A stretch of DNA of 64,000 nucleotides from Eubacteriales bacterium (GTDB taxonomy: Bacteria > Bacillota > Clostridia > Oscillospirales > Oscillospiraceae), in the NCBI GenBank assembly GCA_030536255.1, contig JAUNQI010000003.1, positions 1 to 64,000 on the forward strand, written 5' to 3'. Below the pieces are notes generated by a model. That model had not been told where the DNA came from, ran no database searches, and saw nothing but the letters and a program-made list of their open reading frames with translations. Position numbers and translations under genes: made by a program. This document shows positions 1 through 64,000 of the stretch, piece after piece (position 1 is the first letter of the stretch; every line of letters starts with the position of its first letter).

Positions 1-223
1 ATTGCTATCCTGTTTATGGTGCTTCATCACGCAGTAGGTAAATATTATAATATCGTAGATTTCGAGTCAAAATGATTACAACATCAGAAGATAATAATCT
101 CATCTGTGAATATTTCTCTGATAAGCAGATTTAAGCTAGTCCTGCTTTTCCCATTCATGATAATTTTCAGATTTTTTATAAGATTCTTTCATATAAATTT
201 TGTTGCAACAAATAAAGATATTT
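1..223. other. AT-rich flank, no gene supported
   Basis: This stretch lies downstream of pseG. It has no convincing reading frame: a plus-strand open frame from base 1 ends at a TGA after about 24 codons, and minus-strand frames are short. A perfect 14-base palindrome (TTTGTTGCAACAAA, about 199-212) sits just past the pseG stop and has no U-tract. It could be part of the 3' untranslated region. Confidence 0.4.
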
Positions 224-1240
224 TTACTGTTGGCTCAACAGTTCCTTAGCAATTCTCTCTGCTCCATTACCGTCTACTAATGTTTGCATTGTCTCCGATA
301 ATTGTTTGCGTAATTCAATATCATCAAGTTCTTTCAAACGATTCTTAATGTTATCAATAAATTTATCATCTATCCTGCAATCTCCCGCACTGAGCATAAT
401 ATTCTGATTTTTAAATTGTTCCATAGCTACAACTTGATTATCAGCCAAAGTATATGTAATCGTCGGAATTCCAATGGAACATAGCTCATAAAGAGTTGTT
501 CCAGCAGCAGAAATAGCTACATCACAACTCTTCATTAGATTCGACATATGCTGTTCGTTTATATGTAGAACAACATTTCCTTTTTCATCTGCCAGTTTTT
601 TTATGTCATCAATCCTTGGATTTAATGCTCCAATAACAAAGTGGAATACAATATTTTTCATTTCCGGACATATATTAGACATTATCTTCTCTATAACACA
701 TCCCGGATCTGCCCCGCCGGCTGAAACAAGAACTTCTTGCACATTACTTTTAATGATGTGTGGACTGATTCTTTTGAACTCTCCACGAAGCGGGGCATAC
801 ATTGGGCCTAGCAGTAGTTTTGTCTTTGTTTTCTCAAACCATGAATAATCATAAATTGCAGCATATACATTATAATTAATCAAATAATCAATGACATAAA
901 ATGATCTATTCAAGTCATCAATATAAGCAAGCTTTGTGTATAAAGCCAAAGTACTGAAATAATATTCAGTTACATAATAACTGTCTACCAACAAAAGTTT
1001 TATTTTATTTGCTTTAATTATTGCTAATAATGTTGATACCTCTTTTTCCATTTCAGTCCATTGGGAATTTAGACAAACTGCCTTAAAGCCTTTATTCTTT
1101 ATCAACTTAGCTCCGCAATGATCTGCTGTAGCGAATAATACTTCTTCACCCTGATCAATAAGCGCACAAGCAATTGAAAGGCAGCGCATAATATGTCCTG
1201 TTCCAATTTGCTCATTAGCATCAGCGCGTATCAGGATCAT
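224..1240 (-). CDS. pseG: PseG: UDP-2,4-diacetamido-2,4,6-trideoxy-beta-L-altropyranose hydrolase
   Basis: PseG is a GT-B-fold enzyme that removes UDP from the altropyranose intermediate before condensation with PEP in the CMP-pseudaminic acid pathway. The N-terminus carries the family's ADANEQIGTGHIMRCL motif with the glycine-rich loop and catalytic-type His. The C-terminal half has the UDP-binding region, including AAGTTLYELCSIGIPTI. I place the start at ATG 1240, not the upstream ATG at 1258: GGGAGG lies about 10 bases before 1240, the ATG overlaps the pseI stop as ATGA, and the protein then begins MILIRADA as in homologues. It is the last gene of the pse operon. Confidence 0.93.
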   Translation of the reverse strand: MILIRADANEQIGTGHIMRCLSIACALIDQGEEVLFATADHCGAKLIKNKGFKAVCLNSQWTEMEKEVSTLLAIIKANKIKLLLVDSYYVTEYYFSTLALYTKLAYIDDLNRSFYVIDYLINYNVYAAIYDYSWFEKTKTKLLLGPMYAPLRGEFKRISPHIIKSNVQEVLVSAGGADPGCVIEKIMSNICPEMKNIVFHFVIGALNPRIDDIKKLADEKGNVVLHINEQHMSNLMKSCDVAISAAGTTLYELCSIGIPTITYTLADNQVVAMEQFKNQNIMLSAGDCRIDDKFIDNIKNRLKELDDIELRKQLSETMQTLVDGNGAERIAKELLSQQ

Positions 1241-2274
1241 TTTTGCACATCCTCCCATGATAAAGGCGTTCCGAATGGAATATCTCTAGCCGCAACTCTA
1301 CCATTAATCAGTTCGTCATAATAACGCGTATGAAGGCCGCACGCAGGGCGAATCGATCTAATATTATCAGCTGTAAATGCCTCTCCACACTTTATATCGG
1401 TTACGGCAAAAAGACTCCTTCTATGTGCATAACTCTGTATCTCATCAGCACTGGGGCCGTAATTCACTCTTCCAAGACTTAGCTCAGTATTCCTAACATC
1501 CATCACAAGTTGCCGAAACTCATTCTTATCCAACGAGAATTCACCATCTACAGTTTTTTCTTCCCTAGATAGACAAATATGTTTTTCAATGACTGAAACC
1601 CCTATAGTTACAGCTGCAATGTCAGTAAGCGTTCCTATAGAATGATCAGATAATCCCACTGGAACACCAAATTTTTCTCTCATATCAATGATTGTTCGGA
1701 GATTCATCGTAGCATAGTCCGTAGGATATGCGCTACAGCATTTCAAAAGAATCAGGTTTTGGTTTCCAGTTGTATTAACAGTATCCACAGCCTCTCGTAT
1801 TTCATTCTCGGACGCCATACCACAGGATATAATCATTGGTTTTCCAGTTTGAGCAACTTTCCTGATAAGGGGAATGTCAATGATTTCAAAGCTAGCAATC
1901 TTATAGAACTGAACTCCTAAATTATCAAGAAAATCAACGGCTGTAAAATCAAATGGTGTAGATAAGAAATCCATACCAAGTTTTTCTGTCTCTTCCTTTA
2001 TTTGTTGCGTCCATTCCCATGGTGTATATGCCTTTGTATAGAGATCATAAAGAAAATCATTTTTCCATAGTCCTGTTTTTACAAGGAATGGTTCTGAATG
2101 GCTATTGATCGTAATTGTGTCAGCGGTATAGGTTTGAATCTTCAGGCAGTCAGCTCCTGCTTCCGCAGCGGCATGAACAATTTCAATAGCCTTTTCAATT
2201 TTTCCAGCGTGATTACCGCTCATTTCTGCAATCACATAAGTTTTCTTCTTCTGCAAATAATCTAAGAGCTTCAT
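1237..2274 (-). CDS. pseI: PseI: pseudaminic acid synthase
   Basis: PseI condenses PEP with 2,4-diacetamido-2,4,6-trideoxy-L-altrose to give pseudaminic acid. The 345 residues show the NeuB-family TIM barrel (YVIAEMSGNHAGKIEKA near the N-terminus, FYKIASFEI, GLSDHSIGT, EKHICLSREEKTVDGEFSLD). A C-terminal SAF/antifreeze-like domain follows from about residue 285. The ribosome binding site GGAAGGG is formed by the last codons of the VOC gene upstream, so translation is probably coupled. The 3' end overlaps pseG by four bases. The choice of PseI over NeuB or LegI rests on the pseB/C/G neighbours and on overall similarity to PseI sequences. Confidence 0.93.
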   Translation of the reverse strand: MKLLDYLQKKKTYVIAEMSGNHAGKIEKAIEIVHAAAEAGADCLKIQTYTADTITINSHSEPFLVKTGLWKNDFLYDLYTKAYTPWEWTQQIKEETEKLGMDFLSTPFDFTAVDFLDNLGVQFYKIASFEIIDIPLIRKVAQTGKPMIISCGMASENEIREAVDTVNTTGNQNLILLKCCSAYPTDYATMNLRTIIDMREKFGVPVGLSDHSIGTLTDIAAVTIGVSVIEKHICLSREEKTVDGEFSLDKNEFRQLVMDVRNTELSLGRVNYGPSADEIQSYAHRRSLFAVTDIKCGEAFTADNIRSIRPACGLHTRYYDELINGRVAARDIPFGTPLSWEDVQK

Positions 2275-2278
2275 CTTG

Positions 2279-2689
2279 TTACCCTTCCACTAGTTCTATC
2301 ATACCAACACCACGCTTGAAGAGAAAAACAACTCGCGAATAATCAAATGCCATTGCTTTGGCTGGCCTTTTCAAAACCATCCACCCCATTTTTTTTAACT
2401 GTTGTATTTGCTCTTCAAGATTATCAACTTGGTAACAGATATGATAGGGTCCTTCACCCTGTCTTCTTATAGTAAAAAAAACATCCGACTTCTCATCTAT
2501 CGGGCTTACCAACTCAACTCTGGTTGAATCATTACGAACAAAACATATGTATACGTTTCTAATAGTATTATTATCATCTGGTATGTTATCAATAAGTATC
2601 TCTGATTCCTGCACATACCCTATCTGTTCAAAGGCTTGTATAGATTTATTGATATCTGATGAGAGATACCCTATATGATCAACTGTCAT
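2279..2689 (-). CDS. VOC-superfamily (glyoxalase/epimerase-like) protein
   Basis: This is a 136-residue single-unit VOC-fold protein. It begins VDHIGYLSSDINKSI and continues with RVELVSPI, PYHICYQVDNLEEQI and GVGMIELVEG, the spacing of metal-ligand His/Glu positions seen in methylmalonyl-CoA epimerase-like proteins. It has a good ribosome binding site (AAAGGAG, 6 bases before ATG) and sits between the GNAT gene and pseI with almost no gap. It is not part of the standard pse pathway. Its place beside an acyl carrier protein and an FkbH-like protein suggests it works on an acyl group, for example epimerising or isomerising a carrier-bound hydroxyacyl unit. That role is inference. Confidence 0.72.
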   Translation of the reverse strand: MTVDHIGYLSSDINKSIQAFEQIGYVQESEILIDNIPDDNNTIRNVYICFVRNDSTRVELVSPIDEKSDVFFTIRRQGEGPYHICYQVDNLEEQIQQLKKMGWMVLKRPAKAMAFDYSRVVFLFKRGVGMIELVEG

Positions 2690-2700
2690 CGGCAGCTCCT

Positions 2701-3246
2701 TTACTCAAAATAAAATTTCTCATATTTTGTAGCTTCTCTCTTTACAAACCACTCCTCTGCTAAGATAGAGCCTACAGAAACATCGTGAAAGATACCATTT
2801 TTACATATTTGATCTCGCATAATCCCATCTTCTTTCCCACCGCACATAATGTGCATCTTGATTACCTGCTTGTTCTCTGCAAAGGTCTCATTGCAAAGCT
2901 TATGAAGCTTAAGTACATCAAAGACATAATCATATAAGCTCCACTCCAGACTGAGTGCAAGTTTCAAGGATCTAAAATTTTTCTCTGCAATGTAATAACC
3001 CCAGCTACACCTGGAATTCCTTCTGTCAATATCAAACACATTAATGAGACCAACAGGCGTTCCCTCAAAGTTTATAATCCAATAAATCTGATCATCTCTG
3101 TCTTTGATATAATTAAACCATGTTCGTTGCTTTTCAATAGTCAAAACTGGATCGGTATTCATATATTCCGTAACATACGGTCTCATGCGCCAATCCATAA
3201 CTAATTCAAGATTTTCCTCGCGAAGTCTGGTCATTACTACATCCAT
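2701..3246 (-). CDS. pseH: PseH-like GNAT N-acyltransferase
   Basis: This 181-residue RimJ/RimL-type GNAT begins with an RLREENLELVMDWR motif. It also has GLINVFDIDRRNSRCSWGYYIAEKNFR and a C-terminal LHKLCNETFAENKQVI region, as in UDP-4-amino-4,6-dideoxy-N-acetyl-altrosamine N-acetyltransferases. It should acylate N4 of the PseC product. Because an acyl carrier protein gene lies immediately upstream (12-base gap), it may take its acyl group from the carrier protein rather than, or as well as, acetyl-CoA. That is inference. The ribosome binding site AAGGAG is well placed. Confidence 0.8.
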   Translation of the reverse strand: MDVVMTRLREENLELVMDWRMRPYVTEYMNTDPVLTIEKQRTWFNYIKDRDDQIYWIINFEGTPVGLINVFDIDRRNSRCSWGYYIAEKNFRSLKLALSLEWSLYDYVFDVLKLHKLCNETFAENKQVIKMHIMCGGKEDGIMRDQICKNGIFHDVSVGSILAEEWFVKREATKYEKFYFE

Positions 3247-3258
3247 CGGAATTGCTCC

Positions 3259-3480
3259 TTATTTCTGCTGTGCACAGGCAATCAGTTCACCTATTGTTTC
3301 AACTTCAAGCGCCCGATCAAGAGGTATTTCAATATTATAGCTCTCTTCAAGTTCTGATATAAGCATAACAAATTGTAATGAATCAAAGCCTGGAATCTCT
3401 TTAATATTTGTTTCATCCTTAAAGAAGTCTACATCCTGTCCCATTACCGCAGACAGCGCTTCAATGATTTTTGGTTTCAT
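3259..3480 (-). CDS. Acyl carrier protein (standalone)
   Basis: This is a 73-residue acidic four-helix carrier protein. The phosphopantetheine site is GFDSLQFVMLI, with the modified serine at residue 34. It lies between the FkbH-like gene and the PseH-like gene in a tight same-strand run and has an AAGGAG ribosome binding site. Dedicated carrier proteins next to FkbH-like proteins usually receive a glyceryl group made from 1,3-bisphosphoglycerate (family knowledge). Here it is the likely shuttle between that loading enzyme and the GNAT or another acyltransferase of the locus. It is not in a fatty-acid gene context. Confidence 0.88.
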   Translation of the reverse strand: MKPKIIEALSAVMGQDVDFFKDETNIKEIPGFDSLQFVMLISELEESYNIEIPLDRALEVETIGELIACAQQK

Positions 3481-3497
3481 ATCGAATCACTCCTTAA

Positions 3498-5111
3498 TTA
3501 TCCATTTACAAAGAAAGTTCGTGCTGGACGATTTTGAAGATTAATCTCATAGTCCGTCTCTTCATCTGTTCTTGATATGACTCTATACCCAAGCCCATCG
3601 AACAGTTTCTCAACCGGTGCATTCTTTGCAGTTTTTAAATACTTCGCACGTAATACAGTATAACCCATGGAAAGAAAATCTCTCTCAACTTCATCTATAA
3701 TATAGTTCTCTATTAGCTTTCCCATTACACGGCAGCTCATAAGGAAAGAATTGATTTCAGCTTTCTCACAATCAACAATAGCTACAGCAACCAGACCGTA
3801 GTCACCAAACTTATCCTTTACATTATAGGCATAAATCTTATAGCCATCCTTCAACAGATGATCAATGTCCTGCCTAGTATACCTTATGGTAGTAAGGTTA
3901 AATTGATTTGTCTTCCCGTGCATCTGTGCGATACGGTCAAGTTTTGTATCATCCAAGTCAACTTTTTCTATTTCGAGGTTAAGCGATACTAGAAAATCCT
4001 GAAAAGACATCTTCTTAGATGATTCCTCACGCAACGCATTTTCTGCATACTGTTTAGTCTTTACTTTATCTTCCGCAGACGTCCTTGTTCGACGGAAATA
4101 ATCATTAAACACTGACTCCATAAATGCCGGATAATTCTCTATCTTATCCGGAAAATCAGGAACAATAACTTCTGGAAGTCTTAACTTAATATTTTCTCTC
4201 TCCGTAGCCGTATCGTCAATAAAAACGAATGAATCTACTCCCAGATTTAATTCTTTGGCGATTTCCTGAATATTATCTGCTTTATCTACCCAATTTATTT
4301 TTACTGAAACAAAATCATTCCTTTTCAGAAACATATATGGTTGTTTGTCCCATACTTCCTTCACATCAGATTCATTATTTTTGGATACAATTGCAAGAAT
4401 TATGCCTGTTTCTTTGATAGCTTTGATCTGTTGCTGAACTGTCTTATAAATGGATCCAATATGATTGTCAGATAATTCAATGCCATCAACACCGAGTTCG
4501 CCAAGCACTCCACCCCAGAGCGTATTATCTAAATCTAATACAAGCACTTTCTTTGGTGTTCTGTTAAGTAAACTTACTGTGTTTTCTATCTCTTCAGCAA
4601 TCACTTTGCAGCCTTCATTCGTATATGGAATTTTCCCCATATACCACATTTTCTTTGAAAAAGCTGCAGCTTTACCAATTCTATATATTGCATTATTTAT
4701 TTTCAGCACATGTATATTTGTATGCCTTAAAACTCTTTTCTCAAGTTGATTTGACCAGAAGTTTATAATTCTTTCTTCTAGGAACGAGTCATTGTCTGAC
4801 AGCACCTCAGATCGAAACATTACATCTGAGATATAATAATCTTTCCTTGCTTCAACAACGGTGTCCAAAGCTAAATACCATTCATCAATAGCTTTTACCG
4901 CACAATCATAGTCCAAATATCCAGCAACTAATTGCTCAATGTCTGTAAGCAATACGACTACATCCGGATTTGAACGATTCAAGCTGGAATTCGAATCAAG
5001 CAATTGTCCCCATACATCACCATACCCGACTGATGGGACACAATCCATTTTTTTAGCCAATAAGCGCAAAACGAAATCAGCATTAATGTTTGACAGCAAT
5101 GCAACCTTCAC
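3498..5111 (-). CDS. FkbH-like HAD-IIIC protein with C-terminal GNAT domain
   Basis: The protein has 537 residues in three parts. An N-terminal SGNH-like region spans about 1-180. A HAD domain follows with LVLDLDNTLWGG (Asp193 and Asp195), IVSKNNE and VFIDDTATE motifs. A GNAT-like domain from about 370 contains FGDYGLVAVAIV. FkbH-type proteins dephosphorylate 1,3-bisphosphoglycerate and load the glyceryl group on a carrier protein. The adjacent carrier protein gene fits this. The start is GTG at 5111 with AAGGAG eight bases upstream. Its position between pseF and the carrier protein gene ties it to pseudaminic acid or to the glycan that carries it. Substrate is inferred from the family. Confidence 0.85.
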   Translation of the reverse strand: MKVALLSNINADFVLRLLAKKMDCVPSVGYGDVWGQLLDSNSSLNRSNPDVVVLLTDIEQLVAGYLDYDCAVKAIDEWYLALDTVVEARKDYYISDVMFRSEVLSDNDSFLEERIINFWSNQLEKRVLRHTNIHVLKINNAIYRIGKAAAFSKKMWYMGKIPYTNEGCKVIAEEIENTVSLLNRTPKKVLVLDLDNTLWGGVLGELGVDGIELSDNHIGSIYKTVQQQIKAIKETGIILAIVSKNNESDVKEVWDKQPYMFLKRNDFVSVKINWVDKADNIQEIAKELNLGVDSFVFIDDTATERENIKLRLPEVIVPDFPDKIENYPAFMESVFNDYFRRTRTSAEDKVKTKQYAENALREESSKKMSFQDFLVSLNLEIEKVDLDDTKLDRIAQMHGKTNQFNLTTIRYTRQDIDHLLKDGYKIYAYNVKDKFGDYGLVAVAIVDCEKAEINSFLMSCRVMGKLIENYIIDEVERDFLSMGYTVLRAKYLKTAKNAPVEKLFDGLGYRVISRTDEETDYEINLQNRPARTFFVNG

Positions 5112-5126
5112 AATTAGGACTCCTTA

Positions 5127-5816
5127 TCAGCAGTTAAACAACATGCCGTATTTCAGTTCAGCCATTTTCCAATCACTAAAATTATCGATATCTTGAACTA
5201 ACATTTCATCCATGATAAATGGGACAGTATTATTTGTTATCAGTTTTTTCTCTTCTTTAAACTCTTTCACCCTAAACATACTGAACGATCCACAGTCATG
5301 ATACATTTTCTCAATATCCTGAGAACGGGTATTCAGATACTCAGGTTGCGACATAACCAGCTTATTATTTCTGATATAAACACCTCGCTGTGGAGGAAAA
5401 GAAAATGCAACTACAGGAAGTAATGTCTGTGCGCTACTTTCTAGTATGGTGTCGTAGGCCTTATGCAAGGTTTCTGCTGTTATAAATGGTGCCGTCGGAT
5501 ACAGGCAACAACCCAAATCATAGCTTATACTAAGTTTCTCATATCTATCTATTACTTCCAGAAGAACATCCGACGTAGTAGCAAAATCATTGCTCGTAGC
5601 TGCAGATCTCATAAATGGGACTTCTGCTCCATATTTTCTTGCGACCTCAGCTATCTCTTCGCTGTCTGTACTTACCATAACCTCATCGAATATATCCGCT
5701 TTTAACGCGGCTTCAATGCTATAAGCAATAATTGGCTTTCCGCAAAAATCTTTTATATTCTTCTTTGGAATTCTTTTACTGCCACCGCGAGCAGTAATAA
5801 TAGCTATATTTGTCAT
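5127..5816 (-). CDS. pseF: PseF: pseudaminic acid cytidylyltransferase
   Basis: PseF activates pseudaminic acid with CTP to CMP-pseudaminic acid. The 229-residue protein starts with the nucleotide-binding AIITARGGSKRIPKKNI motif of the CMP-sugar synthetase family. It also has FCGKPIIAYSIEAAL, DEVMVSTDSEEIAEVA and the C-terminal DIDNFSDWKMAELKY stretch. Its length matches PseF. It lies between pseC (6-base gap) and the FkbH-like gene (15-base gap), in a single run. Confidence 0.93.
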   Translation of the reverse strand: MTNIAIITARGGSKRIPKKNIKDFCGKPIIAYSIEAALKADIFDEVMVSTDSEEIAEVARKYGAEVPFMRSAATSNDFATTSDVLLEVIDRYEKLSISYDLGCCLYPTAPFITAETLHKAYDTILESSAQTLLPVVAFSFPPQRGVYIRNNKLVMSQPEYLNTRSQDIEKMYHDCGSFSMFRVKEFKEEKKLITNNTVPFIMDEMLVQDIDNFSDWKMAELKYGMLFNC

Positions 5817-5822
5817 CTCTTC

Positions 5823-7016
5823 TCACTTCCTGTAATAGCAGATTACTTTTTTCACTGCTTCAACAACTTTGTTCTGATCCTCGTTAGTCATGGAATAGAA
5901 CAACGGTATTGAGATAATTCGTTCATATAATTTCTCCGCATTAGGACAGCTTCCCATCTTATAACCGAGCTTTTGATAATGTGGAAAAAAATAAGCCGGA
6001 ATATAGTGAACGTTTACTCCAACGCCCTCCGCCTGAAGTGCATCGAAAACTTCTTTTCTTCCCCCCTTCAACATCTCTGTATTCAGTTGGATGATGTAAA
6101 GATGGCGAACCGTATCAGACTGTGGAATCTCCTTCTGTACAGTAATTTCCGGAATAGGATTAAACATTTCATCATAACATTTAACCAGTTCTTTCCTTCT
6201 TGCTGCAAACATATCCAGTTTATTAAGCTGAGAAGAGAGAAGTGCAGCCTGCATGTCAGTCATACGATAATTATATCCAAGATCTATCTGCTGATAGTAC
6301 CAGCCGCCTTCACTCGGTTTGTCCATCCAGTCCTGAATTCTGGTAATCCCATGAGTTCGGAAAAGTAAGAGTTTTTTATAGAGCTCATCATCATTTGTAG
6401 TAATTGCACCCCCCTCCCCAGCAGTACATGTCTTCACGGGATGAAAACTAAATTCAGTCATGTCTGCTAGAGATCCCACTGGCTTTCCATCGTATTTTGT
6501 TCCCAGTGAATGTGCAGCATCCTCAATAAATATTAGTCCGTATTTATCACAGATATCTCTGATTCTCTGAATCTCAACTGCCTGTCCGGTAAAATCTACT
6601 GCAACAACAGCCTTGGTTTTGTCTGTGATGCAGTTCTCAATACTATCAGGATTAATATTATAGGTTTCTGGATTGATATCAGCGAAGACTGGTCTGCCTC
6701 CACAATATAAAGCACAGTTTGCAGAAGCTGCGAAAGTAAGAGGTGTGGTTATCACTTCATCGCCTGGCCCTATTCCAGCTGCAAAACAAGTCGCATGCAA
6801 AGCCGCAGTCCCATTGGCAATCAGGACTGCATGCTTTGCTCCTGTAATTTTACAAAGCTTTGCTTCTGCCTCATCAATTTTGGGACCGCAGGTCAGGAAA
6901 TCACTCTTTAGCACATCAACGACAGCCTCAATATCTGCATCGTCGATGTACTGACGGCCATAGCCTAGTTTTTTATCAAATACCGGCTTTCCGCCAAACA
7001 AAGCTAGTTCGCTCAT
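5823..7016 (-). CDS. pseC: PseC: UDP-4-amino-4,6-dideoxy-N-acetyl-beta-L-altrosamine transaminase
   Basis: This is a DegT/DnrJ/EryC1 aminotransferase, second enzyme of the pathway. The PLP lysine is in FHPVKTCTAGEGGA (Lys195 from the chosen start). ANGTAALHAT, the IEDAAHSLG aspartate and the C-terminal substrate loop are all present. I place the start at ATG 7016, giving MSELALFGGKPVF, because GGAGG stands six bases upstream. The longer frame begins at TTG 7034, overlapping the pseB stop, and has no ribosome binding site. Confidence 0.93.
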   Translation of the reverse strand: MSELALFGGKPVFDKKLGYGRQYIDDADIEAVVDVLKSDFLTCGPKIDEAEAKLCKITGAKHAVLIANGTAALHATCFAAGIGPGDEVITTPLTFAASANCALYCGGRPVFADINPETYNINPDSIENCITDKTKAVVAVDFTGQAVEIQRIRDICDKYGLIFIEDAAHSLGTKYDGKPVGSLADMTEFSFHPVKTCTAGEGGAITTNDDELYKKLLLFRTHGITRIQDWMDKPSEGGWYYQQIDLGYNYRMTDMQAALLSSQLNKLDMFAARRKELVKCYDEMFNPIPEITVQKEIPQSDTVRHLYIIQLNTEMLKGGRKEVFDALQAEGVGVNVHYIPAYFFPHYQKLGYKMGSCPNAEKLYERIISIPLFYSMTNEDQNKVVEAVKKVICYYRK

Positions 7017-7030
7017 ATATAGCCTCCGTG

Positions 7031-8026
7031 TCAAATGCTTCCGATTTTTATCTTATTATTATCAATCCATTCCTGAAGCTGGGGAATAGTCATCCTGTCT
7101 TTGTTATTATCGCTTGTATAACTGAATCCTTCAGGTACTTGTTTTCCCCCTTTAATCATTGCATCAAATGATCCCCAGTTACAAATCTGCGGCAAAATCT
7201 TGAAATGTTCCGGATACTCATAGGTATAGTGAGCGTCCTCCACTCCAATCATCTGCTCATGAAGCTTCTCACCAGGGCGAATACCGATTTCAACTTGTTC
7301 AGCATCTTTATCAACTGCAGTTGCAATATCGCAGATATTCATGGACGGAATTTTTTTTACATAAATCTCTCCGCCTTCCATATCATTAAACGCATGCCAT
7401 ACAAGCTCAACACCTTGCTCAAGCGAGATCATAAAACGAGTCATACGTTTATCTGTAATTGTGAGCTTACCGCTTTTAGCCGTTTCCATGAAGAACGGAA
7501 TAACTGATCCACGAGAACCCATCACGTTTCCATAACGAACAACAGCAAACTTGGTCTTTCCCCCGGAATAACTATTGCCAGCAATAAAGATTTTATCTGA
7601 ACAGAGTTTCGTTGCACCATAAAGGTTAACCGGCTGACTGGCTTTGTCTGTAGACAGTGCTACTAAACGCTTAACACCCTTATCAATACAAGCATCAATA
7701 AGATTCATTGCTCCATTTACATTCGTCTTGATACATTCGAAAGGATTATATTCAGCAGTAGGAACAATCTTCGTTGCAGCGGCGTGAACAACATAATCTA
7801 CACCATCAAGCGCACGATATAACCTTTCTTTATCTCTAACATCACCGATGAAGAATCGAACACGAGAATCGTCGGGAAACCTCTTTGCCATATTCCATTG
7901 CTTCATTTCATCTCGGCTATAGATAATAATTTTCTTTGGGTTATACTTTGCCAATGTCATAGGAACAAAAGTATTACCGAATGATCCAGTGCCTCCAGTG
8001 ATCAGAATCGTTGAGTTTGTTAGCAT
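7031..8026 (-). CDS. pseB: PseB: UDP-N-acetylglucosamine 4,6-dehydratase (inverting)
   Basis: PseB is the first enzyme of pseudaminic acid synthesis, an SDR that performs 4,6-dehydration with C5 inversion of UDP-GlcNAc. It shows the Rossmann motif TGGTGSFG at residues 10-17, the PseB-typical SRDEMKQW, ALSTDKASQPVNLYGATK with the Tyr-x3-Lys pair, and RYGNVMGSRGSVIPFF. Its 331 residues match the family. AGGAGG lies 10 bases before the ATG. It is the first gene of the pse run; no clear promoter is visible in the 100 bases before it, so transcription may come from wzx or further up. Confidence 0.95.
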   Translation of the reverse strand: MLTNSTILITGGTGSFGNTFVPMTLAKYNPKKIIIYSRDEMKQWNMAKRFPDDSRVRFFIGDVRDKERLYRALDGVDYVVHAAATKIVPTAEYNPFECIKTNVNGAMNLIDACIDKGVKRLVALSTDKASQPVNLYGATKLCSDKIFIAGNSYSGGKTKFAVVRYGNVMGSRGSVIPFFMETAKSGKLTITDKRMTRFMISLEQGVELVWHAFNDMEGGEIYVKKIPSMNICDIATAVDKDAEQVEIGIRPGEKLHEQMIGVEDAHYTYEYPEHFKILPQICNWGSFDAMIKGGKQVPEGFSYTSDNNKDRMTIPQLQEWIDNNKIKIGSI

Positions 8027-8125
8027 TTATAATAATCCTCCTATTTATACGCACTATCTTAAACTTGTACTTAAAAAACTAGCACACGATTTCTCTGCAC
8101 TAAAATACATCTTTCGTTTAAAAGT

Positions 8126-9511
8126 TTAAAAGATTTCTTTACGTTTTACAATCTTAATTAAAATATATATTCCTAAAGAAGCTGCCAAAATCCATCTAAT
8201 AAACCAAAGTTCCCGCGTTAACCAGTACAAAATGCAAGTTCCGCACACTGACAAGAATCCAGGAATAAGTTCCATAAACCTAAAGGGAAATTCTCCTGGA
8301 TTTATGCGTATTGCGCTGATGAAATGAAAACCAAACTGAAGCCCATGCGAAACTGCAGTAGCAATAACAGCACCTTGAATACCCCATAATTTTATGAAAG
8401 CATAGTTAAGGACTATATTGCATATTGCTGCCAATGTGGTTCCTAAAGCAATTGTCTTCGTCTTCTTGTAATAAAATTCATAGTTTACCGGGAAACTATA
8501 CAAGAAAATAAAATAATAACCGATTGAAAACAGGGGAATTAAATCGGTTCCTTCCCAAAAGCTCTGCTTTGCATAGATATGAAAAACTTCCCGAGCCAAC
8601 AAGATAAATCCCATCGTAATAATCGTAAAAAGCTCGATGTAGTTCTTTGCGTGTTTTTTCATCTCATCAATTTGATTTTGACGAGTATACTCGTAATAAA
8701 AAGGTACCCAGCTGTTATTAAAAGCGCTCCATATTGTGTTCAATACCGCCCCAAAAGTGCACGACAATGCGTAAATCCCCGTTGCAGAATTGCTGACCAT
8801 ACCTTGAAGCATCACTTTGTCACTTTGATTCAGAACTATGTTAGCAAGCAGATGGAAAACAGTTGGAATCGCTACTGGGAGGGTGAATTTCCAGTATTCT
8901 TTATTTACAACCGTCTTTCCGGTCTTTACTATGTAGGCAAACAAAATCAGACCAATTGCCGTATATACAGCTGATTGACCAATAAGACGCCCCCAATAAT
9001 TTTTCTCTGCCGGAAAAGCTTTTATCATCAAAATTGATAAGCCAATAGTTAATACTGAAGTTGTAACTGAAAGGATAAAATTCTTATCAGCCTTAAACTC
9101 ATAAGTGAACTTTAAATTCATAAATGAGATGCAATATAAACCCCAGCCGTGTAAAAGTCCAAGAAGAACCATGGGAATATTGACGTCAAACCATTTAGAA
9201 ACAATGGAAACAATCAGTACAGTTAAAACTGAAAAAAAGAGATAAAATATCGTAGCCAAGCTTAAAACGCTTGACTGGTATCGGGCCTGATCTTCTATCG
9301 GGAAGTTCACTCTGGCAAGTGATACTGTTCCAGCTGCCTGCAAAGGAAATACTGTAGAAGCAAGCTGTACCCAAGTCAGATATACGGAAGCAATTCCGTA
9401 GTTGTCCGTTCCAAGCATTCCAGAAAAAATAGGCCCAGAGAAAAAGGCCAGGCCTTGAAGGACAATTGTACTTGCAATATTAAAAATCGTGATTTTGTTT
9501 CTACTTTTAAT
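8126..9511 (-). CDS. Wzx-type oligosaccharide flippase, apparent ATT start
   Basis: This is a multi-spanning membrane protein of the MATE/polysaccharide-transport superfamily, expected to flip a lipid-linked glycan. ATG-only reading would begin at 9418 (MLGTDNYG), which cuts off the first transmembrane helix. The frame stays open upstream, and its translation (KITIFNIASTIVLQGLAFF, then SGPIFSG) is a normal Wzx N-terminus. No ATG, GTG or TTG occurs in that extension. The best-placed codon is ATT at 9511-9509, with GAGGAAG a few bases upstream. This gives 461 residues. Either the start is truly ATT, or an ATG has mutated or been mis-sequenced. It precedes the pse genes by about 100 bases. Confidence 0.8.
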   Translation of the reverse strand: MKSRNKITIFNIASTIVLQGLAFFSGPIFSGMLGTDNYGIASVYLTWVQLASTVFPLQAAGTVSLARVNFPIEDQARYQSSVLSLATIFYLFFSVLTVLIVSIVSKWFDVNIPMVLLGLLHGWGLYCISFMNLKFTYEFKADKNFILSVTTSVLTIGLSILMIKAFPAEKNYWGRLIGQSAVYTAIGLILFAYIVKTGKTVVNKEYWKFTLPVAIPTVFHLLANIVLNQSDKVMLQGMVSNSATGIYALSCTFGAVLNTIWSAFNNSWVPFYYEYTRQNQIDEMKKHAKNYIELFTIITMGFILLAREVFHIYAKQSFWEGTDLIPLFSIGYYFIFLYSFPVNYEFYYKKTKTIALGTTLAAICNIVLNYAFIKLWGIQGAVIATAVSHGLQFGFHFISAIRINPGEFPFRFMELIPGFLSVCGTCILYWLTRELWFIRWILAASLGIYILIKIVKRKEIF

Positions 9512-9548
9512 TGTAAAACTTCCTCTCTTGATTTAAGAAAAAATTAAT

Positions 9549-9601
9549 AATCTAATTTGTTTTCCAGAAAATGTGCCCATTCTGAAAAACAAATTAAGAT
9601 T
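9549..9601 (-). terminator. Long inverted repeat, probable terminator or attenuator before wzx
   Basis: Arms at about 9549-9569 and 9580-9601 pair nearly perfectly (outer AATCT/AGATT, inner AATTTGTTTT/AAAACAAATT, then CAGAA/TTCTG). On the minus strand the hairpin is followed by a U-rich run (AATTTTTTCTT). It lies after the DUF115 gene and only about 40 bases before the wzx start. It could therefore end the upstream transcript or partly limit read-through into wzx-pse. Confidence 0.55.
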
Positions 9602-9801
9602 ATAACAACAATTACATTTCTGCGAGCAAAGGCAATACTGTTGAAACCATCTAAACCTTTGTATAATCTAATGGAATCAAAAAAACGTAAAAGATGGGAA
9701 CAAAAATATTGGCATATTAATAAATCTTGAAACAAGTATCATTCCCACGAAAAGTCAAACTGAGAATAGTTAATCGTGCTATTTTGATGCTTTTCTCATT
9801 T

Positions 9802-10698
9802 TTATTGATTATACGTATTCTCTATTCCCGCTCTTTCCCGTGGAAACAAGGATTCATAATCCACTCTCTCAAAAGCATCCAATACACCACCAGAAGTCGC
9901 ATTATATATCAGGATATTCCTTTTTCGTGCTATTTGATTCATTAGTCTATACTGTACAAACATATTATAAAACCCTTCGAAAAAAGATTCCGCATCAATT
10001 CTACTGTGAGTTTCATGTATCATTTTTTTCTCTTTTTCATCCATCCGATAGACATGAAGATCAACCTCTTTCCCTGCTGCTGAAGATAATTGTTCATAAC
10101 CTGTCATATCACAGCCAATAAGGTATATTTTATTAAATCCCATAAAAATTGCAATCATAATTGCATAAAGTACAACATTTGAAAAACCTGGAACTATTTT
10201 TGTCAGATTCATTTCAGCTGAAAAGCCATCAGAGAGTGTATAGCCACTGTCAATATAATAGAATTTCAGATCTTTATCAATTTTATTTTGCTCAATGGAC
10301 TGTTTTGCATTGAATTGAGCAAAACATATCGGATTAATACCATTTATCTTAATGTTATTAAGATATTGTTTTTTTTCTTCTCCAAACGTACCAGTAAAAT
10401 CAAATATAGCTGGATCCATCAGCACATGATAATTACTCTTCACAAGTGGATATAAATCTGATTTAGGAAAATAATTCACTGTAAAAACATATTCGTCTTT
10501 TAGAAGAGCAAGATTCTGCTTTCTCAGGGAAGGACCATTTCCAACAATAAAGCACCTTTCTCCATTATGAATATTGCTTAAAACCAAATTATTTCTTAGG
10601 ATTGTTCTTTTTTCTCTTTCATACAAAAATTGTATATCCTTGTAATGCTTCACCATCCGGTTTTTCATAAGAAAATATAATTTGTCAAACTTATCCAT
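9802..10698 (-). CDS. DUF115/GT42-like protein, candidate pseudaminyl- or sialyltransferase
   Basis: The protein has 298 residues. The core begins CFIVGNGPSLRKQNLALLKDEYVFTVN, continues with a middle YYIDSGYTLSDGF, and ends with YAIMIAIFMGFNKIYLIGCDMTGYE. This pattern is shared by DUF115 (MptE-like, Maf flagellin-glycosylation factors) and GT42 sialyltransferases, whose IAGNGPSL and LGxxxIYLxGID motifs are similar (family knowledge). No other obvious transferase for CMP-pseudaminic acid exists in the window, so this is the best candidate to attach the sugar. It follows the hexapeptide acyltransferase gene with a 4-base gap. Function is inference. Confidence 0.6.
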   Translation of the reverse strand: MDKFDKLYFLMKNRMVKHYKDIQFLYEREKRTILRNNLVLSNIHNGERCFIVGNGPSLRKQNLALLKDEYVFTVNYFPKSDLYPLVKSNYHVLMDPAIFDFTGTFGEEKKQYLNNIKINGINPICFAQFNAKQSIEQNKIDKDLKFYYIDSGYTLSDGFSAEMNLTKIVPGFSNVVLYAIMIAIFMGFNKIYLIGCDMTGYEQLSSAAGKEVDLHVYRMDEKEKKMIHETHSRIDAESFFEGFYNMFVQYRLMNQIARKRNILIYNATSGGVLDAFERVDYESLFPRERAGIENTYNQ

Positions 10699-10702
10699 TG
10701 TC

Positions 10703-11389
10703 TCACGTTCTCACAACAATTCTATTTTTCTGTTCATTATCTTTTATAAGCATGTCAATATTAGCTATATTATCAAATAATTCAGCATGCTCTTTAATCC
10801 ATTGATCAGATTGATTCCACCATTTCAGGTTTTCAAGTGATTGAATTTCATCTTCTGAAAATCTGTATTTTATATTTTTCGCAGGCACCCCACCTACAAT
10901 TGCATAAGGAGCAACATCTTTTGTTAATACTGCTCCAGCAGCTATGATCGCCCCATCTCCAATTGAAACCCCTTCTAAAACAGTTACATTTGATCCAATC
11001 CATACATCATTTCCACACACAAAAGAAAAACCATCTATCAAATCATGTTCCAAAAACTTTTGTTTGGAAACATATGAATGCTTATTTATACTTTTTGACT
11101 CATAAAAAAGTGGATGCGTAGAAATAAAAGTATTAGTAGGATGTTTTCCCGCCACTACACGGACGTGATCAGCAATTGAACAATATCTGCCAATTTTTGC
11201 ATTGTATATAAACGAATTCGACGCAATATATGAACCATATCCAATGATGCCGCTAAATACCGAGTTTTCTCCCACAGTATTAAGGCCCTCAAATTTCGAA
11301 CCATAGCCGATTTCACAATTACGTTTAAGATTAATTTTTAACCCATTGTGCTCTATTTTTATTATTATTTTTTTGATCAGCTTTCTCAT
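10703..11389 (-). CDS. Left-handed beta-helix (hexapeptide) O-acyltransferase
   Basis: This is a 228-residue LbH acyltransferase of the CatB/Vat-like group. Hexapeptide repeats run from about residue 25 to 80 and 115 to 155 ([34 protein letters not shown]). The His-containing [15 protein letters not shown] loop before them is where the catalytic histidine of the family lies. It probably O-acetylates a sugar of the surface glycan. It sits in the same run as the DUF115 gene. The ribosome binding site is weak. Confidence 0.85.
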
Positions 11390-11456
11390 TCCAGAAATAT
11401 TCCCCGTATCGTATAATCCACATATTAGCTATGATGATTCCTGAATATTGTACAAA

Positions 11457-13043
11457 TCAATTCCTGAGCAACACTTTATATACATTCATTGAATAACTAG
11501 TACTGATGCGTTCATAAGTGTTCAGCGTTTTATTACCGGATTTTTCAATATAATCTATACAGCTTTCAATGTCTTTTTCCCTGTCGTCCGTATATACGAT
11601 TATCTCATTGCTCCCAGATAAAACCGGATCAAAAGAAGGTTCCATATCTGCTGATACTCTTCTGACTTTATCCGGGATTAAAAAGTCATATTCTGAACAA
11701 AAGAATTGCCAACCGTCTACGGAACCGTCAAAGAAAACCATCCACGGACAATCTTAATTCTCCTGTATAGCCTGCCATTCTTCTTCCGTTCTGTTTTTCA
11801 GATATGAAATATTCTCAAAATTACTAGATCTGGCAATATTCATTCCAAGTAGTATTAAAATAACCGAAATAGAGACGCATTGTATCTCCCAGTCACGCTT
11901 CTGAGTTTCATCTTTTTTCTTTGTTGAACGGGAAAGACTTGCGAGCATATATACAAACGTAAACAAAAGGAGAATACAGGAGGGCCATAAATATCTCGGT
12001 TCATCACTTGGCTGAGAAAGAACAACTAAAACAGCATTCCCCAGAGCTGATAAAACCGTGATAATTATAATTGATTTCATATGGTTCTGTTCACTGAAAA
12101 TGCAGAAAAGGATAAATAGTAAAACGAAAAAAGCGCCGGATATGACTAATATTACTTCCGTCTTCGTACCTATAATCAATTCTGACATTGTTTTTATCGC
12201 CGCGAGTACTGATTTTCCGATATTATCGATTTTCAGCAAATTCTCCATGGCCACCTCACCTTTTCCTCCATGGAAATATAATTTATACTTCCAATATCGG
12301 AAAAGCAAAGTTGTCAATGCCATCGCCGCAACCATTGAAAAACCATAATGATATATTATTTTCGATTTGATCGATTCCTTTATCAGTAGATACAATAAAT
12401 AGAAAGCTGAAAAAAATGCGATCCAGGACCAGAAATAATAATGCGTTAATAACCCGCAAGCAGTCGAAACAGTCAACAAAATAAAGTTCAGAACATTTGT
12501 TTGATTTCTTGCGGCAAGATAAATAACTGCGAACTGGCATGCGGAAAACATAAAATACATCCGGATCGTTGTGATTTCCGTAAGAGACAGCGGATGAAGC
12601 ATAATCGCAGCTGCAGCCAACGAAGAGAATAAAACGCTGTTTTTTCCAAATTTATTAAAACATCTGAACAAAAGGACATATACAAGAATACTGAAACAGA
12701 CATTGATCAGTAGTCCGATCCATTTTGAACATGATCCCATAAAAACAACGGAGAAAATATGAAAAATCCAAAAATACAAAGGGACATGATCTGAAAACAA
12801 CTTTGTCGAAATATCTGAAAAAGTCGGATCTGATAAACTGGTTGCTGAGAAGTAATTCTTAACGTCTGTACCTGAAATCCACTCAGTTGAGGCCAAGGGA
12901 TTTATTTTGTTTATTCCATTGGAAGAATAATAGGTATAAACCTCGTCACAAAACCAAACATCCTTATGCATTCCTAAAAATAGAATAAAGCCAAGAATAA
13001 GTATCAGCGGCAATGCTGCTATAAAGTGATATGATTTTTTCAT
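11457..13043 (-). pseudogene. Polytopic membrane glycosyltransferase-like gene split by an in-frame TAA
   Basis: The 5' part (start ATG 13043, GGAG eight bases upstream) encodes a hydrophobic protein with about ten membrane segments. An N-terminal luminal DEVYTYY motif resembles GT39/ArnT-type lipid-linked sugar transferases. The frame ends at TAA 11756-11754 after EEEWQAIQEN. The same frame continues with DCPWMVFFDGSVDGWQFF and runs to a stop at 11457. This is the C-terminal soluble tail expected of the same protein. A single Lys-to-stop type change (AAA or AAG to TAA) explains the break. Restart at ATG 11741 is unlikely to give function. Assembly error remains possible. Confidence 0.78.
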
Positions 13044-13086
13044 ATTGTCTTCTCCAAATGTTACCTGATAACACATTTACTGCCTG

Positions 13087-14004
13087 TTAAAGTCTTCCTA
13101 ATAAAAAGCAACATCTCAAAAACAATTCATCTGTTATATTCTGTCGGAATTTATGCGGATAGAACACTTTTTTTACAGTGTTTTTTAAGCTCTTCTCAGT
13201 AAACAGACTCAGTATTTGTCTGTTTTCTTCCGAAAGCCGATTTGAATACAACTCCTCATATTCTCTGAGCTGTTCGGTAATATTCAAAAAATAACTATTC
13301 GCAAAGAATTTTTTAAAACGCCATATCATAAATTGGAAAAATCCAGCCCCCCCGGAGCTGACATTTCCTCCACATCGTCGGTAATTCACAGTAACCGTAT
13401 CATCATAAATCACTTTTCCCAGACCGCAGCATACCATATACGCCCACCAGTCATGCCCACAGGATTTCAAGGGAATAGCTGCTGCAATCTCTTCTCTCGC
13501 AGATTTGTTGAAAACAGTTACAAATCCAAGCGGAGCGCAGTCCATCAGACAGTTGGCGAAACTGATATTAGAGGGAGTTTTCGATCTCCCGGTAACATTC
13601 AAATTTTCATCTGTAAAATTATACGCTGAGAAATAGAGAATCGGTAACCCTTTTCCGTATTTCTTTTCCGCCCGCTGTAAAATTTCCACCGCTCTTGAGA
13701 TTTTTTCTTCCTGCCAGACATCATCCTGATCACAGAAAGCATAATACTCCGCATCTTCGCAGCTTTTCAGCAAAGACAGAAAGCTGCCGATAAATCCTTT
13801 ATTTTCACCGTAGTCAACGTGAATCTGATCTTCATACCCTTTTAAGAGCCTTTTGGTGTTGTCCTCGGAGCCGTCATCGCGCACATATATTTCAATGTTG
13901 CCGTAATCCTGTGACAGCAGGCTAATCAGCTGTTCTTCAACAAACCGCTCTCCATTATAGGAAGACAGAAGGATATTCACTTTCGGCAATAATGAATCGT
14001 TCAT
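13087..14004 (-). CDS. GT2 glycosyltransferase (rhamnosyltransferase-like)
   Basis: This is a GT-A fold family 2 transferase of about 305 residues. NILLSSYNGERFVEEQL is the N-terminal nucleotide-binding strand, YVRDDGSEDNT follows, and CDQDDVWQEEKI holds the Asp-x-Asp-type metal site. DCAPLGFVTVFN and CGHDWWAYMV are typical of the rhamnosyltransferase-like branch. The start is ATG 14004, supported by CGGAG six bases upstream; the longer frame from 14043 lacks a site. It presumably adds a sugar to the surface polysaccharide repeat. The acceptor is unknown. Confidence 0.88.
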   Translation of the reverse strand: MNDSLLPKVNILLSSYNGERFVEEQLISLLSQDYGNIEIYVRDDGSEDNTKRLLKGYEDQIHVDYGENKGFIGSFLSLLKSCEDAEYYAFCDQDDVWQEEKISRAVEILQRAEKKYGKGLPILYFSAYNFTDENLNVTGRSKTPSNISFANCLMDCAPLGFVTVFNKSAREEIAAAIPLKSCGHDWWAYMVCCGLGKVIYDDTVTVNYRRCGGNVSSGGAGFFQFMIWRFKKFFANSYFLNITEQLREYEELYSNRLSEENRQILSLFTEKSLKNTVKKVFYPHKFRQNITDELFLRCCFLLGRL

Positions 14005-14157
14005 TTGACACTCCGTCATCAGAAAATACAATTGCGGAATCATTATTCATGCTAATTGTTTTCTGTCATTCTTTTATATAAAGTAATATATTATCAGTCA
14101 CATCATGCACAATATAATCAGTCCGTGTTCATGTCACTTATCGCTACGATTTTCATA

Positions 14158-14952
14158 TTATCTGTTCCTCTGATATGAGATCTTCAAAAAGGCTCTTAAC
14201 ACTTTTCCGTACAGCCAGACTAAAGGCATCTTTACCATTGTAACGACTTTCGGATCTCCAACCCCTTTTTCTGTTCTCATAGAAGAAACTTCGCTAAAGG
14301 TTTCGACAGCTGCAGTCATGGAAACGCCTGTTCCATCATAAATGCAGAAAAAGACAGGCGAATAATCAAAGATTCCATTTTTCAGATACAGATCTAAATA
14401 CCACTCATAATCCGCACAGATCCTGTACTTTTCCTGATAGGCTCTCTTTTTCAAATGGGAAACCCTTGTTAACAATGCCTGATGGCATGTAACAGGCCCT
14501 TTTTTTATATTATCTAACGCGAACGCATTTTTCTCAGTTACTCTTCCATTCATATCCATATAATAATCGCAATAAATCACATCCGCTTCATTGTGATCAT
14601 TTTGGAAGACTTCTTCAATTACTGTATCTGAAGCAAAGAGATCTCCCGAATTCATAAAAACAGCCCATTCGCCGCTCATCAGGGAAATCCCTTTATTCAT
14701 CGCATTGTATATTCCCGAATCCGGTTCACTGATTGCAATGAAACGGATTCCTTTTTCATTACATTCCGACTGCATAGAGGAAAAGAGCTCCTGTGTTCCG
14801 TCAGAAGAAGCTCCGTCAATAATGATTATTTCCGATATGCCTTCCGTCTGGGCAGCAGCGGATTGAAAAGTCTTTATTAAACCTTTTTTATCATTACGGC
14901 ATACCGTAACACAGCTGACTGATACTTTTCCCACAATTCTGTTTTCTTCCAC
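14158..14952 (-). CDS. GT2 glycosyltransferase (WcaE/WcaA-like)
   Basis: This 264-residue GT2 enzyme contains SCVTVCRNDKKGLIKTFQSA, IIIDGASSDGTQELF, ISEPDSGIYNAMNKGISLM and VFMNSGDLFAS. That series is characteristic of colanic-acid-type WcaE and related capsule transferases. The start is GTG (14952) in the open frame; its ribosome binding site is weak and an internal GTG seven codons later is an alternative. It is separated from its neighbours by gaps of about 150 bases, so it may have its own promoter. Confidence 0.87.
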   Translation of the reverse strand: MEENRIVGKVSVSCVTVCRNDKKGLIKTFQSAAAQTEGISEIIIIDGASSDGTQELFSSMQSECNEKGIRFIAISEPDSGIYNAMNKGISLMSGEWAVFMNSGDLFASDTVIEEVFQNDHNEADVIYCDYYMDMNGRVTEKNAFALDNIKKGPVTCHQALLTRVSHLKKRAYQEKYRICADYEWYLDLYLKNGIFDYSPVFFCIYDGTGVSMTAAVETFSEVSSMRTEKGVGDPKVVTMVKMPLVWLYGKVLRAFLKISYQRNR

Positions 14953-15102
14953 TTTGATATTTTTATCCCAATATTATATATTTTAACATATCATTATTAT
15001 AGATTCAATGACGGCAAACACAATATTGTATTAAGATTTTGTATTTTCAATGAGTCAAGATCCAGATAAAGGCTTTTGATTATACCCCAGGCCATACAGG
15101 AT

Positions 15103-17049
15103 TTATTGTTTTTTTAAGCTCCAGTAAAAGTTTGAAGGTCGTTCCGCAGCGTCAAACATATAGTTATACTGCAGGCGAGAATAATCCCGGATGGATTCCG
15201 GAAGCTCTGATTTTTCGTCCCAGTTCGAATAATTACCGTTTCCATCTATGTATCCATTCATATTTATCACCGGATAATCTTTGCTCATTTCCGTTAGAAA
15301 TCTGCTGTACCCCGGCAAGTCGAACCCAGTCGTCTCCAGCATCAGTGATGCAAGATAATTCAGGCTCACATCTTTCATACCGGACACATCCAGATCATAG
15401 TTTGCCCATAGCACATAAGAAGATTCATATTTTTTATTGTATTCTCCTTCATTATCGCCCCAGAAGACGGAATAGAAGTCATCTTCCAGTGAAGGCTGAT
15501 GATCTCCGAACATCAGGATCACTGTTTTTTCATCCACGGCCGAAAAATAACGGATCAGATTTGAAAAGGCATTATCTGTCATGTTTATTAGCGTAAGATA
15601 CTGCTCGGCATTCGGGAACTCGCCTTCATGATCTTTTACATGGATTGTTGACGGGAAATCGTTATTATCATATGTATATCCTCCATGATTCTGAATCGTC
15701 ACATTAAAAACAAACAATTTTTCGGATTTTTTATTCTCGAATATCCTGATCAGATTCTCAAAATCCGATTCGTCTTTAGCAAAATACCGAAGCAGATCAT
15801 GCTCAAAATCCTCATCCGCGTAAAACGAGTCAAATCCCATATTATTATAAACCTGAAGCCGGTTATAATTTGTAGTAGAAAAAGGATGATATGCCACCGT
15901 TTCATATCCAAGATTCTTAAAATACTGAGGAAGGGAAGGAAAATCCGGCGTGTTGATATAATACTGGTACGGCGTTGAACCAAGCGGCATTGCATATATT
16001 GAGTTCCCGGTAAGAAATTCAAATTCAGAATCCACTGTTCCTCCCCCAAAAGCGGAGACATATGCGTGCCCGGATACCGTATTTTCCCGAAGTGAAGAAA
16101 TAAATGGAGATACTTCCACATCAGTTGAAAAATTATCAAATACGGAAAGATCTGACCAGGCTTCGTTCATAATTACAATCACGTTCTGCGGCAAATCAAC
16201 AGAAGTATTTTCAACAGGATATTTTTCAGCAAGATTCTCAACATATTCCGGTGAATAACCTTCCGGCTCCTGAACCTTCATCTTTTTCATCGCCATCACA
16301 TCAACAGGAAGAAGGCCATACTCCTCATAAGAGTTCTGGATACTAAAAGCACTTACCTCAATTCCCGCAGCATTATTCCGATAAAACTGTGTCCAGATCA
16401 GCACAAAATCTGCCACTAAAAGGACAAGATAAATAGCTTTGATCTTTCTTCCGGAAACATATCCTGTAGTTTTCATCCAATACACAATCAAAGCAACAGT
16501 CAATGCCGTTCCTGCAAAAAAGCGTGCCGTGAGCTTCCATTCATATTTTCCTGCAACAGAAAGCGCCGTAGAGAAGTTCAGGATATCCTGCGGCATAATT
16601 GCTTTGCCTCTGAACATAACCGTAAAATAATTGGCTATGCCGAAGATGAAAATTAACAAAGTACCGACGATCATGCCCGTACGCATTTTTCTGAAAACAA
16701 GCAGAAAAAGCAGATAGATGAAAGCAAAAAGCAGTACATTGAAAACAATAACAAGGATACTTTTCCCTTTTACAATAGATAATATATTCCCCTGCAATGT
16801 TTCAAAAAGCAGGAAACCGGCAATTGGCATCAATACCACTGAAAGAGCAGCAAGTACTGCATTCAGTTTTTTCAGATTGAAAATACAGCAGGCAGAAATA
16901 AAAACTGCAGCACCATAAAAAAGGAGCAAATAGAATCTCCTATGGTCACTTTCTGTATTAAATTGAGAACTGAATATCAATCTGACAAATGAAAATAATA
17001 AAAGAATACCTGCAGGCAGTAGTATCTTACGGGAAAATTTGACCTTCAT
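15103..17049 (-). CDS. LTA-synthase-family membrane sulfatase/phosphoglycerol transferase
   Basis: The protein has 648 residues. Five or so N-terminal membrane helices (to about 230) are followed by an extracellular alkaline-phosphatase-superfamily domain. That domain has VIVIMNEAWSDLSVF, the nucleophile region AFGGGTVDSEFEFLTG and the metal motif LMFGDHQPS. The layout is that of LtaS, which polymerises glycerol phosphate from phosphatidylglycerol on the outer face of the membrane. Position in a glycan locus suggests phosphoglycerol decoration of a polysaccharide or lipoteichoic acid. AAGGA stands seven bases before the ATG. Confidence 0.88.
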   Translation of the reverse strand: MKVKFSRKILLPAGILLLFSFVRLIFSSQFNTESDHRRFYLLLFYGAAVFISACCIFNLKKLNAVLAALSVVLMPIAGFLLFETLQGNILSIVKGKSILVIVFNVLLFAFIYLLFLLVFRKMRTGMIVGTLLIFIFGIANYFTVMFRGKAIMPQDILNFSTALSVAGKYEWKLTARFFAGTALTVALIVYWMKTTGYVSGRKIKAIYLVLLVADFVLIWTQFYRNNAAGIEVSAFSIQNSYEEYGLLPVDVMAMKKMKVQEPEGYSPEYVENLAEKYPVENTSVDLPQNVIVIMNEAWSDLSVFDNFSTDVEVSPFISSLRENTVSGHAYVSAFGGGTVDSEFEFLTGNSIYAMPLGSTPYQYYINTPDFPSLPQYFKNLGYETVAYHPFSTTNYNRLQVYNNMGFDSFYADEDFEHDLLRYFAKDESDFENLIRIFENKKSEKLFVFNVTIQNHGGYTYDNNDFPSTIHVKDHEGEFPNAEQYLTLINMTDNAFSNLIRYFSAVDEKTVILMFGDHQPSLEDDFYSVFWGDNEGEYNKKYESSYVLWANYDLDVSGMKDVSLNYLASLMLETTGFDLPGYSRFLTEMSKDYPVINMNGYIDGNGNYSNWDEKSELPESIRDYSRLQYNYMFDAAERPSNFYWSLKKQ

Positions 17050-17142
17050 TTTTTCTATCCTTCACCAGACAAGTTTTGTATTAGTTATATATCATTATCT
17101 TATTAAAGTCTACTGAAATCTGCAATCCAGTCAAAAAGAAAA

Positions 17143-17165
17143 GCCGCTGCCTTTTAGGCAGCGGC
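17143..17165 (-). terminator. Intrinsic terminator of the LysM surface-protein gene
   Basis: A perfect 9-bp stem (GCCGCTGCC with GGCAGCGGC, five-base loop) is followed on the minus strand by TTTTCTTTTT. It lies about 20 bases after the stop of the 1015-residue LysM protein gene. Confidence 0.9.
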
Positions 17166-17186
17166 TCTCATTATTCTTATAACAAC

Positions 17187-20100
17187 TTATACAGTAACAA
17201 TATTGACGTATACATTGTTTGTATCTTCTTTGACCGTATAAGTAACCGTAAGCGTTCCGGAAGCTTCATCATAGGTATAATCCGTGTATGAAAGCTCAGA
17301 ACCATTTGCAGATACAGAACCAGGCTTATACGTTGTGGGATCATTGAATGTGATAACAACAGAAACCATTTCACCTGCCACACCCGTTGCAGGAGTGGAG
17401 TATGTAATCAGAGAGCTATCATTTGAAGATACAGCAACAGTCTTAACCTCAGCAAATTCAACTTCCGTTGTAACTGCCTTGTTGGGCATGATGAAGCTGT
17501 AAACCTCGCCGTCCGTCTCCGTATTCACGGTGAGATATGTGGGAGATCCGGCATCACCCGTAAATGCCTTGACAGATTTAATCTTATAACCGGTCTTAGC
17601 ATTCGTTACAGTGATCTTCTGCTCTTCATATGCCTGAAGTGGAGACGGCTCAACCGTACCCGCTACGGAAATCTTATAATCGCTGCTGTTCTTCAGAATC
17701 GTATAGCTGGTATCTACCTTGGTCGGAGTCAGCATAATAAGGAAGTTCACCTTATCATAAGATACATCTGTTTCTCTGAGCTTATACGTATACTTACCAC
17801 TGTTTGCAGTAAGAAGCTCATCAGTGTGAGAAAGACCTGTCCAGCGCGCAATATATACCATTGGCTTTTCGTTAGAATCTTTCTGGTATTCATAGCCATC
17901 CGGAATCTTAAAGTCTGCCGTCATCGTATATCCGACTCTGGCATTGTCAGTTTCCACACCATTGACAACAGCTCTTACCTTCGGGGCCTCAGCTCCGTTA
18001 GACATAACTGCCGAGCTGCCGGAAATGTCGATAGCCTGACCATCAACCTTAAACGTAACCTTTATGGTCACCTTTTCAGACGGCATCGTAAACTCCTGAT
18101 AATCGCCGGAAGAATCTGTTCCAGGTGTAGGCGTAACACTAGGTGTAGTTGTAACAGTATCTAAAATATAGCCTGCTTTCGGTGAAAGATAAAATCTTAC
18201 AGTATCACCCGAGAAAGCCTTACTTGCGTTATTAAACGTCCCGTAAGAGTCTTTAACCTTAATTGTAATATCACCGTCTTTAACACTCTTTGCAATAGCA
18301 AAAACATTGTTGCCGGTTACCCACGCCGGTGTAACAGTGACATCGTTAGGAGGCATTACGAAGGAAATGTGGGTATCTCCAGTAACAAGAGATACAGGCG
18401 TGGAGGATGCGCCCTTTGCATAGGTTGCCTTTGTATCAGACGGAGTACTGCTGAGAGCGAAACCGGAATTCGGATTTGCAACGATATAAACCGTTTGACC
18501 TGCAGACGCTCTGGTGATTTTTTTGTTTTCCGTATCGCTGCTGCTGAAGTATATGGAACCACCGTTTCCATTGGTTGACGGCTTTGCGGTACTAAGGGCA
18601 TACGTCCTTGAGTACATTGCGTAAACATCAACTCCGGAGGCATTATCCGGCATCTTGAAGGAATAGGTATTGTCTTTCTTTGTAACTGCAAGACGATTTG
18701 CAGCAACAGAAGGATCCGCACCGGCCTTTACGACGATCACATTGCTGAGACCGTAATTATTCTTTGCCGTTACCGTTGCAACAACCTGAGTGTTCTTGGC
18801 GGCCTTTGTATTGCTGACACCGTCAACCTTATAGGAGATCGAACCAGCATCAGTAAGAGTATGAGAATAATCTCCGGATGCATTGAAGTAATAGTAATCA
18901 ATAAACTTGGAATTAATGGGGAAAAGAGGAGTCTCTTCAAATGTAACATCAACGGTCACATCGTAATTCGGCATCTTGAAAGAGTAAGTTCCGTCAGAGT
19001 TCTGCTTAAGAGTAGTGGTGGAGCCGTTAAATGTATACTTCACAAGCTGAGCGGAATAACCGGTCTTCGGATAGAACTTCAGGACTACGTTATCACCGTA
19101 GCAGGCACGTTCCACGGCTTCATCGTTAACCATAGTCTCAAAGGTACCGGAATTCAGATGCACAACATTGCGGGTAATCAGGAAGCCCTTGCTGTAAACA
19201 ACTTCTACGTTTACGTCACAGGGAGGCATCGTAAACGAGGTGCCGTTTGTAACAACATTTGCGTTATTGTCCGCACGGGTAACATTAATAGACTTCAGCG
19301 CATAGCCGGCCTTGGCTCCGCCGATAATCTTGATTCCCTTACCGGCATCCGCGCGGGTAACAGTCTTATCACTCAGCGTAGCATAAGGAAGACCTTCCGT
19401 GCTGGAATACTTCAGGTTGATCGCATAGCCGGACTGAGTAGAAGCAGAAGAGCTGCTCGGAGCGGTATTGATTACAGAGCTTACAACAGGTATATAAAGA
19501 GACTGACCTGCATATATCGTGTTCAGATTCGTTTTGCTGTTCAGGCCGTTGATCAGCGTGGCATTGGCAGCATAGCTGGTACCGTAGTTATTGCAGATGC
19601 TGGTCATCGTCTCACCGCTGGAAACAACATGATTGACAACCGCATAGAATCCGCCGCCGGTAGGAGCCTTTGTAGAAGGAACATAAATCGTCTTTCCTGC
19701 CCAGACATTGTTCGCATTGGAAATGCTATTCATGCCAAGGATCATGGACGCATACTGACCGTAACTCGTTCCGTAAGTATTGCAGATGGAAGCGAGCGTC
19801 TCGCCATACTGCACAACATGAGGAATGAGGTAGAAAGCCACATTATAATTGGAAAGATTTCCGCTTACAGTGCTGGTAGAGGTCGTTGTCGTAGTCGTTC
19901 CTCCCACCGTTGTAGATGTAGTAACGGTAGTCGTAGTGGAACTCGTTGCCTTTACCGTAGCAGCAACAGCATTACTGGCCGGAAGCTTTACAACCTGACC
20001 AACTGTAAGTCTGTTGAGCTGAATTTCCGTCGTAAAATTATTCAGAATCATGATGGCGTTCTTGCACTGATAATAGTCCAAGCCATGCGCCTTGCAGATC

Positions 20101-20234
20101 TTGAAAAGGTAATCTCCATCCTTAACCGGATAGGAGAGCACATCATCTGCACTTGCCGTGCTTACAAAGCCCGTGAACAAGGACGCCACAAGGACCATGC
20201 AGAGCACCATACTGAGAAACCGCTTATTCTTCAT
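17187..20234 (-). CDS. Large secreted protein with three LysM domains and InlB-type repeats
   Basis: The protein has 1015 residues. A Sec signal peptide occupies residues 1-29 (cleavage near ASA-DD). LysM domains lie at about 36-86, 139-187 and 202-250, the first two separated by a Thr/Ser-rich linker (about 99-122). About eight copies follow of a roughly 80-residue beta-rich unit ending in S-F-x-M-P-x-x-D-V-x-V-x-V-x-F, as in divergent InlB B-repeat domains. No LPXTG anchor or transmembrane tail is seen, so the LysM domains should hold it to peptidoglycan. It has its own strong promoter, an AAGGAGG site and a terminator, so it forms a single-gene unit, probably abundant. Binding partner is unknown. 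Confidence 0.88.
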   Translation of the reverse strand: MKNKRFLSMVLCMVLVASLFTGFVSTASADDVLSYPVKDGDYLFKICKAHGLDYYQCKNAIMILNNFTTEIQLNRLTVGQVVKLPASNAVAATVKATSSTTTTVTTSTTVGGTTTTTTSTSTVSGNLSNYNVAFYLIPHVVQYGETLASICNTYGTSYGQYASMILGMNSISNANNVWAGKTIYVPSTKAPTGGGFYAVVNHVVSSGETMTSICNNYGTSYAANATLINGLNSKTNLNTIYAGQSLYIPVVSSVINTAPSSSSASTQSGYAINLKYSSTEGLPYATLSDKTVTRADAGKGIKIIGGAKAGYALKSINVTRADNNANVVTNGTSFTMPPCDVNVEVVYSKGFLITRNVVHLNSGTFETMVNDEAVERACYGDNVVLKFYPKTGYSAQLVKYTFNGSTTTLKQNSDGTYSFKMPNYDVTVDVTFEETPLFPINSKFIDYYYFNASGDYSHTLTDAGSISYKVDGVSNTKAAKNTQVVATVTAKNNYGLSNVIVVKAGADPSVAANRLAVTKKDNTYSFKMPDNASGVDVYAMYSRTYALSTAKPSTNGNGGSIYFSSSDTENKKITRASAGQTVYIVANPNSGFALSSTPSDTKATYAKGASSTPVSLVTGDTHISFVMPPNDVTVTPAWVTGNNVFAIAKSVKDGDITIKVKDSYGTFNNASKAFSGDTVRFYLSPKAGYILDTVTTTPSVTPTPGTDSSGDYQEFTMPSEKVTIKVTFKVDGQAIDISGSSAVMSNGAEAPKVRAVVNGVETDNARVGYTMTADFKIPDGYEYQKDSNEKPMVYIARWTGLSHTDELLTANSGKYTYKLRETDVSYDKVNFLIMLTPTKVDTSYTILKNSSDYKISVAGTVEPSPLQAYEEQKITVTNAKTGYKIKSVKAFTGDAGSPTYLTVNTETDGEVYSFIMPNKAVTTEVEFAEVKTVAVSSNDSSLITYSTPATGVAGEMVSVVITFNDPTTYKPGSVSANGSELSYTDYTYDEASGTLTVTYTVKEDTNNVYVNIVTV

Positions 20235-20309
20235 TATAGATCCTCCTTATATACTTAAATTCCGCAAAATGGTATAAATTTCCTCAGCGGAACTAATATA
20301 TCGTTTAGT

Positions 20310-20338
20310 ATAATACAACAAATAAAAGGTAATTGCAA
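20310..20338 (-). promoter_or_regulatory. Sigma-70-type promoter of the LysM surface-protein gene
   Basis: On the minus strand, TTGCAA (20338-20333) and TATTAT (20315-20310) are separated by 17 bases. They lie about 75 bases before the LysM gene start. The surrounding 20235-20473 interval has no other recognised element. Confidence 0.7.
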
Positions 20339-20473
20339 CAAAAAATTTCAACTTATTTCAAAAAAGTATCAACGTGAACTAACGGGCATTATTTCCTGCC
20401 TCAGCAGTTCAAACTAATAGCAGCAAATGCCTGAAAATATTTTCATTTAAAATATGTTTCAAAAGTAAAGAGC

Positions 20474-21514
20474 TTATCCTTTCCTTGCAAGCAAAGAATA
20501 CATCCAGGAAAAAGGATACAATAGCTTCATCCGATATGCCAGGCTCAGCAATCTGACAGCTTCTCTCTGAAAAAAAGGTAGCTTCTTGATATTTTCTGCC
20601 TTCCTTCCGAAGATGAATGGATTGGACCGAACGCTCGGATAGTACTGAGCGATATACTGATAACAGAAATTACAGATCCTTTTCCGAACATCCTTTCCAT
20701 AATTTTTGTACATCTCTGTAACAAAGCATGCCAGAGAATTCATCACAAAGTATTCAGCTATATCTTTTTTTACCGGATCCGAAATGTATTTATCCAAAAG
20801 CTCTGCAGCATTTATCATCCCATGATAAGGAATATTGGGATTCTCTTTCCCCTCAAAAACTTTTGTCATTGTAGAGCCTGCGCGCTGAACTCTGTGATAA
20901 TATAAATATTCATCTACAATAGCAACTTTATTCGCCAGAAGGTTTGTCAGGATTCCATGAGGGGTATCCTCCATCTGTTCCCCCTCACTGAACCGGATCT
21001 CATAATCTTCAAGAAACTTTTTTCTCATGATGCCGGAATGGGCACTGTTATGAAAAGAATAAACATATTCCGGCTCAAATTCTATTGTTCTTTCGCCAAT
21101 ATCACAGGCATGCCAGGCAGACTCGATCGTATCCGAAAAATCAGCAATAGAACATTTTGCCATATCTGCACTGCTGTTTTTTGCCGCATCATAAAGCTTG
21201 CGGAGATACGACGGATCAAGCAGATCATCCGAATCTACAAAAGCAATATATTCCCCTTTTGCATACTTCATCGCCAGATTCCGGGCTGCAGACTGTCCGC
21301 TGTTCTCCTCATAATACGCGTGAATGATTGACGGATAGCTGCAAACAAAATCATCGATCACAGTCTGAGTATTATCGGTACTCCCATCATTCACAATGAT
21401 GATCTCATAGTCATCAAATGTCTGGTTCAGCACAGAATGAACAGCATCCGATAAATAATCCTGTACATTGTATGCAGGAATAATAACCGATATGGTCGGT
21501 TCTTTATCATTCAT
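20474..21514 (-). CDS. GT2 glycosyltransferase
   Basis: This family 2 glycosyltransferase has about 346 residues. ISVIIPAYNVQDYLSDAV and IIVNDGSTDNT form the nucleotide-sugar fold. YIAFVDSDDLLDPSYL carries the metal-binding DSD, and EGEQMEDTPHG is in the acceptor part. The start is ATG 21514 (MNDKEP), four bases after the stop of the upstream membrane-protein gene. The longer frame from 21586 would overlap that gene by about 70 bases. The C-terminal third is basic and may lie on the membrane. It probably builds a surface polysaccharide or glycolipid. Confidence 0.88.
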   Translation of the reverse strand: MNDKEPTISVIIPAYNVQDYLSDAVHSVLNQTFDDYEIIIVNDGSTDNTQTVIDDFVCSYPSIIHAYYEENSGQSAARNLAMKYAKGEYIAFVDSDDLLDPSYLRKLYDAAKNSSADMAKCSIADFSDTIESAWHACDIGERTIEFEPEYVYSFHNSAHSGIMRKKFLEDYEIRFSEGEQMEDTPHGILTNLLANKVAIVDEYLYYHRVQRAGSTMTKVFEGKENPNIPYHGMINAAELLDKYISDPVKKDIAEYFVMNSLACFVTEMYKNYGKDVRKRICNFCYQYIAQYYPSVRSNPFIFGRKAENIKKLPFFQREAVRLLSLAYRMKLLYPFSWMYSLLARKG

Positions 21515-21518
21515 CTTT

Positions 21519-23681
21519 TTACACCTTTTCGACTTTCCAAAGCTCTCTTCCCTCTGCCTCAACGCGCTTGAACCCATAATCCTCAAGATTTTCTACTGCG
21601 GAAGGTCCATTAAAAAGCACATAATCCACTTCCAGCTTCTCAAGAAGAGAACGAAGATATTCCCCGTCCTCAACGGAAGAATAATTATTCATAAACCAGC
21701 TGGCGCTGGTTTTCTCATCAATATTCCATGTTTCCGAATCATAATTTCGAACTGGCATTGCCATAATAATATCTGAAGAAAACTGTCTGATCTCAAAGGG
21801 ACGGTTAAAGCAGAACAAAAGGCGGGGCCGTTCTTCCTCTTCCCAATCTTCCAGGACAGCTTCCGCGATTTCCACTGTAGCAGCATTCAAGCCATAGATA
21901 TTATGCCTCAGCTCCGGTCGAACATTTATAAGCTTACCAACATTCTTTGCAAACGGTATTATTGAATACACTGGATCTGTAACCGTATATCGGAAAACTT
22001 CATAGCCGCTTATTATCCCAAAGCCTAATATAGAAATAAGAACACCTCTCTGAATGTTTCCTTCTGTAAGAGTATCCACAATTTCTGTACAAACGACAGC
22101 CGGAAGCAGATAAACAGGAAACAGCCAGAAAATTCGCCAATAAACGATTGGGGTCGTTATTTTTGAAGCCACAAAATCACAAAGAAATGGATTCGCAAAT
22201 GTAATCAGCAGCACAATTGGCACATAGACAAAAATAATTCTCTGATTTCTCGTCCCGCGAAACAAAATATACAGAGCAGACAAACAATACAACACGAATT
22301 GCCAGAAGTCCACCGCATAGAGAAAATTGTCCTTCCAGGAAATGAACTGAGCCTTCAGAGAATTTTTAATCCTGTTACTTTTTTTCAGACTGTCGTGTAA
22401 AGTATCCTCTGCTTCTTTTGGTTCGTCGTCCCTGATTCCTGACAATATATTGTATTCAGTTCCCGCCGATACAGGAATTTCTGCAGAAGTAACCTTGTTT
22501 CCCGAAGTCACTACCTCTGCAGCTACCTGTCCTGCTGATACCCAGTCTTTCGTTGAAATACCACCAAGGGTAGAAAAATACGACGATGCAGAAAAAAAAC
22601 TAAAAAGGGCAAAAACAACTACAGGAATCGCAGCGAGTACAGCCGGAATCCAGACACGCCGAAAATAGCGAAATCTCGTACCGATCAGAATCGCAACTCC
22701 CAGGCTGAAATACAAAACCAGCGGAAAAATAACGCCGATGACAGAAACCTCCACTCCTGCCAGCAAAACCACCGCTATACTGATCCATTCACGATAATTA
22801 AAGCTTTCAATTCTTTCTAGTAATTTCAAGCAGCTTCCAAGAAGCAGTGGAAACATGACCCCGATAAGAATTGCTTTTCCCTCGTACAGGAAACCAGTCA
22901 TCCATGTTCCCGCAGATCCCTCTTTAACACAAAAAAGCTGAAAAACGATATACGAAATAAGGAAAAAAAGTTTTTGAGTATACTTGGTCTTTTCCGTTCT
23001 TTCTTTCCTTGTTTTTTCTGTCTGAACAATATCGAAAACCCAAAGGACAGCTGCCAGATGGGCCAGTAAAAGATTAAAAAGGAAAAATGTTTTGGTTACT
23101 GCTACGGTTGGAAGGCCGGAACATTTTGAAAGAATTGCCAAAAAGAAAGAATATGTCGATCCATTCTCAAAATTAGTAATGGGAGCATTTCTTCTTCCAT
23201 ACCAGGCCATATCATCATTAATTGCCAAAGAATTCTGTGCGAGAGCTTCCATTCCCTTTGTAATATACAGTCCATCATCAGAGGAAGAATAATAGAATCC
23301 CTCACTCATGAAGAAATAGGCTGTAAGAGCAGCAAGAAAAACCAGAACAAGAAAGACATACTTCTTAGAATTTTGGAAAAAAGACCGGACTTCCTCCGAA
23401 TATGGGTAGAGTAAATTCTTTTGTTTTATCCCCGTCATCAAAGCACAAAGCAAAACCAGCGCAAGAATGATGAAAAAACTCCAGAAAAGGAGTGAAAAGC
23501 TCGTTCCCAGACGGTACATTGGATATGCAATCAGGTGGAACAAAGCGAAAATCAGCACAAGTCCCCAGACGTATGATGCAGCAAAACTCCTTTTCCATCC
23601 AATGATCCGTAGAAAATAATCCCCGGACAAATGGCAGACTACAGAAACTGCAATTATCAGAAGAATACCCTTAATAATCAT
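21519..23681 (-). CDS. Large polytopic membrane protein, DUF6077-like
   Basis: The protein has about 720 residues, with some 12-14 membrane helices over the first 600 and a soluble C-terminal domain (about 600-720, ending VDYVLFNGPSAVENLEDYGF then ELWKVEKV). The arrangement recalls membrane-embedded GT-C transferases and DUF6077 proteins found beside GT2 genes in Clostridia. I see no definite catalytic motif, so activity is unproven. The chosen start is ATG 23681 (AAGGA nine bases upstream) over TTG 23687. The next gene (GT2) follows after four bases, so the two are probably co-translated and work on the same glycan. Confidence 0.7.
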   Translation of the reverse strand: MIIKGILLIIAVSVVCHLSGDYFLRIIGWKRSFAASYVWGLVLIFALFHLIAYPMYRLGTSFSLLFWSFFIILALVLLCALMTGIKQKNLLYPYSEEVRSFFQNSKKYVFLVLVFLAALTAYFFMSEGFYYSSSDDGLYITKGMEALAQNSLAINDDMAWYGRRNAPITNFENGSTYSFFLAILSKCSGLPTVAVTKTFFLFNLLLAHLAAVLWVFDIVQTEKTRKERTEKTKYTQKLFFLISYIVFQLFCVKEGSAGTWMTGFLYEGKAILIGVMFPLLLGSCLKLLERIESFNYREWISIAVVLLAGVEVSVIGVIFPLVLYFSLGVAILIGTRFRYFRRVWIPAVLAAIPVVVFALFSFFSASSYFSTLGGISTKDWVSAGQVAAEVVTSGNKVTSAEIPVSAGTEYNILSGIRDDEPKEAEDTLHDSLKKSNRIKNSLKAQFISWKDNFLYAVDFWQFVLYCLSALYILFRGTRNQRIIFVYVPIVLLITFANPFLCDFVASKITTPIVYWRIFWLFPVYLLPAVVCTEIVDTLTEGNIQRGVLISILGFGIISGYEVFRYTVTDPVYSIIPFAKNVGKLINVRPELRHNIYGLNAATVEIAEAVLEDWEEEERPRLLFCFNRPFEIRQFSSDIIMAMPVRNYDSETWNIDEKTSASWFMNNYSSVEDGEYLRSLLEKLEVDYVLFNGPSAVENLEDYGFKRVEAEGRELWKVEKV

Positions 23682-23713
23682 ATACAATAATCCTTAAACA
23701 TGGCTGAATATTT

Positions 23714-25450
23714 TTATTTCCCATTCTCAGCCAGAAATTCAGATAAACGTGTTTCGGAAAGATGATCCTGACTGAAATTAATATCCCAGTAATTTCCCGT
23801 AAGAGAATAGCTGCTGAAATCCCGGGCATCGCCGTCAATCCTATATTCTCTGGATGCAATTACTCCATTACCATCGCTGAACCTCGCGTCATAATAGTAA
23901 TACCGCGGCTCAGTACTGTCCTCAGAAACATTATATACTTCGGGAACAGAGAAGTTTTCATCATCTATCCCATAAGCAGAAAGAACCGTGGAAAAAAAGT
24001 TTTCGTGGCTGACAGGCGCCTCTGAAACTTGAACGGCACCATTTTGACCAGCAGGCTTGACCAGCATCAGGCAAGACTTTTCTTCGTCTATTTCCAGTTC
24101 ACTGTTTCCATATGAATTTCCATGATCTGCAAGGATGATAATCGTAGAAGCATCGTATATCTTCAGACTCTTCATCTCATTAATAAAAGCTGAGATAATT
24201 TTAAAGGTTCCTCGTAGGGCCCTTACCGGTTCAACGTCCTCCAGTAAATTGACATTTTCATCAATGAAGCAGTCCCCATGCGGACCCCACAAATGATAAA
24301 GGCGGAAAGAATCAGAATAATTATCATAAAGCGTTAATCCGTCTTTTTCAAAGTTGGTATAAAAGTCATAATCCTGAAATTCAATTGCTATATCTGACGG
24401 ATCCTTACGAACCAAATGATTTAATATAATAATATTATACTCAAAACGGGTTTTGAATAGGTACGGCATGCATTTATACCCTGAAATATGGAGCATTTGC
24501 TTAATCAGAACATATGGGCGGATAATATCGAGAGACTTCCCGTTGAAAGTCCTGAAATTGTCGATCTGGTTTCTTGCCTCACCGTCAAAATAAATAGGAT
24601 CTGTAAATACCCGGACATCCGCTCCGATGTTTTTCATATCCGACAGAAATGTGCTTTCGCCAAACGCAGATATCAGATACTCATTAAACGGTACGTCATA
24701 GTAGCATCGCTTACCGGAGAGGAGATATACAATGGAAGGATATGTCCTGCTATATGTGGAAATACAGTCAGGATAATATGTAAAGCCATCAAAATCATCA
24801 AGCATATCCGGCTGATCTGCAAGAGCCTGCTCCATATAAGCTCCGCTGCAGGCATCTACAACAAATACAATAACATTGTTCTCAGAGGACAATGTATATT
24901 CTCCATCAGCCGACAGATATCCCGCATTTTCGTAGTCCGCCTCAGGCATAGAAATAACAGATGAAATCAATCCTGAAGTCTGAATAAAAATCATTGCGAC
25001 AGAAAGGAAAATAAGAACAGAAACATATTTCTCACCAATTTCCTTTTTCTGCATATACCTGGACAAGAGAAAGATACAGGCAAATACAAAGAGCCAAATG
25101 GCAAGATTCATAATTTTCAACTGTGGAGTAAAAACTACTTCACGGCCGTCCAGCAGAATCAAGTGGTCGTTTAAAAACAATTCCTGAATGTATGCGCATA
25201 CCCCAAGTCCAAAAACAAGTGTGTTTATCCAGAAGAAGATCTTTTCTGGCAGAAAAAATTCAAAAACAGTCAGCAATATTACAACGATCAGAGAAAAAAG
25301 AAAAACTATCCACCATGTTTGAGAAAAAGGAAGCGAAAAATCGTTATAATTTGCAACGTATACTTCCATAGAAGAGAAAAAGCAGACTGTTAAAATGGTA
25401 AACAGATTTATAAAAAACGAATAAAATCTCTTTTTCATCGCAGATATCAC
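23714..25450 (-). CDS. Sulfatase-like membrane protein (alkaline phosphatase superfamily)
   Basis: The 578 residues contain about five N-terminal membrane helices and then an extracellular hydrolase/transferase domain. The domain starts NNVIVFVVDACSGAYM, has a candidate Thr nucleophile in STYSRTYPSIVYLLSG, and a metal motif IIILADHGNSYGNSE. It is built like LTA synthases but is divergent, and resembles the protein at 45128-46768 more than the one at 15103-17049. A transfer or removal of phosphoglycerol or phosphoethanolamine on a surface glycan is likely. Its start overlaps the stop of the acyltransferase gene by four bases. Confidence 0.8.
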   Translation of the reverse strand: MISAMKKRFYSFFINLFTILTVCFFSSMEVYVANYNDFSLPFSQTWWIVFLFSLIVVILLTVFEFFLPEKIFFWINTLVFGLGVCAYIQELFLNDHLILLDGREVVFTPQLKIMNLAIWLFVFACIFLLSRYMQKKEIGEKYVSVLIFLSVAMIFIQTSGLISSVISMPEADYENAGYLSADGEYTLSSENNVIVFVVDACSGAYMEQALADQPDMLDDFDGFTYYPDCISTYSRTYPSIVYLLSGKRCYYDVPFNEYLISAFGESTFLSDMKNIGADVRVFTDPIYFDGEARNQIDNFRTFNGKSLDIIRPYVLIKQMLHISGYKCMPYLFKTRFEYNIIILNHLVRKDPSDIAIEFQDYDFYTNFEKDGLTLYDNYSDSFRLYHLWGPHGDCFIDENVNLLEDVEPVRALRGTFKIISAFINEMKSLKIYDASTIIILADHGNSYGNSELEIDEEKSCLMLVKPAGQNGAVQVSEAPVSHENFFSTVLSAYGIDDENFSVPEVYNVSEDSTEPRYYYYDARFSDGNGVIASREYRIDGDARDFSSYSLTGNYWDINFSQDHLSETRLSEFLAENGK

Positions 25451-26568
25451 CTACCTAACTGTTTTCTGAAATTACATCCCAAACCCAGCAGTTTCCAAAG
25501 ATTTGTAATAGCCCAAGATGCCGCATAGGAGAGGAGAACCAGTACCATATAGCAAGGAATTGCCCACTTCGGTGCAAACACAACTTTGACTGCAGGATAG
25601 AAATAATAGCAGAAAAACGTATGAATCAGCCAAAGATTGGTACTTTCCTTTCCCAGGGACAGGAACACTTTTCTTAGAGTCTTCATTCTGTTCACAAGAT
25701 CCATGCTGCAAACGATCAAAACGGGAATATAAAATATGTCCGCCTTTTCTCCGAAAAGGGACTGCCGGAAATAGACCACCGCTATCCAGATAAGGACATC
25801 GGAGACAGGATTCAGTAAACCGTGCTTTTTCAAATCCGCATTCAAGCGATCCAGCAAAGCGTTTTCTGCCGCAACCGCCCCCATCCAAAAGCACGCAACA
25901 TATGGGCTTTCCTGGCAGGCAAAGGTTTTAAAGAGGGCATTATCCTCTAGTCTGGAAAAGATTCTAATTTGGGGTAGGAACGGCAAAACATCTGTCATAA
26001 GGATACTGCCTATAATTACAAGAAAAATATTGACTGATGCATGTCTGTTTTCAACAACTCTGCGCACAATTGGAAAAGATACAAGAGCAACAAGATAACT
26101 ACGCAGAAACCACCATTCCAGATTAAAAGTTGCACGCATTCCGACAAAATTTGCAGCAAACTCCGGAAGACTAAAAGTTCTGAAGCGTGAGCAGATCATC
26201 GTATTCGTACAATAGTCTGGCTGAACTGAAAAGAAAAGGAAACCAACAGGAATAAAAATCAGAAAAACTTTCCAGTATGCCTTATAAAGATTCTTTACCT
26301 TGCCGATGAAATCATACCGTTTCCCTTTTGAAGCAATATACGTTCCATATCCCCCTGCAAAAAAGAAAAACGACTCACATATTTTTCCGAAACGACCAAA
26401 ATATACAACGGACGGCATACCATCTACAGAAAACAGATACTTCAGTCCATCTTCCGGGATATTCTCCGGAAAAGCCCAGAGATGATGAAGGATCATCAAA
26501 AGCACTCCGATCGCCTTTATAATCTTTGTATCATCGCGAGTGAGGAACTTATCCGTTTCAGTGTTCAC
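25447..26568 (-). CDS. Acyltransferase family 3 membrane protein (OafA/YrhL-like)
   Basis: The 373 residues have about ten membrane helices. The N-terminal KAIGVLLMILHHLWAF contains the family's essential His. FFFAGGYGTYIASKGKRYDF and an FNLEWWFLRSYL segment follow. These proteins transfer acetyl or other acyl groups across the membrane to exported polysaccharides. The start is GTG 26568 with GGGAGGAG nine bases upstream. It is the first gene of the run continuing into the sulfatase-like gene (ATGA overlap) and the DUF6077-like gene. Confidence 0.85.
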   Translation of the reverse strand: MNTETDKFLTRDDTKIIKAIGVLLMILHHLWAFPENIPEDGLKYLFSVDGMPSVVYFGRFGKICESFFFFAGGYGTYIASKGKRYDFIGKVKNLYKAYWKVFLIFIPVGFLFFSVQPDYCTNTMICSRFRTFSLPEFAANFVGMRATFNLEWWFLRSYLVALVSFPIVRRVVENRHASVNIFLVIIGSILMTDVLPFLPQIRIFSRLEDNALFKTFACQESPYVACFWMGAVAAENALLDRLNADLKKHGLLNPVSDVLIWIAVVYFRQSLFGEKADIFYIPVLIVCSMDLVNRMKTLRKVFLSLGKESTNLWLIHTFFCYYFYPAVKVVFAPKWAIPCYMVLVLLSYAASWAITNLWKLLGLGCNFRKQLGR

Positions 26569-26766
26569 TTTCGACTAACTCCTCCCTATCTTACAGAAGA
26601 ATGTCTTTTCCTTCTGCTGTCGTAATCTCATCATAGTATTGAACTTGAAAAAAAAGAATCCATCTCTTAGAATTTCTTATGACATCACAGATTTCCTGAT
26701 TATATATTAAACGACATTTCATCCAAAAAACACTTTAATAAATACTTCTGGATGACATATTTTTAA

Positions 26767-26795
26767 ATCATATCACAGTAAACCGTTGCTTTCAA
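26767..26795 (-). promoter_or_regulatory. Promoter for the acyltransferase/sulfatase-like run
   Basis: Minus-strand TTGAAA (26795-26790), a 17-base spacer and TATGAT (26772-26767). The predicted leader to the GTG at 26568 is about 190 bases. Confidence 0.6.
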
Positions 26796-26913
26796 TGTTT
26801 TTCCATTCATACCTGAGAATAAGTATTATGCCCGCTCTGTATTCTCTGTTTCTGACTAATTCGGAAACTTTTTATTCTTTCATATCATTAATTCGCTTTT
26901 ACAGAAAATGAGC

Positions 26914-26938
26914 CCTGCTTTGTTTTAAGCACAGCAGG
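26914..26938 (-). terminator. Hairpin downstream of metQ
   Basis: A CCTGCT/AGCAGG stem with extra internal pairing is followed on the minus strand by CTCATTTTCTG. It is about 110 bases after the metQ stop. The U-run is poor, so it is only a possible end of the metNIQ transcript. Confidence 0.45.
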
Positions 26939-27050
26939 ACCCATATTATTACAATTCACTTCACTTTTTGGATATTCCCGGCGGAATTTCTATCCGTGAC
27001 CAGAAATATCCTTGCATTTTTTGGAACAAATCGGATAATTTTCAGAATAA

Positions 27051-27866
27051 TCAGAAGATTGCGACAACAGCTCCGTTGTAAGTCTCTTCGATGTACGCCT
27101 TGACTTCATCGGTAAGAAGAGCCTTTACAAGGATCTGAGTCTTCTCAGATTCCTCATTGCCTGCCTTGACAGCGACAATGTTTGCATAGGTCTGAGCAGC
27201 GTCACCGGAGGCATCCTCGATGGCGAGAGCATCTGCTACCTTGAGGCCGGCTTCCAGAGCGTAGTTGCCGTTGATAACTGCGAGAGTGCCCTTGTCGGAG
27301 TTGGCGAGCTGAGAGGGAACCATATCCGCTTGTACGGGAATGATATTGTAGCCGCCGTCGTCAACAATGTCGAGGTGGGAGATGCCCTCTTCCGCAGAAG
27401 CATCCTCCGGAAGAGTGATAAAGCCTTCCTGCTGAAGGAGGAGAAGAGCGCGGGTCTCGTTGGAGTCATCGGCGGGGATAAGGATGGTGCAGCCCTTTTC
27501 AGCGTCAGCCACGGACTTCACGTCATTTGCGTAAAGGCCGAACGGCTCATAATGGATCAGAGCGGCGGAAACGAGGTCAGTGCCGTTGGAAGCGTTGAAG
27601 GAGTTCAGGTAAGGAGTGTGCTGGAAGTAATTTGCGTCAATGTCGCCATCCTGAAGAGCGGTATTGGGGAGCACGTAGTCATCATAGACAACGATGTCCA
27701 GCTTATAGCCTTCAGCGGCAACAGCGTCTGCGACCTGCTCAAGGATCTCTGCGTGCGGAGTGGAGCTTGCGCCGACAACGATGGTCTTGTCATCCGCTGC
27801 AAAAGCGGAGCATGCGAATGCGAAAACGAGAGCAAGTGCGAGGATAACGGATACGAGCTTTTTCAT
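27051..27866 (-). CDS. metQ: MetQ: methionine ABC transporter substrate-binding protein
   Basis: MetQ is a NlpA-family binding protein of 271 residues. A signal peptide (MKKLVSVILALALVFAFACSAFA) is followed by the family core: VVGASSTPHAEILEQ, YDDYVLPNTALQDGDIDANYFQHTPYL, IPADDSNETRALLLLQ and VINGNYALEAGL. It delivers L-methionine (possibly also D-methionine) to MetI. A cysteine lies before the cleavage region, but the lipobox is not canonical, so lipidation is uncertain. It is the last gene of metN-metI-metQ, 41 bases after metI. Confidence 0.93.
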   Translation of the reverse strand: MKKLVSVILALALVFAFACSAFAADDKTIVVGASSTPHAEILEQVADAVAAEGYKLDIVVYDDYVLPNTALQDGDIDANYFQHTPYLNSFNASNGTDLVSAALIHYEPFGLYANDVKSVADAEKGCTILIPADDSNETRALLLLQQEGFITLPEDASAEEGISHLDIVDDGGYNIIPVQADMVPSQLANSDKGTLAVINGNYALEAGLKVADALAIEDASGDAAQTYANIVAVKAGNEESEKTQILVKALLTDEVKAYIEETYNGAVVAIF

Positions 27867-27907
27867 GATTTTGATCTCCTTTTATTTAAATTTAATTAAA
27901 AACAAAT

Positions 27908-28588
27908 TTATTTATTGATTCTTTTGTCCGTCTTGTGGGCGATATAGTTCCCAGCCTCCTGAATGACCTGGACAATAATAACGGTCAGGAAAACACAAAT
28001 CCAGGTAATGTCGCTGTTGCTGCGCTGGTGGCCGTATATGATGGCGATCTGGCCGAGGCCGGTGCCGCCGATCGTCGCCGCCATGGCGGAATAACCAAGG
28101 ATGGTAACAATACTGATTGCCGCTCCGGTGATCAGCGCAGGTTTTGCCTCGGGAATAAGGACCTTTGCAATGATTTGGAAGTTATTCGCACCCATGGACT
28201 GCGCAGCCTCAATCACCCCGGAGCTGACCTCCTTGAGCGAGCTCTCGACCATCCGCGCCACATACGGTGCAGCGGCAATGACCAGCATTACGATCACAGC
28301 TTTATTTCCAAGCGCAGTTCCGACAACAAATCTCGCTACCGGGAGCATGGCCACCATAAGGATGATAAACGGGATACTGCGGAAAAAATTGACCACGAAA
28401 CCCAGGATCTTATTGAGCTTCGGGTGCGGAGCAATGCCGTTTTTATCCGTAATATTCAGAATAACGCCGAGCGGCAGGCCCAAAAGATACGCGAAGAAGG
28501 ATGAGATAAACGTCATATAGATCGTTTCCCATATGCCGAGCTGAAGGATCCCTTTATCCCAGAGCTTATAGAACATTTCCGATAACAA
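27908..28588 (-). CDS. metI: MetI: methionine ABC transporter permease
   Basis: This BPD-type permease has five membrane helices. The QSMGANNFQIIAKVLIPEAKPALITG coupling loop binds MetN, and GYSAMAATIGGTGLGQIAI is typical of MetI. Two starts are possible. TTG 28588 lies one base after the metN stop with GGAGGAG about nine bases upstream. ATG 28576 lies four codons later, farther from that site. I chose the TTG for its spacing and coupling to metN. The longer frame from 28615 would overlap metN. Confidence 0.92.
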   Translation of the reverse strand: MLSEMFYKLWDKGILQLGIWETIYMTFISSFFAYLLGLPLGVILNITDKNGIAPHPKLNKILGFVVNFFRSIPFIILMVAMLPVARFVVGTALGNKAVIVMLVIAAAPYVARMVESSLKEVSSGVIEAAQSMGANNFQIIAKVLIPEAKPALITGAAISIVTILGYSAMAATIGGTGLGQIAIIYGHQRSNSDITWICVFLTVIIVQVIQEAGNYIAHKTDKRINK

Positions 28589-28589
28589 C

Positions 28590-29582
28590 TCAGATCTCCT
28601 CCTTCCATTCCACATCGCGGGCTGTCAGCCAATCTGTGATCTTTTTCGCTTCATGATCGTCATTCGGAAGCTCGATGACCATATGTCCGTATCCCACGCC
28701 CTCATACCATCTGGTATCCGCGAACAGGATGTTCACTGCCGCGTGGCACTCCAGAACCATCCGGGAAATGATGGTATCGTTCGTCTTTTTCTCGCCGTCA
28801 AACGTAAGACGGATGCGTCTGCCGCCTTTTGTCTCGAAGAAGTTGCTCTCCTTGGGGATGATCAGGTCACGGGCGATCTGAGACTTCGGATTCGTAAACA
28901 CCTCGCTGACCTTTCCGACCTCGGCGATATGGCTGGAGTCAATCACGGCCACGGAGTCACAGATTCTGTCGATCACTTTCATCTCATGCGTAATGACCAC
29001 AATGGTAACGCCAAGCTTTTCGTTGATTTCTTTCAGGAGATCCAGGATCTGTCGGGTAGTGTTGGGATCAAGAGCTGACGTAGCTTCGTCACAGAGAAGA
29101 TACTTTGGCTCGGTCGCCAGCGCTCTGGCAATTGCAACTCTCTGCTTCTGCCCGCCGGACAGCTGAGAGGGATAGGCCTTTCCCTTTTCCTCCAGCCCTA
29201 CCAACCGGAGAAGTTCCTCCGCCCTTTTCACCGCCTTCACTTTATCCACGCCGGCAATCTCCAGCGGGAAACAGATATTTCCAATCACATTTCTCTGTTC
29301 AAGAAGATTGAAGCCCTGAAAGATCATTCCTATGGACTGCCGGAGCTTAAGAAGCTCTTTCCCCGGCAGCTGTGTGATCGATCTGCCGTCTATGATGACT
29401 TCGCCGGCGGTCGGCTTTTCGAGAAGATTGATGCAGCGCACAAGGGTAGACTTCCCCGCGCCGGACAAACCAATGATACCGAAAATCTGTCCGTCCGGGA
29501 TCTCTAGATTGATGTCATCGAGCGCCACCACATTCCCGGAAGCCATTGGATAGGTTTTTCCAAGGTGTTTTATCTGAATCAT
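28590..29582 (-). CDS. metN: MetN: methionine ABC transporter ATPase
   Basis: The ATPase has 330 residues. Walker A is GLSGAGKST (about 38-46), the signature LSGGQKQRVAIARAL, and Walker B LLCDEATSALDP. The C-terminal NIL/ACT-like regulatory domain (about 255-330) binds methionine and inhibits transport in this family. It is the first structural gene of metNIQ. It is preceded by about 370 bases of leader with a promoter, a Met-rich leader ORF and a terminator, so its expression is probably set by attenuation. Confidence 0.95.
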   Translation of the reverse strand: MIQIKHLGKTYPMASGNVVALDDINLEIPDGQIFGIIGLSGAGKSTLVRCINLLEKPTAGEVIIDGRSITQLPGKELLKLRQSIGMIFQGFNLLEQRNVIGNICFPLEIAGVDKVKAVKRAEELLRLVGLEEKGKAYPSQLSGGQKQRVAIARALATEPKYLLCDEATSALDPNTTRQILDLLKEINEKLGVTIVVITHEMKVIDRICDSVAVIDSSHIAEVGKVSEVFTNPKSQIARDLIIPKESNFFETKGGRRIRLTFDGEKKTNDTIISRMVLECHAAVNILFADTRWYEGVGYGHMVIELPNDDHEAKKITDWLTARDVEWKEEI

Positions 29583-29756
29583 TTTTTATCAGCTCCGATC
29601 TGAATAACAGAATAATTCTAAAGTTTTCCTGGGGAGGGAAATTTCCTCGATTCTGCCGCTATAATACCCTCAAACTATTTGTCGTATAATAAAAATCCGA
29701 AAATAAGTTGTCAAAGCACTCATAGCGCACGAACGGGAACAAAACTAAACAAAAAA

Positions 29757-29784
29757 AGACCTGAAGTCCGCCGACTTCAGGTCT
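29757..29784 (-). terminator. Attenuator terminator in the metNIQ leader
   Basis: A perfect 12-bp stem (AGACCTGAAGTC with GACTTCAGGTCT, loop of four) is followed on the minus strand by seven Ts. It lies about 20 bases after the stop codon of the Met-rich leader ORF and 175 bases before metN. Its left arm can pair instead with the upstream segment GCCGCTTCA (29823-29815), through TGAAG (29779-29775) and CGGC (29773-29770) with one bulged base. That would form a 9-bp antiterminator. Confidence 0.9.
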
Positions 29785-29804
29785 GATAAAATTCTCAGTA
29801 ATAA

Positions 29805-29909
29805 TCAGGCTTTATGAAGCGGCTCACTGCCAATGGCGTGCGTCATCGTGCGCATGTTCATCATGCGCATCATGGGCATCATCATTACAGTTCTGCCGAT
29901 AAGCTTCAT
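29805..29909 (-). CDS. Methionine-rich leader peptide of metNIQ (attenuator)
   Basis: This ORF has 34 codons and 10 methionines, nine of them between codons 9 and 22 (MMMPMMRMMNMRTM). It starts at ATG 29909 and ends at TGA 29807-29805. AGGAAGGG lies about 14 bases upstream. It sits between a consensus promoter and an intrinsic terminator, ahead of the methionine transporter operon. The Met run also encodes a 7-bp hairpin (GCGCATG/CATGCGC, 29868-29850). Expected action by analogy with trp, his or phe leaders: with little Met-tRNA the ribosome stalls in the run and segment 29823-29815 pairs with the terminator's left arm, allowing read-through. With ample Met-tRNA it reaches the stop codon, masks that segment, and the terminator forms. 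This mechanism is inference from the layout. Confidence 0.82.
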   Translation of the reverse strand: MKLIGRTVMMMPMMRMMNMRTMTHAIGSEPLHKA

Positions 29910-29959
29910 TGTGATCTGCTTTTCCCTTCCTGATTACTAAATAACCTTTATTGTTTCAA

Positions 29960-29988
29960 AGTATAATAGGCATAGAATATAAAGTCAA
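29960..29988 (-). promoter_or_regulatory. Promoter of the metNIQ leader
   Basis: Minus-strand TTGACT (29988-29983), a 17-base spacer and TATACT (29965-29960). Predicted transcription start is near 29953, about 45 bases before the leader-peptide ATG. Confidence 0.82.
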
Positions 29989-30085
29989 TGGTTAAGAGTA
30001 CACAAAAAACAGCTGTCTGCTCTCTCCGGATTTGTAAAAAGAAGTAAAACCGAACTGAGTAATAAGAGATAGCCTTTACCAGTCT

Positions 30086-32110
30086 TTATCCGTAATACTC
30101 ACAGCTCGTAAGCATTTTGCCATTTTCAAGATAGCGCATGTAGATAAAGTGATTAGACTGATTAATACGTCCATAGTAGTAATTGGAACCGTCCGGGCAC
30201 ACGGAGAAGTCCGTATTCCCCGCTTCGCACTCCAGCGTTGCGACATACTCTCCGTCCGGCTGCTCCAGATGAAGGATCGCTTTTCCACCTTCAATGCATA
30301 CCTTAGAAGAAAATTCGTTCAGCCGCTGCCCGTCGGTAAGACCAATGGAATAAGGAATGACCGTGTTGTCTCCTCCGTAGAGCTTCCAGTACCGGCGGTA
30401 CGGCGCATAGGCCTCCACCCATCCGGCAACCTTATCACGTTCCGGAACCTCATCATCATACGTCATGAGCCAGTTCTTAGCGCCGTCAAGATCCCCGCTC
30501 CGGAGGAGAGCATAGAATTCAGAGGTAAAATCTCCTGCCGTTTCAGCTCTGTTTTTCAGATCTTTACTGTCCTTATAATCTCCCAACGCCTCAAATTCCT
30601 TTGCCACTGCTTCGCATACCGGCAGAAACCCGATTCCGGCAGAGCCTTCGGATGTTCCGGGATCATCCTCATAGAAGAAGTCTACTCCGTCCTCATAGAA
30701 AGCGGACTTGAGGATATTCACGACGTCACTTCCAAGATCCGCAAGCACATATCCCGGTAAAGACACCGTCGTTTTTTCTGAGGAAGTCTCACTGATATCC
30801 ATGCAGATATGGCGAACATTATATTTCTCACAGAAATCGAGTACGGATACCGCACGGCGGTAAAGGCTCTCTACAGCAAGATCTGCGGAATCCTTATAAC
30901 CGTTCATTCCAAGAAAGGCCTCTCTGGCCTGAAGATATGCACCTGAATCCAGAAGCTCACAGGCGGAATTATACGCATTGAGCCGTTGCTGCTCGTTATA
31001 CGCCTCAACGGCATCGTTCACAGCTTCGATTCCGTCACTGCTCTCCTTATATCCGTTCAGAGAAGAGAAGATCTCCGCTGCTTTGGCGTAAAGCACCATA
31101 CTGAGATCCTGATCTCCGATGTCTCCCGCTTTCAAGCCAACAAGAGGCAGGGCGGAGGCATCATAGTTTTCAGCACATTGCATGATATACATGGCCTTTT
31201 CATAAGGGACATCCAGTGCAGCTCTGTCGGCAGCGTCACTGTAGTTTCCGAGAGCCGTAAAGGCTTCTCCTGCCTCATCATACCTGCCCTCGGCAAGCAT
31301 TGCTTCCGCAGCGGCATAGGCTTCGCGCCGCTCAAGGAAAGGGGGAACGGTTGCCAGGATCAGCACACCTACAAGGAGAATCGGAAGGATGATCAGACAG
31401 ATCCTGAGAACAAGATTTCCGCGTCTGGCTTTTTTTGCCTTTTCCCGTTTCTCTGCTTCTGCAGCGACCTTTTCCGACTTAGCTCTGGCTTCGGAATCAC
31501 GCCGTAGAGATCGGACGTTCACATCCTCGAGTGCGGCTCTTTTGCGCCCGCAGCTGTAACAGCGCTCCTCGCTCACATGGTTCACAGCACCGCAGGTGCA
31601 GTACCAGATATCCGCCGTAGTACGGGGAAGATATTCACAGTCGCCTCCGTAACGAACGGCATACTGCTTTGCCATTTCCTCACTGTTAAAGGCAGCCTTT
31701 AAGGATTCCATCGGATCTACAGGGACATACAGCTCATCATTTTCCCATCGGGTATAGTCTCCGAAGGTAACCTCCGTAACGGAGATCTCAAAAGAACGAA
31801 CCAGATTATCCGGAAGAGAGATCACCCTTCTGGAGCCGAACTCTTTTCCACGGGGAATGCTCATACCATCATACTTATAGAACAGCTCATGCTCATATGG
31901 AAGTCCTCTTGCGTCAAACAGCGTAAGTCTGACTTCACAGGAAACGAGCTTGGTATCGGTGATGTTCTTCAGCTTAAGGCTAACAGTAAGAGTCTCAGAA
32001 AAGCGGTCCATCATCAGCGCCCCCCGGGTAATCAGCACCGGAGAACCCTCAAGATAATACGGAGACTCAAGAGCAAAGAGCTCTATCCCTTTTTTCCCAT
32101 GTCCGGACAT
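30086..32110 (-). CDS. Zinc-ribbon, single-pass membrane, TPR-like protein of unknown function
   Basis: The protein has 674 residues. A cytoplasmic N-terminal domain (about 1-165) is followed by a short zinc ribbon, C-x-C-x9-C-x2-C (about 170-188). Next come a charged Lys/Arg/Glu stretch and one membrane helix (about 232-255). The outer region has repeated TPR-like units (AEAMLAEGRYDEAGEAFTAL, ACELLDSGAYLQAREAFLGM) and ends in a beta-rich domain. I do not recognise a specific function. Such proteins are often envelope sensors or scaffolds. An AGGT site precedes the ATG, and the yidC-tag fusion gene ends 76 bases upstream. Confidence 0.65.
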   Translation of the reverse strand: MSGHGKKGIELFALESPYYLEGSPVLITRGALMMDRFSETLTVSLKLKNITDTKLVSCEVRLTLFDARGLPYEHELFYKYDGMSIPRGKEFGSRRVISLPDNLVRSFEISVTEVTFGDYTRWENDELYVPVDPMESLKAAFNSEEMAKQYAVRYGGDCEYLPRTTADIWYCTCGAVNHVSEERCYSCGRKRAALEDVNVRSLRRDSEARAKSEKVAAEAEKREKAKKARRGNLVLRICLIILPILLVGVLILATVPPFLERREAYAAAEAMLAEGRYDEAGEAFTALGNYSDAADRAALDVPYEKAMYIMQCAENYDASALPLVGLKAGDIGDQDLSMVLYAKAAEIFSSLNGYKESSDGIEAVNDAVEAYNEQQRLNAYNSACELLDSGAYLQAREAFLGMNGYKDSADLAVESLYRRAVSVLDFCEKYNVRHICMDISETSSEKTTVSLPGYVLADLGSDVVNILKSAFYEDGVDFFYEDDPGTSEGSAGIGFLPVCEAVAKEFEALGDYKDSKDLKNRAETAGDFTSEFYALLRSGDLDGAKNWLMTYDDEVPERDKVAGWVEAYAPYRRYWKLYGGDNTVIPYSIGLTDGQRLNEFSSKVCIEGGKAILHLEQPDGEYVATLECEAGNTDFSVCPDGSNYYYGRINQSNHFIYMRYLENGKMLTSCEYYG

Positions 32111-32138
32111 AATATCACCTGATTTCTCATTAATCTGT

Positions 32139-32168
32139 TTTACCGGCCGCGAAAATGCTGCCGGTAAA
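32139..32168 (-). repeat. Inverted repeat between the fusion gene and the zinc-ribbon gene
   Basis: TTTACCGGC (32139-32147) pairs with GCCGGTAAA (32160-32168) around a 12-base loop. No U-run follows on either strand, so it may be a weak terminator or an mRNA processing or stability element. Confidence 0.45.
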
Positions 32169-32186
32169 TGGTTCGGAAATGATTTG

Positions 32187-34004
32187 TTACTTCAGTTTTT
32201 CTATCAGACGATGGATGATATAGTCAGCTCCGGCATTGGCCGAAGAACCGATATTGAACAGGTATTGCTCACGAAGAGCCCGGATGCTGTTTTCAGAGAA
32301 AATCTCCTCATGCAGCAGTCTGTCCGCCGCCCCGGAAACCTGATCCAGCGCATCCGTATTCACGGAAATTCCAATCTGATCCCTTACACGAACATCAAAA
32401 GGTACAATGTTCAGTTCCTGATAGTCCGGGTTCATGATCTTCATCGGAGTATTGATAAAGAGACATGGTTTCAGCGTTGTAAACGAATATTCATAGGCAA
32501 TACCGGACCAGTCCGTTACCAGGACATCAGCATTAAACACAGTAGAGTTAGAGGAGAAGTCCGTCTGCAAAGTGAAGTTCGGGTACTGAGAAAAGCGTTT
32601 GCCGAGCTCCTCCAGCTTCTCGGGGAAATGACGGACATACTGCGGATGCGGGCGGACGATCACCTGATACTTTTCCCCCGGAAGCAGGGACAAAAGAATC
32701 CCTTCTATGGAGGAATCCATAATATTGTCCTCCTGCCAGGAAGGCGCAACGAGAATCACGGGAGGATCATTTTTCACAGGAAGCTGAGTGGAACGGTCGG
32801 CGATCATGCCGTCGATCAGGGCATAGCCGTATTCCACCAGCTTCTTTTCCTTTGTTCCATACAGCTTTTCCGCAGCACGGATCTCCTCGCGGGTAAGCTC
32901 GTTCGGGATAAAAATCGTGTCAAAATTATCCAGAGCGCCCTTGTGATAGGTAAGATTCACGCTGTTCATGGCATGATCCACATAGATGTATTCGATGTCA
33001 TCTCTTACCATGGAGCGCTTGATGTAGTAATTTTGAAGATCCGGCGTCGTCATCACGACGATGTCCGCATCCATGCGCATCATCAGAACCATGAGCTTTT
33101 CTTCGATATAATACGTCCTGAAGTTCTCACTCTCCATGGAGAAGATCTCATCATTCGGGTCAGAGCTGATGTAGTGGATGATCACGTCCGTTTTGCGGAG
33201 AATCGCCTCAATTATTCCGCGGAAATACTTATAGAAACCGTTCTTTTCGGAATAAAAGACGATCTGTTTATTCTCAAAGCCCAGAAAGCGCTTATAATCC
33301 GCCTTTTCCCGGGCAATAAGCTCTCTGCTGCGCTTTTTCTTCGTGGAGGCGGACATCCTCGTAACCTTCTCCAACTCCTGACGGCTCTCTTCGAGTGCCT
33401 CGTAGTCGATATACTTTTTGGGGTTGATGCAGATGTTCAGGAGATACATCTGCGCAGTAGCCATGAGGTTGCTGCAGATCCAGTAAAACGCAACACCTTT
33501 GGATACAAAGATACCAAGGTACAGGGAAAGGGCAACGGAGAAGATAAGCGTGCCCCACTTGTTGGCTTTCCCCTGCTCACTCTGAAGAACATTGGACCGG
33601 TTCTGTGCCAGGCACATAACGAGAGATGACAGCGCTGCTCCGATTGGGAAAATAATGGAAGATCTTTCGGTATCCGTAGGGATGGCCTTCACAACACCCA
33701 TGAGGATCACAAGCTGGAGGATCGTGGGGATGAGGTCAAACATAGGATGATAGTTCTCACGCTTGTAGAGGTTATACTGCTCTTCGGAGATCCTGTCCTT
33801 ATTGCCGAAGAATTTTGCCTTGATTCCGTTCATCTCCGGATACATGCGAACCATCTTAATGGAGTTTTTCTGCACCATAACCGAGATGGGCAGCATAATG
33901 ATCTTTGTAATCAGCGTAAAGAGCACAATGGCCCACCAGAAATTCCCGGTGAGTCCGCTGCACCAGTTCAGTATGGCTCCGAAGAACCTGCCTAACAGTT
34001 CCAT
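32187..34004 (-). CDS. Fusion of YidC/Oxa1 insertase and TagB/TagF-type glycerophosphotransferase
   Basis: The protein has 605 residues. Residues about 1-210 are a YidC/Oxa1/Alb3-type membrane domain (GNFWWAIVLFTLITKIIMLPI, MFDLIPTILQLVILMGVV, VAFYWICSNLMATAQMYLL). A charged helix (about 212-240) links it to a GT-B domain of the CDP-glycerol glycerophosphotransferase family (about 245-605). That domain has YIYVDHAMNSVNLTYHKGAL, ILVAPSWQEDN, VIVRPHPQYVRHFPEKL and VLVTDWSGIAYEYSF. The family transfers glycerol phosphate or a related alditol phosphate in wall teichoic acid assembly. Fusion suggests a membrane-anchored polymerase or a transferase coupled to protein insertion. It follows the small membrane-protein gene by 13 bases and shares its promoter. 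Confidence 0.9.
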   Translation of the reverse strand: MELLGRFFGAILNWCSGLTGNFWWAIVLFTLITKIIMLPISVMVQKNSIKMVRMYPEMNGIKAKFFGNKDRISEEQYNLYKRENYHPMFDLIPTILQLVILMGVVKAIPTDTERSSIIFPIGAALSSLVMCLAQNRSNVLQSEQGKANKWGTLIFSVALSLYLGIFVSKGVAFYWICSNLMATAQMYLLNICINPKKYIDYEALEESRQELEKVTRMSASTKKKRSRELIAREKADYKRFLGFENKQIVFYSEKNGFYKYFRGIIEAILRKTDVIIHYISSDPNDEIFSMESENFRTYYIEEKLMVLMMRMDADIVVMTTPDLQNYYIKRSMVRDDIEYIYVDHAMNSVNLTYHKGALDNFDTIFIPNELTREEIRAAEKLYGTKEKKLVEYGYALIDGMIADRSTQLPVKNDPPVILVAPSWQEDNIMDSSIEGILLSLLPGEKYQVIVRPHPQYVRHFPEKLEELGKRFSQYPNFTLQTDFSSNSTVFNADVLVTDWSGIAYEYSFTTLKPCLFINTPMKIMNPDYQELNIVPFDVRVRDQIGISVNTDALDQVSGAADRLLHEEIFSENSIRALREQYLFNIGSSANAGADYIIHRLIEKLK

Positions 34005-34017
34005 TGATCAGCGATCC

Positions 34018-34287
34018 TTACTTTTCTTCTTTTGCTTCAGCGTTTTCAGCAGCTTCATCCTTTATATGGATCTCACGCTTCGCAGTTTCGCCCTTGTTCT
34101 TTTTGAAGAAAGCAGCGATCTTGTGACGGAAGACAGTAATGAGAGCACCGAGAGCAACAACAACGGCAGCAATTGCCTGAGCGGTATAGGTTACCGCAGA
34201 GGGATCAATATACTCTGCACATGCACTGACGGTAAGCAGCACGGAAATGCACACGAAAAGACATACGAAATCAAACATTTTTTTCAT
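34018..34287 (-). CDS. Small membrane protein preceding the YidC-Tag fusion
   Basis: The 89 residues comprise a signal-peptide-like N-terminus (MKKMFDFVCLFVCISVLLTV, then SACAEY), a second hydrophobic helix (about 34-53) and a highly charged Lys/Glu C-terminal tail. No family is recognised. AGAGAGG lies about nine bases before the ATG. It is the first gene of the unit with the YidC-Tag fusion, under a perfect-consensus promoter, so a partner or assembly-factor role is plausible but unproven. Confidence 0.75.
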   Translation of the reverse strand: MKKMFDFVCLFVCISVLLTVSACAEYIDPSAVTYTAQAIAAVVVALGALITVFRHKIAAFFKKNKGETAKREIHIKDEAAENAEAKEEK

Positions 34288-34307
34288 TTTAAAATACCTC
34301 TCTGCTG

Positions 34308-34433
34308 TTATTCAATATTACAAATCATCCCACGAAAAGCCGTATCCGGAAATCTTTCCAGAGACAAAAATGCTTGCAACAGCGTTTCGACAAACAGTGG
34401 TCTGCCCTTCACGAGAAAAGCATCTTTGCTCAT
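34308..34433 (-). CDS. Possible 41-codon leader ORF before the YidC-Tag unit
   Basis: ATG 34433 to TAA 34310-34308 encodes 41 residues with a plausible composition (KGRPLFVETLLQAFLSLERF in its middle). The ORF lies wholly in the 5' untranslated region of the small membrane-protein gene and stops 20 bases before that ATG. Only a weak GGATGA precedes it. It may be a real small protein, a regulatory upstream ORF, or chance. Confidence 0.3.
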   Translation of the reverse strand: MSKDAFLVKGRPLFVETLLQAFLSLERFPDTAFRGMICNIE

Positions 34434-34458
34434 TTCATCCAATCACGACGGATGAAAT
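34432..34458 (-). repeat. Perfect 9-bp dyad at the 5' end of the YidC-Tag transcript
   Basis: ATTTCATCC (34432-34440) and GGATGAAAT (34450-34458) are separated by nine bases. The dyad begins about 15 bases downstream of the predicted transcription start. It could be a repressor operator or a 5' mRNA hairpin. A weaker TCATCCA/TGGATGA dyad sits in a similar place before the acyltransferase gene at 26719-26755. Confidence 0.55.
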
Positions 34459-34479
34459 ATAATATATATAGATAAGAAT

Positions 34480-34508
34480 ATTATATTAACAGCGTCATAT
34501 TATGTCAA
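34480..34508 (-). promoter_or_regulatory. Perfect-consensus promoter of the small membrane protein/YidC-Tag unit
   Basis: Minus-strand TTGACA (34508-34503), 17 bases, TATAAT (34485-34480). Both hexamers match the sigma-70/sigma-A consensus exactly. The predicted leader is about 185 bases long. Confidence 0.85.
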
Positions 34509-34593
34509 GAGAATTATTGGGTTTCTCATTTGAAAAGCTTTTCAGCTGTCTGAATATTCACAAGAAAGATGAATAATATTCATTATTAATTCA

Positions 34594-34622
34594 TTGACAA
34601 CGATGTGCTTTGATATTAAAAT
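34594..34622 (+). promoter_or_regulatory. Promoter of glnN
   Basis: TTGACA (34594-34599), 17 bases, TAAAAT (34617-34622). It lies about 80 bases before the glnN start, divergent from the YidC-Tag promoter. The 34288-34707 interval between the two genes is otherwise AT-rich. Confidence 0.65.
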
Positions 34623-34707
34623 CTTTGGGATATTTATGTAATCATCCAGGCTTAGTATTATCCATCATTTTCTTTAAACTTTATTAATATTAATCAGGAG
34701 GCGCATC

Positions 34708-36813
34708 ATGAGCACAATCAATGAACTGTTCGGATCCATGGTATTCAACGAGGCGGTAATGCAGCAGCGCCTCCCCGGCAAGATCTACGGCGAGCTCCGC
34801 TCGGCAATGGCGGAAGGAACAAGGCTGAGCCCTGAGGCGGCGGATGTGATTGCCTCAGCTATGAAGGACTGGGCAATCGAAAAGGGTGCCACACACTTCA
34901 CTCACTGGTTCCAGCCCATGACGGGAATCACCGCAGAAAAGCATGACAGCTTCCTGGCCCCATCCGGAGACGGAGTGACCATGGAGCTTACCGGCAAAGA
35001 GCTCATTCAGGGAGAACCCGATGCTTCAAGCTTTCCCTCCGGCGGTCTGAGAGCCTCCTTTGAAGCGCGCGGCTACACCGCCTGGGACCCCACCTCATAT
35101 GCTTTCATCAAGGACGGCGTTCTCTGTATTCCGACAGCTTTCTGCTCCTACGGCGGAGAGGCCCTCGATAAGAAGACTCCCCTTCTGCGCTCTATGGAGG
35201 CGCTGAATACGCAGGGACTGAGGATCCTGCGGCTGTTCGGAGACAAGGAGTCAAAGACCGTTAAGGCAACGGTAGGCGCGGAGCAGGAATATTTCTTGGT
35301 GGACAAAAGCGTTTATGACTGCAGAAAAGACCTGATATACACCGGGCGCACGCTGTTCGGTGCACTCCCTCCCAAAGGACAGGAGCTGGCAGACCATTAT
35401 TCCGGAACTATCAAGCCTCGGGTCGCGGAATTCATGCGGGATCTGGACGAAGAGCTCTGGAGTCTCGGCATTATGGCGAAAACAGAGCATAACGAAGCGG
35501 CCCCTGCCCAGCATGAGCTCGCTCCGATCTTCACGACCGCGAACATTGCCGCAGATCACAACCAACTTACAATGGAGATCATGAAAAAGGTTGCCCGCAG
35601 ATATGACATGGTATGCCTGCTGCATGAAAAGCCTTTTGAAGGAGTAAACGGCAGCGGCAAGCACAACAACTGGTCTCTTTGCACCGACACCGGCATAAAT
35701 CTTCTCGATCCGGGTGATACGCCTGAAGAGAATGCCCGATTTCTCCTTTTCTTCTGTGCCGTTTTGCAGGCCGTGGACGATTATCAGGATCTGCTGAGGC
35801 TTTCCGTTTCTTCTGCAAGCAATGACTGCCGCACCTGCGGAGCGAATGAAGCTCCTCCGGCGATCATCTCTATGTACATCGGCGAAGAAATGGACGAAGT
35901 CCTCTCCTCTATAGAGAATGACCGCGACTTCGGTATGAAGAGCCGGGAGGAATTCAAAATCGGCGTGCATGCACTTCCCAAATTCCCGAAGGATACCACC
36001 GACAGGAACCGCACCTCTCCTTTCTGCTTTACGGGCAATAAATTCGAGTTCCGTATGCCGGGATCGATGCAGTCCATCTCCGGACCGAACGTAGTGCTCA
36101 ACACCGCAGTCGCCGAATCTCTCTGCAAATACGCGGATGTACTTGAAAAAGCGGATAATTTTGAGCAGGAGCTGCATGCTCTGCTGAAAAACGTGATTTC
36201 CGGCCACAGACGCATCATTTTCAATGGAAACAACTACGGAAGCGATTGGGAACAGGAAGCGAAAAAGCGAGGGCTGCTGAACATGAAGTCTCTGCCGGAC
36301 TGCGCTCCCTGCTATCTTGCTCCGAAAAACGTGGAGCTGTTCCGGAAATACAGAATCTACTCCGAGGCGGAGATTCGGGCAAGAGTTGAGATCAAACTGA
36401 GCTCCTACTCAAAGATTGTCAATATTGAAGCCCTCACGATGCTGAATATGGCGCGTCGGGAGATCCTTCCGGCGGTCAGCAGATTCGCAGGAAAGCTCTC
36501 CGAAACAGCAAACGCCAAGCTCTCCCTTTCCGCTTCCTCAGGAAAGAACATCAGCTGCGGATACGAGCTCGCCCTTGCTTCTGAAATCAGCGAGCTGACA
36601 GACAAGGCATACATTCTGGCCGATTCTCTCGGAGAAGCCGTGAAAGAGGCGCAGAAGATCAGTGACGCCTTCGAACTTGCAAGATATTACTGTGACAATG
36701 TGCTGGCAGCTATGAGGGAACTGCGCATAGCAACTGACCGGCTTGAGCGCCTCACGGATCGTGAAGAGTGGCCGATTCCCGCCTACGGAGATATCCTTTT
36801 CAGTGTAGACTGA
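34708..36813 (+). CDS. glnN: Type III glutamine synthetase
   Basis: This ammonia-assimilating enzyme has 701 residues, the size of the GSIII family rather than the roughly 450 of GSI. It contains the GSIII N-terminal region, THFTHWFQPMTGITAEKHD, the metal-binding GAEQEYFLVDK, HNEAAPAQHELAPIF, NGSGKHNNWSL and the C-terminal NRTSPFCFTGNKFEFRMPGS. It has a clear AGGAGG site seven bases before ATG and its own promoter. No ammonium transporter, PII gene or glutamine riboswitch-like element is visible nearby. No convincing terminator follows. Confidence 0.97.
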   Translation: MSTINELFGSMVFNEAVMQQRLPGKIYGELRSAMAEGTRLSPEAADVIASAMKDWAIEKGATHFTHWFQPMTGITAEKHDSFLAPSGDGVTMELTGKELIQGEPDASSFPSGGLRASFEARGYTAWDPTSYAFIKDGVLCIPTAFCSYGGEALDKKTPLLRSMEALNTQGLRILRLFGDKESKTVKATVGAEQEYFLVDKSVYDCRKDLIYTGRTLFGALPPKGQELADHYSGTIKPRVAEFMRDLDEELWSLGIMAKTEHNEAAPAQHELAPIFTTANIAADHNQLTMEIMKKVARRYDMVCLLHEKPFEGVNGSGKHNNWSLCTDTGINLLDPGDTPEENARFLLFFCAVLQAVDDYQDLLRLSVSSASNDCRTCGANEAPPAIISMYIGEEMDEVLSSIENDRDFGMKSREEFKIGVHALPKFPKDTTDRNRTSPFCFTGNKFEFRMPGSMQSISGPNVVLNTAVAESLCKYADVLEKADNFEQELHALLKNVISGHRRIIFNGNNYGSDWEQEAKKRGLLNMKSLPDCAPCYLAPKNVELFRKYRIYSEAEIRARVEIKLSSYSKIVNIEALTMLNMARREILPAVSRFAGKLSETANAKLSLSASSGKNISCGYELALASEISELTDKAYILADSLGEAVKEAQKISDAFELARYYCDNVLAAMRELRIATDRLERLTDREEWPIPAYGDILFSVD

Positions 36814-36883
36814 GCCGGAAAAAAGCTTCCTGAGGATGCAATTAAAGCCTTGAAATATTTTTGATAAATTTTGAAAATAATTG

Positions 36884-36912
36884 TTGCTTTTTTGTTTCTT
36901 ATGTTGTATTAT
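36884..36912 (+). promoter_or_regulatory. Promoter of the double-glycine LysM peptide gene
   Basis: TTGCTT (36884-36889), 17 bases, TATTAT (36907-36912). The resulting leader is about 195 bases, AT-rich, with small inverted repeats (for example AAGAC/GTCTT just before the gene). The 36814-37114 gap holds nothing else recognised. Confidence 0.6.
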
Positions 36913-37114
36913 GTCTACTGTAAGGTGCGTGCTGATTGTTTCAGCGGTGCAGAGGGTTGAAGAAAGCTTCTGAAAGCGGTTTTCAAATGCTTTTTCAAAA
37001 AATAAAAATTTTTTGGAAATCTGTAACGTTTCTTTTTCCGGTGCGTACTTTGTAGTGTAAGACAAAAACAAAGTCTTAAAAATTAAAAACATTTTTTAAA
37101 GGAGAAATAAAATC

Positions 37115-37333
37115 ATGACAGAACTCAACGAACTCGAACTCACCAACGTATCCGGTGGACAGTACAATGGCCCTGTATTCAGATACACCATTAACTGGGG
37201 CGACACCCTTTCCGGCATCGCAGTAAAGTATAAGACCACCGTCGCTGTTCTGATGGAGCTCAACCCCAATGAGATCAAGAACCCCGACAAGATCTACGCC
37301 GGCCACACCATTCTTGTTCCTTACACCAAGTAA
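37115..37333 (+). CDS. Double-glycine-leader LysM mini-protein
   Basis: The 72 residues start MTELNELELTNVSGG, a class-II bacteriocin-type leader with conserved Leu/Glu/Leu/Val spacing and Gly14-Gly15. They continue with one complete LysM domain (about 23-70: GDTLSGIAVKYKTTVAVLMELNP, then YAGHTILVPY). There is no Sec signal. Family knowledge says such leaders are cut after GG by C39-peptidase ABC exporters; none lies in the window. The mature product would be a roughly 57-residue peptidoglycan- or chitin-binding domain released outside. Strong AAAGGAG site, own promoter and strong terminator suggest high monocistronic expression. Confidence 0.85.
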   Translation: MTELNELELTNVSGGQYNGPVFRYTINWGDTLSGIAVKYKTTVAVLMELNPNEIKNPDKIYAGHTILVPYTK

Positions 37334-37351
37334 GACAATATCTGAAAAATT

Positions 37352-37379
37352 ATCGCACAGAGAAAATTCTCTGTGCGAT
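37352..37379. terminator. Bidirectional intrinsic terminator
   Basis: A stem of at least 11 bp (ATCGCACAGAG with CTCTGTGCGAT) is followed on the plus strand by eight Ts and on the minus strand by ATTTTTC. It separates the converging LysM peptide gene and malQ. Confidence 0.92.
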
Positions 37380-37393
37380 TTTTTTATTCCGAA

Positions 37394-38878
37394 TCAGATC
37401 CGTCTGTAGATTTTCGTCATATCCAGAAGGCGCTCCGCTGTTTCGTCGGACAATGCACCCGGAAGCACGCGCCAGCACCAGTTCCCCATCGGGACGCCGG
37501 GGGTATTCATCCTGCAGGAGCCGGGAAGTTCAAGAACATCCTGCATCTGCATCACAAAAAGCTTTGAAGCAGATGCCATGCCGGTACGGATAAAGCCATA
37601 GCACCAGCCTTCATCTGGCGTAATATGCATATACTTTGCGGCAAACTCCCGGTCCTTCTCTGAGGCAAAGCTCTCCAGCCATCCGAGAACGGTATCATTG
37701 TCATGAGTTCCGATATACATGCTGCTGTTTTCCGCGCAGTTGTGGGGAAGGTAGGCAGAGTCCCCATGTGCATCAAATGCGAACTGGAGGACTTTCATCC
37801 CGGGCAGACCGGAATCATCCAGAAGTTTACGAACCTCCGGTGTTGCATAGCCCAGGTCCTCGGCAATAAACTCCATTCCGGAAAACCAGGAAGTAAGCAC
37901 ACCGACAAGAGCTATGCCAGGTCCGGGACGCCACTTTCCGTTTTTCGCAGTATCATCCCCTGCCGGAACAGCCCAGTAGCTCTCGAAACCGCGGAAATGG
38001 TCGATCCTTACAACGTCATAAAGACGGGAAACACCTTCGATACGCCGGATCCACCAGCCAAAACCGTCCGCTTTCATGGCATCGTAATTATAAAGCGGAT
38101 TTCCCCAAAGCTGCCCGTCATCATTAAAATCATCGGGCGGGACTCCGGAAACCTCCGACGGCATATACTCACTGTCAAGCTGGAAGAACTGCGGCTCACT
38201 CCAGACATCCGCCGAATCCATCGCAACGTAGATCGGTACATCGCCGATAAAGCCGATTCCCTTTTCTTTCGCATATTCCCGCAAACTGTTCCACTGGGAG
38301 AAGAAAAGATACTGCATAAACACCCAGAAGTCCATCTCTTCCCTCAGCTCCTCAGAATACGCGGCAACTGCCTCCGGAGTTCTGCGGCGAATGGCTTCAT
38401 CCGGCCATTCCGTCCAGCTCTTCATACCAAACTTACCCTTCACACTCATAAAAAGAGCATAATTTTCGATCCAGGAAGCATTCGATTTTCTGAACTCAGC
38501 GATTGCTTCGGCAAGACTGTCCCTGCCGGCGCTAAAGGCTTTCCGGAGCACCTTGAAGCGGTTTTGAAAGATCACGCTGTAATCCGTTACAGATGGATCC
38601 GAGCCCCAGTTAAGAGACGTAATATCCTTCTTTTTGAGCAATCCCTCTTTGACCAGCATGTCAAGATCGATATAATAAGGATTTCCGGCAAAAGTGGATG
38701 GGGAGGAATATGGGCTGTCCCCGTAGCTGGTCGGCCCAAGCGGGAGAAGCTGCCAGTACTTCTGTCCGGCGGCTGCAAGGAAATCCACAAAATCATATGC
38801 CGCTTTTCCCATTGTTCCGATTCCGTAAGGAGAAGGAAGAGAAGACATCGGCATGAGGATTCCGGAAGAACGATTCAT
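37394..38878 (-). CDS. malQ: 4-alpha-glucanotransferase (amylomaltase)
   Basis: MalQ is a GH77 disproportionating enzyme that transfers maltooligosaccharides in glycogen or maltodextrin metabolism. The 494 residues include RSSGILMPMSSLPSPYGIG, YWQLLPLGPTSYGDSPYSS, the nucleophile region YDVVRIDHFRGFESYW, the acid/base EDLGYATPEV and TGTHDNDT-like IGTHDNDTVLGW. It has its own ATG with a moderate AGGT site. It stands alone with no maltose transport or glycogen genes nearby. Confidence 0.96.
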   Translation of the reverse strand: MNRSSGILMPMSSLPSPYGIGTMGKAAYDFVDFLAAAGQKYWQLLPLGPTSYGDSPYSSPSTFAGNPYYIDLDMLVKEGLLKKKDITSLNWGSDPSVTDYSVIFQNRFKVLRKAFSAGRDSLAEAIAEFRKSNASWIENYALFMSVKGKFGMKSWTEWPDEAIRRRTPEAVAAYSEELREEMDFWVFMQYLFFSQWNSLREYAKEKGIGFIGDVPIYVAMDSADVWSEPQFFQLDSEYMPSEVSGVPPDDFNDDGQLWGNPLYNYDAMKADGFGWWIRRIEGVSRLYDVVRIDHFRGFESYWAVPAGDDTAKNGKWRPGPGIALVGVLTSWFSGMEFIAEDLGYATPEVRKLLDDSGLPGMKVLQFAFDAHGDSAYLPHNCAENSSMYIGTHDNDTVLGWLESFASEKDREFAAKYMHITPDEGWCYGFIRTGMASASKLFVMQMQDVLELPGSCRMNTPGVPMGNWCWRVLPGALSDETAERLLDMTKIYRRI

Positions 38879-39316
38879 AAATATATACCTGCTTTTTCAT
38901 TTTTCGCAATGGTCATACTATAAAGCCGGAAATAAATATTGTCAAGCGGACAGAAAGCTCAGCATTGAAAGCTGGCTTATGTGAATATTTGAAATCTGTG
39001 AAACATATTGCTTTTCATAAAACATATGTTATAGTTTATTTATTTTGAAGGAGTATTTCCCCGCTGAGTTTGATCCTGCGACCCTTGACCCAATGATTAG
39101 ACTCGCGCAGCAATATCTTTTTTATTAAGCACAGGAAGAAAAGAGGAAAAGACCTTACGACGAACTGTAGTACTGACGCTGAAATACAGCAGCCTTTTTA
39201 CAGCAGCATTTCTAATATTTAGAGAAGAATACGTGCGTCGATTCTCTGATGAGTTTCGGCTGAGCATGCTTCTGTAATATTTTTTCAAAAACTACCATTG
39301 AAACAGGATATTTATT
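38879..39316 (+). other. Intergenic region with a promoter and a possible gene remnant
   Basis: A plausible plus-strand promoter, TTGCTT (39008-39013), 16 bases, TATAGT (39030-39035), is followed by a short frame. It starts with TTG 39045 and stops at 39128, encoding EYFPAEFDPATLDPMIRLAQ then QYLFY. This looks protein-like, but the frame breaks. A further protein-like plus-strand stretch (EEYVRRFSDEFRLSMLL) occurs near 39220-39275. Together these may be the decayed remains of a gene. I could not identify a parent family. Confidence 0.3.
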
Positions 39317-40189
39317 ATGAGTTTCCAATCGACGCTGGTCTGTCCGGTATGTGGGGCTTCACTTGCAAGAACCGAAAAAGTCTGCAGTTGTCCTGCCGGA
39401 CATTCTTTTGATATTTCCAGAAAAGGATACGTAAACCTGCTTTTAAGCAGTTCCCGGGGACATCACGGGGATGATGCCCTTATGGTAAAAGCCCGAACCG
39501 GATTTCTGAGTCGCGGATACTATGACCGATTCTCCGCTGAACTCTGCCAGGCTGCCGGTGATTACTGCGGGTTTTCCGGAAACAGCAGCATTTCAGTTAT
39601 TGATGCGGGCTGCGGAGAGGGGAAATATACGATGGACCTCTTCCGCTATCTCCTGTCTCTCGGGTATTCCGCACATATGCTGGGGATCGACATTTCCAAG
39701 GACGCTGTATCCTCTCTGGCTGGCAAGAGCAGAGCATTAAAGGGTGTTTCTCCTGACTCTGAGATAATTTCCGTGGTTGCAAGCACTGCTGACATGCCGA
39801 TTCCGGACTGCTGCAGTGATATTCTTCTGAATGTATTTTCTCCGTTTTTCGCAGATGAATTCAGAAGAGTACTCAAACCCGGTGGAATCATCGTTCGTGC
39901 TGTTCCACTCGAGAATCATCTCATTGAACTGAAGAGACTCGTATATGACAAGGTATATCTGAATGACGTTCCCGGGTATGAAGAAGAAGGCTTCACAATA
40001 GAGGAAAAGCGAGAGGTAAAATACAGGATCTCACTGACAGACCGTGAAGATATCCACAATCTGTTTATGATGACCCCATATTTCTACAAGACAGGGGAAA
40101 ATGACCAGAAGAAGCTGGATAATGCCCATCATCTTGAAATCTCACTAGAGTTCCGCATCATCATTTACAGAAAAAGCTGTATTGGATGA
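39317..40189 (+). CDS. rlmA: RlmA-family 23S rRNA (guanine-N1) methyltransferase
   Basis: The 290 residues begin with a zinc-binding domain (CPVCGASL, then CSCPAGHSFDISRKGYVNLL) that defines the RlmA/TlrB group. A class I SAM-dependent methyltransferase fold follows (VIDAGCGEGKYTMDL, then ILLNVFSPFFADEFRRVLKPGG). RlmA enzymes methylate G745 or G748 in helix 35 of 23S rRNA, and G748 methylation (TlrB) affects tylosin response. Which guanine is used cannot be read here. No definite AGGAGG precedes ATG 39317, only AACAGGA. Confidence 0.88.
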   Translation: MSFQSTLVCPVCGASLARTEKVCSCPAGHSFDISRKGYVNLLLSSSRGHHGDDALMVKARTGFLSRGYYDRFSAELCQAAGDYCGFSGNSSISVIDAGCGEGKYTMDLFRYLLSLGYSAHMLGIDISKDAVSSLAGKSRALKGVSPDSEIISVVASTADMPIPDCCSDILLNVFSPFFADEFRRVLKPGGIIVRAVPLENHLIELKRLVYDKVYLNDVPGYEEEGFTIEEKREVKYRISLTDREDIHNLFMMTPYFYKTGENDQKKLDNAHHLEISLEFRIIIYRKSCIG

Positions 40190-40206
40190 GACGGAGATTC
40201 ATAGAC

Positions 40207-40251
40207 AAACCGAGGAACCGCTTCCATAGTGCAGGAACGATCCCTCGGTTT
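40207..40251 (+). terminator. Terminator-like inverted repeat after rlmA
   Basis: AAACCGAGG (40207-40215) pairs with CCTCGGTTT (40243-40251). The loop is long but itself contains a small GGAA/TTCC hairpin. It is followed by CATTGTTATTTGTTTTTTAT. It lies 20 bases past the rlmA stop, between converging genes. Confidence 0.6.
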
Positions 40252-40312
40252 CATTGTTATTTGTTTTTTATATGAATACCTGCCCTGGCAAAACTCAAAA
40301 CGATTTTCCGAA

Positions 40313-41284
40313 CTACTTGAGAATATCCTCACTGCCGTAGAAATCGGAAATTCCCACTTCAGCATTGATTCCCAGCTCTTCCGGGAGGAAGCGTGGACAG
40401 ACATTATCCGAACTGGTAACAACAGAAGCTGCTATCTTAGTTCCGATCTCTGCCGCCTGGGCAAGGGAACAACCATAGGTAAGGCCCGCAGCAAGACCTG
40501 CGCAGAAAGCATCTCCGGCGCCGGTAGTATCTCTCGCCTGTATTTTCAAAGCCGGGCAATACCCATAATCGCCGCTCATGTCCGCATAGATACATCCTTT
40601 ACTTCCGAGAGTGACTACCATGGATCTGATGCCGGCACTGAGAACATCCTGGGAAATTCTGGCTCCAAGCTCCTCAACTGGAAGATTGGCAAAGTCATCA
40701 ACGAAAAGGATCTCAGCCTCCTGCAGATTGCAGACAAAACACTCTACTTCCTTGATGAAATCGCGTCGGTCAGAAGCGATACTCATATTGGCAACCGCTG
40801 CGAATACCCTTTTCCTGTATTTCTGAGCAAAGCGAAAGACGGATTTGACGACATCCTTATCGAGATCGATCTCAATAACAATGCTGTCACATGCTGAAAA
40901 GATCTCATCTCCCCTGCTGTCGATCAGCTCTTTGAGAGCCGTCATATCCGGACGTTTGGAAATCGACCCGACCACATCCCCGGTCTCGTCAAACACAGCC
41001 AGCCACATACCCATTCCGTCCTTCGCAGGAACCATATAATCGGTATTGACTTTATGCCTTCTCAGCTTTTGGACAACGTCTTCCCCCTGAGCAGATTCGT
41101 CTGTCGTTGTAACGAAAGTCGGACGAAGCTCAAGGTTGGCAATATCTTCCGCAATGTTTCTTCCGACGCCGCCATGGAAGAACTCAACCCTTCCCGCATT
41201 GCGGCCGGCAGGAATATATTTTGCGTCCGGGAAGCCTTTGATATCCACAAAGACATTCCCCACAACGACGATCCCGTTTTTCAT
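40313..41284 (-). CDS. PfkB-family carbohydrate kinase
   Basis: This is a ribokinase-superfamily sugar or nucleoside kinase of 323 residues. GIVVVGNVFVDIKGFP is at the N-terminus, then FFHGGVGRNIAEDIANL, and the C-terminal signature ARDTTGAGDAFCAGLAAGL with the catalytic Asp. The GGVGRN motif is the sugar-binding segment. The substrate is not determined by visible motifs; ribokinase, fructokinase or pseudouridine/nucleoside kinase are possible. It begins two bases after ireB, so the two are probably co-transcribed. Confidence 0.88.
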   Translation of the reverse strand: MKNGIVVVGNVFVDIKGFPDAKYIPAGRNAGRVEFFHGGVGRNIAEDIANLELRPTFVTTTDESAQGEDVVQKLRRHKVNTDYMVPAKDGMGMWLAVFDETGDVVGSISKRPDMTALKELIDSRGDEIFSACDSIVIEIDLDKDVVKSVFRFAQKYRKRVFAAVANMSIASDRRDFIKEVECFVCNLQEAEILFVDDFANLPVEELGARISQDVLSAGIRSMVVTLGSKGCIYADMSGDYGYCPALKIQARDTTGAGDAFCAGLAAGLTYGCSLAQAAEIGTKIAASVVTSSDNVCPRFLPEELGINAEVGISDFYGSEDILK

Positions 41285-41286
41285 GA

Positions 41287-41529
41287 TTATTTTTCCAGAT
41301 AAGTTTTCAGAAGCTCCTGAAGCAGATCATCCCTGTCTATGCGGCAGATCAGCTGACGGGCATTATTGTAGTTTGTAATATACGTCGGATCCTCAGAAAG
41401 GATATATCCTACGATCTGATTGATGGGATTGTATCCCTTAACCATCAGCGAATTATACACTGAAGACACGATCTCCTTCATTTCAGTCTTCACATCAACA
41501 GTTTTAAAGGTACGGGTCTTGTCTTCCAT
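41287..41529 (-). CDS. ireB: IreB-family regulatory phosphoprotein (UPF0297)
   Basis: This 80-residue protein matches the UPF0297/IreB family throughout ([21 protein letters not shown], then [19 protein letters not shown]). In enterococci IreB is phosphorylated by the PASTA kinase IreK and affects cephalosporin resistance (family knowledge). Genes of this family usually sit with ruvX and alaS; here it lies between pheT and the PfkB kinase. AAAGGAG stands eight bases before ATG. Confidence 0.94.
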
Positions 41530-41565
41530 GGAATCTGCTCCTTTTCCTATATTTATTCTGGTAAC

Positions 41566-43953
41566 TCAGCGAATAACCGCGTTGAATTTCTCTGAAAGAG
41601 CGGAGAGAACCTTCTTTACGGTGGATTCCGCATCATCATCGGTCATGGTACGGTCATCGGCACGCATCGTCAGAGAGAAAGCAACAGACTTGCTGCCCTC
41701 GGCAATATGATGACCGGTGTAAACGTCAAATACCGTGCAGTCCTTCAGGAACTCACCGCCGAAGCGTTTAATGCACGCAATCAGCTCACCGACAGGAACG
41801 GACTTATCACAGACAACAGCGAGATCTCTGCTGACAGAGGGGAATTTCGGAAGCGGCTTATAGACGGCTAGCTCTCTGCGAAGCTCAAACAGTTTGCCAA
41901 AGCTGAGCTCAGCACAGTAAAGCTCGCAGTCAACGCCATAATTATCCGCTACAGCCGGATGGATCTGACCGAATACGCCGATGTACTCCTCACCGACATA
42001 TACTTTCGCACAACGGCCGGGATGATAGGAGGGGTTCTCCTTCTCGGCAACAAAGCGAAGCTCTTTCCCGGTGATTTTGTCTGCAAGAGTGGCAACAACA
42101 TTTTTGAGAACAAAGAAGTCCACGCCTTCCCCGTACATTCCGACGGAAATGATTCTGGGCTCATCGGCAAGACCGTCCGGGCGTTTATTATATACTCTGC
42201 CAATCTCATAGAGGCAGGCCGTCTTATTGCGGAAATTGAAGTTGCGGGTAAGGATCTCCAGCATGGACGGGAGGACAGTCGTACGCATAATGGAGGTGTC
42301 TTCTCCGAGAGGATTCAGGATCTTCAGACTGTCACGAAGAGGAGAATCTTCTGGCAGACGAATCTTGTCATAATAGGTGGGGCTGATGAAAGAATAGGTA
42401 ATGATCTCATCCAGGCCGAGGCTTCTGAGAATCTCCCCGCAGGTACGCTCACACTGCTGCTCCGGAGTAAAGCCGCCGCAGGAGCTGATAGCGCCGGTGA
42501 ACTTCGTCGGGATCTCATTGTAGCCATAGAAACGGGCAACCTCTTCAGCGATATCTGAATAATGCTCCACATCACCTCTCCAGGACGGAACATTGATGAT
42601 ATCTCCGTCAAAGGTGAAGCCGAGATCCGAAAGGATCTTCCTCATCTGAGCTTCGGAAACATCCGTACCGAGAAGGGCGTTGATTTTTTCCGGCTCAAGC
42701 TTTACAGTAGTCTTCTTCAGCGGCTCGGGGATGACATCGATCACCCCGCCGACTACTTCGCCGGCACCGAGCAGTTCGATCAGCTCGCAGGCACGGTCGA
42801 CCGCTTTCTCTGTATTCCATGCGTCAAGACCCTTTTCAAACCTTGCGGAAGCATCAGTACGCATACCGAGGCTCGTCGCTGTTCTGCGTACGGAAGGGCC
42901 GGAGAAGCAGGCGGACTCAAAGAGCACCATGGCCGTATCTCCGACGATCTCTGAATTTTCTCCGCCCATAACGCCGGCTACAGCAACGGGCTTTTCGGTA
43001 TCACAGATGCAGAGCATCTCGGGAGAAAGAGTTCTTTCACTTCCGTCAAGCGTGCGGATCGTCTCACCGGGCTTTGCCCTGCGGACATGAATTTCGCCGT
43101 TCTCAACACAGGAGAAGTCAAAGGCGTGCATCGGCTGGCCGTATTCAAGCATTACATAGTTCGTAATATCCACGATATTATTGATCGGACGCATCCCGGA
43201 ATTGCGGATTCTCTCCGCCATCCACTCCGGAGAAGGAGCGATCTTTACATTTTTAACCATTCTGGCAGTATACCGGGGACATAGATTAGGATCTTCAATA
43301 ACGACCTTTGCCATATCCTTCACATCTCCACCGGCAGCAGCCTTCACAACAGGCTCATGGAGCTTCAGGGACTTATTGAAAGTGCAGGCCGTCTCGCGCG
43401 CAAGGCCGATAACGCAAAGGCAGTCCGGGCGGTTCGGCGTAATCTCAAACTCGACCACATGATCATCCAGACCCATCTTTTCCGCCATATCATCACCGGG
43501 CTTATAGTCACCCTGAAGAATGAGGATGCCGTCCTCAATGGCATAGGGGAAGTCATGGGATGTTGCGCCAAGCTCCTTGAAGGAGCAGAGCATTCCATAG
43601 GAAGGAACACCGCGAAGGGGTTTTGCCTTGATCTCGATTCCGCCCGGGAGAAGAGAATTATCCAAAGCTGCGGGAACCAGATCTCCCTGTTTCACATTCT
43701 GAGCTCCGGTGCAAATCTGCACGGGCTCTCCCGAACCGACATCGATCTGGCAGACCCACATATGGTCAGAGTCCGGATGACGCTCGATGGAAACAACTTT
43801 TCCGACTTTTACATTTTTCATGGTCTTGCTCAGGTCTTCCGTTGTTTCAACCTTTGAGCCGGAAACAGACATAGCCTCAGCAAAGGCTCTGTCATCGACC
43901 TCGGACAACGGGAGGTCTACAAATTCATTCAGCCATTTTCTGGAAAGATTCAT
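41566..43953 (-). CDS. pheT: Phenylalanyl-tRNA synthetase beta subunit
   Basis: The 795 residues match the full-length bacterial beta chain. They hold an N-terminal EMAP-like tRNA-binding domain (about 40-150, with RHPDSDHMWVCQIDVG), B3/B4 editing domain (FEKGLDAWNTEKAVDRA), B5 domain, catalytic-like core and C-terminal ferredoxin-fold anticodon-binding domain (about 705-795, beginning YKPLPKFPSVSRDLAVV). A strong GGGAGGGG site precedes the ATG, 14 bases after pheS. It charges tRNA-Phe together with PheS. Confidence 0.98.
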   Translation of the reverse strand: MNLSRKWLNEFVDLPLSEVDDRAFAEAMSVSGSKVETTEDLSKTMKNVKVGKVVSIERHPDSDHMWVCQIDVGSGEPVQICTGAQNVKQGDLVPAALDNSLLPGGIEIKAKPLRGVPSYGMLCSFKELGATSHDFPYAIEDGILILQGDYKPGDDMAEKMGLDDHVVEFEITPNRPDCLCVIGLARETACTFNKSLKLHEPVVKAAAGGDVKDMAKVVIEDPNLCPRYTARMVKNVKIAPSPEWMAERIRNSGMRPINNIVDITNYVMLEYGQPMHAFDFSCVENGEIHVRRAKPGETIRTLDGSERTLSPEMLCICDTEKPVAVAGVMGGENSEIVGDTAMVLFESACFSGPSVRRTATSLGMRTDASARFEKGLDAWNTEKAVDRACELIELLGAGEVVGGVIDVIPEPLKKTTVKLEPEKINALLGTDVSEAQMRKILSDLGFTFDGDIINVPSWRGDVEHYSDIAEEVARFYGYNEIPTKFTGAISSCGGFTPEQQCERTCGEILRSLGLDEIITYSFISPTYYDKIRLPEDSPLRDSLKILNPLGEDTSIMRTTVLPSMLEILTRNFNFRNKTACLYEIGRVYNKRPDGLADEPRIISVGMYGEGVDFFVLKNVVATLADKITGKELRFVAEKENPSYHPGRCAKVYVGEEYIGVFGQIHPAVADNYGVDCELYCAELSFGKLFELRRELAVYKPLPKFPSVSRDLAVVCDKSVPVGELIACIKRFGGEFLKDCTVFDVYTGHHIAEGSKSVAFSLTMRADDRTMTDDDAESTVKKVLSALSEKFNAVIR

Positions 43954-43967
43954 TCTAATCCCCTCCC

Positions 43968-44993
43968 TCAGAACTGTTCAAGGAAGCGCTCATCATTTTC
44001 GAAAATGAGACGCAGATCCGCGATCTTATACTCGCCCATTGCGAGACGCTCAAGGCCCATACCGAAGGCCCATCCGGAGTATTCATCAGGATCGATTCCG
44101 CACCCGGCAAGTACCTTGGGGTGAACCATGCCGCAACCGAGAACTTCGATCCATCCCTCGCCCTTGCAGGTGGGGCAGCCTTTGCCGCCGCACTTATGGC
44201 ACTGGATATCCAGCTCAGCGCTGGGCTCGGTAAACGGAAAATGATGCGGACGGAATCTCGTTACAGTGCCTTCCCCGTAGATCTTCTCAACGACAAGATT
44301 CAGCGTAGCTTTCAGGTCCGCCATCGTAATTCCTTTATCAATAACCATTCCTTCTATCTGGTGGAACATCGGAGAATGTGTAGCATCCACCTCATCTTTA
44401 CGGTAAACGCGACCGGGCGCGATCATTCGAATTGGAAGCTCGCTGGTCTCCATTGCGTGGATCTGCATAGGAGAGGTCTGCGTGCGGAGAAGGATGCTGC
44501 TGTCATCTTTAAAGTAGAAAGTATCCGTCCATTCTCTGGAGGGATGGGAGTCTTCAATATTCAGCTTGGTGAAGTTATAATCGGCAAGCTCAACTTCCGG
44601 ACCGTCAACAATCTTAAAGCCCATACCGATAAAGATATCCTTGATCTGATCAAGCACATTGTACATCGGGTGCTTATGACCGAGGCGAATATCCGCTGCG
44701 GGCATCGTAACATCAACCGTCTCCGCGGCAAGCTTCATTTCCATAACTGCTGAGGACAGAGCAGTCTTGCGGGAATCGATTGCCTGCTCAATGTCTGCTC
44801 TGAGTTTATTCGCCAGCTGTCCCATAACCGGTCTCTCTTCCGCAGAAAGTCCGCCCATCTGGCGGAGAATTGCGGTGAGTTCACCTTTTTTGCCGAGATA
44901 TTTTACTCTGAGCGCTTCAAGAGAATCCACGTCAGCTGCTTCGCTGACTGCTCTGATTGAAGCTTCTCTGAGCTTTTCCATCATTTCTCTCAT
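43968..44993 (-). CDS. pheS: Phenylalanyl-tRNA synthetase alpha subunit
   Basis: This class II catalytic subunit has about 341 residues. It has the N-terminal coiled-coil (YLGKKGELTAILRQMG), motif 2 (LLRTQTSPMQIHAM), VYRKDEVDATHSPMFHQIEG and motif 3 (FGMGLERLAMGEYKI). I chose ATG 44993 (MREMMEKL), with AAGGAG about 11 bases upstream. GTG 45005 would place the site directly against the start codon. TTG 44996 is an alternative. No T-box fits in the short upstream region. Confidence 0.97.
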   Translation of the reverse strand: MREMMEKLREASIRAVSEAADVDSLEALRVKYLGKKGELTAILRQMGGLSAEERPVMGQLANKLRADIEQAIDSRKTALSSAVMEMKLAAETVDVTMPAADIRLGHKHPMYNVLDQIKDIFIGMGFKIVDGPEVELADYNFTKLNIEDSHPSREWTDTFYFKDDSSILLRTQTSPMQIHAMETSELPIRMIAPGRVYRKDEVDATHSPMFHQIEGMVIDKGITMADLKATLNLVVEKIYGEGTVTRFRPHHFPFTEPSAELDIQCHKCGGKGCPTCKGEGWIEVLGCGMVHPKVLAGCGIDPDEYSGWAFGMGLERLAMGEYKIADLRLIFENDERFLEQF

Positions 44994-45102
44994 CAATAAC
45001 TTCACTCCTTATAAAGCAGAAAATAACATTCTGCCGATATAGTTTTTCTAATGCATATACCATGCTATTCTGCGAAGTTCGCAAAAATAAGCTAATTGAT
45101 TA

Positions 45103-45131
45103 TTTATATCATATCATTCCGTTCAGTTCAA
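45103..45131 (-). promoter_or_regulatory. Promoter of pheST
   Basis: Minus-strand TTGAAC (45131-45126), 17 bases, TATAAA (45108-45103). The -35 box overlaps the last codons of the upstream sulfatase-like gene. The leader of about 100 bases contains two small hairpins (TGCGAA/TTCGCA and GCAGAA/TTCTGC). Confidence 0.6.
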
Positions 45132-46768
45132 GCGGAAGGGGTAAAAACATTGCCGGTTTCTGTCAGATTATCCACATTTTTCGCGTCCCCAAGCTGAGAA
45201 AATTCAACGATATGATCATCATCCCAGATATACGTCGACAGGAATCGTCTTTCACGCACATCGCCTTCCTTTGCATCAAAGATATCCTGTTCGTTTTTTC
45301 CGTCTATCAGACGGAGGAACGCTTCAACAAAGTCCTCATGAGAAATGGGAGCATCTGAAACAGTAAAATCATGCTGTTCATTCATTCCCTTGATGAACAG
45401 CGCCGGATTCATATTATAAAGTACATTTGGTCTGTGTCCGTGGTCACCTGTAACAACGATAGACGTATTATCATAAATCCCCGCTTCCTTCAGAGCAGCA
45501 ACATACTCCCCGATCAGCTTTACGCAGACATCCATCGCGTCCTCATAAGTGCCGGAATAATCTCCGGCCATTTCAAGCTGATAGTCAAACGGATCATGAA
45601 CGCCCTGAAGATGAAACATTCTGAAGCAAGGAGCTTCAATAAGCGAAACACCTTCCGAAGAAAGCTTTTCCAGGAAAAGATCGTTACCCCATAGAAATGG
45701 TTCCTCGCCGCTCGTTTCCTTCAGAGAATCATAATAGATATTATCCGGAGTAAGAACACAAAAGCGCTTTAAGTCAAACGGAAGATACTGAAGTCCGGTA
45801 AGCATCAGCTGCATTTTCCGGAAATTGGAGGGATACATAAAGCTGTCCTTTTCCGGCTCGGCAAGATTTTCAAAAAAATCTATCAGCGGCTCGGCGGGCG
45901 GAAGTTCCTCATCATAGTTTCCCATCACGAAGCCCTGTCCTCTCATCTCAGCAAAAACAGGGGAATTCACATAGGCATGCTCCCTGTATTTATAAAAACC
46001 CTCCTGGTTCTCAAACCAGACTCCGGAGATCATATACGGGATTGCCCATTTTGTTCCGGGATATGCACCGAGCGTATTCCTATAGAACGTGAAATCTTTC
46101 AGCGTATCTTTATATTCCGGATGAGCGGTGATGGCATTATTGAAATCATCTCCGTCGATCTCATCAAGAACAAAGATCACCAGATTCCGATCTTCTGAGA
46201 GCTCAAACATATTCTTACCGGAGGCATAGAAATCCTCTTTGGCCCGCATTGCAGTCCCGCTGAGAGAAAAAACAAGCGTAAGCACCAGCATGACCGTGCC
46301 GAAGCCGCCAACATATGACGCCAGCGAGAGAAACCGCTCTCTTTTCATCAGAAGGACAGCTGCTGTTACCGTCGCGGCCACAAGGATCCAGAGAATTACG
46401 GAATACATTCTTTCCTTGGGATACAGGGTCCAGTCTATCCCCTTCCCGGTAAGCGTCGGGAGAAAGCCCGATAAAAAATTACCCTCAGCATACATGGACA
46501 GCACGATCCACAGACTAATCCCAAGAGTCCAGGAATACAGTTTCTCCGAAATTATTCTGATCAGGCAGAACAACGCAAAAGCAACCAGAAAAACAGCCAG
46601 CCATACGGGGAAGATCATTCTCAGGAGATCGTAGATATCATAAATAAAGTCATCCGCATTCCGGATATATTGCTGAACAGGAGCGTATAGGGTAATCATG
46701 AACGAGCCCAGCAAAGACATAAGAAGTCCGGGCACAAATGACCTGAAGTGTATATTCTCCTTTTTCAT
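45128..46768 (-). CDS. Sulfatase-like membrane protein (alkaline phosphatase superfamily)
   Basis: The 546 residues have five membrane helices (to about 180) then an extracellular domain. It starts NLVIFVLDEIDGDDFNNAI, with a candidate nucleophile in AYPGTKWAIPYMISG and metal motif IVVTGDHGHRPNV. It is related in layout to the protein at 23714-25450 rather than to canonical LtaS. It is the last gene of a wall-related run with alr (four-base overlap) and the NlpC/P60 gene, so it probably modifies the envelope. Substrate is unknown. Confidence 0.8.
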   Translation of the reverse strand: MKKENIHFRSFVPGLLMSLLGSFMITLYAPVQQYIRNADDFIYDIYDLLRMIFPVWLAVFLVAFALFCLIRIISEKLYSWTLGISLWIVLSMYAEGNFLSGFLPTLTGKGIDWTLYPKERMYSVILWILVAATVTAAVLLMKRERFLSLASYVGGFGTVMLVLTLVFSLSGTAMRAKEDFYASGKNMFELSEDRNLVIFVLDEIDGDDFNNAITAHPEYKDTLKDFTFYRNTLGAYPGTKWAIPYMISGVWFENQEGFYKYREHAYVNSPVFAEMRGQGFVMGNYDEELPPAEPLIDFFENLAEPEKDSFMYPSNFRKMQLMLTGLQYLPFDLKRFCVLTPDNIYYDSLKETSGEEPFLWGNDLFLEKLSSEGVSLIEAPCFRMFHLQGVHDPFDYQLEMAGDYSGTYEDAMDVCVKLIGEYVAALKEAGIYDNTSIVVTGDHGHRPNVLYNMNPALFIKGMNEQHDFTVSDAPISHEDFVEAFLRLIDGKNEQDIFDAKEGDVRERRFLSTYIWDDDHIVEFSQLGDAKNVDNLTETGNVFTPSA

Positions 46769-47901
46769 TTATAGATCCTCGGCACTCTTTTGGTAACGCT
46801 GCAGAGCAGCTCATACGGAATGGTTCCGGCGGCATCAGACAGACTGAAGATATCGCAGTTTTCGCCAAACAGCTCTACTTCCGTTCCGACCTGAGCATTG
46901 TAGACATCCGTCAGATCACACATACACATATCCATACAGATACTGCCGCACTGCCTTGTTTCGCCAAATGGTGTCCAGAAAGAGCATTTACCGGATGCGG
47001 CACGTGGAAGGCCGTCCGCATATCCCACAGCGAGGATCCCCATACGCGTTCTGCGCTCCGTTACGAATCTCCTTCCGTAGCTGACACATGTTCCCGGCTC
47101 ATAATATTTTATTGTGCTCACGGTCGTCATGAATCTCATACAGGGTTTCAGACCGATCCTGCCGGACGAATCCCCATAGCCGTAAAGAAGGAAACCTGGA
47201 CGAACCATATCCAGCGCCATCTCCGGGTAATTCACCACTGCTCCGCTGTTGGCGCAGTGACGGATAGCGAAAGTTATTCCAAATCTGCTCTCCAGCACAG
47301 AAATAACATGCGTAAAAAGCGAAAACTGACGGAGAGTATAAGCACGGTTTTCCTCTCCCGGCTCATCGGAAACAGCAAAATGTGTATAGATTCCCTCATG
47401 CTCCAGCCCCGGAAGAGTACAGGCAGCAGCTATGTTATCGATACCGTCCTCGGCGAGACTCCCGTCACAAAGGAAGCCAAGTCGGGACATTCCCGTATCG
47501 ACCTTGATATGAACCCGCAGAGTTTTCCCCGAAGCGACAGCGGCAGCGGAATACTCCTCCGCCTTGGCAAGGCAGGTGACCGTCTGCGTAATATTATTAT
47601 TTATCAGAATATCGGTATACTCATACGGAGTATGACCGAGAATGAGGATCGGCATGGAAATGCCACCGTTCCGAAGCTCCATAGCCTCATCGAGACAGGA
47701 AACAGCAAGATAATCCGCCCCGCACTCCTGAAGGAGACGGGAGACTCTGAGTGCACCATGCCCGTAGGCATCCGCTTTCACGACACCCAGAAACCGGCAT
47801 TTTCCAGGGAGACTGTTTCTGATTACCTCATAGTTGTGCCTGATATTTCCCAGACTGATCTCAGCCCAGGTTCTTTTCTGAAGATCATCCGATTTGTTCA
47901 T
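46765..47901 (-). CDS. alr: Alanine racemase
   Basis: This PLP enzyme makes D-alanine for peptidoglycan. The 378 residues include WAEISLGNIRHNYEVI, the PLP-lysine motif VVKADAYGHGALRVS, KVDTGMSRLGF, CANSGAVVNYPEMALDMVRPGFLLYGY and the C-terminal GSICMDMCMCDLTDV. Start and stop both overlap neighbours as ATGA: the start with the NlpC/P60 gene stop, the stop with the sulfatase-like gene start. The three genes are therefore translationally coupled. Confidence 0.96.
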   Translation of the reverse strand: MNKSDDLQKRTWAEISLGNIRHNYEVIRNSLPGKCRFLGVVKADAYGHGALRVSRLLQECGADYLAVSCLDEAMELRNGGISMPILILGHTPYEYTDILINNNITQTVTCLAKAEEYSAAAVASGKTLRVHIKVDTGMSRLGFLCDGSLAEDGIDNIAAACTLPGLEHEGIYTHFAVSDEPGEENRAYTLRQFSLFTHVISVLESRFGITFAIRHCANSGAVVNYPEMALDMVRPGFLLYGYGDSSGRIGLKPCMRFMTTVSTIKYYEPGTCVSYGRRFVTERRTRMGILAVGYADGLPRAASGKCSFWTPFGETRQCGSICMDMCMCDLTDVYNAQVGTEVELFGENCDIFSLSDAAGTIPYELLCSVTKRVPRIYK

Positions 47902-49352
47902 GTTATTATTCTTCTGACTTCATATCCGCGGTCAGCGTAATATCCGGTCAGTTCCGTTACAACAACACCGGTAGCTGAGGAGGCGGCATGAACGAACTTA
48001 TTTTCTCCTATATATATTCCGGAATGGCTAACCTCACTTCCGGAGTAAAAACACAGAATATCTCCCGGACGGGCATCAGCCACAGCAATATGAACCCCGT
48101 TCTCCGCCTGACCGGCGGAGGTACGGTTAACCGTGATCCCGTAATACTTATAGACATACTGGACAAAACCGCTGCAGTCAAATCCCTCTTCCGGCGAAGC
48201 ACCTGCCCATTTATATTTGCTCCCTGCAAGAGAGGCCGCCAGATCTGCGATTTGCTGACCGGTAACAGGAACATAGGGAACCGCTGTCAATTGCTGAGAG
48301 GAAGCTGATTCGGCAGGCTGACCTGTCTGACCGTCAGTACTGTCGGTCCCGGCAGCTGTTCCCGACGATATGGAGGACACTGTCTGTGAAGGAGCGGAAT
48401 ATGTCCCCTCCCGAACATACTGACTGCTTACAAAACCGCTTTTCCCGTTTGCCGTTCCAGCAGTCCAATCCCCGGAATATCCGGTAATATAAAAAGAATT
48501 TCCATACTGGAATGTACCTAAAATTTCATAATCAATTCCCGGACCGCTTCGAAAACGCACATTGCTTCCGGCGATATACCCCAGAATCTGAGGAACTTTT
48601 GTTACCGCGATCTGCTGCTGAGACGTACTTGCACTCTGAAAAATACTGACCGCTGAAGAACCTCCGGAAACAGACGATGCAGAAGCAGACGTCTGCTGAG
48701 CAGCCGTGACATACTGGGAAGAAATAAAGCCGCTTTCCCCGTTTACCGTACACTTATACCAGTCTCCATAGCTCTCGGAAACAGAGACAGACGTCCCTTT
48801 TCTCAGAGTAGCTTTAATCGTATATGAAATAGAAGGGCCTGTGCGGAAACGCACATAGTCTCCGGTCACCACTCCTGCCCAGGAGCCGCCTGATGCAGAC
48901 TGAGTGACCGAAGATGAAAAAATTGACGGTGCAGACTGAGATTCGGAAGAAATCACCGTCTGCGTCTGAACCTGAAGAGACGTCCCGGTTCCGGAAAAAA
49001 TACTTGGTGCTGTTCCGGATACTGAACCTCCGGAGGAAGTTTCTGTCTGTGTACCCAGGAAAATGCTGGGTGCGGAGGAGGACTGATCGGACCGGATGCT
49101 CAGATAAGACGAAGAGACATATCCACTGCTTGAGCCATAGCTCACAGCATACCATCCGTTACAGCTGCCCGTAACACTGACCTCCGTTCCATATGGAAGA
49201 GTTTCAACAATGCTGTAACCAACTCCCGGACCGGAACGCATATTTACCCCCTTGGAGGGCGTGACAACTCCGGTCTCAGCAAAAGCCGGGATCGAAAACA
49301 GCATGACGGCAGCCGTCAGGCAAAGTATAAACTTTCGAACAGCACCGCTCAT
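47898..49352 (-). CDS. Secreted NlpC/P60 peptidoglycan endopeptidase with three SH3 domains
   Basis: The 484 residues start with a signal peptide (cleaved near AFA-ETG). Three bacterial SH3 domains follow at about 27-87, 163-220 and 255-315, each with an R-x-GPGxxYxxxxT-like core. They are separated by Ser/Gln-rich linkers that repeat the APSIF motif. The C-terminal NlpC/P60 domain (about 365-484) has the catalytic Cys in FDCSGFVQYVYKYYG, His in VSHSGIYIG and a later His in FVHAAS. It should cut the D-Glu to diamino acid peptide bond in peptidoglycan stems. It is coupled to alr. Confidence 0.95.
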   Translation of the reverse strand: MSGAVRKFILCLTAAVMLFSIPAFAETGVVTPSKGVNMRSGPGVGYSIVETLPYGTEVSVTGSCNGWYAVSYGSSSGYVSSSYLSIRSDQSSSAPSIFLGTQTETSSGGSVSGTAPSIFSGTGTSLQVQTQTVISSESQSAPSIFSSSVTQSASGGSWAGVVTGDYVRFRTGPSISYTIKATLRKGTSVSVSESYGDWYKCTVNGESGFISSQYVTAAQQTSASASSVSGGSSAVSIFQSASTSQQQIAVTKVPQILGYIAGSNVRFRSGPGIDYEILGTFQYGNSFYITGYSGDWTAGTANGKSGFVSSQYVREGTYSAPSQTVSSISSGTAAGTDSTDGQTGQPAESASSQQLTAVPYVPVTGQQIADLAASLAGSKYKWAGASPEEGFDCSGFVQYVYKYYGITVNRTSAGQAENGVHIAVADARPGDILCFYSGSEVSHSGIYIGENKFVHAASSATGVVVTELTGYYADRGYEVRRIIT

Positions 49353-49360
49353 CGGAAAGG

Positions 49361-49639
49361 TCAGTTCTGAGCAAGGGCACGCTCAAGCCATACTGCAGCC
49401 ACATCCATTGCAGAATAAAAACTGTCCTTTTCGCTTTTCTTTACGATTCTGTCTCTGGACTTCACAGACGGATCCGTTTGCTGCAGCTGAATGGAAACCT
49501 TGGTAGCCACGTCAAGATCCTTTACCTTTTTGGTCTCAAGGATCTGCATCATGATGATGTACTTGTCGGCAAAGCTGCCGTAATAGATCATATTATCTTT
49601 TCTCTGAAGGGGATGTCCCTTATATTCTAATCTTGCCAC
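49361..49639 (-). CDS. Small conserved-looking protein of unknown function
   Basis: Starting at GTG 49639 (GGAGG eight bases upstream), the protein has 92 residues (begins ARLEYKGHPLQRKDNMIYYG after the start). It has no signal or membrane segment. It is rich in charged residues, with a middle DKYIIMMQILE and a C-terminal helix DVAAVWLERALAQN. The longer frame from 49699 lacks a ribosome binding site. I do not recognise the family. It sits between the PBP gene (56 bases) and the NlpC/P60 gene (8 bases), so it is likely part of that wall operon. Confidence 0.75.
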   Translation of the reverse strand: MARLEYKGHPLQRKDNMIYYGSFADKYIIMMQILETKKVKDLDVATKVSIQLQQTDPSVKSRDRIVKKSEKDSFYSAMDVAAVWLERALAQN

Positions 49640-49695
49640 TGTATTTTCCTCCGTATGTAAAATTTTATTTTCTGTTTTTTCAGGACAACCTGCAT

Positions 49696-51945
49696 TCATC
49701 CGAAGATGACAACGGTTCCGGAATCATTCCCGCTGAAATTGAAATTATCCGTATTCCCCGACACAAATATATCCGGCTGCGTTAGCGGACCGCCGACATA
49801 TCCCCCGTCAAGAAAGATATCTCCGCTTTCCGGTAAAAAGATGGAATCATCCATATTTATTCCCGTATCGGTAAATCCGGTAATTCCAAAGATCCCCGTG
49901 TCTTCTCCGAGGTAGGGATACGTAAAGCTTCTGTACTCCAGCGGATCATGCACCGGTTTCATCACCGATCTCCAAAGTCTGGCGGCAGGATTTCCGCCGG
50001 AATTGATCCGGGCCGGAGTATCGAAACCCGTCCATACTGCAGCCACATAGTACGGCGTACACCCTACGAACCATCTGTCATAGTAATCTCCGGAGGTTCC
50101 GGTTTTTCCGGCAACAGGCATATTATAAAGTGTTGCCTCTGTTCCGGTTCCGTTTTCCACAGCGTTTTCAAGCATATACGTTATCGTATGCGCCGTATTC
50201 GGGGAAAATGCCTCAATGGTATTCGGCATATTATTGATCACAACATTTCCGTCTTTATCCGTTACGAGAGAATAAGTTCTGCTGTAAGTAAAAATTCCGT
50301 CATTCACAAAAGAACAGTATGCCGCTGCCATTTCCCTTACAGTAATCCCGTTCGTGAGCTGACCGAGAGCCATGGGCGCATAAGAGCAGTCATCCGGAAC
50401 AAGACTGGTAACACCAAGCTTGTTAACAAGGTAATTATAACAGGTTTCCGGCGTAAGCTTATCGACAATCTGCGCAGCCACCGTATTGAGAGAATAAGTA
50501 AGCGCGTCAAAAATTGTAACGACACCGATATTGGTCTTGCTGTCATTTTCCGGATACCATGAGGTCCCGCTCAAAACCATATACGGAGAATCATTTACAA
50601 GCGTTGACGGCGTAATATATCCAAGCTCCGTTGCCGGACCGTAAGAAGCGATCGGTTTGAACGATGAGCCGGGAGAGCGCTGTGTTCCGGTGGCGCGGTT
50701 CAGGCCGAAATTGATCTCCTTTTTGCCGACTCCTCCCGAAAGGGCCACGATCCTCCCGTCATACGGATTCATGATCACAACGCTGCTCTGCAGCTGCTGC
50801 GTTCCTCCGCCGTCAGGGATCTGGGAAAGATCCTGATAAACGCTGTCCACATAGGACTGGATCGTAGTATCGATGCAGCTGTAGATTTGATAGCCTCCGT
50901 TGAAGACCAGCGTTCTTGCGGCCGGTTCGCTGATTCCCTTCAGTGCCATAAGGTCATGGATAACATCATTGACAACTGTTTCCTCATAATAGGAATAAAT
51001 CGTCTGGGTATACTCCGCATCGGGAGTTCTTGCGAAGACAAGCTCCTCAGCAGCAGCCTGCTTATATTCCGCATAGGTAATAAATCCCTGATTATACATT
51101 TCACGGAGGATTGTTTCCTGGCGGGTCTTGTTGTTCTCCGTATTATAGAAGGGGTCATAATATGTAGGAAGATTCGTAATCCCGATGATTGCCGCGCATT
51201 CCGCGAGGCTCAGTTCAGAAACATCCTTACCGAAATACATCTCCGCAGCCGTCTGAACACCGTAGCATCCTTCGCCGAAGTATACGGCGTTGAGATACCA
51301 CTCCATAATCTCCTGCTTGTCATATTTCTTTTCAAGTTCAAGGGCTCCGAAGATCTCCGTCAGCTTTCTCTGAACAGTGACCTCATCCTGCCCGGTAAGG
51401 TTTTTGATCAGCTGCTGGGTAATGGTGGAACCGCCATAGCTGTTCCGCATCGTGGCAAACATTTCAACAAAGGCGCCGGAGGTCCTGTACCAGTCCACAC
51501 CCTTATGGTCGTAAAAGCGCTTATCCTCAATGGCTATCGTGGCAAGCTCCATGTAGTTGAAGTTGGAGCCCTGCATCTTCTTTTTCACTTCCGGAGAAAT
51601 GCCGACAGCCTGTTCGGAAGTCCTTGCTCCCGGAAGATGCTCATAATCCACCCAGACCCGGTTACGGACGCCGGTGAGCGTAACCAGCTCATGCCATTCT
51701 CCGCCGCTGTCCGAATACCAGATCGTGCTTGACTGATCCAGGCGGTAATCATCCAGGGAAACATCCAGTTCAGGGGTAAGGCACGTTTTGACATAATAGG
51801 CAAAAATACAGGCAAAAATCATCCCGGCGAGAAGGAAAACAAGAAGAAGCATACCGACAACCTTCAGGACCGTGCGAATAATACCGGCCGCCGCATCGAA
51901 TGCGGCAAACGCCGTCTTTGAAACAAGTCTGCCTGGTTTGATCAA
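49696..51945 (-). CDS. Class A penicillin-binding protein (PBP1A family)
   Basis: This bifunctional peptidoglycan glycosyltransferase and transpeptidase has 749 residues. One N-terminal membrane helix (about 30-55) is followed by a GT51 domain (IEDKRFYDHKGVDWYR with the catalytic Glu, GGSTITQQLIKNL, KKYDKQEIMEWYLN). The transpeptidase domain has SPGSSFKPI (catalytic Ser), YSLNTVA and GKTGTSGD. The start is probably TTG 51945 (AGGAGG eight bases upstream); earlier residues of the longer frame fall on the promoter. It is the first gene of a run with the small protein, NlpC/P60, alr and the sulfatase-like protein. Confidence 0.95.
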   Translation of the reverse strand: MIKPGRLVSKTAFAAFDAAAGIIRTVLKVVGMLLLVFLLAGMIFACIFAYYVKTCLTPELDVSLDDYRLDQSSTIWYSDSGGEWHELVTLTGVRNRVWVDYEHLPGARTSEQAVGISPEVKKKMQGSNFNYMELATIAIEDKRFYDHKGVDWYRTSGAFVEMFATMRNSYGGSTITQQLIKNLTGQDEVTVQRKLTEIFGALELEKKYDKQEIMEWYLNAVYFGEGCYGVQTAAEMYFGKDVSELSLAECAAIIGITNLPTYYDPFYNTENNKTRQETILREMYNQGFITYAEYKQAAAEELVFARTPDAEYTQTIYSYYEETVVNDVIHDLMALKGISEPAARTLVFNGGYQIYSCIDTTIQSYVDSVYQDLSQIPDGGGTQQLQSSVVIMNPYDGRIVALSGGVGKKEINFGLNRATGTQRSPGSSFKPIASYGPATELGYITPSTLVNDSPYMVLSGTSWYPENDSKTNIGVVTIFDALTYSLNTVAAQIVDKLTPETCYNYLVNKLGVTSLVPDDCSYAPMALGQLTNGITVREMAAAYCSFVNDGIFTYSRTYSLVTDKDGNVVINNMPNTIEAFSPNTAHTITYMLENAVENGTGTEATLYNMPVAGKTGTSGDYYDRWFVGCTPYYVAAVWTGFDTPARINSGGNPAARLWRSVMKPVHDPLEYRSFTYPYLGEDTGIFGITGFTDTGINMDDSIFLPESGDIFLDGGYVGGPLTQPDIFVSGNTDNFNFSGNDSGTVVIFG

Positions 51946-51984
51946 CCTTCCCACCTCCTCACGAGCATAAAATTCTGAACATAT

Positions 51985-51990
51985 ATTATA
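51985..51990 (-). promoter_or_regulatory. Extended -10 promoter of the PBP/wall run
   Basis: Minus-strand TGTTATAAT forms an extended -10 (TATAAT at 51990-51985). No -35 at 17 bases is convincing; TTGCTT lies 15 bases upstream. A GCTTGTTGACAAGC palindrome overlaps this region. Confidence 0.5.
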
Positions 51991-52060
51991 ACATAGCTTG
52001 TCAACAAGCAACAGAGGGAATCCGGTAAGTTTTTGTAAACTATTCAGGAAGTATTTTATG

Positions 52061-52089
52061 TTGATTTATTTAACATCTTGCTGTATGAT
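52061..52089 (+). promoter_or_regulatory. Promoter of the DUF1292 gene
   Basis: TTGATT (52061-52066), 17 bases, TATGAT (52084-52089), about 30 bases before the ribosome binding site. It is divergent from the PBP promoter. Confidence 0.65.
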
Positions 52090-52125
52090 GATGCCATAGA
52101 ATTAGAAAACGGAGGCAAATTCATA

Positions 52126-52440
52126 ATGAGCGAAGATTTCGGAAAAGACTTTGAGGCCAATTACGTTACCATAGTTGATGATGACGGAACTGAATTCGAG
52201 CTGGAATACATTGACACCATGGATTACAACGGAAGCACCTTCAATGCGTACCTTCCAGCTGATATGGATGAAAACGATCCCGACTACGGTCTGATCATCC
52301 TTCGCAGCATTATTGATGAGAACGGTGACGAGCTGCTTGAATCCATTGACGATGATGACGAGCTTACCGACGTTTACAATCACTTCATGGTTCTTCTTTA
52401 TGAGGATGAAGACGAGGAAGATGTCGAAGAAGATAAATAA
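52126..52440 (+). CDS. DUF1292 (YrzB-like) acidic protein
   Basis: The 104-residue protein is strongly acidic, with the DUF1292 core (YVTIVDDDGTEFELEYIDTM and GLIILRSIIDENGDELLESI) and an Asp/Glu tail. GGAGG lies nine bases before ATG 52126; the longer frame from 52078 begins inside the promoter. The family often accompanies ireB and ruvX in Bacillota, but function is not established. The probable 6S RNA begins a few bases past the stop. Confidence 0.9.
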   Translation: MSEDFGKDFEANYVTIVDDDGTEFELEYIDTMDYNGSTFNAYLPADMDENDPDYGLIILRSIIDENGDELLESIDDDDELTDVYNHFMVLLYEDEDEEDVEEDK

Positions 52441-52443
52441 TTA

Positions 52444-52643
52444 CGTCCCGTACTGTGCCGTGTTGCCTTTTCAGGCAGTGCGGCCCATTAAACCCACATC
52501 TCTTATAAGGGATGCCGATTTGAACCTGCGGATTGCAGGCCTCCAGACTCCGGTCTGAGTGAGGAAGCGTGAAACAGGACTTAGGCGACCCACCTGCCCG
52601 TTCGTGCAGGTTATAATTGGGCCGGCACGGTATAAGTGGGAAT
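52444..52643 (+). ncRNA. ssrS: Probable 6S RNA (SsrS)
   Basis: This is a roughly 200-base noncoding stretch whose ends pair: TACTGTGCCG near 52450 with CGGCACGGTA near 52623, framed by CCC/GGG. The interior contains AAACCCACATCTC on the 5' side and GACTTAGGCGACCCACCTG on the 3' side, bordering an open central region. This arrangement and wording recall bacterial 6S RNA, which binds sigma-70 RNA polymerase. An intrinsic terminator follows at once. Exact ends and the family call need a covariance search. Confidence 0.7.
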
Positions 52644-52674
52644 AACCCGGAGCTGAAGCTCCGGGTTATTTTTT
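52643..52674 (+). terminator. Intrinsic terminator of the 6S RNA
   Basis: TAACCCGGAGC pairs with GCTCCGGGTTA around a TGAA tetraloop and is followed by six Ts. Confidence 0.93.
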
Positions 52675-52754
52675 CGCTTTATACGAATACCTGACAGAAA
52701 TCAGATACTGCTTTTAATATTCTCCGGCAATTCTCACGAGAGGCCTTATACCGC

Positions 52755-53600
52755 TCATCCCGCGGAAAGAAGGTATTCCTCCAGCGTTATACCCAGGCCG
52801 GTGATTTCTTCCGCAGCTGCTTTCCCGACATAGCGGTAATGCCACGGTTCAAAGATGATCCCTGTCTTGTCTCCGGTACCGTCGGGATATCTGAGAATAA
52901 ATCCGTAATCCGTACAATGGCTGATCAGCCACTGCTGTGTTCCCGTCCACTGCTGCTGATAGTCCAGCTCCGGATAGATTTCATCCACAATATCTATTGC
53001 CAGACCAAGCTGATGCTCGCTGGTACCTGGGAAAGCAACAGACTGAGCTGCCTTTTCAGGTGCAAGCTGGGGATCCGTTCCCCCTGCGATTACCCGCTCC
53101 ACCTTATTGTCAAAAAGCTCCTGCTGATACTCCTGCGTACGATAGGCCGAGATCGGCACAGGAAAGCCCCCCGCTTTCCGGCAGTCTGTCAGCATCTTCT
53201 CCAGCGCACCGGCGCAGCGTTCATCGATCACCATTCCATCACCGATATTTACCAGATGAGGAACATATTCCGGAGAAATACTGTTCCACGGATTCACGAG
53301 GGTCATCAGCTCATGCCGGTTATTCTCAAGAAAAATCCGCTTCAGACTGAGACGATAGTCACGCTCAAGCTGCTGCCTTTCCTCTGCGCTTTTTTCCCGG
53401 AACAGACGCTGCTCCTCCGCAACTGACCGCATAGAAATTTCCATGCCGCTTTGACGTATCATTTCGGAGAGCTCGTCATTTACCCTGACTGCGTCCGCAT
53501 ACATTTTCAGCGAAAACGCAGCACAGGAGGCTATTCCGAGAAACAAAACAGCAATGGAAACGATAAGAAAAATATTCGTTTTTCGCTTTTCTGTCTTCAT
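52755..53600 (-). CDS. VanY-type D-Ala-D-Ala carboxypeptidase (peptidase M15)
   Basis: The 281 residues have an N-terminal membrane anchor (about 10-30), a Glu/Arg-rich coiled stretch (about 40-90), then an M15B zinc peptidase domain. Motifs are PISAYRTQEYQQELF, the zinc site GTSEHQLGLAIDIVD (His and Asp) and IIFEPWHYRYVG (catalytic Glu and His). It trims terminal D-alanine from peptidoglycan stems. No van resistance genes are near, so a housekeeping role is likely. It is separate from the plsY-der run. Confidence 0.92.
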   Translation of the reverse strand: MKTEKRKTNIFLIVSIAVLFLGIASCAAFSLKMYADAVRVNDELSEMIRQSGMEISMRSVAEEQRLFREKSAEERQQLERDYRLSLKRIFLENNRHELMTLVNPWNSISPEYVPHLVNIGDGMVIDERCAGALEKMLTDCRKAGGFPVPISAYRTQEYQQELFDNKVERVIAGGTDPQLAPEKAAQSVAFPGTSEHQLGLAIDIVDEIYPELDYQQQWTGTQQWLISHCTDYGFILRYPDGTGDKTGIIFEPWHYRYVGKAAAEEITGLGITLEEYLLSAG

Positions 53601-53652
53601 GTAACCTCACCGTTCATTATCGGGCAGCATTTTCTGAGAAGCATTGACCTTT

Positions 53653-54300
53653 TCAGAATTTCGTTTCAAACTTATACGAAAGATCTTCTCTGAAAGCCAG
53701 CTTCTGTTCCGTTCCCTTCACAACTCCAGCGATTCCTTTTATATGCTTTACCAGAACCGCAACTCCGGAAAAAGCAAGAAGGTAGATAACGACTTTATTC
53801 TCAACAATAAGCAGAGGAGCGACCGCCGCAGCAAGCGCAGCGATCCCGGCTGCGAGCGGCATATAGCGGATCACGGCCAGAGCGCCGATAAAAACGACCG
53901 ACACCGCAATTCCGAGAGACGCATCGGCAAAAATGCAGGTAAAGATCAGCGGCATGATACCGGAGGTCCCTCTCAGACCGTAAAACGCAGGCCAGAGCCT
54001 GCCCATGATCAGACAGAATCCCGCAAAGGCCCTGCCGACATCGGCATGCCCTTTTATGCCGAGAAGAAGACCACCGATCACAATGGGAATAACATCTTTC
54101 ACAGCTTCCACCAGCAGAAGCTCGAGAGCGCCCTTCAGGCCGTAAACACGCCTGAAGTTTGAAAGCCAGTCATTGCCCCGCCCGAATCTGTTCAGATTGT
54201 ACCTGAACAGGAAGTTGGACGCAAGAACAAGCGTGCTCAGAGATCCGAACACATACGCCACTGCTGCCGTTATGAGAAGCAGGATCCCGTAAATGATCAT
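53653..54300 (-). CDS. plsY: Divergent PlsY-type glycerol-3-phosphate acyltransferase
   Basis: This 215-residue protein has five membrane helices, the size and topology of PlsY, which acylates glycerol 3-phosphate from acyl-phosphate. The family's loops are recognisable but altered. FGRGNDWLSNFRRVYG replaces the usual GSGNxGxTNxxR pattern, and GRLWPAFYGLRGTSGIMPL replaces GHxxPxFxxFxGGKG. The gene overlaps der by four bases, the usual der-plsY adjacency of Clostridia. Given the altered motifs it may have different kinetics or a different acceptor. Confidence 0.78.
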   Translation of the reverse strand: MIIYGILLLITAAVAYVFGSLSTLVLASNFLFRYNLNRFGRGNDWLSNFRRVYGLKGALELLLVEAVKDVIPIVIGGLLLGIKGHADVGRAFAGFCLIMGRLWPAFYGLRGTSGIMPLIFTCIFADASLGIAVSVVFIGALAVIRYMPLAAGIAALAAAVAPLLIVENKVVIYLLAFSGVAVLVKHIKGIAGVVKGTEQKLAFREDLSYKFETKF

Positions 54301-55622
54301 TCCGTATCACCTTTCTGCCGGATCACAAGCCTGATGGGCGTACCTTCAAGACCAAACACGGCACGGATCTGATTTTCAAGATATCGCTGATATGAGAAAT
54401 GGAACAGCTCTTTTTTATTGCAGAACACGACAAAATTGGGCGGCTTTATACCGGTCTGGGTCATGTAGTAGATCTTCAGACGGCGGCCCTTGTCCGTAGG
54501 CGGCTGGACTCTCGCCTGAGCATCGGCAAGAACATCATTCAGCATTCCCGTGGTAATACGCATATTCGTCTGGTCATTGACAAAGTTTACCAGCTCAAAC
54601 ACTCTTTCTATTCTCTGACCTGTGAGCGCAGAAATAAAGAGAATGGGCGCATAGCTCATGAAACTGAGATCTCGCATGATATCCTTGCGCATCTTCTCCA
54701 TGGTCCCTGTTTCCTTATCCACAAGATCCCACTTGTTGACGATAACGACGGATGCCTTTCCGGCCTCATGAGCCAGACCGGCGATCTTGGTATCCTGCTC
54801 CGTTACCCCGTCACGCCCATCGATCATAATAAGGCAGACATCCGCACGCTCTATGGCCAGCTGCGCACGCATAACGGAAAATTTCTCCACCCGCTCTTCG
54901 ACTTTGCTTTTGCGCCGGATACCTGCGGTATCAATAAAATTATAGCGTCCGTATTTATTCTCAACCAGTGAATCCACAGCGTCTCTGGTAGTCCCCGCCA
55001 CATCACTGACAATTACACGCTTTTCCCCGAGGATCTGATTGATCAGAGAGGATTTCCCGACATTCGGCTTACCGATGACCGCCACGCTGATAACATCGCC
55101 GTCATTCTCCTCCTCTGTCTCGTCCGGGAAATGGAAAACGCACTCATCCAGAAGATCTCCGGTACCGTGACCATGTATAGCTGAAACGGCAATCGGATCA
55201 CCGAGGCCGAGCTCATAGAATTCATAAAGCGCAGGATCCGCAGCACCGGTGGAATCCGCCTTGTTCACAGCCAGAACGACCGGCTTGCGCGAACGCTTCA
55301 GCATATTGGCAACTTCCTTGTCGGCAGCCGTGACCCCCGTACGAATGTCCGTGACAAGAACGATCACATCCGCAGCATTGATCGCGATCTGCGCCTGCTC
55401 CCGCATGAATGCCAGGATCTCGCTGTCCGTATTCGGTTCTATTCCCCCGGTGTCCACAATATCGAACTGCCTGCCGCACCATTCGCAGACGGCATACAGC
55501 CTGTCTCTGGTAACACCGGGCGTATCTTCAACAATGGACAGCCTCTGACCGACCAGCTTATTAAAGAGCATGGACTTTCCGACATTCGGTCTTCCCACTA
55601 TTGCAACCAAAGGTTTCGACAT
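54297..55622 (-). CDS. der: Ribosome biogenesis GTPase Der (EngA)
   Basis: The 441 residues carry two tandem GTPase domains. The first has VGRPNVGKSMLFNKL, DTPGVTRDR, DTGGIE and NKAD. The second has IGKPNVGKSSLINQI, DVAGTTRDAVDS, DTAGIRRKSKVE and NKWDLVD. A C-terminal KH-like domain (about 350-435) follows. Der is needed for 50S subunit assembly. Its end overlaps plsY; the radical SAM gene lies 23 bases upstream in the same direction. Confidence 0.98.
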   Translation of the reverse strand: MSKPLVAIVGRPNVGKSMLFNKLVGQRLSIVEDTPGVTRDRLYAVCEWCGRQFDIVDTGGIEPNTDSEILAFMREQAQIAINAADVIVLVTDIRTGVTAADKEVANMLKRSRKPVVLAVNKADSTGAADPALYEFYELGLGDPIAVSAIHGHGTGDLLDECVFHFPDETEEENDGDVISVAVIGKPNVGKSSLINQILGEKRVIVSDVAGTTRDAVDSLVENKYGRYNFIDTAGIRRKSKVEERVEKFSVMRAQLAIERADVCLIMIDGRDGVTEQDTKIAGLAHEAGKASVVIVNKWDLVDKETGTMEKMRKDIMRDLSFMSYAPILFISALTGQRIERVFELVNFVNDQTNMRITTGMLNDVLADAQARVQPPTDKGRRLKIYYMTQTGIKPPNFVVFCNKKELFHFSYQRYLENQIRAVFGLEGTPIRLVIRQKGDTE

Positions 55623-55645
55623 ATCGCTTTTCTATCTCCTAATAC

Positions 55646-57019
55646 TCAGTTATACCTGTAAAATTCTTCTCCGCCGGGCATTCCTTCAGAGCACTCGTCC
55701 CGATCCATTCCGTCATTCAGCCCAAGCATCGCATCCAGCAGCTCAAACCCGTCCTGCTCTACCGGAATGACAGGTACTCCGAGCCTCGCTGATGCTTCCG
55801 CAAGAGATACATCATCCAAAAAATCCTTTTCCTCACGCCGGATCATATTCCGCGTGATCAGGAGTCTGTCTCCCAGCGGCTTTTCTTTCAGCTGTGCGAT
55901 AAGATCCCCGCCTGTAACCAGACCGGAGACCGTAACGCTCCTTCCGAAAAAGTCATTTTCTATCGCGTAAACTTTCCCTTTCATATTATCATACTTCTCT
56001 CCGACGGCTTTTACAAGCTTTTCAAGCAGAGGAGCCGCGGCAACACCTGCAGCAACGGAAAAGCTCTGCGGCTTATCCGGCTCATCCGACAGACGGAGCG
56101 CAGACATAAATTCCGTTTCCAGCAGACGGAGCATTCCTACTCCGTTTTCAAGCTGAACATATTCTTCATAGAAGGAATCCTCCGGGATCTCTCTCCCGGC
56201 CTTCAGATAAAGCTCGTCACCGCAGAAGAAGATCCTGCTTCCGTAGTTCTCAATGCATTTATCCCCGAAAGCCGTGACCATATCAATCGTTTCGGCCGCA
56301 TGCTCCGGCGTGAACGGAGCAAGCTCATACAGTCCTTCCCTGAACCTCGTAAGTCCAACCGGAACAACAGATACGCTTCGCACGTAAGGATACATGGAAC
56401 TGAGATCCGCCATGCTCTTCATAAGCTGCTGCCCGTCGTTGATTCCGGGACAGCATACGATCTGGCAGTTCATTACGATCCCGTTATCCGCAAACTTTCG
56501 CATAATATCCAGACTCTTCCCGGCCCGCGGATTCCGCAGCATGGCGCACCTGAGCTCCGGATCCGTAGTATGGACCGAGACATTCACCGGACTTACCCGC
56601 AGATCAATGATGCGCTGCACCTCACGGTCCGAAAGATTGGTCAGCGTAATATAATTTCCGAGCAGAAAGCTGAGACGGGCATCATCGTCCTTGAAATACA
56701 TCGTCTTCCGCATTCCCTTCGGAAGCTGGTCAATAAAGCAGAAGATGCAGCTGTTCGCGCAGGAACGAGGAGAATCCATCAGGTAACTCTCAAAATCCAG
56801 ACCAAGATCTCCACCTTCCGCCTTTTCAACATGAACCGAATACTCCGTTCCGTCTTCACGGGAAAGAAGCACATCAAGAGAGGTATCATAGGCATAGAAT
56901 TTATAATCCAGCACATCTATGATCTTATTCCCGTTAATCGCCAGAACACGGTCTCCCGGGACACACTGCCCGGAAAGCGGGGAAAAGGAATCTATCGATT
57001 TTATTCTGTTATCAGCCAT
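55646..57019 (-). CDS. DUF512 radical SAM protein with PDZ domain
   Basis: The 457 residues begin with a PDZ-like domain (about 1-75, GQCVPGDRVLAINGNKIIDV). A radical SAM core follows with the CX3CX2C iron-sulfur motif in SCANSCIFCFIDQLPKGMRK. The C-terminal DUF512 region spans about 240-440. This family lies next to der in many Clostridia. Its chemical reaction is unknown. It probably forms one transcript with der and plsY. Confidence 0.92.
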   Translation of the reverse strand: MADNRIKSIDSFSPLSGQCVPGDRVLAINGNKIIDVLDYKFYAYDTSLDVLLSREDGTEYSVHVEKAEGGDLGLDFESYLMDSPRSCANSCIFCFIDQLPKGMRKTMYFKDDDARLSFLLGNYITLTNLSDREVQRIIDLRVSPVNVSVHTTDPELRCAMLRNPRAGKSLDIMRKFADNGIVMNCQIVCCPGINDGQQLMKSMADLSSMYPYVRSVSVVPVGLTRFREGLYELAPFTPEHAAETIDMVTAFGDKCIENYGSRIFFCGDELYLKAGREIPEDSFYEEYVQLENGVGMLRLLETEFMSALRLSDEPDKPQSFSVAAGVAAAPLLEKLVKAVGEKYDNMKGKVYAIENDFFGRSVTVSGLVTGGDLIAQLKEKPLGDRLLITRNMIRREEKDFLDDVSLAEASARLGVPVIPVEQDGFELLDAMLGLNDGMDRDECSEGMPGGEEFYRYN

Positions 57020-57072
57020 TACTTCCGCCTGCTTTGATTAATTTCTTATAAAAATACCAGATACAAAAAGAA

Positions 57073-57100
57073 AAAGGAGAAGAACAATCTCTTCTCCTTT
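57073..57100 (-). terminator. Intrinsic terminator after rpmF
   Basis: AAAGGAGAAGA pairs with TCTTCTCCTTT (six-base loop) and on the minus strand is followed by TTCTTTTTG. It lies 16 bases past the rpmF stop. Confidence 0.85.
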
Positions 57101-57115
57101 GACTTTGCTTAAAGC

Positions 57116-57298
57116 TTACTCTTCGACGGTAATTACCTGACGGCCGTTGTACTTGCCGCAGGCTTTGCATGCACGATGAGGCATGACAAATGCGCCGCAG
57201 TTGGAGCACTTTACGAGATTGGGAACTGCGAGCTTCCAGGTAGAAGATCTTCTCTTATCTCTTCTCTGTCTTGATACTTTTCCTTTTGGGACTGCCAT
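57116..57298 (-). CDS. rpmF: 50S ribosomal protein L32
   Basis: This 60-residue protein has the conserved AVPKGKVSRQRRDKRRSS start and a four-cysteine zinc site (CSNCG and CKACG). It is downstream of yceD with a 38-base gap, the usual yceD-rpmF pair, and ends at a strong terminator. Confidence 0.98.
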   Translation of the reverse strand: MAVPKGKVSRQRRDKRRSSTWKLAVPNLVKCSNCGAFVMPHRACKACGKYNGRQVITVEE

Positions 57299-57336
57299 AT
57301 TGACACCTCCTGCTTTATCAGCTGTTTATGAGCAGC

Positions 57337-57837
57337 TCATTTATTATTTTTATCCAAAAGCTGCTCAAGTACAGCAAATCTTGGATCAGTTTGTTTCCGG
57401 CACGAACACGGGCCGAGATTCAGGTTTTTTCCGCATGCCGTACAAAGACCCTTGCAATCCTCTCTGCAGAGGAATTTGGTCTCCATATCCAGAATAAAGC
57501 ACGTTGAAAGCACTTCGTCAAGATCAACGGAATCGCCTTCTATCAGGAAGAGCTCAGGATTATCCTCCGACTCTTCACTTGCCAGAACGACATCAAGCTC
57601 CGTAATCTTTGTGCTTTCGAATTCTTCTCCGCAGCGATCACATATGCAGACCATATCTGCAATGATCTCACCTTCCAGACGAAGGATCCCAGCCTCATTG
57701 AACACGCGGCCATGCGCTTCGGGCTTATGCGCATACCCCGAAACAGACGGGAAATCCAGCCTGCCGGTATCGAGTTCGCAGTCAAAATCAGCGAACGCTC
57801 CGGGATTATCTATGATCTTTCTTAAATCAAGCCGCAT
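57337..57837 (-). CDS. yceD: YceD/DUF177 family protein
   Basis: The protein has 166 residues. A DUF177 core (GEIIADMVCICDRCGEEF) is followed by an acidic middle and a C-terminal cysteine cluster (CREDCKGLCTACGKNL) likely to bind zinc. Homologues in E. coli and plants affect 23S rRNA processing and L32/L20 incorporation (family knowledge). The start ATG 57837 is preceded by GAGGAG. The longer frame from 57852 is less well placed. A perfect-consensus promoter lies about 30 bases upstream. Confidence 0.93.
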   Translation of the reverse strand: MRLDLRKIIDNPGAFADFDCELDTGRLDFPSVSGYAHKPEAHGRVFNEAGILRLEGEIIADMVCICDRCGEEFESTKITELDVVLASEESEDNPELFLIEGDSVDLDEVLSTCFILDMETKFLCREDCKGLCTACGKNLNLGPCSCRKQTDPRFAVLEQLLDKNNK

Positions 57838-57864
57838 ATCTGCTCCTCGCACAATCGCCTTGAT

Positions 57865-57893
57865 ATTATAATAGCCGAATCAAGACTTGTCAA
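57865..57893 (-). promoter_or_regulatory. Perfect-consensus promoter of yceD-rpmF
   Basis: Minus-strand TTGACA (57893-57888), 17 bases, TATAAT (57870-57865). The -35 box is shared, base for base, with the divergent RluD-family promoter. Confidence 0.88.
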
Positions 57894-57915
57894 CAGAAAT
57901 TTTACGTAGTATAAT
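57887..57915 (+). promoter_or_regulatory. Promoter of the RluD-family/CDF run
   Basis: TTGTCA (57887-57892), 17 bases, TATAAT (57910-57915). Five of its six -35 bases are also the -35 box of the opposing yceD promoter. Confidence 0.78.
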
Positions 57916-57968
57916 TCAAAAAACCATAAAAATAGTATAATTTTAGAATTATGTTAATCTGAGTGCCT

Positions 57969-58952
57969 ATGAAAGAGATCACCATCAAAAAAAACGATGC
58001 GGGACAGCGTCTGGACAGGTTTATCGGGAAATCTGTTCCCCTGCTTCCGGACTCGCTCTTACAGAAATATATACGCCTCAAACGGATAAAAGTCAACGGA
58101 AAAGGATCAAAACGCGATACCAGGATCTGTGAAGGCGATATTATCCAGCTCTATATCAATGACGAATTTTTTGAAAAGCCAAGAGAGGAAAATTCCTATC
58201 TGAAGGTTGGGACTCCCAGGCTTGACATCGTATATGAGGACGAAAACATTCTCCTTGCCGATAAGAAACCGGGCGTACTCTGCCACAGTGCGGGTCAGTG
58301 GGATTACAACACACTGATTGCAAATATTCAGGCTTACCTCGCCCAAAAAGGGGAATGGCATCCCCATGAAGAGAACTCTTTTGCCCCTGCGCTCTGCAAC
58401 CGGATTGACAGGAACACCGGCGGGATCGTTATCGCTGCAAAGAATGCGGAAACACTGAGGATCCTGAATGAGAAAATAAAAGACAGGGAAATTGAAAAAT
58501 ATTACCTCTGCGCTGTCCGCGGCAGACCGAAGCCCTCCGAAGGAAGACTGGAAAACTTTCTCTTTAAAGATGCAGAGAAAAATCAGGTGTTCATCAAATC
58601 CAAATATGAGCCAGGCGTAAAAACTGCTGTAACGGAATACTGCACGCTGTGCTCCGAGGGACCCCTGTCTCTGGTGGAATGCCGTCTTCTGACCGGAAGG
58701 ACCCACCAGATCCGCGCTCAGATGGCCTATGCCGGATGGCCTCTGCTCGGCGATGGGAAATACGGCAGCGAACGCTTCAACAAGGACTTTGATGAAAAAG
58801 GGCAGGCATTGTATTCTTATAAATTAATCTTTGAATTCCCAACGGATTCCGGTATTCTCGAATACCTTCGCGGCAGGGAATTCACCGTTCGTTCCGTAGA
58901 CTTTGCTCAGAAATACTTTGATTATGAAATAAAAAACACAGAAAGGTATTGA
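57969..58952 (+). CDS. RluC/RluD-family pseudouridine synthase
   Basis: The 327 residues start with an N-terminal S4 RNA-binding domain (about 1-65, GQRLDRFIGKSVPLLPDSLL). The catalytic domain carries the conserved Asp in LCNRIDRNTGGIVIAAKN and SLVECRLLTGRTHQIRAQM. The family isomerises uridines in 23S rRNA. RluC, RluD or a Bacillota paralogue (YtzF/YjbO type) cannot be told apart here. ATG 57969 has no clear ribosome binding site, so translation may rely on the AT-rich leader. The CDF gene overlaps or follows directly. Confidence 0.92.
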   Translation: MKEITIKKNDAGQRLDRFIGKSVPLLPDSLLQKYIRLKRIKVNGKGSKRDTRICEGDIIQLYINDEFFEKPREENSYLKVGTPRLDIVYEDENILLADKKPGVLCHSAGQWDYNTLIANIQAYLAQKGEWHPHEENSFAPALCNRIDRNTGGIVIAAKNAETLRILNEKIKDREIEKYYLCAVRGRPKPSEGRLENFLFKDAEKNQVFIKSKYEPGVKTAVTEYCTLCSEGPLSLVECRLLTGRTHQIRAQMAYAGWPLLGDGKYGSERFNKDFDEKGQALYSYKLIFEFPTDSGILEYLRGREFTVRSVDFAQKYFDYEIKNTERY

Positions 58953-58957
58953 ACCAT

Positions 58958-60130
58958 TTGTTAAAGCTTCTTATTAAATTATTCATTAAAAACCCGGAGG
59001 ACGTTTCTGACCAGAAAGTAAGAAACGCTTACGGAACGCTGTGCGGCGCATTCGGTATTTTCCTGAACATTCTTCTTTTCGCCGGAAAGTACTTTGCAGG
59101 AATCATATCGGGGTCAGTCGCCATTTCTGCTGACGCATTCAACAACCTCTCTGACGCCGGCTCCTCTCTCATATCTCTTCTTGGCTTTCGCCTTGCATCC
59201 AGACGGCCGGATCCGGATCATCCTTTCGGTCACGGACGCGTAGAATATTTGACCGGTCTTGTCATTTCCGCTCTTATAATTCTCATGGGTTTTGAGCTTG
59301 GCAAGACCTCCGTCGGCAAGATCATAAACCCCACTCCGATTGAAGGCGGAGTTCTGCCGATGATCATTCTTCTTGTCTCCATTGCAGTAAAATTCTACAT
59401 GAGCAGCTACAACCGCGTGATCGGCAAAAAGATCAGCTCCTCATCCATGCTTGCCACTGCAACAGACTCCCTTTCCGATTCCATTTCCACAGCTGTTGTT
59501 TTTGTTTCCATGCTCATCTCAAAAATCTTCGGACTGAATATTGACGGTTGGGCAGGACTTGCCGTAGCAGTATTCATCTTCTTTGCAGGATTCTCCGCAA
59601 TCAAGGACACCATTGCTCCGCTTCTCGGCACAGCTCCCGAAAAGGAATTCGTGAGCAACGTGGAAAAAGCCGTTATGGCACACCCGGAAGTTCTCGGAAT
59701 CCATGATCTGATTGTCCATGATTACGGTCCTGGCCGCCTGTTTATCTCTCTTCACGCAGAAGTTGACGGGAATGGCAATGTTTTTGATCTTCATGACGTG
59801 ATAGATAATGCAGAAAATGACCTCCGCGAAAAATTCGGATGTCTGGCAACAATACACCTTGATCCGATCGATCCGGGCAACAGTGAGCTGTTTTCTCTCA
59901 AAACTGAAATAACGAGAGATGTCCAGGCCTGTATCGGAGATGAAAGCATCACGATCCATGATCTGCGTATGGTTCCCGGTCCGAGCCACACAAACGTCAT
60001 CTTTGACGCAGTACTGCCGGCAGACTGTAAAATGACCGATGCGGAAGCCGCTTCTCTGATCAGAAAATCCATTCTGAAAGATCACCCGGGATATTTTGCA
60101 GTTATCAATATCGACCGGTCATTCGTATAA
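58958..60130 (+). CDS. Cation diffusion facilitator family transporter
   Basis: This divalent metal/proton antiporter has about 390 residues. Six membrane helices (to about 205) include the metal site DAFNNLSDAGSSLISL, RPDPDHPFGHGRVEYL and later ATDSLSDSISTAVV. An unusually long cytoplasmic domain (about 210-390) includes the usual dimer domain (HPEVLGIHDLIVHDYGPG). Start is uncertain: TTG 58958 (AAAGG 11 bases upstream) or TTG 58949, which overlaps the RluD-family stop. Metal (zinc, manganese, iron or cobalt) cannot be read from sequence alone. Confidence 0.92.
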   Translation: MLKLLIKLFIKNPEDVSDQKVRNAYGTLCGAFGIFLNILLFAGKYFAGIISGSVAISADAFNNLSDAGSSLISLLGFRLASRRPDPDHPFGHGRVEYLTGLVISALIILMGFELGKTSVGKIINPTPIEGGVLPMIILLVSIAVKFYMSSYNRVIGKKISSSSMLATATDSLSDSISTAVVFVSMLISKIFGLNIDGWAGLAVAVFIFFAGFSAIKDTIAPLLGTAPEKEFVSNVEKAVMAHPEVLGIHDLIVHDYGPGRLFISLHAEVDGNGNVFDLHDVIDNAENDLREKFGCLATIHLDPIDPGNSELFSLKTEITRDVQACIGDESITIHDLRMVPGPSHTNVIFDAVLPADCKMTDAEAASLIRKSILKDHPGYFAVINIDRSFV

Positions 60131-60153
60131 TATTCCAGAGGAAGGAAAACAAC

Positions 60154-60732
60154 ATGGAAAAAAACGGGCTTGAAAAACTCCGTACAGAACTAGCGGAGTA
60201 TACTCCCTGGAATGAGCAGGAAGAAAAAGACCGAGACGTAATTCTTTCTTATATTAACCGGTTCCCCAATGCTTTTGACCGGAGTAATCTTATCGCTCAT
60301 ATTACTGCTTCATCATGGGTAATAAACAGGAAAAGAGATCAGGTTTTATTGGTCTATCATAACATCTATGACTCCTGGTCCTGGACAGGCGGACATGCGG
60401 ATGGAGAAACGGATCTGCTCTCTGTCGCTATACGGGAAGTGAGGGAGGAGACTGGCGTTAAAAGCGTAAAGCCTGTATCCGATAAAATTTTCTCTCTTGA
60501 GGTTCTTACAGTTGACGGCCACGAAAAATGGGGACAATACGTTCCGAGCCACCTTCATCTGAATATTACCTATCTTCTGGAAGCAAACGAGACGGAGGAG
60601 CTCAGAGTCTGTGAAGGAGAAAACAAAGCTGTTTCCTGGTTTCCCCCGGAAGATGCTCTGAGTGCATCCTCAGAGCCATGGTTTGTTCAGCGAATCTATA
60701 AAAAGCTAAACGAAAAAATGCGTACTTTTTAA
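60154..60732 (+). CDS. NUDIX hydrolase
   Basis: The 192 residues contain the NUDIX box WTGGHADGETDLLSVAIREV, continuing REETGV, with one residue fewer before the first Glu and one more after it than the textbook spacing. The N-terminal helical region (about 1-50) precedes SWVINRKRDQVLLVYHNIYDSW. The substrate is unknown; nucleoside-diphosphate derivatives are typical. AGAGGAAGG stands about ten bases before ATG. It follows the CDF gene by 23 bases and probably shares its transcript. Confidence 0.92.
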   Translation: MEKNGLEKLRTELAEYTPWNEQEEKDRDVILSYINRFPNAFDRSNLIAHITASSWVINRKRDQVLLVYHNIYDSWSWTGGHADGETDLLSVAIREVREETGVKSVKPVSDKIFSLEVLTVDGHEKWGQYVPSHLHLNITYLLEANETEELRVCEGENKAVSWFPPEDALSASSEPWFVQRIYKKLNEKMRTF

Positions 60733-60802
60733 GGGTGCTTTCTTCACTTTTAACTGTATGTTCCGTTTCTCTTTTCTTTATGATAACATTTCATTTCTCT
60801 GC

Positions 60803-60831
60803 TTTACAATTGTCTCCTCATCTGCTATTAT
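60803..60831 (+). promoter_or_regulatory. Promoter of mscL
   Basis: TTTACA (60803-60808), 17 bases, TATTAT (60826-60831), 45 bases before ATG 60876. Confidence 0.65.
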
Positions 60832-60875
60832 TGTCAGCAGTTTTACATTTAAAACAATATATAAGAGGTACTATC

Positions 60876-61319
60876 ATGAAAAAGTTTTTTGAAGAATTCA
60901 AACAGTTTATCAGCAAAGGCAATGTCATGGATCTGGCAGTCGGCGTTATCATCGGCGGCGCATTCCAGAGCATTGTAAACTCTCTCGTTAACGACATTCT
61001 TATGCCTCTCCTCAGCATGATCACCGGCGGTGTGAATTTTGCCAGCTGGGCAGTTACTATTGGAAAAGGCGAGCTTGAAAATCCCGCAACTCTCACCTAC
61101 GGTAACTTTATCTCCGCAATCATCAACTTCCTGCTGATGGCAGTTGTTCTTTTCCTCATTATCAAGGCTATGAACTCCGCAAAGTCTGCTTTAGCAAAGC
61201 CCAAGGCAGAAGTTGAAGAAGAGAAAGTTCCCACCACAAAGATCTGCCCCTTCTGCAAGAGTGAGATCGCTATTGACGCAACCCGTTGCCCGCACTGCAC
61301 CTCTCAGCTGGACAAGTAA
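60876..61319 (+). CDS. mscL: Large-conductance mechanosensitive channel with C-terminal zinc ribbon
   Basis: The 147 residues have the MscL N-terminal amphipathic helix (KKFFEEFKQFISKGNVMDLA), pore helix TM1 (VGVIIGGAFQSIVNSLVNDI), TM2 (about 75-100) and then a CPFCKSEIAIDATRCPHC zinc ribbon instead of a plain helical tail. It releases osmolytes under hypo-osmotic shock. ATG 60876 has AGAGGT six bases upstream; the longer frame from 60735 covers the promoter and is rejected. Confidence 0.96.
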   Translation: MKKFFEEFKQFISKGNVMDLAVGVIIGGAFQSIVNSLVNDILMPLLSMITGGVNFASWAVTIGKGELENPATLTYGNFISAIINFLLMAVVLFLIIKAMNSAKSALAKPKAEVEEEKVPTTKICPFCKSEIAIDATRCPHCTSQLDK

Positions 61320-61355
61320 GCCGCTGCACAGCAAATACTTCAAGTTCCATATCTG

Positions 61356-61396
61356 AAAAAAAGATTTCCCGTCATATTGACAGGAAATCTTTTTTA
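61356..61396. terminator. Bidirectional terminator between mscL and the FlaA1-like gene
   Basis: AAAAAAAGATTTCC (61356-61369) pairs with GGAAATCTTTTTT (from 61383). The A/T ends serve as U-tracts in both directions for the two converging genes. Confidence 0.85.
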
Positions 61397-61412
61397 TTAC
61401 TTTTTTCTGAGG

Positions 61413-63491
61413 TTATGCCTGAGACATTCTGAATTCTCTGGACTCCAGAGCCGTTCGATTGACCTCTTCCGGAGTCTTAAACGTAGGAACCGTTTCATGA
61501 AGCGCAGCTCTGACCGTCTCATCATCCTGCGTTTTGCATACAGACAAGAGGACAGCGAGTTTATCGGAGATCTCACTTTCACTCAGCGGAGCGCTTCGCT
61601 CAACATAGATCATATCGTTATCTGTTTTATCCAGCTCTTCGAAGTTGATCAGCAGTTCTTCATAAAGCTTTTCTCCGGGACGAAGTCCTGTTTCAACAAT
61701 ATCGATATCCTTATACGGTTCCAGGCCGGACAGACGCACCATATTTTCAGCCAGCTCAAGGATCGGCATCGGCTTTCCCATATCCAGCGCGAAAAGCTCA
61801 CCGTTGGAAGATATCGCCCCGCAGGTAAGAACCAGCTGCGTTGCTTCCGGAATCGTCATGAAATATCGGATGATACGGCGGTCAGTAATTGTTATGGGTC
61901 CTCCCGCAGCGATCTGTTTCTTAAAAAGAGGAACAACGGAGCCGTTGCTTCCGAGGACGTTTCCGAAGCGGGTAGCACAGAATTTTGTCGTAATATCCCC
62001 CGATTTCGCCTGTTCTCCCGCTTTGGACATTACCAGCATCTCGCACATGCGCTTGGTAGCCCCCATGATATTCGTGGGATTCACGGCTTTGTCCGTGGAA
62101 ACCATCAGGAAATTCGCAACCTTATATTTTACAGCACAGTCAACGACATTCTTTGTCCCGAAGACATTATTTTTCACCGCTTCCACACAGTTATGCTCCA
62201 TCAAAGGAACATGCTTGTGTGCCGCAGCATGAAGAACGACATCCGGTTTATACGTTTCAAAAATCCGATCGAGCTTTTCCCGGTCCGTAACCGTACAGAT
62301 CTCCACATCCAGCGCCAGCGTACTGCCGTACTTCATCTTCAGCTCCTGCTGAACATCATAAGCCCCGTTTTCGTATACATCCAGAAGGATCAGCTTCCTC
62401 GGGTGCATTCTTGCGATCTGCCTGCAGAGTTCACTTCCTATGGATCCTCCGCCTCCGGTGACAAGGACCACCTTGTCCGCATAGAAGCGCATGACCTCAT
62501 CACTCATAAATTCTTTCGCATCACGGAACAGAAGCTCCTCGATATTAAACTCCCGAATCGTCCGCTTTCCGAATTCATTCGTCTGAGAAAGAGGATAGTC
62601 ATACACCAGAATCCGGCATCCGGTAGGCCGGTAGCGCTCATAGAGCTCTGTTTTGCGCTCAGCGCGCATACGGGGAAGTGCAAAGACAATTTCTTCCACG
62701 TTCAGCTCTTTCAGCTTGTCCGAAGCAGCATCGTTTTCCGCAATCACCGGGATGCCAAAGATCTCTCTTCCGGATTTCGCAGAGTCTCTGTCAATAAAGC
62801 ACACCGGGACATAAGCCGAATGCTGGTTTGTCATAAGCTCTTTCGCAAGCAAAGCGCCAATCCTGCCCGCACCGACGATTGCCAGATTATGTCTGTCCGC
62901 ATTCAGAGAAAGCTCCCGCAGAGACTCTTCAGATTTTCCTCCATTCGCAGAAAGACGGATCCCTTCATCAGAAGCCCGGTTCTCCGGATCTTCCAGATAC
63001 AGCCCGGTAAACAGCTTCACAGTTTTTCGGAAAACAGGAAAACTCCACAAACGCCTGGAGCCATATTCAAAAATATACTGGTAGATCAGCCTTGCCGCCA
63101 CAGCACCCAGCAGGTCAAACGCAACGATACACACAACACGAAGGAAATTAATCCTGGCGCTATGCTCAGGAATGATCCGCTGAATGATGTAGTAAATGAC
63201 CCCGGCACAGAGGTCGGAGATGATCAGCCGGATATACAGACGGCTGCCTCCATATCTTAAGATCTGCCTGTATACTCTGAAAGCAAAGCGCATCCCGAAA
63301 ATACATGTCGCTCCGATGATGAACTGGAGAACAATATATACCAGTCTGAGACGGAACACTAACGAGCTGGGATTCAGATACAGAAAGATAAAGATGGCAA
63401 TAGCAAGGATAGGGAGATCATACAGTACCGCTGTTAAGCTTCTCCCAGAACCTTTTTTCTCTTCTGAAGTTTTATTAAATACAAATAACAT
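61413..63491 (-). CDS. FlaA1/PglF/CapD-type membrane nucleotide-sugar 4,6-dehydratase
   Basis: The 692 residues carry four to five N-terminal membrane helices (to about 150). A first nucleotide-binding domain (NLAIVGAGRIGALLAKEL, about 205) is followed by an extended SDR domain. That domain has VLVTGGGGSIGSELCRQI, HAAAHKHVPLMEHN and VSTDKAVNPTNIMGATKRM. In the last motif Met replaces the usual SDR catalytic Tyr, as in PglF/FlaA1-type retaining dehydratases. It likely converts UDP-GlcNAc to UDP-4-keto-6-deoxy-GlcNAc for a second amino-sugar route (for example bacillosamine- or FucNAc-type). It lies just after the surface-protein gene at the window edge. Confidence 0.92.
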   Translation of the reverse strand: MLFVFNKTSEEKKGSGRSLTAVLYDLPILAIAIFIFLYLNPSSLVFRLRLVYIVLQFIIGATCIFGMRFAFRVYRQILRYGGSRLYIRLIISDLCAGVIYYIIQRIIPEHSARINFLRVVCIVAFDLLGAVAARLIYQYIFEYGSRRLWSFPVFRKTVKLFTGLYLEDPENRASDEGIRLSANGGKSEESLRELSLNADRHNLAIVGAGRIGALLAKELMTNQHSAYVPVCFIDRDSAKSGREIFGIPVIAENDAASDKLKELNVEEIVFALPRMRAERKTELYERYRPTGCRILVYDYPLSQTNEFGKRTIREFNIEELLFRDAKEFMSDEVMRFYADKVVLVTGGGGSIGSELCRQIARMHPRKLILLDVYENGAYDVQQELKMKYGSTLALDVEICTVTDREKLDRIFETYKPDVVLHAAAHKHVPLMEHNCVEAVKNNVFGTKNVVDCAVKYKVANFLMVSTDKAVNPTNIMGATKRMCEMLVMSKAGEQAKSGDITTKFCATRFGNVLGSNGSVVPLFKKQIAAGGPITITDRRIIRYFMTIPEATQLVLTCGAISSNGELFALDMGKPMPILELAENMVRLSGLEPYKDIDIVETGLRPGEKLYEELLINFEELDKTDNDMIYVERSAPLSESEISDKLAVLLSVCKTQDDETVRAALHETVPTFKTPEEVNRTALESREFRMSQA

Positions 63492-63498
63492 CCGTCAA

Positions 63499-64000
63499 TC
63501 AGCCAACTGTAATATCAAAGGTCTGAAGGAAACTGTAAGATCCCGAAGGAAGTCCATTCAGTCCGGAAAGAGAATAATTCAGTACATTTGAAGCTGATGC
63601 CATACCGGAGACTGAAACCACCTTCACCCCATTATCCGCATTCGACATATTTGCTTTCAGAGGATTATTTCCGGTAATTTCAACAGAAGCTGTATTTCCT
63701 GTAGTACTTCCATCTTTATAAATAGCAGTTGTGAATCCGACTTTTGAGAATTCAGTATTATTGTTGAAGTTTTGTTGCTGGACGCCATTAACATAGTATA
63801 TCGGGTTTAATGTCTGAGTTTTTAATGAAACAATGACCGATCTACCACTGCTAAGCTCTGAGGACACACCAATCGGAGCAGATCCGGAGAGTCCGGAAGA
63901 AAACGAACCGTTAAGTTTTATTGATGCCGGAATAGTCACTGTATAGCTCTCATTGATATCAAAATTTACAGCCATTTGCACTTCCTGAGGTTCCAAGGTA
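63499..64000 (-). CDS. Partial surface protein, C-terminal part, truncated by the window edge
   Basis: The frame stays open to the right edge, so the gene begins outside the window. The visible roughly 166 residues contain VNFDINESYTVTIPASIKLN, Ser/Gly/Asn-rich beta-strand sequence and a C-terminal SGLNGLPSGSYSFLQTFDI. This composition fits an extracellular beta-sandwich such as WxL-like or pilin-like surface domains. TTG 63996 and ATG 63975 are internal in-frame codons, not necessarily the start. It ends 8 bases before the FlaA1-like gene. Confidence 0.65.
   Translation of the reverse strand, partial: TLEPQEVQMAVNFDINESYTVTIPASIKLNGSFSSGLSGSAPIGVSSELSSGRSVIVSLKTQTLNPIYYVNGVQQQNFNNNTEFSKVGFTTAIYKDGSTTGNTASVEITGNNPLKANMSNADNGVKVVSVSGMASASNVLNYSLSGLNGLPSGSYSFLQTFDITVG

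Follow-up and report, generated by a model that had tools for sequence, protein, structure and literature searches.

A solitary LysM gene with a double-glycine leader

Within the window, the whole 64-kb stretch of DNA analysed here, a solitary ORF at 37115-37333 (+) is flanked by glnA and malQ on either side. It starts with an ATG at 37115, comprises 72 codons and is preceded by a ribosome-binding site, AAAGGAGA, located by sequence reading (37098-37105, +) and rated good. An intrinsic terminator follows at 37352-37386, its perfect 12-bp stem and T-run occupying 37352-37379, also scoring on the - strand, where it faces malQ; the strong terminator noted in the preliminary description of this DNA was thereby corroborated. 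Inspection of the locus in the window revealed no adjacent immunity gene, and the 72-aa precursor carries no Sec signal.

The first 15 residues (37115-37159, +) form a double-glycine (GG) leader, MTELNELELTNVSGG, recognised from the sequence, the published C39 recognition pattern and a leader profile. From -12 onwards the sequence of the leader is L(-12) N E L E(-8) L(-7) T N V(-4) S G G, and thus contains the full C39 recognition pattern (L-12, E-8, L-7, V-4, G-2 and G-1). The leader consensus of ComA and LahT consists of Leu-12, Glu-8 and Leu-7, with pockets that take Val-4, Leu-7 and Leu-12 (PMC6363468), and the -12/-8/-7/-4 pattern has also been described for MAM (PMC12184118). We regarded GG (or GA/GS) preceded by hydrophobic residues at -4, -7 and -12 and by Glu at -8 as the mark of a C39-exporter substrate, and the ORF possesses every element. 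The curated model for class II bacteriocin leaders, TIGR01847 (bacteriocin_sig), gave ELNELELTNVSGG 14.3 bits, slightly below its cut-off of 15.7, and the 15-residue leader matched none of the long Nif11- or NHase-type families that define Nif11/NHLP RiPP precursors.

In a GG-peptide search of the genome that combined profile and pattern searches, ELNELELTNVSGG was the top own-genome match (E 1.6e-6) to a leader profile built from 20 rows, of which it was itself one. GG is invariant across 23 aligned relatives and the most strongly conserved element of the family alignment, in which the recognition residues are retained; it also stands ahead of the LysM domain in all 30 distinct small LysM ORFs among the genus hits. 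In a set of 56 distinct leaders from GG peptides of the LysM type, selected on a fixed GG at -2/-1 and restricted -4 and -7, the unselected position -12 was L/I/M/V in 53 and the unselected position -8 was E/D in 40.

Cleavage after the leader would yield a predicted mature peptide of 57 residues starting QYNG (37160-37333 with the stop, +), with a computed mass of 6.46 kDa and pI of 9.1. Residues 24-69 (37184-37321, +) match the LysM family (PF01476, E 6.9e-14) over all 43 profile positions, at 52 bits against a gathering score of 20.9. An AlphaFold2 model, built from an alignment of 23 relatives, folds the LysM part as beta-alpha-alpha-beta (core pLDDT about 81-89), so that profile score and fold both identify a LysM domain, and leaves the leader mostly disordered. 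Foldseek neighbours of the model are LysM structures, for example CtCBM50 (7r1l, 46% identity), several of them solved with GlcNAc oligomers, and Ecp6 was the top match by both sequence and fold. We infer from the family that the mature peptide binds GlcNAc glycans. The join of a GG leader to one intact LysM domain, the central claim of the preliminary description, stands on the full recognition pattern and the complete profile match.

An ECF-type promoter motif shared by GG-leader ORFs

The gene had initially been assigned its own sigma-70 promoter and a long leader RNA, and neither was supported. A sigma-70 consensus scan of the locus gave an overall result at chance level, the site picked by eye (TTGCTT-17-TATTAT, 36884-36912) failed that scan, and an Rfam scan for a leader RNA or riboswitch returned 0 matches at gathering score (three hits were sub-threshold); on this Rfam result and the absence of sigma-70 support, the long leader RNA was rejected. 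An ECF-type site fits better. A predicted ECF-sigma promoter, TGTAAC-N16-CGTA, lies at 37022-37047 (+), about 67 nt ahead of the ATG, and is the single match to TGWAAC-N16-CGTA in the 64-kb window, where 0.12 would be expected. In Bacillus subtilis, ECF promoters of the SigW type read TGAAAC-N16-CGTA, and those of SigX and SigM carry TGTAAC. The site is likely the promoter of the ORF, which would give the transcript a short 5'UTR.

The same TGTAAC-N16-CGTA motif was found with a 94% identical paralog on contig C27, and a variant with a paralog on C35. Genome-wide, the core motif GTAACNTT-N13/14-CGTA has 20 matches, compared with 4 for the reversed control, and 18 of the 20 stand ahead of GG-leader ORFs, the exceptions being the copies on C14 and C44. 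Fourteen of these 18 motif-linked GG ORFs or operons were already on the leader-profile list, and four (C16, C19, C38 and C75) came to light only when the sequence downstream of the motif was read; those four, together with the present gene and its near-identical paralog, make 6 of the 18 pairs non-independent. The further GG-leader peptides for which a genome search had been proposed are present. As a sequence motif, the site has the features of an ECF promoter: an AAC-type -35, a CGTA-type -10, 16-17 nt between them and a gene set that shares it.

One copy of the motif, on C16, has an ECF sigma gene on one side and a GG-leader ORF on the other. In this interval (L295, G000:C16:33001-41000, G000 being the present assembly), sigma gene, motif and GG-leader ORF follow one another at 4206-5031, and the ORF has a 15-residue core, VASVNETAKNNWPEV, which could possibly be an exported signal peptide. 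Enrichment of the motif was confined to two of 102 genomes, the present one and G042, the latter with 7 matches, 5 of which stand ahead of GG ORFs (one on C56). Among the other genus members, G042 was again the only one found to have a gene closely orthologous (57-58%) to the C16 ECF sigma. Judging by the sequence and by the joint presence of motif and sigma ortholog in 2 of 102 genomes, the C16 ECF sigma probably reads the shared GG-peptide promoter. Since the motif precedes only 4 of the 99 GG ORFs in the genus set, two in the present genome and two in G042, ECF control appears to be lineage-limited. Genomes G052 and G017 carry a more distant ECF sigma gene, clustered with an exporter and with GG-CW_7-like and GG-LysM peptides.

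C39 exporters and the GG-LysM family in the genus

Two C39-peptidase ABC exporters were identified in the present assembly, on contigs C55 and C39. On C55, the peptidase-bearing ABC1 scores 932.2 against TIGR03796 (cut-off 853.3) and ABC2, without peptidase, 731.1 against TIGR03797 (cut-off 709.4); with both over their NCBIfam cut-offs, the block is, by profile, an NHLM-type ABC1/ABC2 pair. The HlyD-like protein of this block is short, scoring 28.9 against TIGR03794 (cut-off 156.2) over the first 69 positions only, and the full-length HlyD-type partner of an NHLM/NHLP block is accordingly lacking. No modification genes were recognised beside the exporter, and no ECF motif was found in the 350 nt scanned upstream of it. 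Over 145 residues its C39 domain shares 73.1% identity with LahT150, an enzyme that cleaves highly diverse precursors, whether the leader is of the Nif11 or NHLP kind or short, and that requires no more than the final 13 residues of the leader (PMC6363468). The exporter on contig C39, 34.6% identical to the C55 one and adjoining a Nif11 leader and a YcaO-type protein, was rejected as the partner. Its locus (L034, G000:C39:8001-28000), in which the exporter occurs with a Nif11-leader peptide (TIGR03798, 34.1 > 32.3) and the YcaO-type protein, is a probable RiPP cluster.

With the peptide as query, matches were returned by 49 of the 102 genus genomes searched, a few of which had LysM-only hits in long ORFs that were left out of the statistics. 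Among the matches listed, a C39 exporter lay at most 12 kb from the LysM match in 26 of 47 genomes, and these near-exporter matches, where read, were GG-leader peptides inside the exporter cluster. Exporter adjacency, usual but not obligatory for such substrates, is thus found in 26 relatives and is absent at the 37115-37333 locus. C39 was present in 43 of 44 GG-LysM genomes versus 23 of the 58 others (Fisher p 1.3e-10, uncorrected for kinship); this stricter table was used in place of a looser one (47/2/19/34) that also admitted some genomes whose LysM was confined to long ORFs, plus two with matches beyond those listed. Genome G021, which is 83% complete, has a GG-LysM ORF and no C39 match.

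The GG-LysM cluster of the relatives comprises STAS, HlyD-like, C39 ABC1 and ABC2 genes, the exporters sharing the architecture of the C55 pair (ABC1 65-69% identical); members that vary between genomes are a DUF218 protein, a response regulator, additional GG-LysM peptides and a GG-CW_7 peptide. The last of these, a sister GG peptide, has two CW_7 repeats (PF08230, E 3.6e-28). The preliminary description had made its export proposal depend on a C39-type exporter in the genome and on homologues that keep the GG leader, and on both counts the proposal survived: one of the two exporters is a full NHLM ABC1/ABC2 pair, and GG was retained by every aligned relative and every small LysM ORF.

The named relatives are rumen or gut MAGs labelled Ruminococcaceae, Oscillospiraceae, Clostridia or Eubacteriales, and by sequence the leader-LysM join is common within the genus. 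With a query representing mainly one subfamily, so that other leader-LysM subfamilies may be missed, neither 300 family genomes scanned at E<=1e-12 nor 391 class genomes scanned at E<=1e-16 yielded the join beyond the genus. Out-of-genus matches start within the LysM domain or slightly before it, for the most part in long frames, and a broad taxonomic spread of the join was rejected because the family and class scans yielded LysM-only matches. A phage origin of the LysM peptide was also rejected, as viral contigs contained no leader-LysM relative and gave LysM-only matches starting at residue 24-29. One LysM peptide, at L027 1495-1875, has two tandem GG-leader-like stretches ahead of its LysM domain.

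Proposed role, known systems and other GG-leader ORFs

We consider it reasonably probable that ORF 37115-37333 encodes an envelope peptide that is exported, binds peptidoglycan and serves as a dedicated NHLM-type exporter substrate within an ECF-controlled GG-peptide secretome. An ECF sigma, probably the one encoded on C16, would switch on about 18 GG-leader-peptide transcription units, this ORF among them. The C39 domain would dock the leader through L-12, E-8, L-7 and V-4 and cut after Gly-Gly, and the NHLM-type peptidase ABC exporter would release the 57-residue single-LysM peptide beyond the membrane, where it could bind the glycan chains of peptidoglycan, whether its own cell's or a neighbour's. 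Held in the wall, the peptide would act as a non-catalytic coat or tether rather than as a pore-forming bacteriocin. This reading is supported by the fit of the leader to the C39 consensus, the identity to LahT150, the exporter pair with its adjacency and co-occurrence in relatives, the CW_7 sister and the shared motif. Counting against it, the gene stands apart from any exporter in its own genome, the 350 nt scanned upstream of the C55 block are free of the motif, the HlyD-like subunit there is short and scores below cut-off, and G021 combines a GG-LysM ORF with no C39 match.

The same export and binding steps could instead serve a secreted LysM-only blocker, which would sequester glycan fragments or shield the producer wall from lytic enzymes in the manner of fungal LysM effectors. 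We regard this role as a tentative alternative: the LysM-only architecture and the top rank of Ecp6 in both sequence and fold are in keeping with it, as is an ECF-type promoter suggestive of an envelope-stress setting, but the likeness to Ecp6 is generic to LysM. Coat, tether and shield are all favoured over a weapon, since no immunity gene adjoins the ORF and the sister peptide carries wall-binding modules. Extended to the whole gene set, the wall-binding reading leads to a speculative picture that we hold rather unlikely, in which a sigma-controlled secretome uses the peptidase ABC exporter to ship LysM, CW_7 and other wall-binding modules singly to build or guard the envelope, and the C16 GG peptide with core VASVNETAKNNWPEV is an exported signal feeding back on the system.

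An antimicrobial class II-type bacteriocin, with the LysM docking on the wall of competitors, seems improbable. Its leader style, the membership of the C55 exporter in a bacteriocin-export family, the mildly cationic mature peptide (pI 9.1) and the bacteriocin-like short helix core of an own-genome GG peptide on C38 would suit such a function; the core, however, consists of an intact, folded LysM and lacks any additional killing module, the TIGR01847 score falls slightly under its cut-off, no immunity gene lies beside the ORF and the sister peptide likewise has binding modules only. The CW_7 sister and the missing immunity gene led us to prefer wall binding over an antimicrobial core, as the preliminary description had done, whereas its label of effector or adhesin is inseparable from a structural or protective role in the envelope. 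That the leader is vestigial and the protein cytoplasmic, like the E. coli LysM protein Kbp/YgaU, would agree with the lack of a Sec signal and with a gene unlinked to an exporter in its own genome, but is very improbable given the conservation of GG and of the recognition residues and the exporter adjacency in 26 genomes.

Among known systems, MAM of Faecalibacterium resembles the present peptide in its short GG leader at the N-terminus, its -12/-8/-7/-4 pattern and its PCAT partner (PMC12184118), and is likewise a non-bacteriocin envelope protein of a gut Bacillota lineage. Mature MAM is a three-helix core modelled as a hexameric lattice (PMC12184118), whereas the present peptide has a known wall-binding domain as its core and numerous paralogs; the MAM paper makes no mention of LysM (PMC12184118). 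By analogy, MAM is the nearest functional parallel. The NHLM/NHLP and Nif11 export systems (Haft 2010, PMC2887384) have the same pair of ABC1 (peptidase) and ABC2, but their classical substrates carry long NHase-/Nif11-related leaders and modified cores, unlike the 15-residue leader and folded domain described here, and the C55 block differs further in having no recognised neighbouring modification genes and a truncated HlyD-like part below cut-off. LahT of Lachnospiraceae C6A11 (PMC6363468), whose C39 domain is 73% identical to that of the present genome, also pairs one exporter with many GG-leader precursors; LahA peptides, however, are Nif11-type precursors in one cluster, whereas the putative substrates here are dispersed across the genome and share one promoter motif. 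From LysM proteins (PF01476), with which it shares the intact domain and fold, the peptide differs in its double-glycine leader.

Exporter, leader type and LysM domain are each known, and no published description of their combination was found: in the open-access literature, a scope that excludes most subscription papers, no paper joins LysM with a double-glycine leader or a PCAT, and among the few matches listed for open-access titles and abstracts none presents an ECF-sigma regulon of such peptides. C39-type exporters are usually taken as a sign of bacteriocins or peptide pheromones. If the envelope reading is true, they would also serve to assemble or defend the envelope, and many 'bacteriocin' assignments among gut and rumen Clostridia would have to be reinterpreted. 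The GG-LysM family would also offer a concrete case to set beside MAM of Faecalibacterium, for which export has so far been modelled.

Other GG-leader ORFs were noted across the genome. On C65 (L297, G000:C65:4001-14000), four such ORFs lie on the + strand at 4780-5979 with the ECF-type motif ahead, amid genes with PHROGs matches for a phage portal (6002-7948, -), others up to a major head protein (2678-3829, -) and a terminase (8569-9999); this looks like a GG-peptide cassette in a prophage. Similar GG ORFs on C9, C76 and C3 are near genes resembling those on C65. Several paralogous ORFs whose long, Nif11-like leader ends in GG were found on C69 (L296), C22, C78 and C5, those on C69, C22 and C78 having as core a similar beta-rich-looking stretch (PKYKVGQRVSIYFATT-like). 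On C38 (L167), a 43-aa GG-leader ORF at 1311-1442 has a bacteriocin-like core (ALSSQRGRAYEKLIKAILGFFGLK) and the ECF-type motif ahead.
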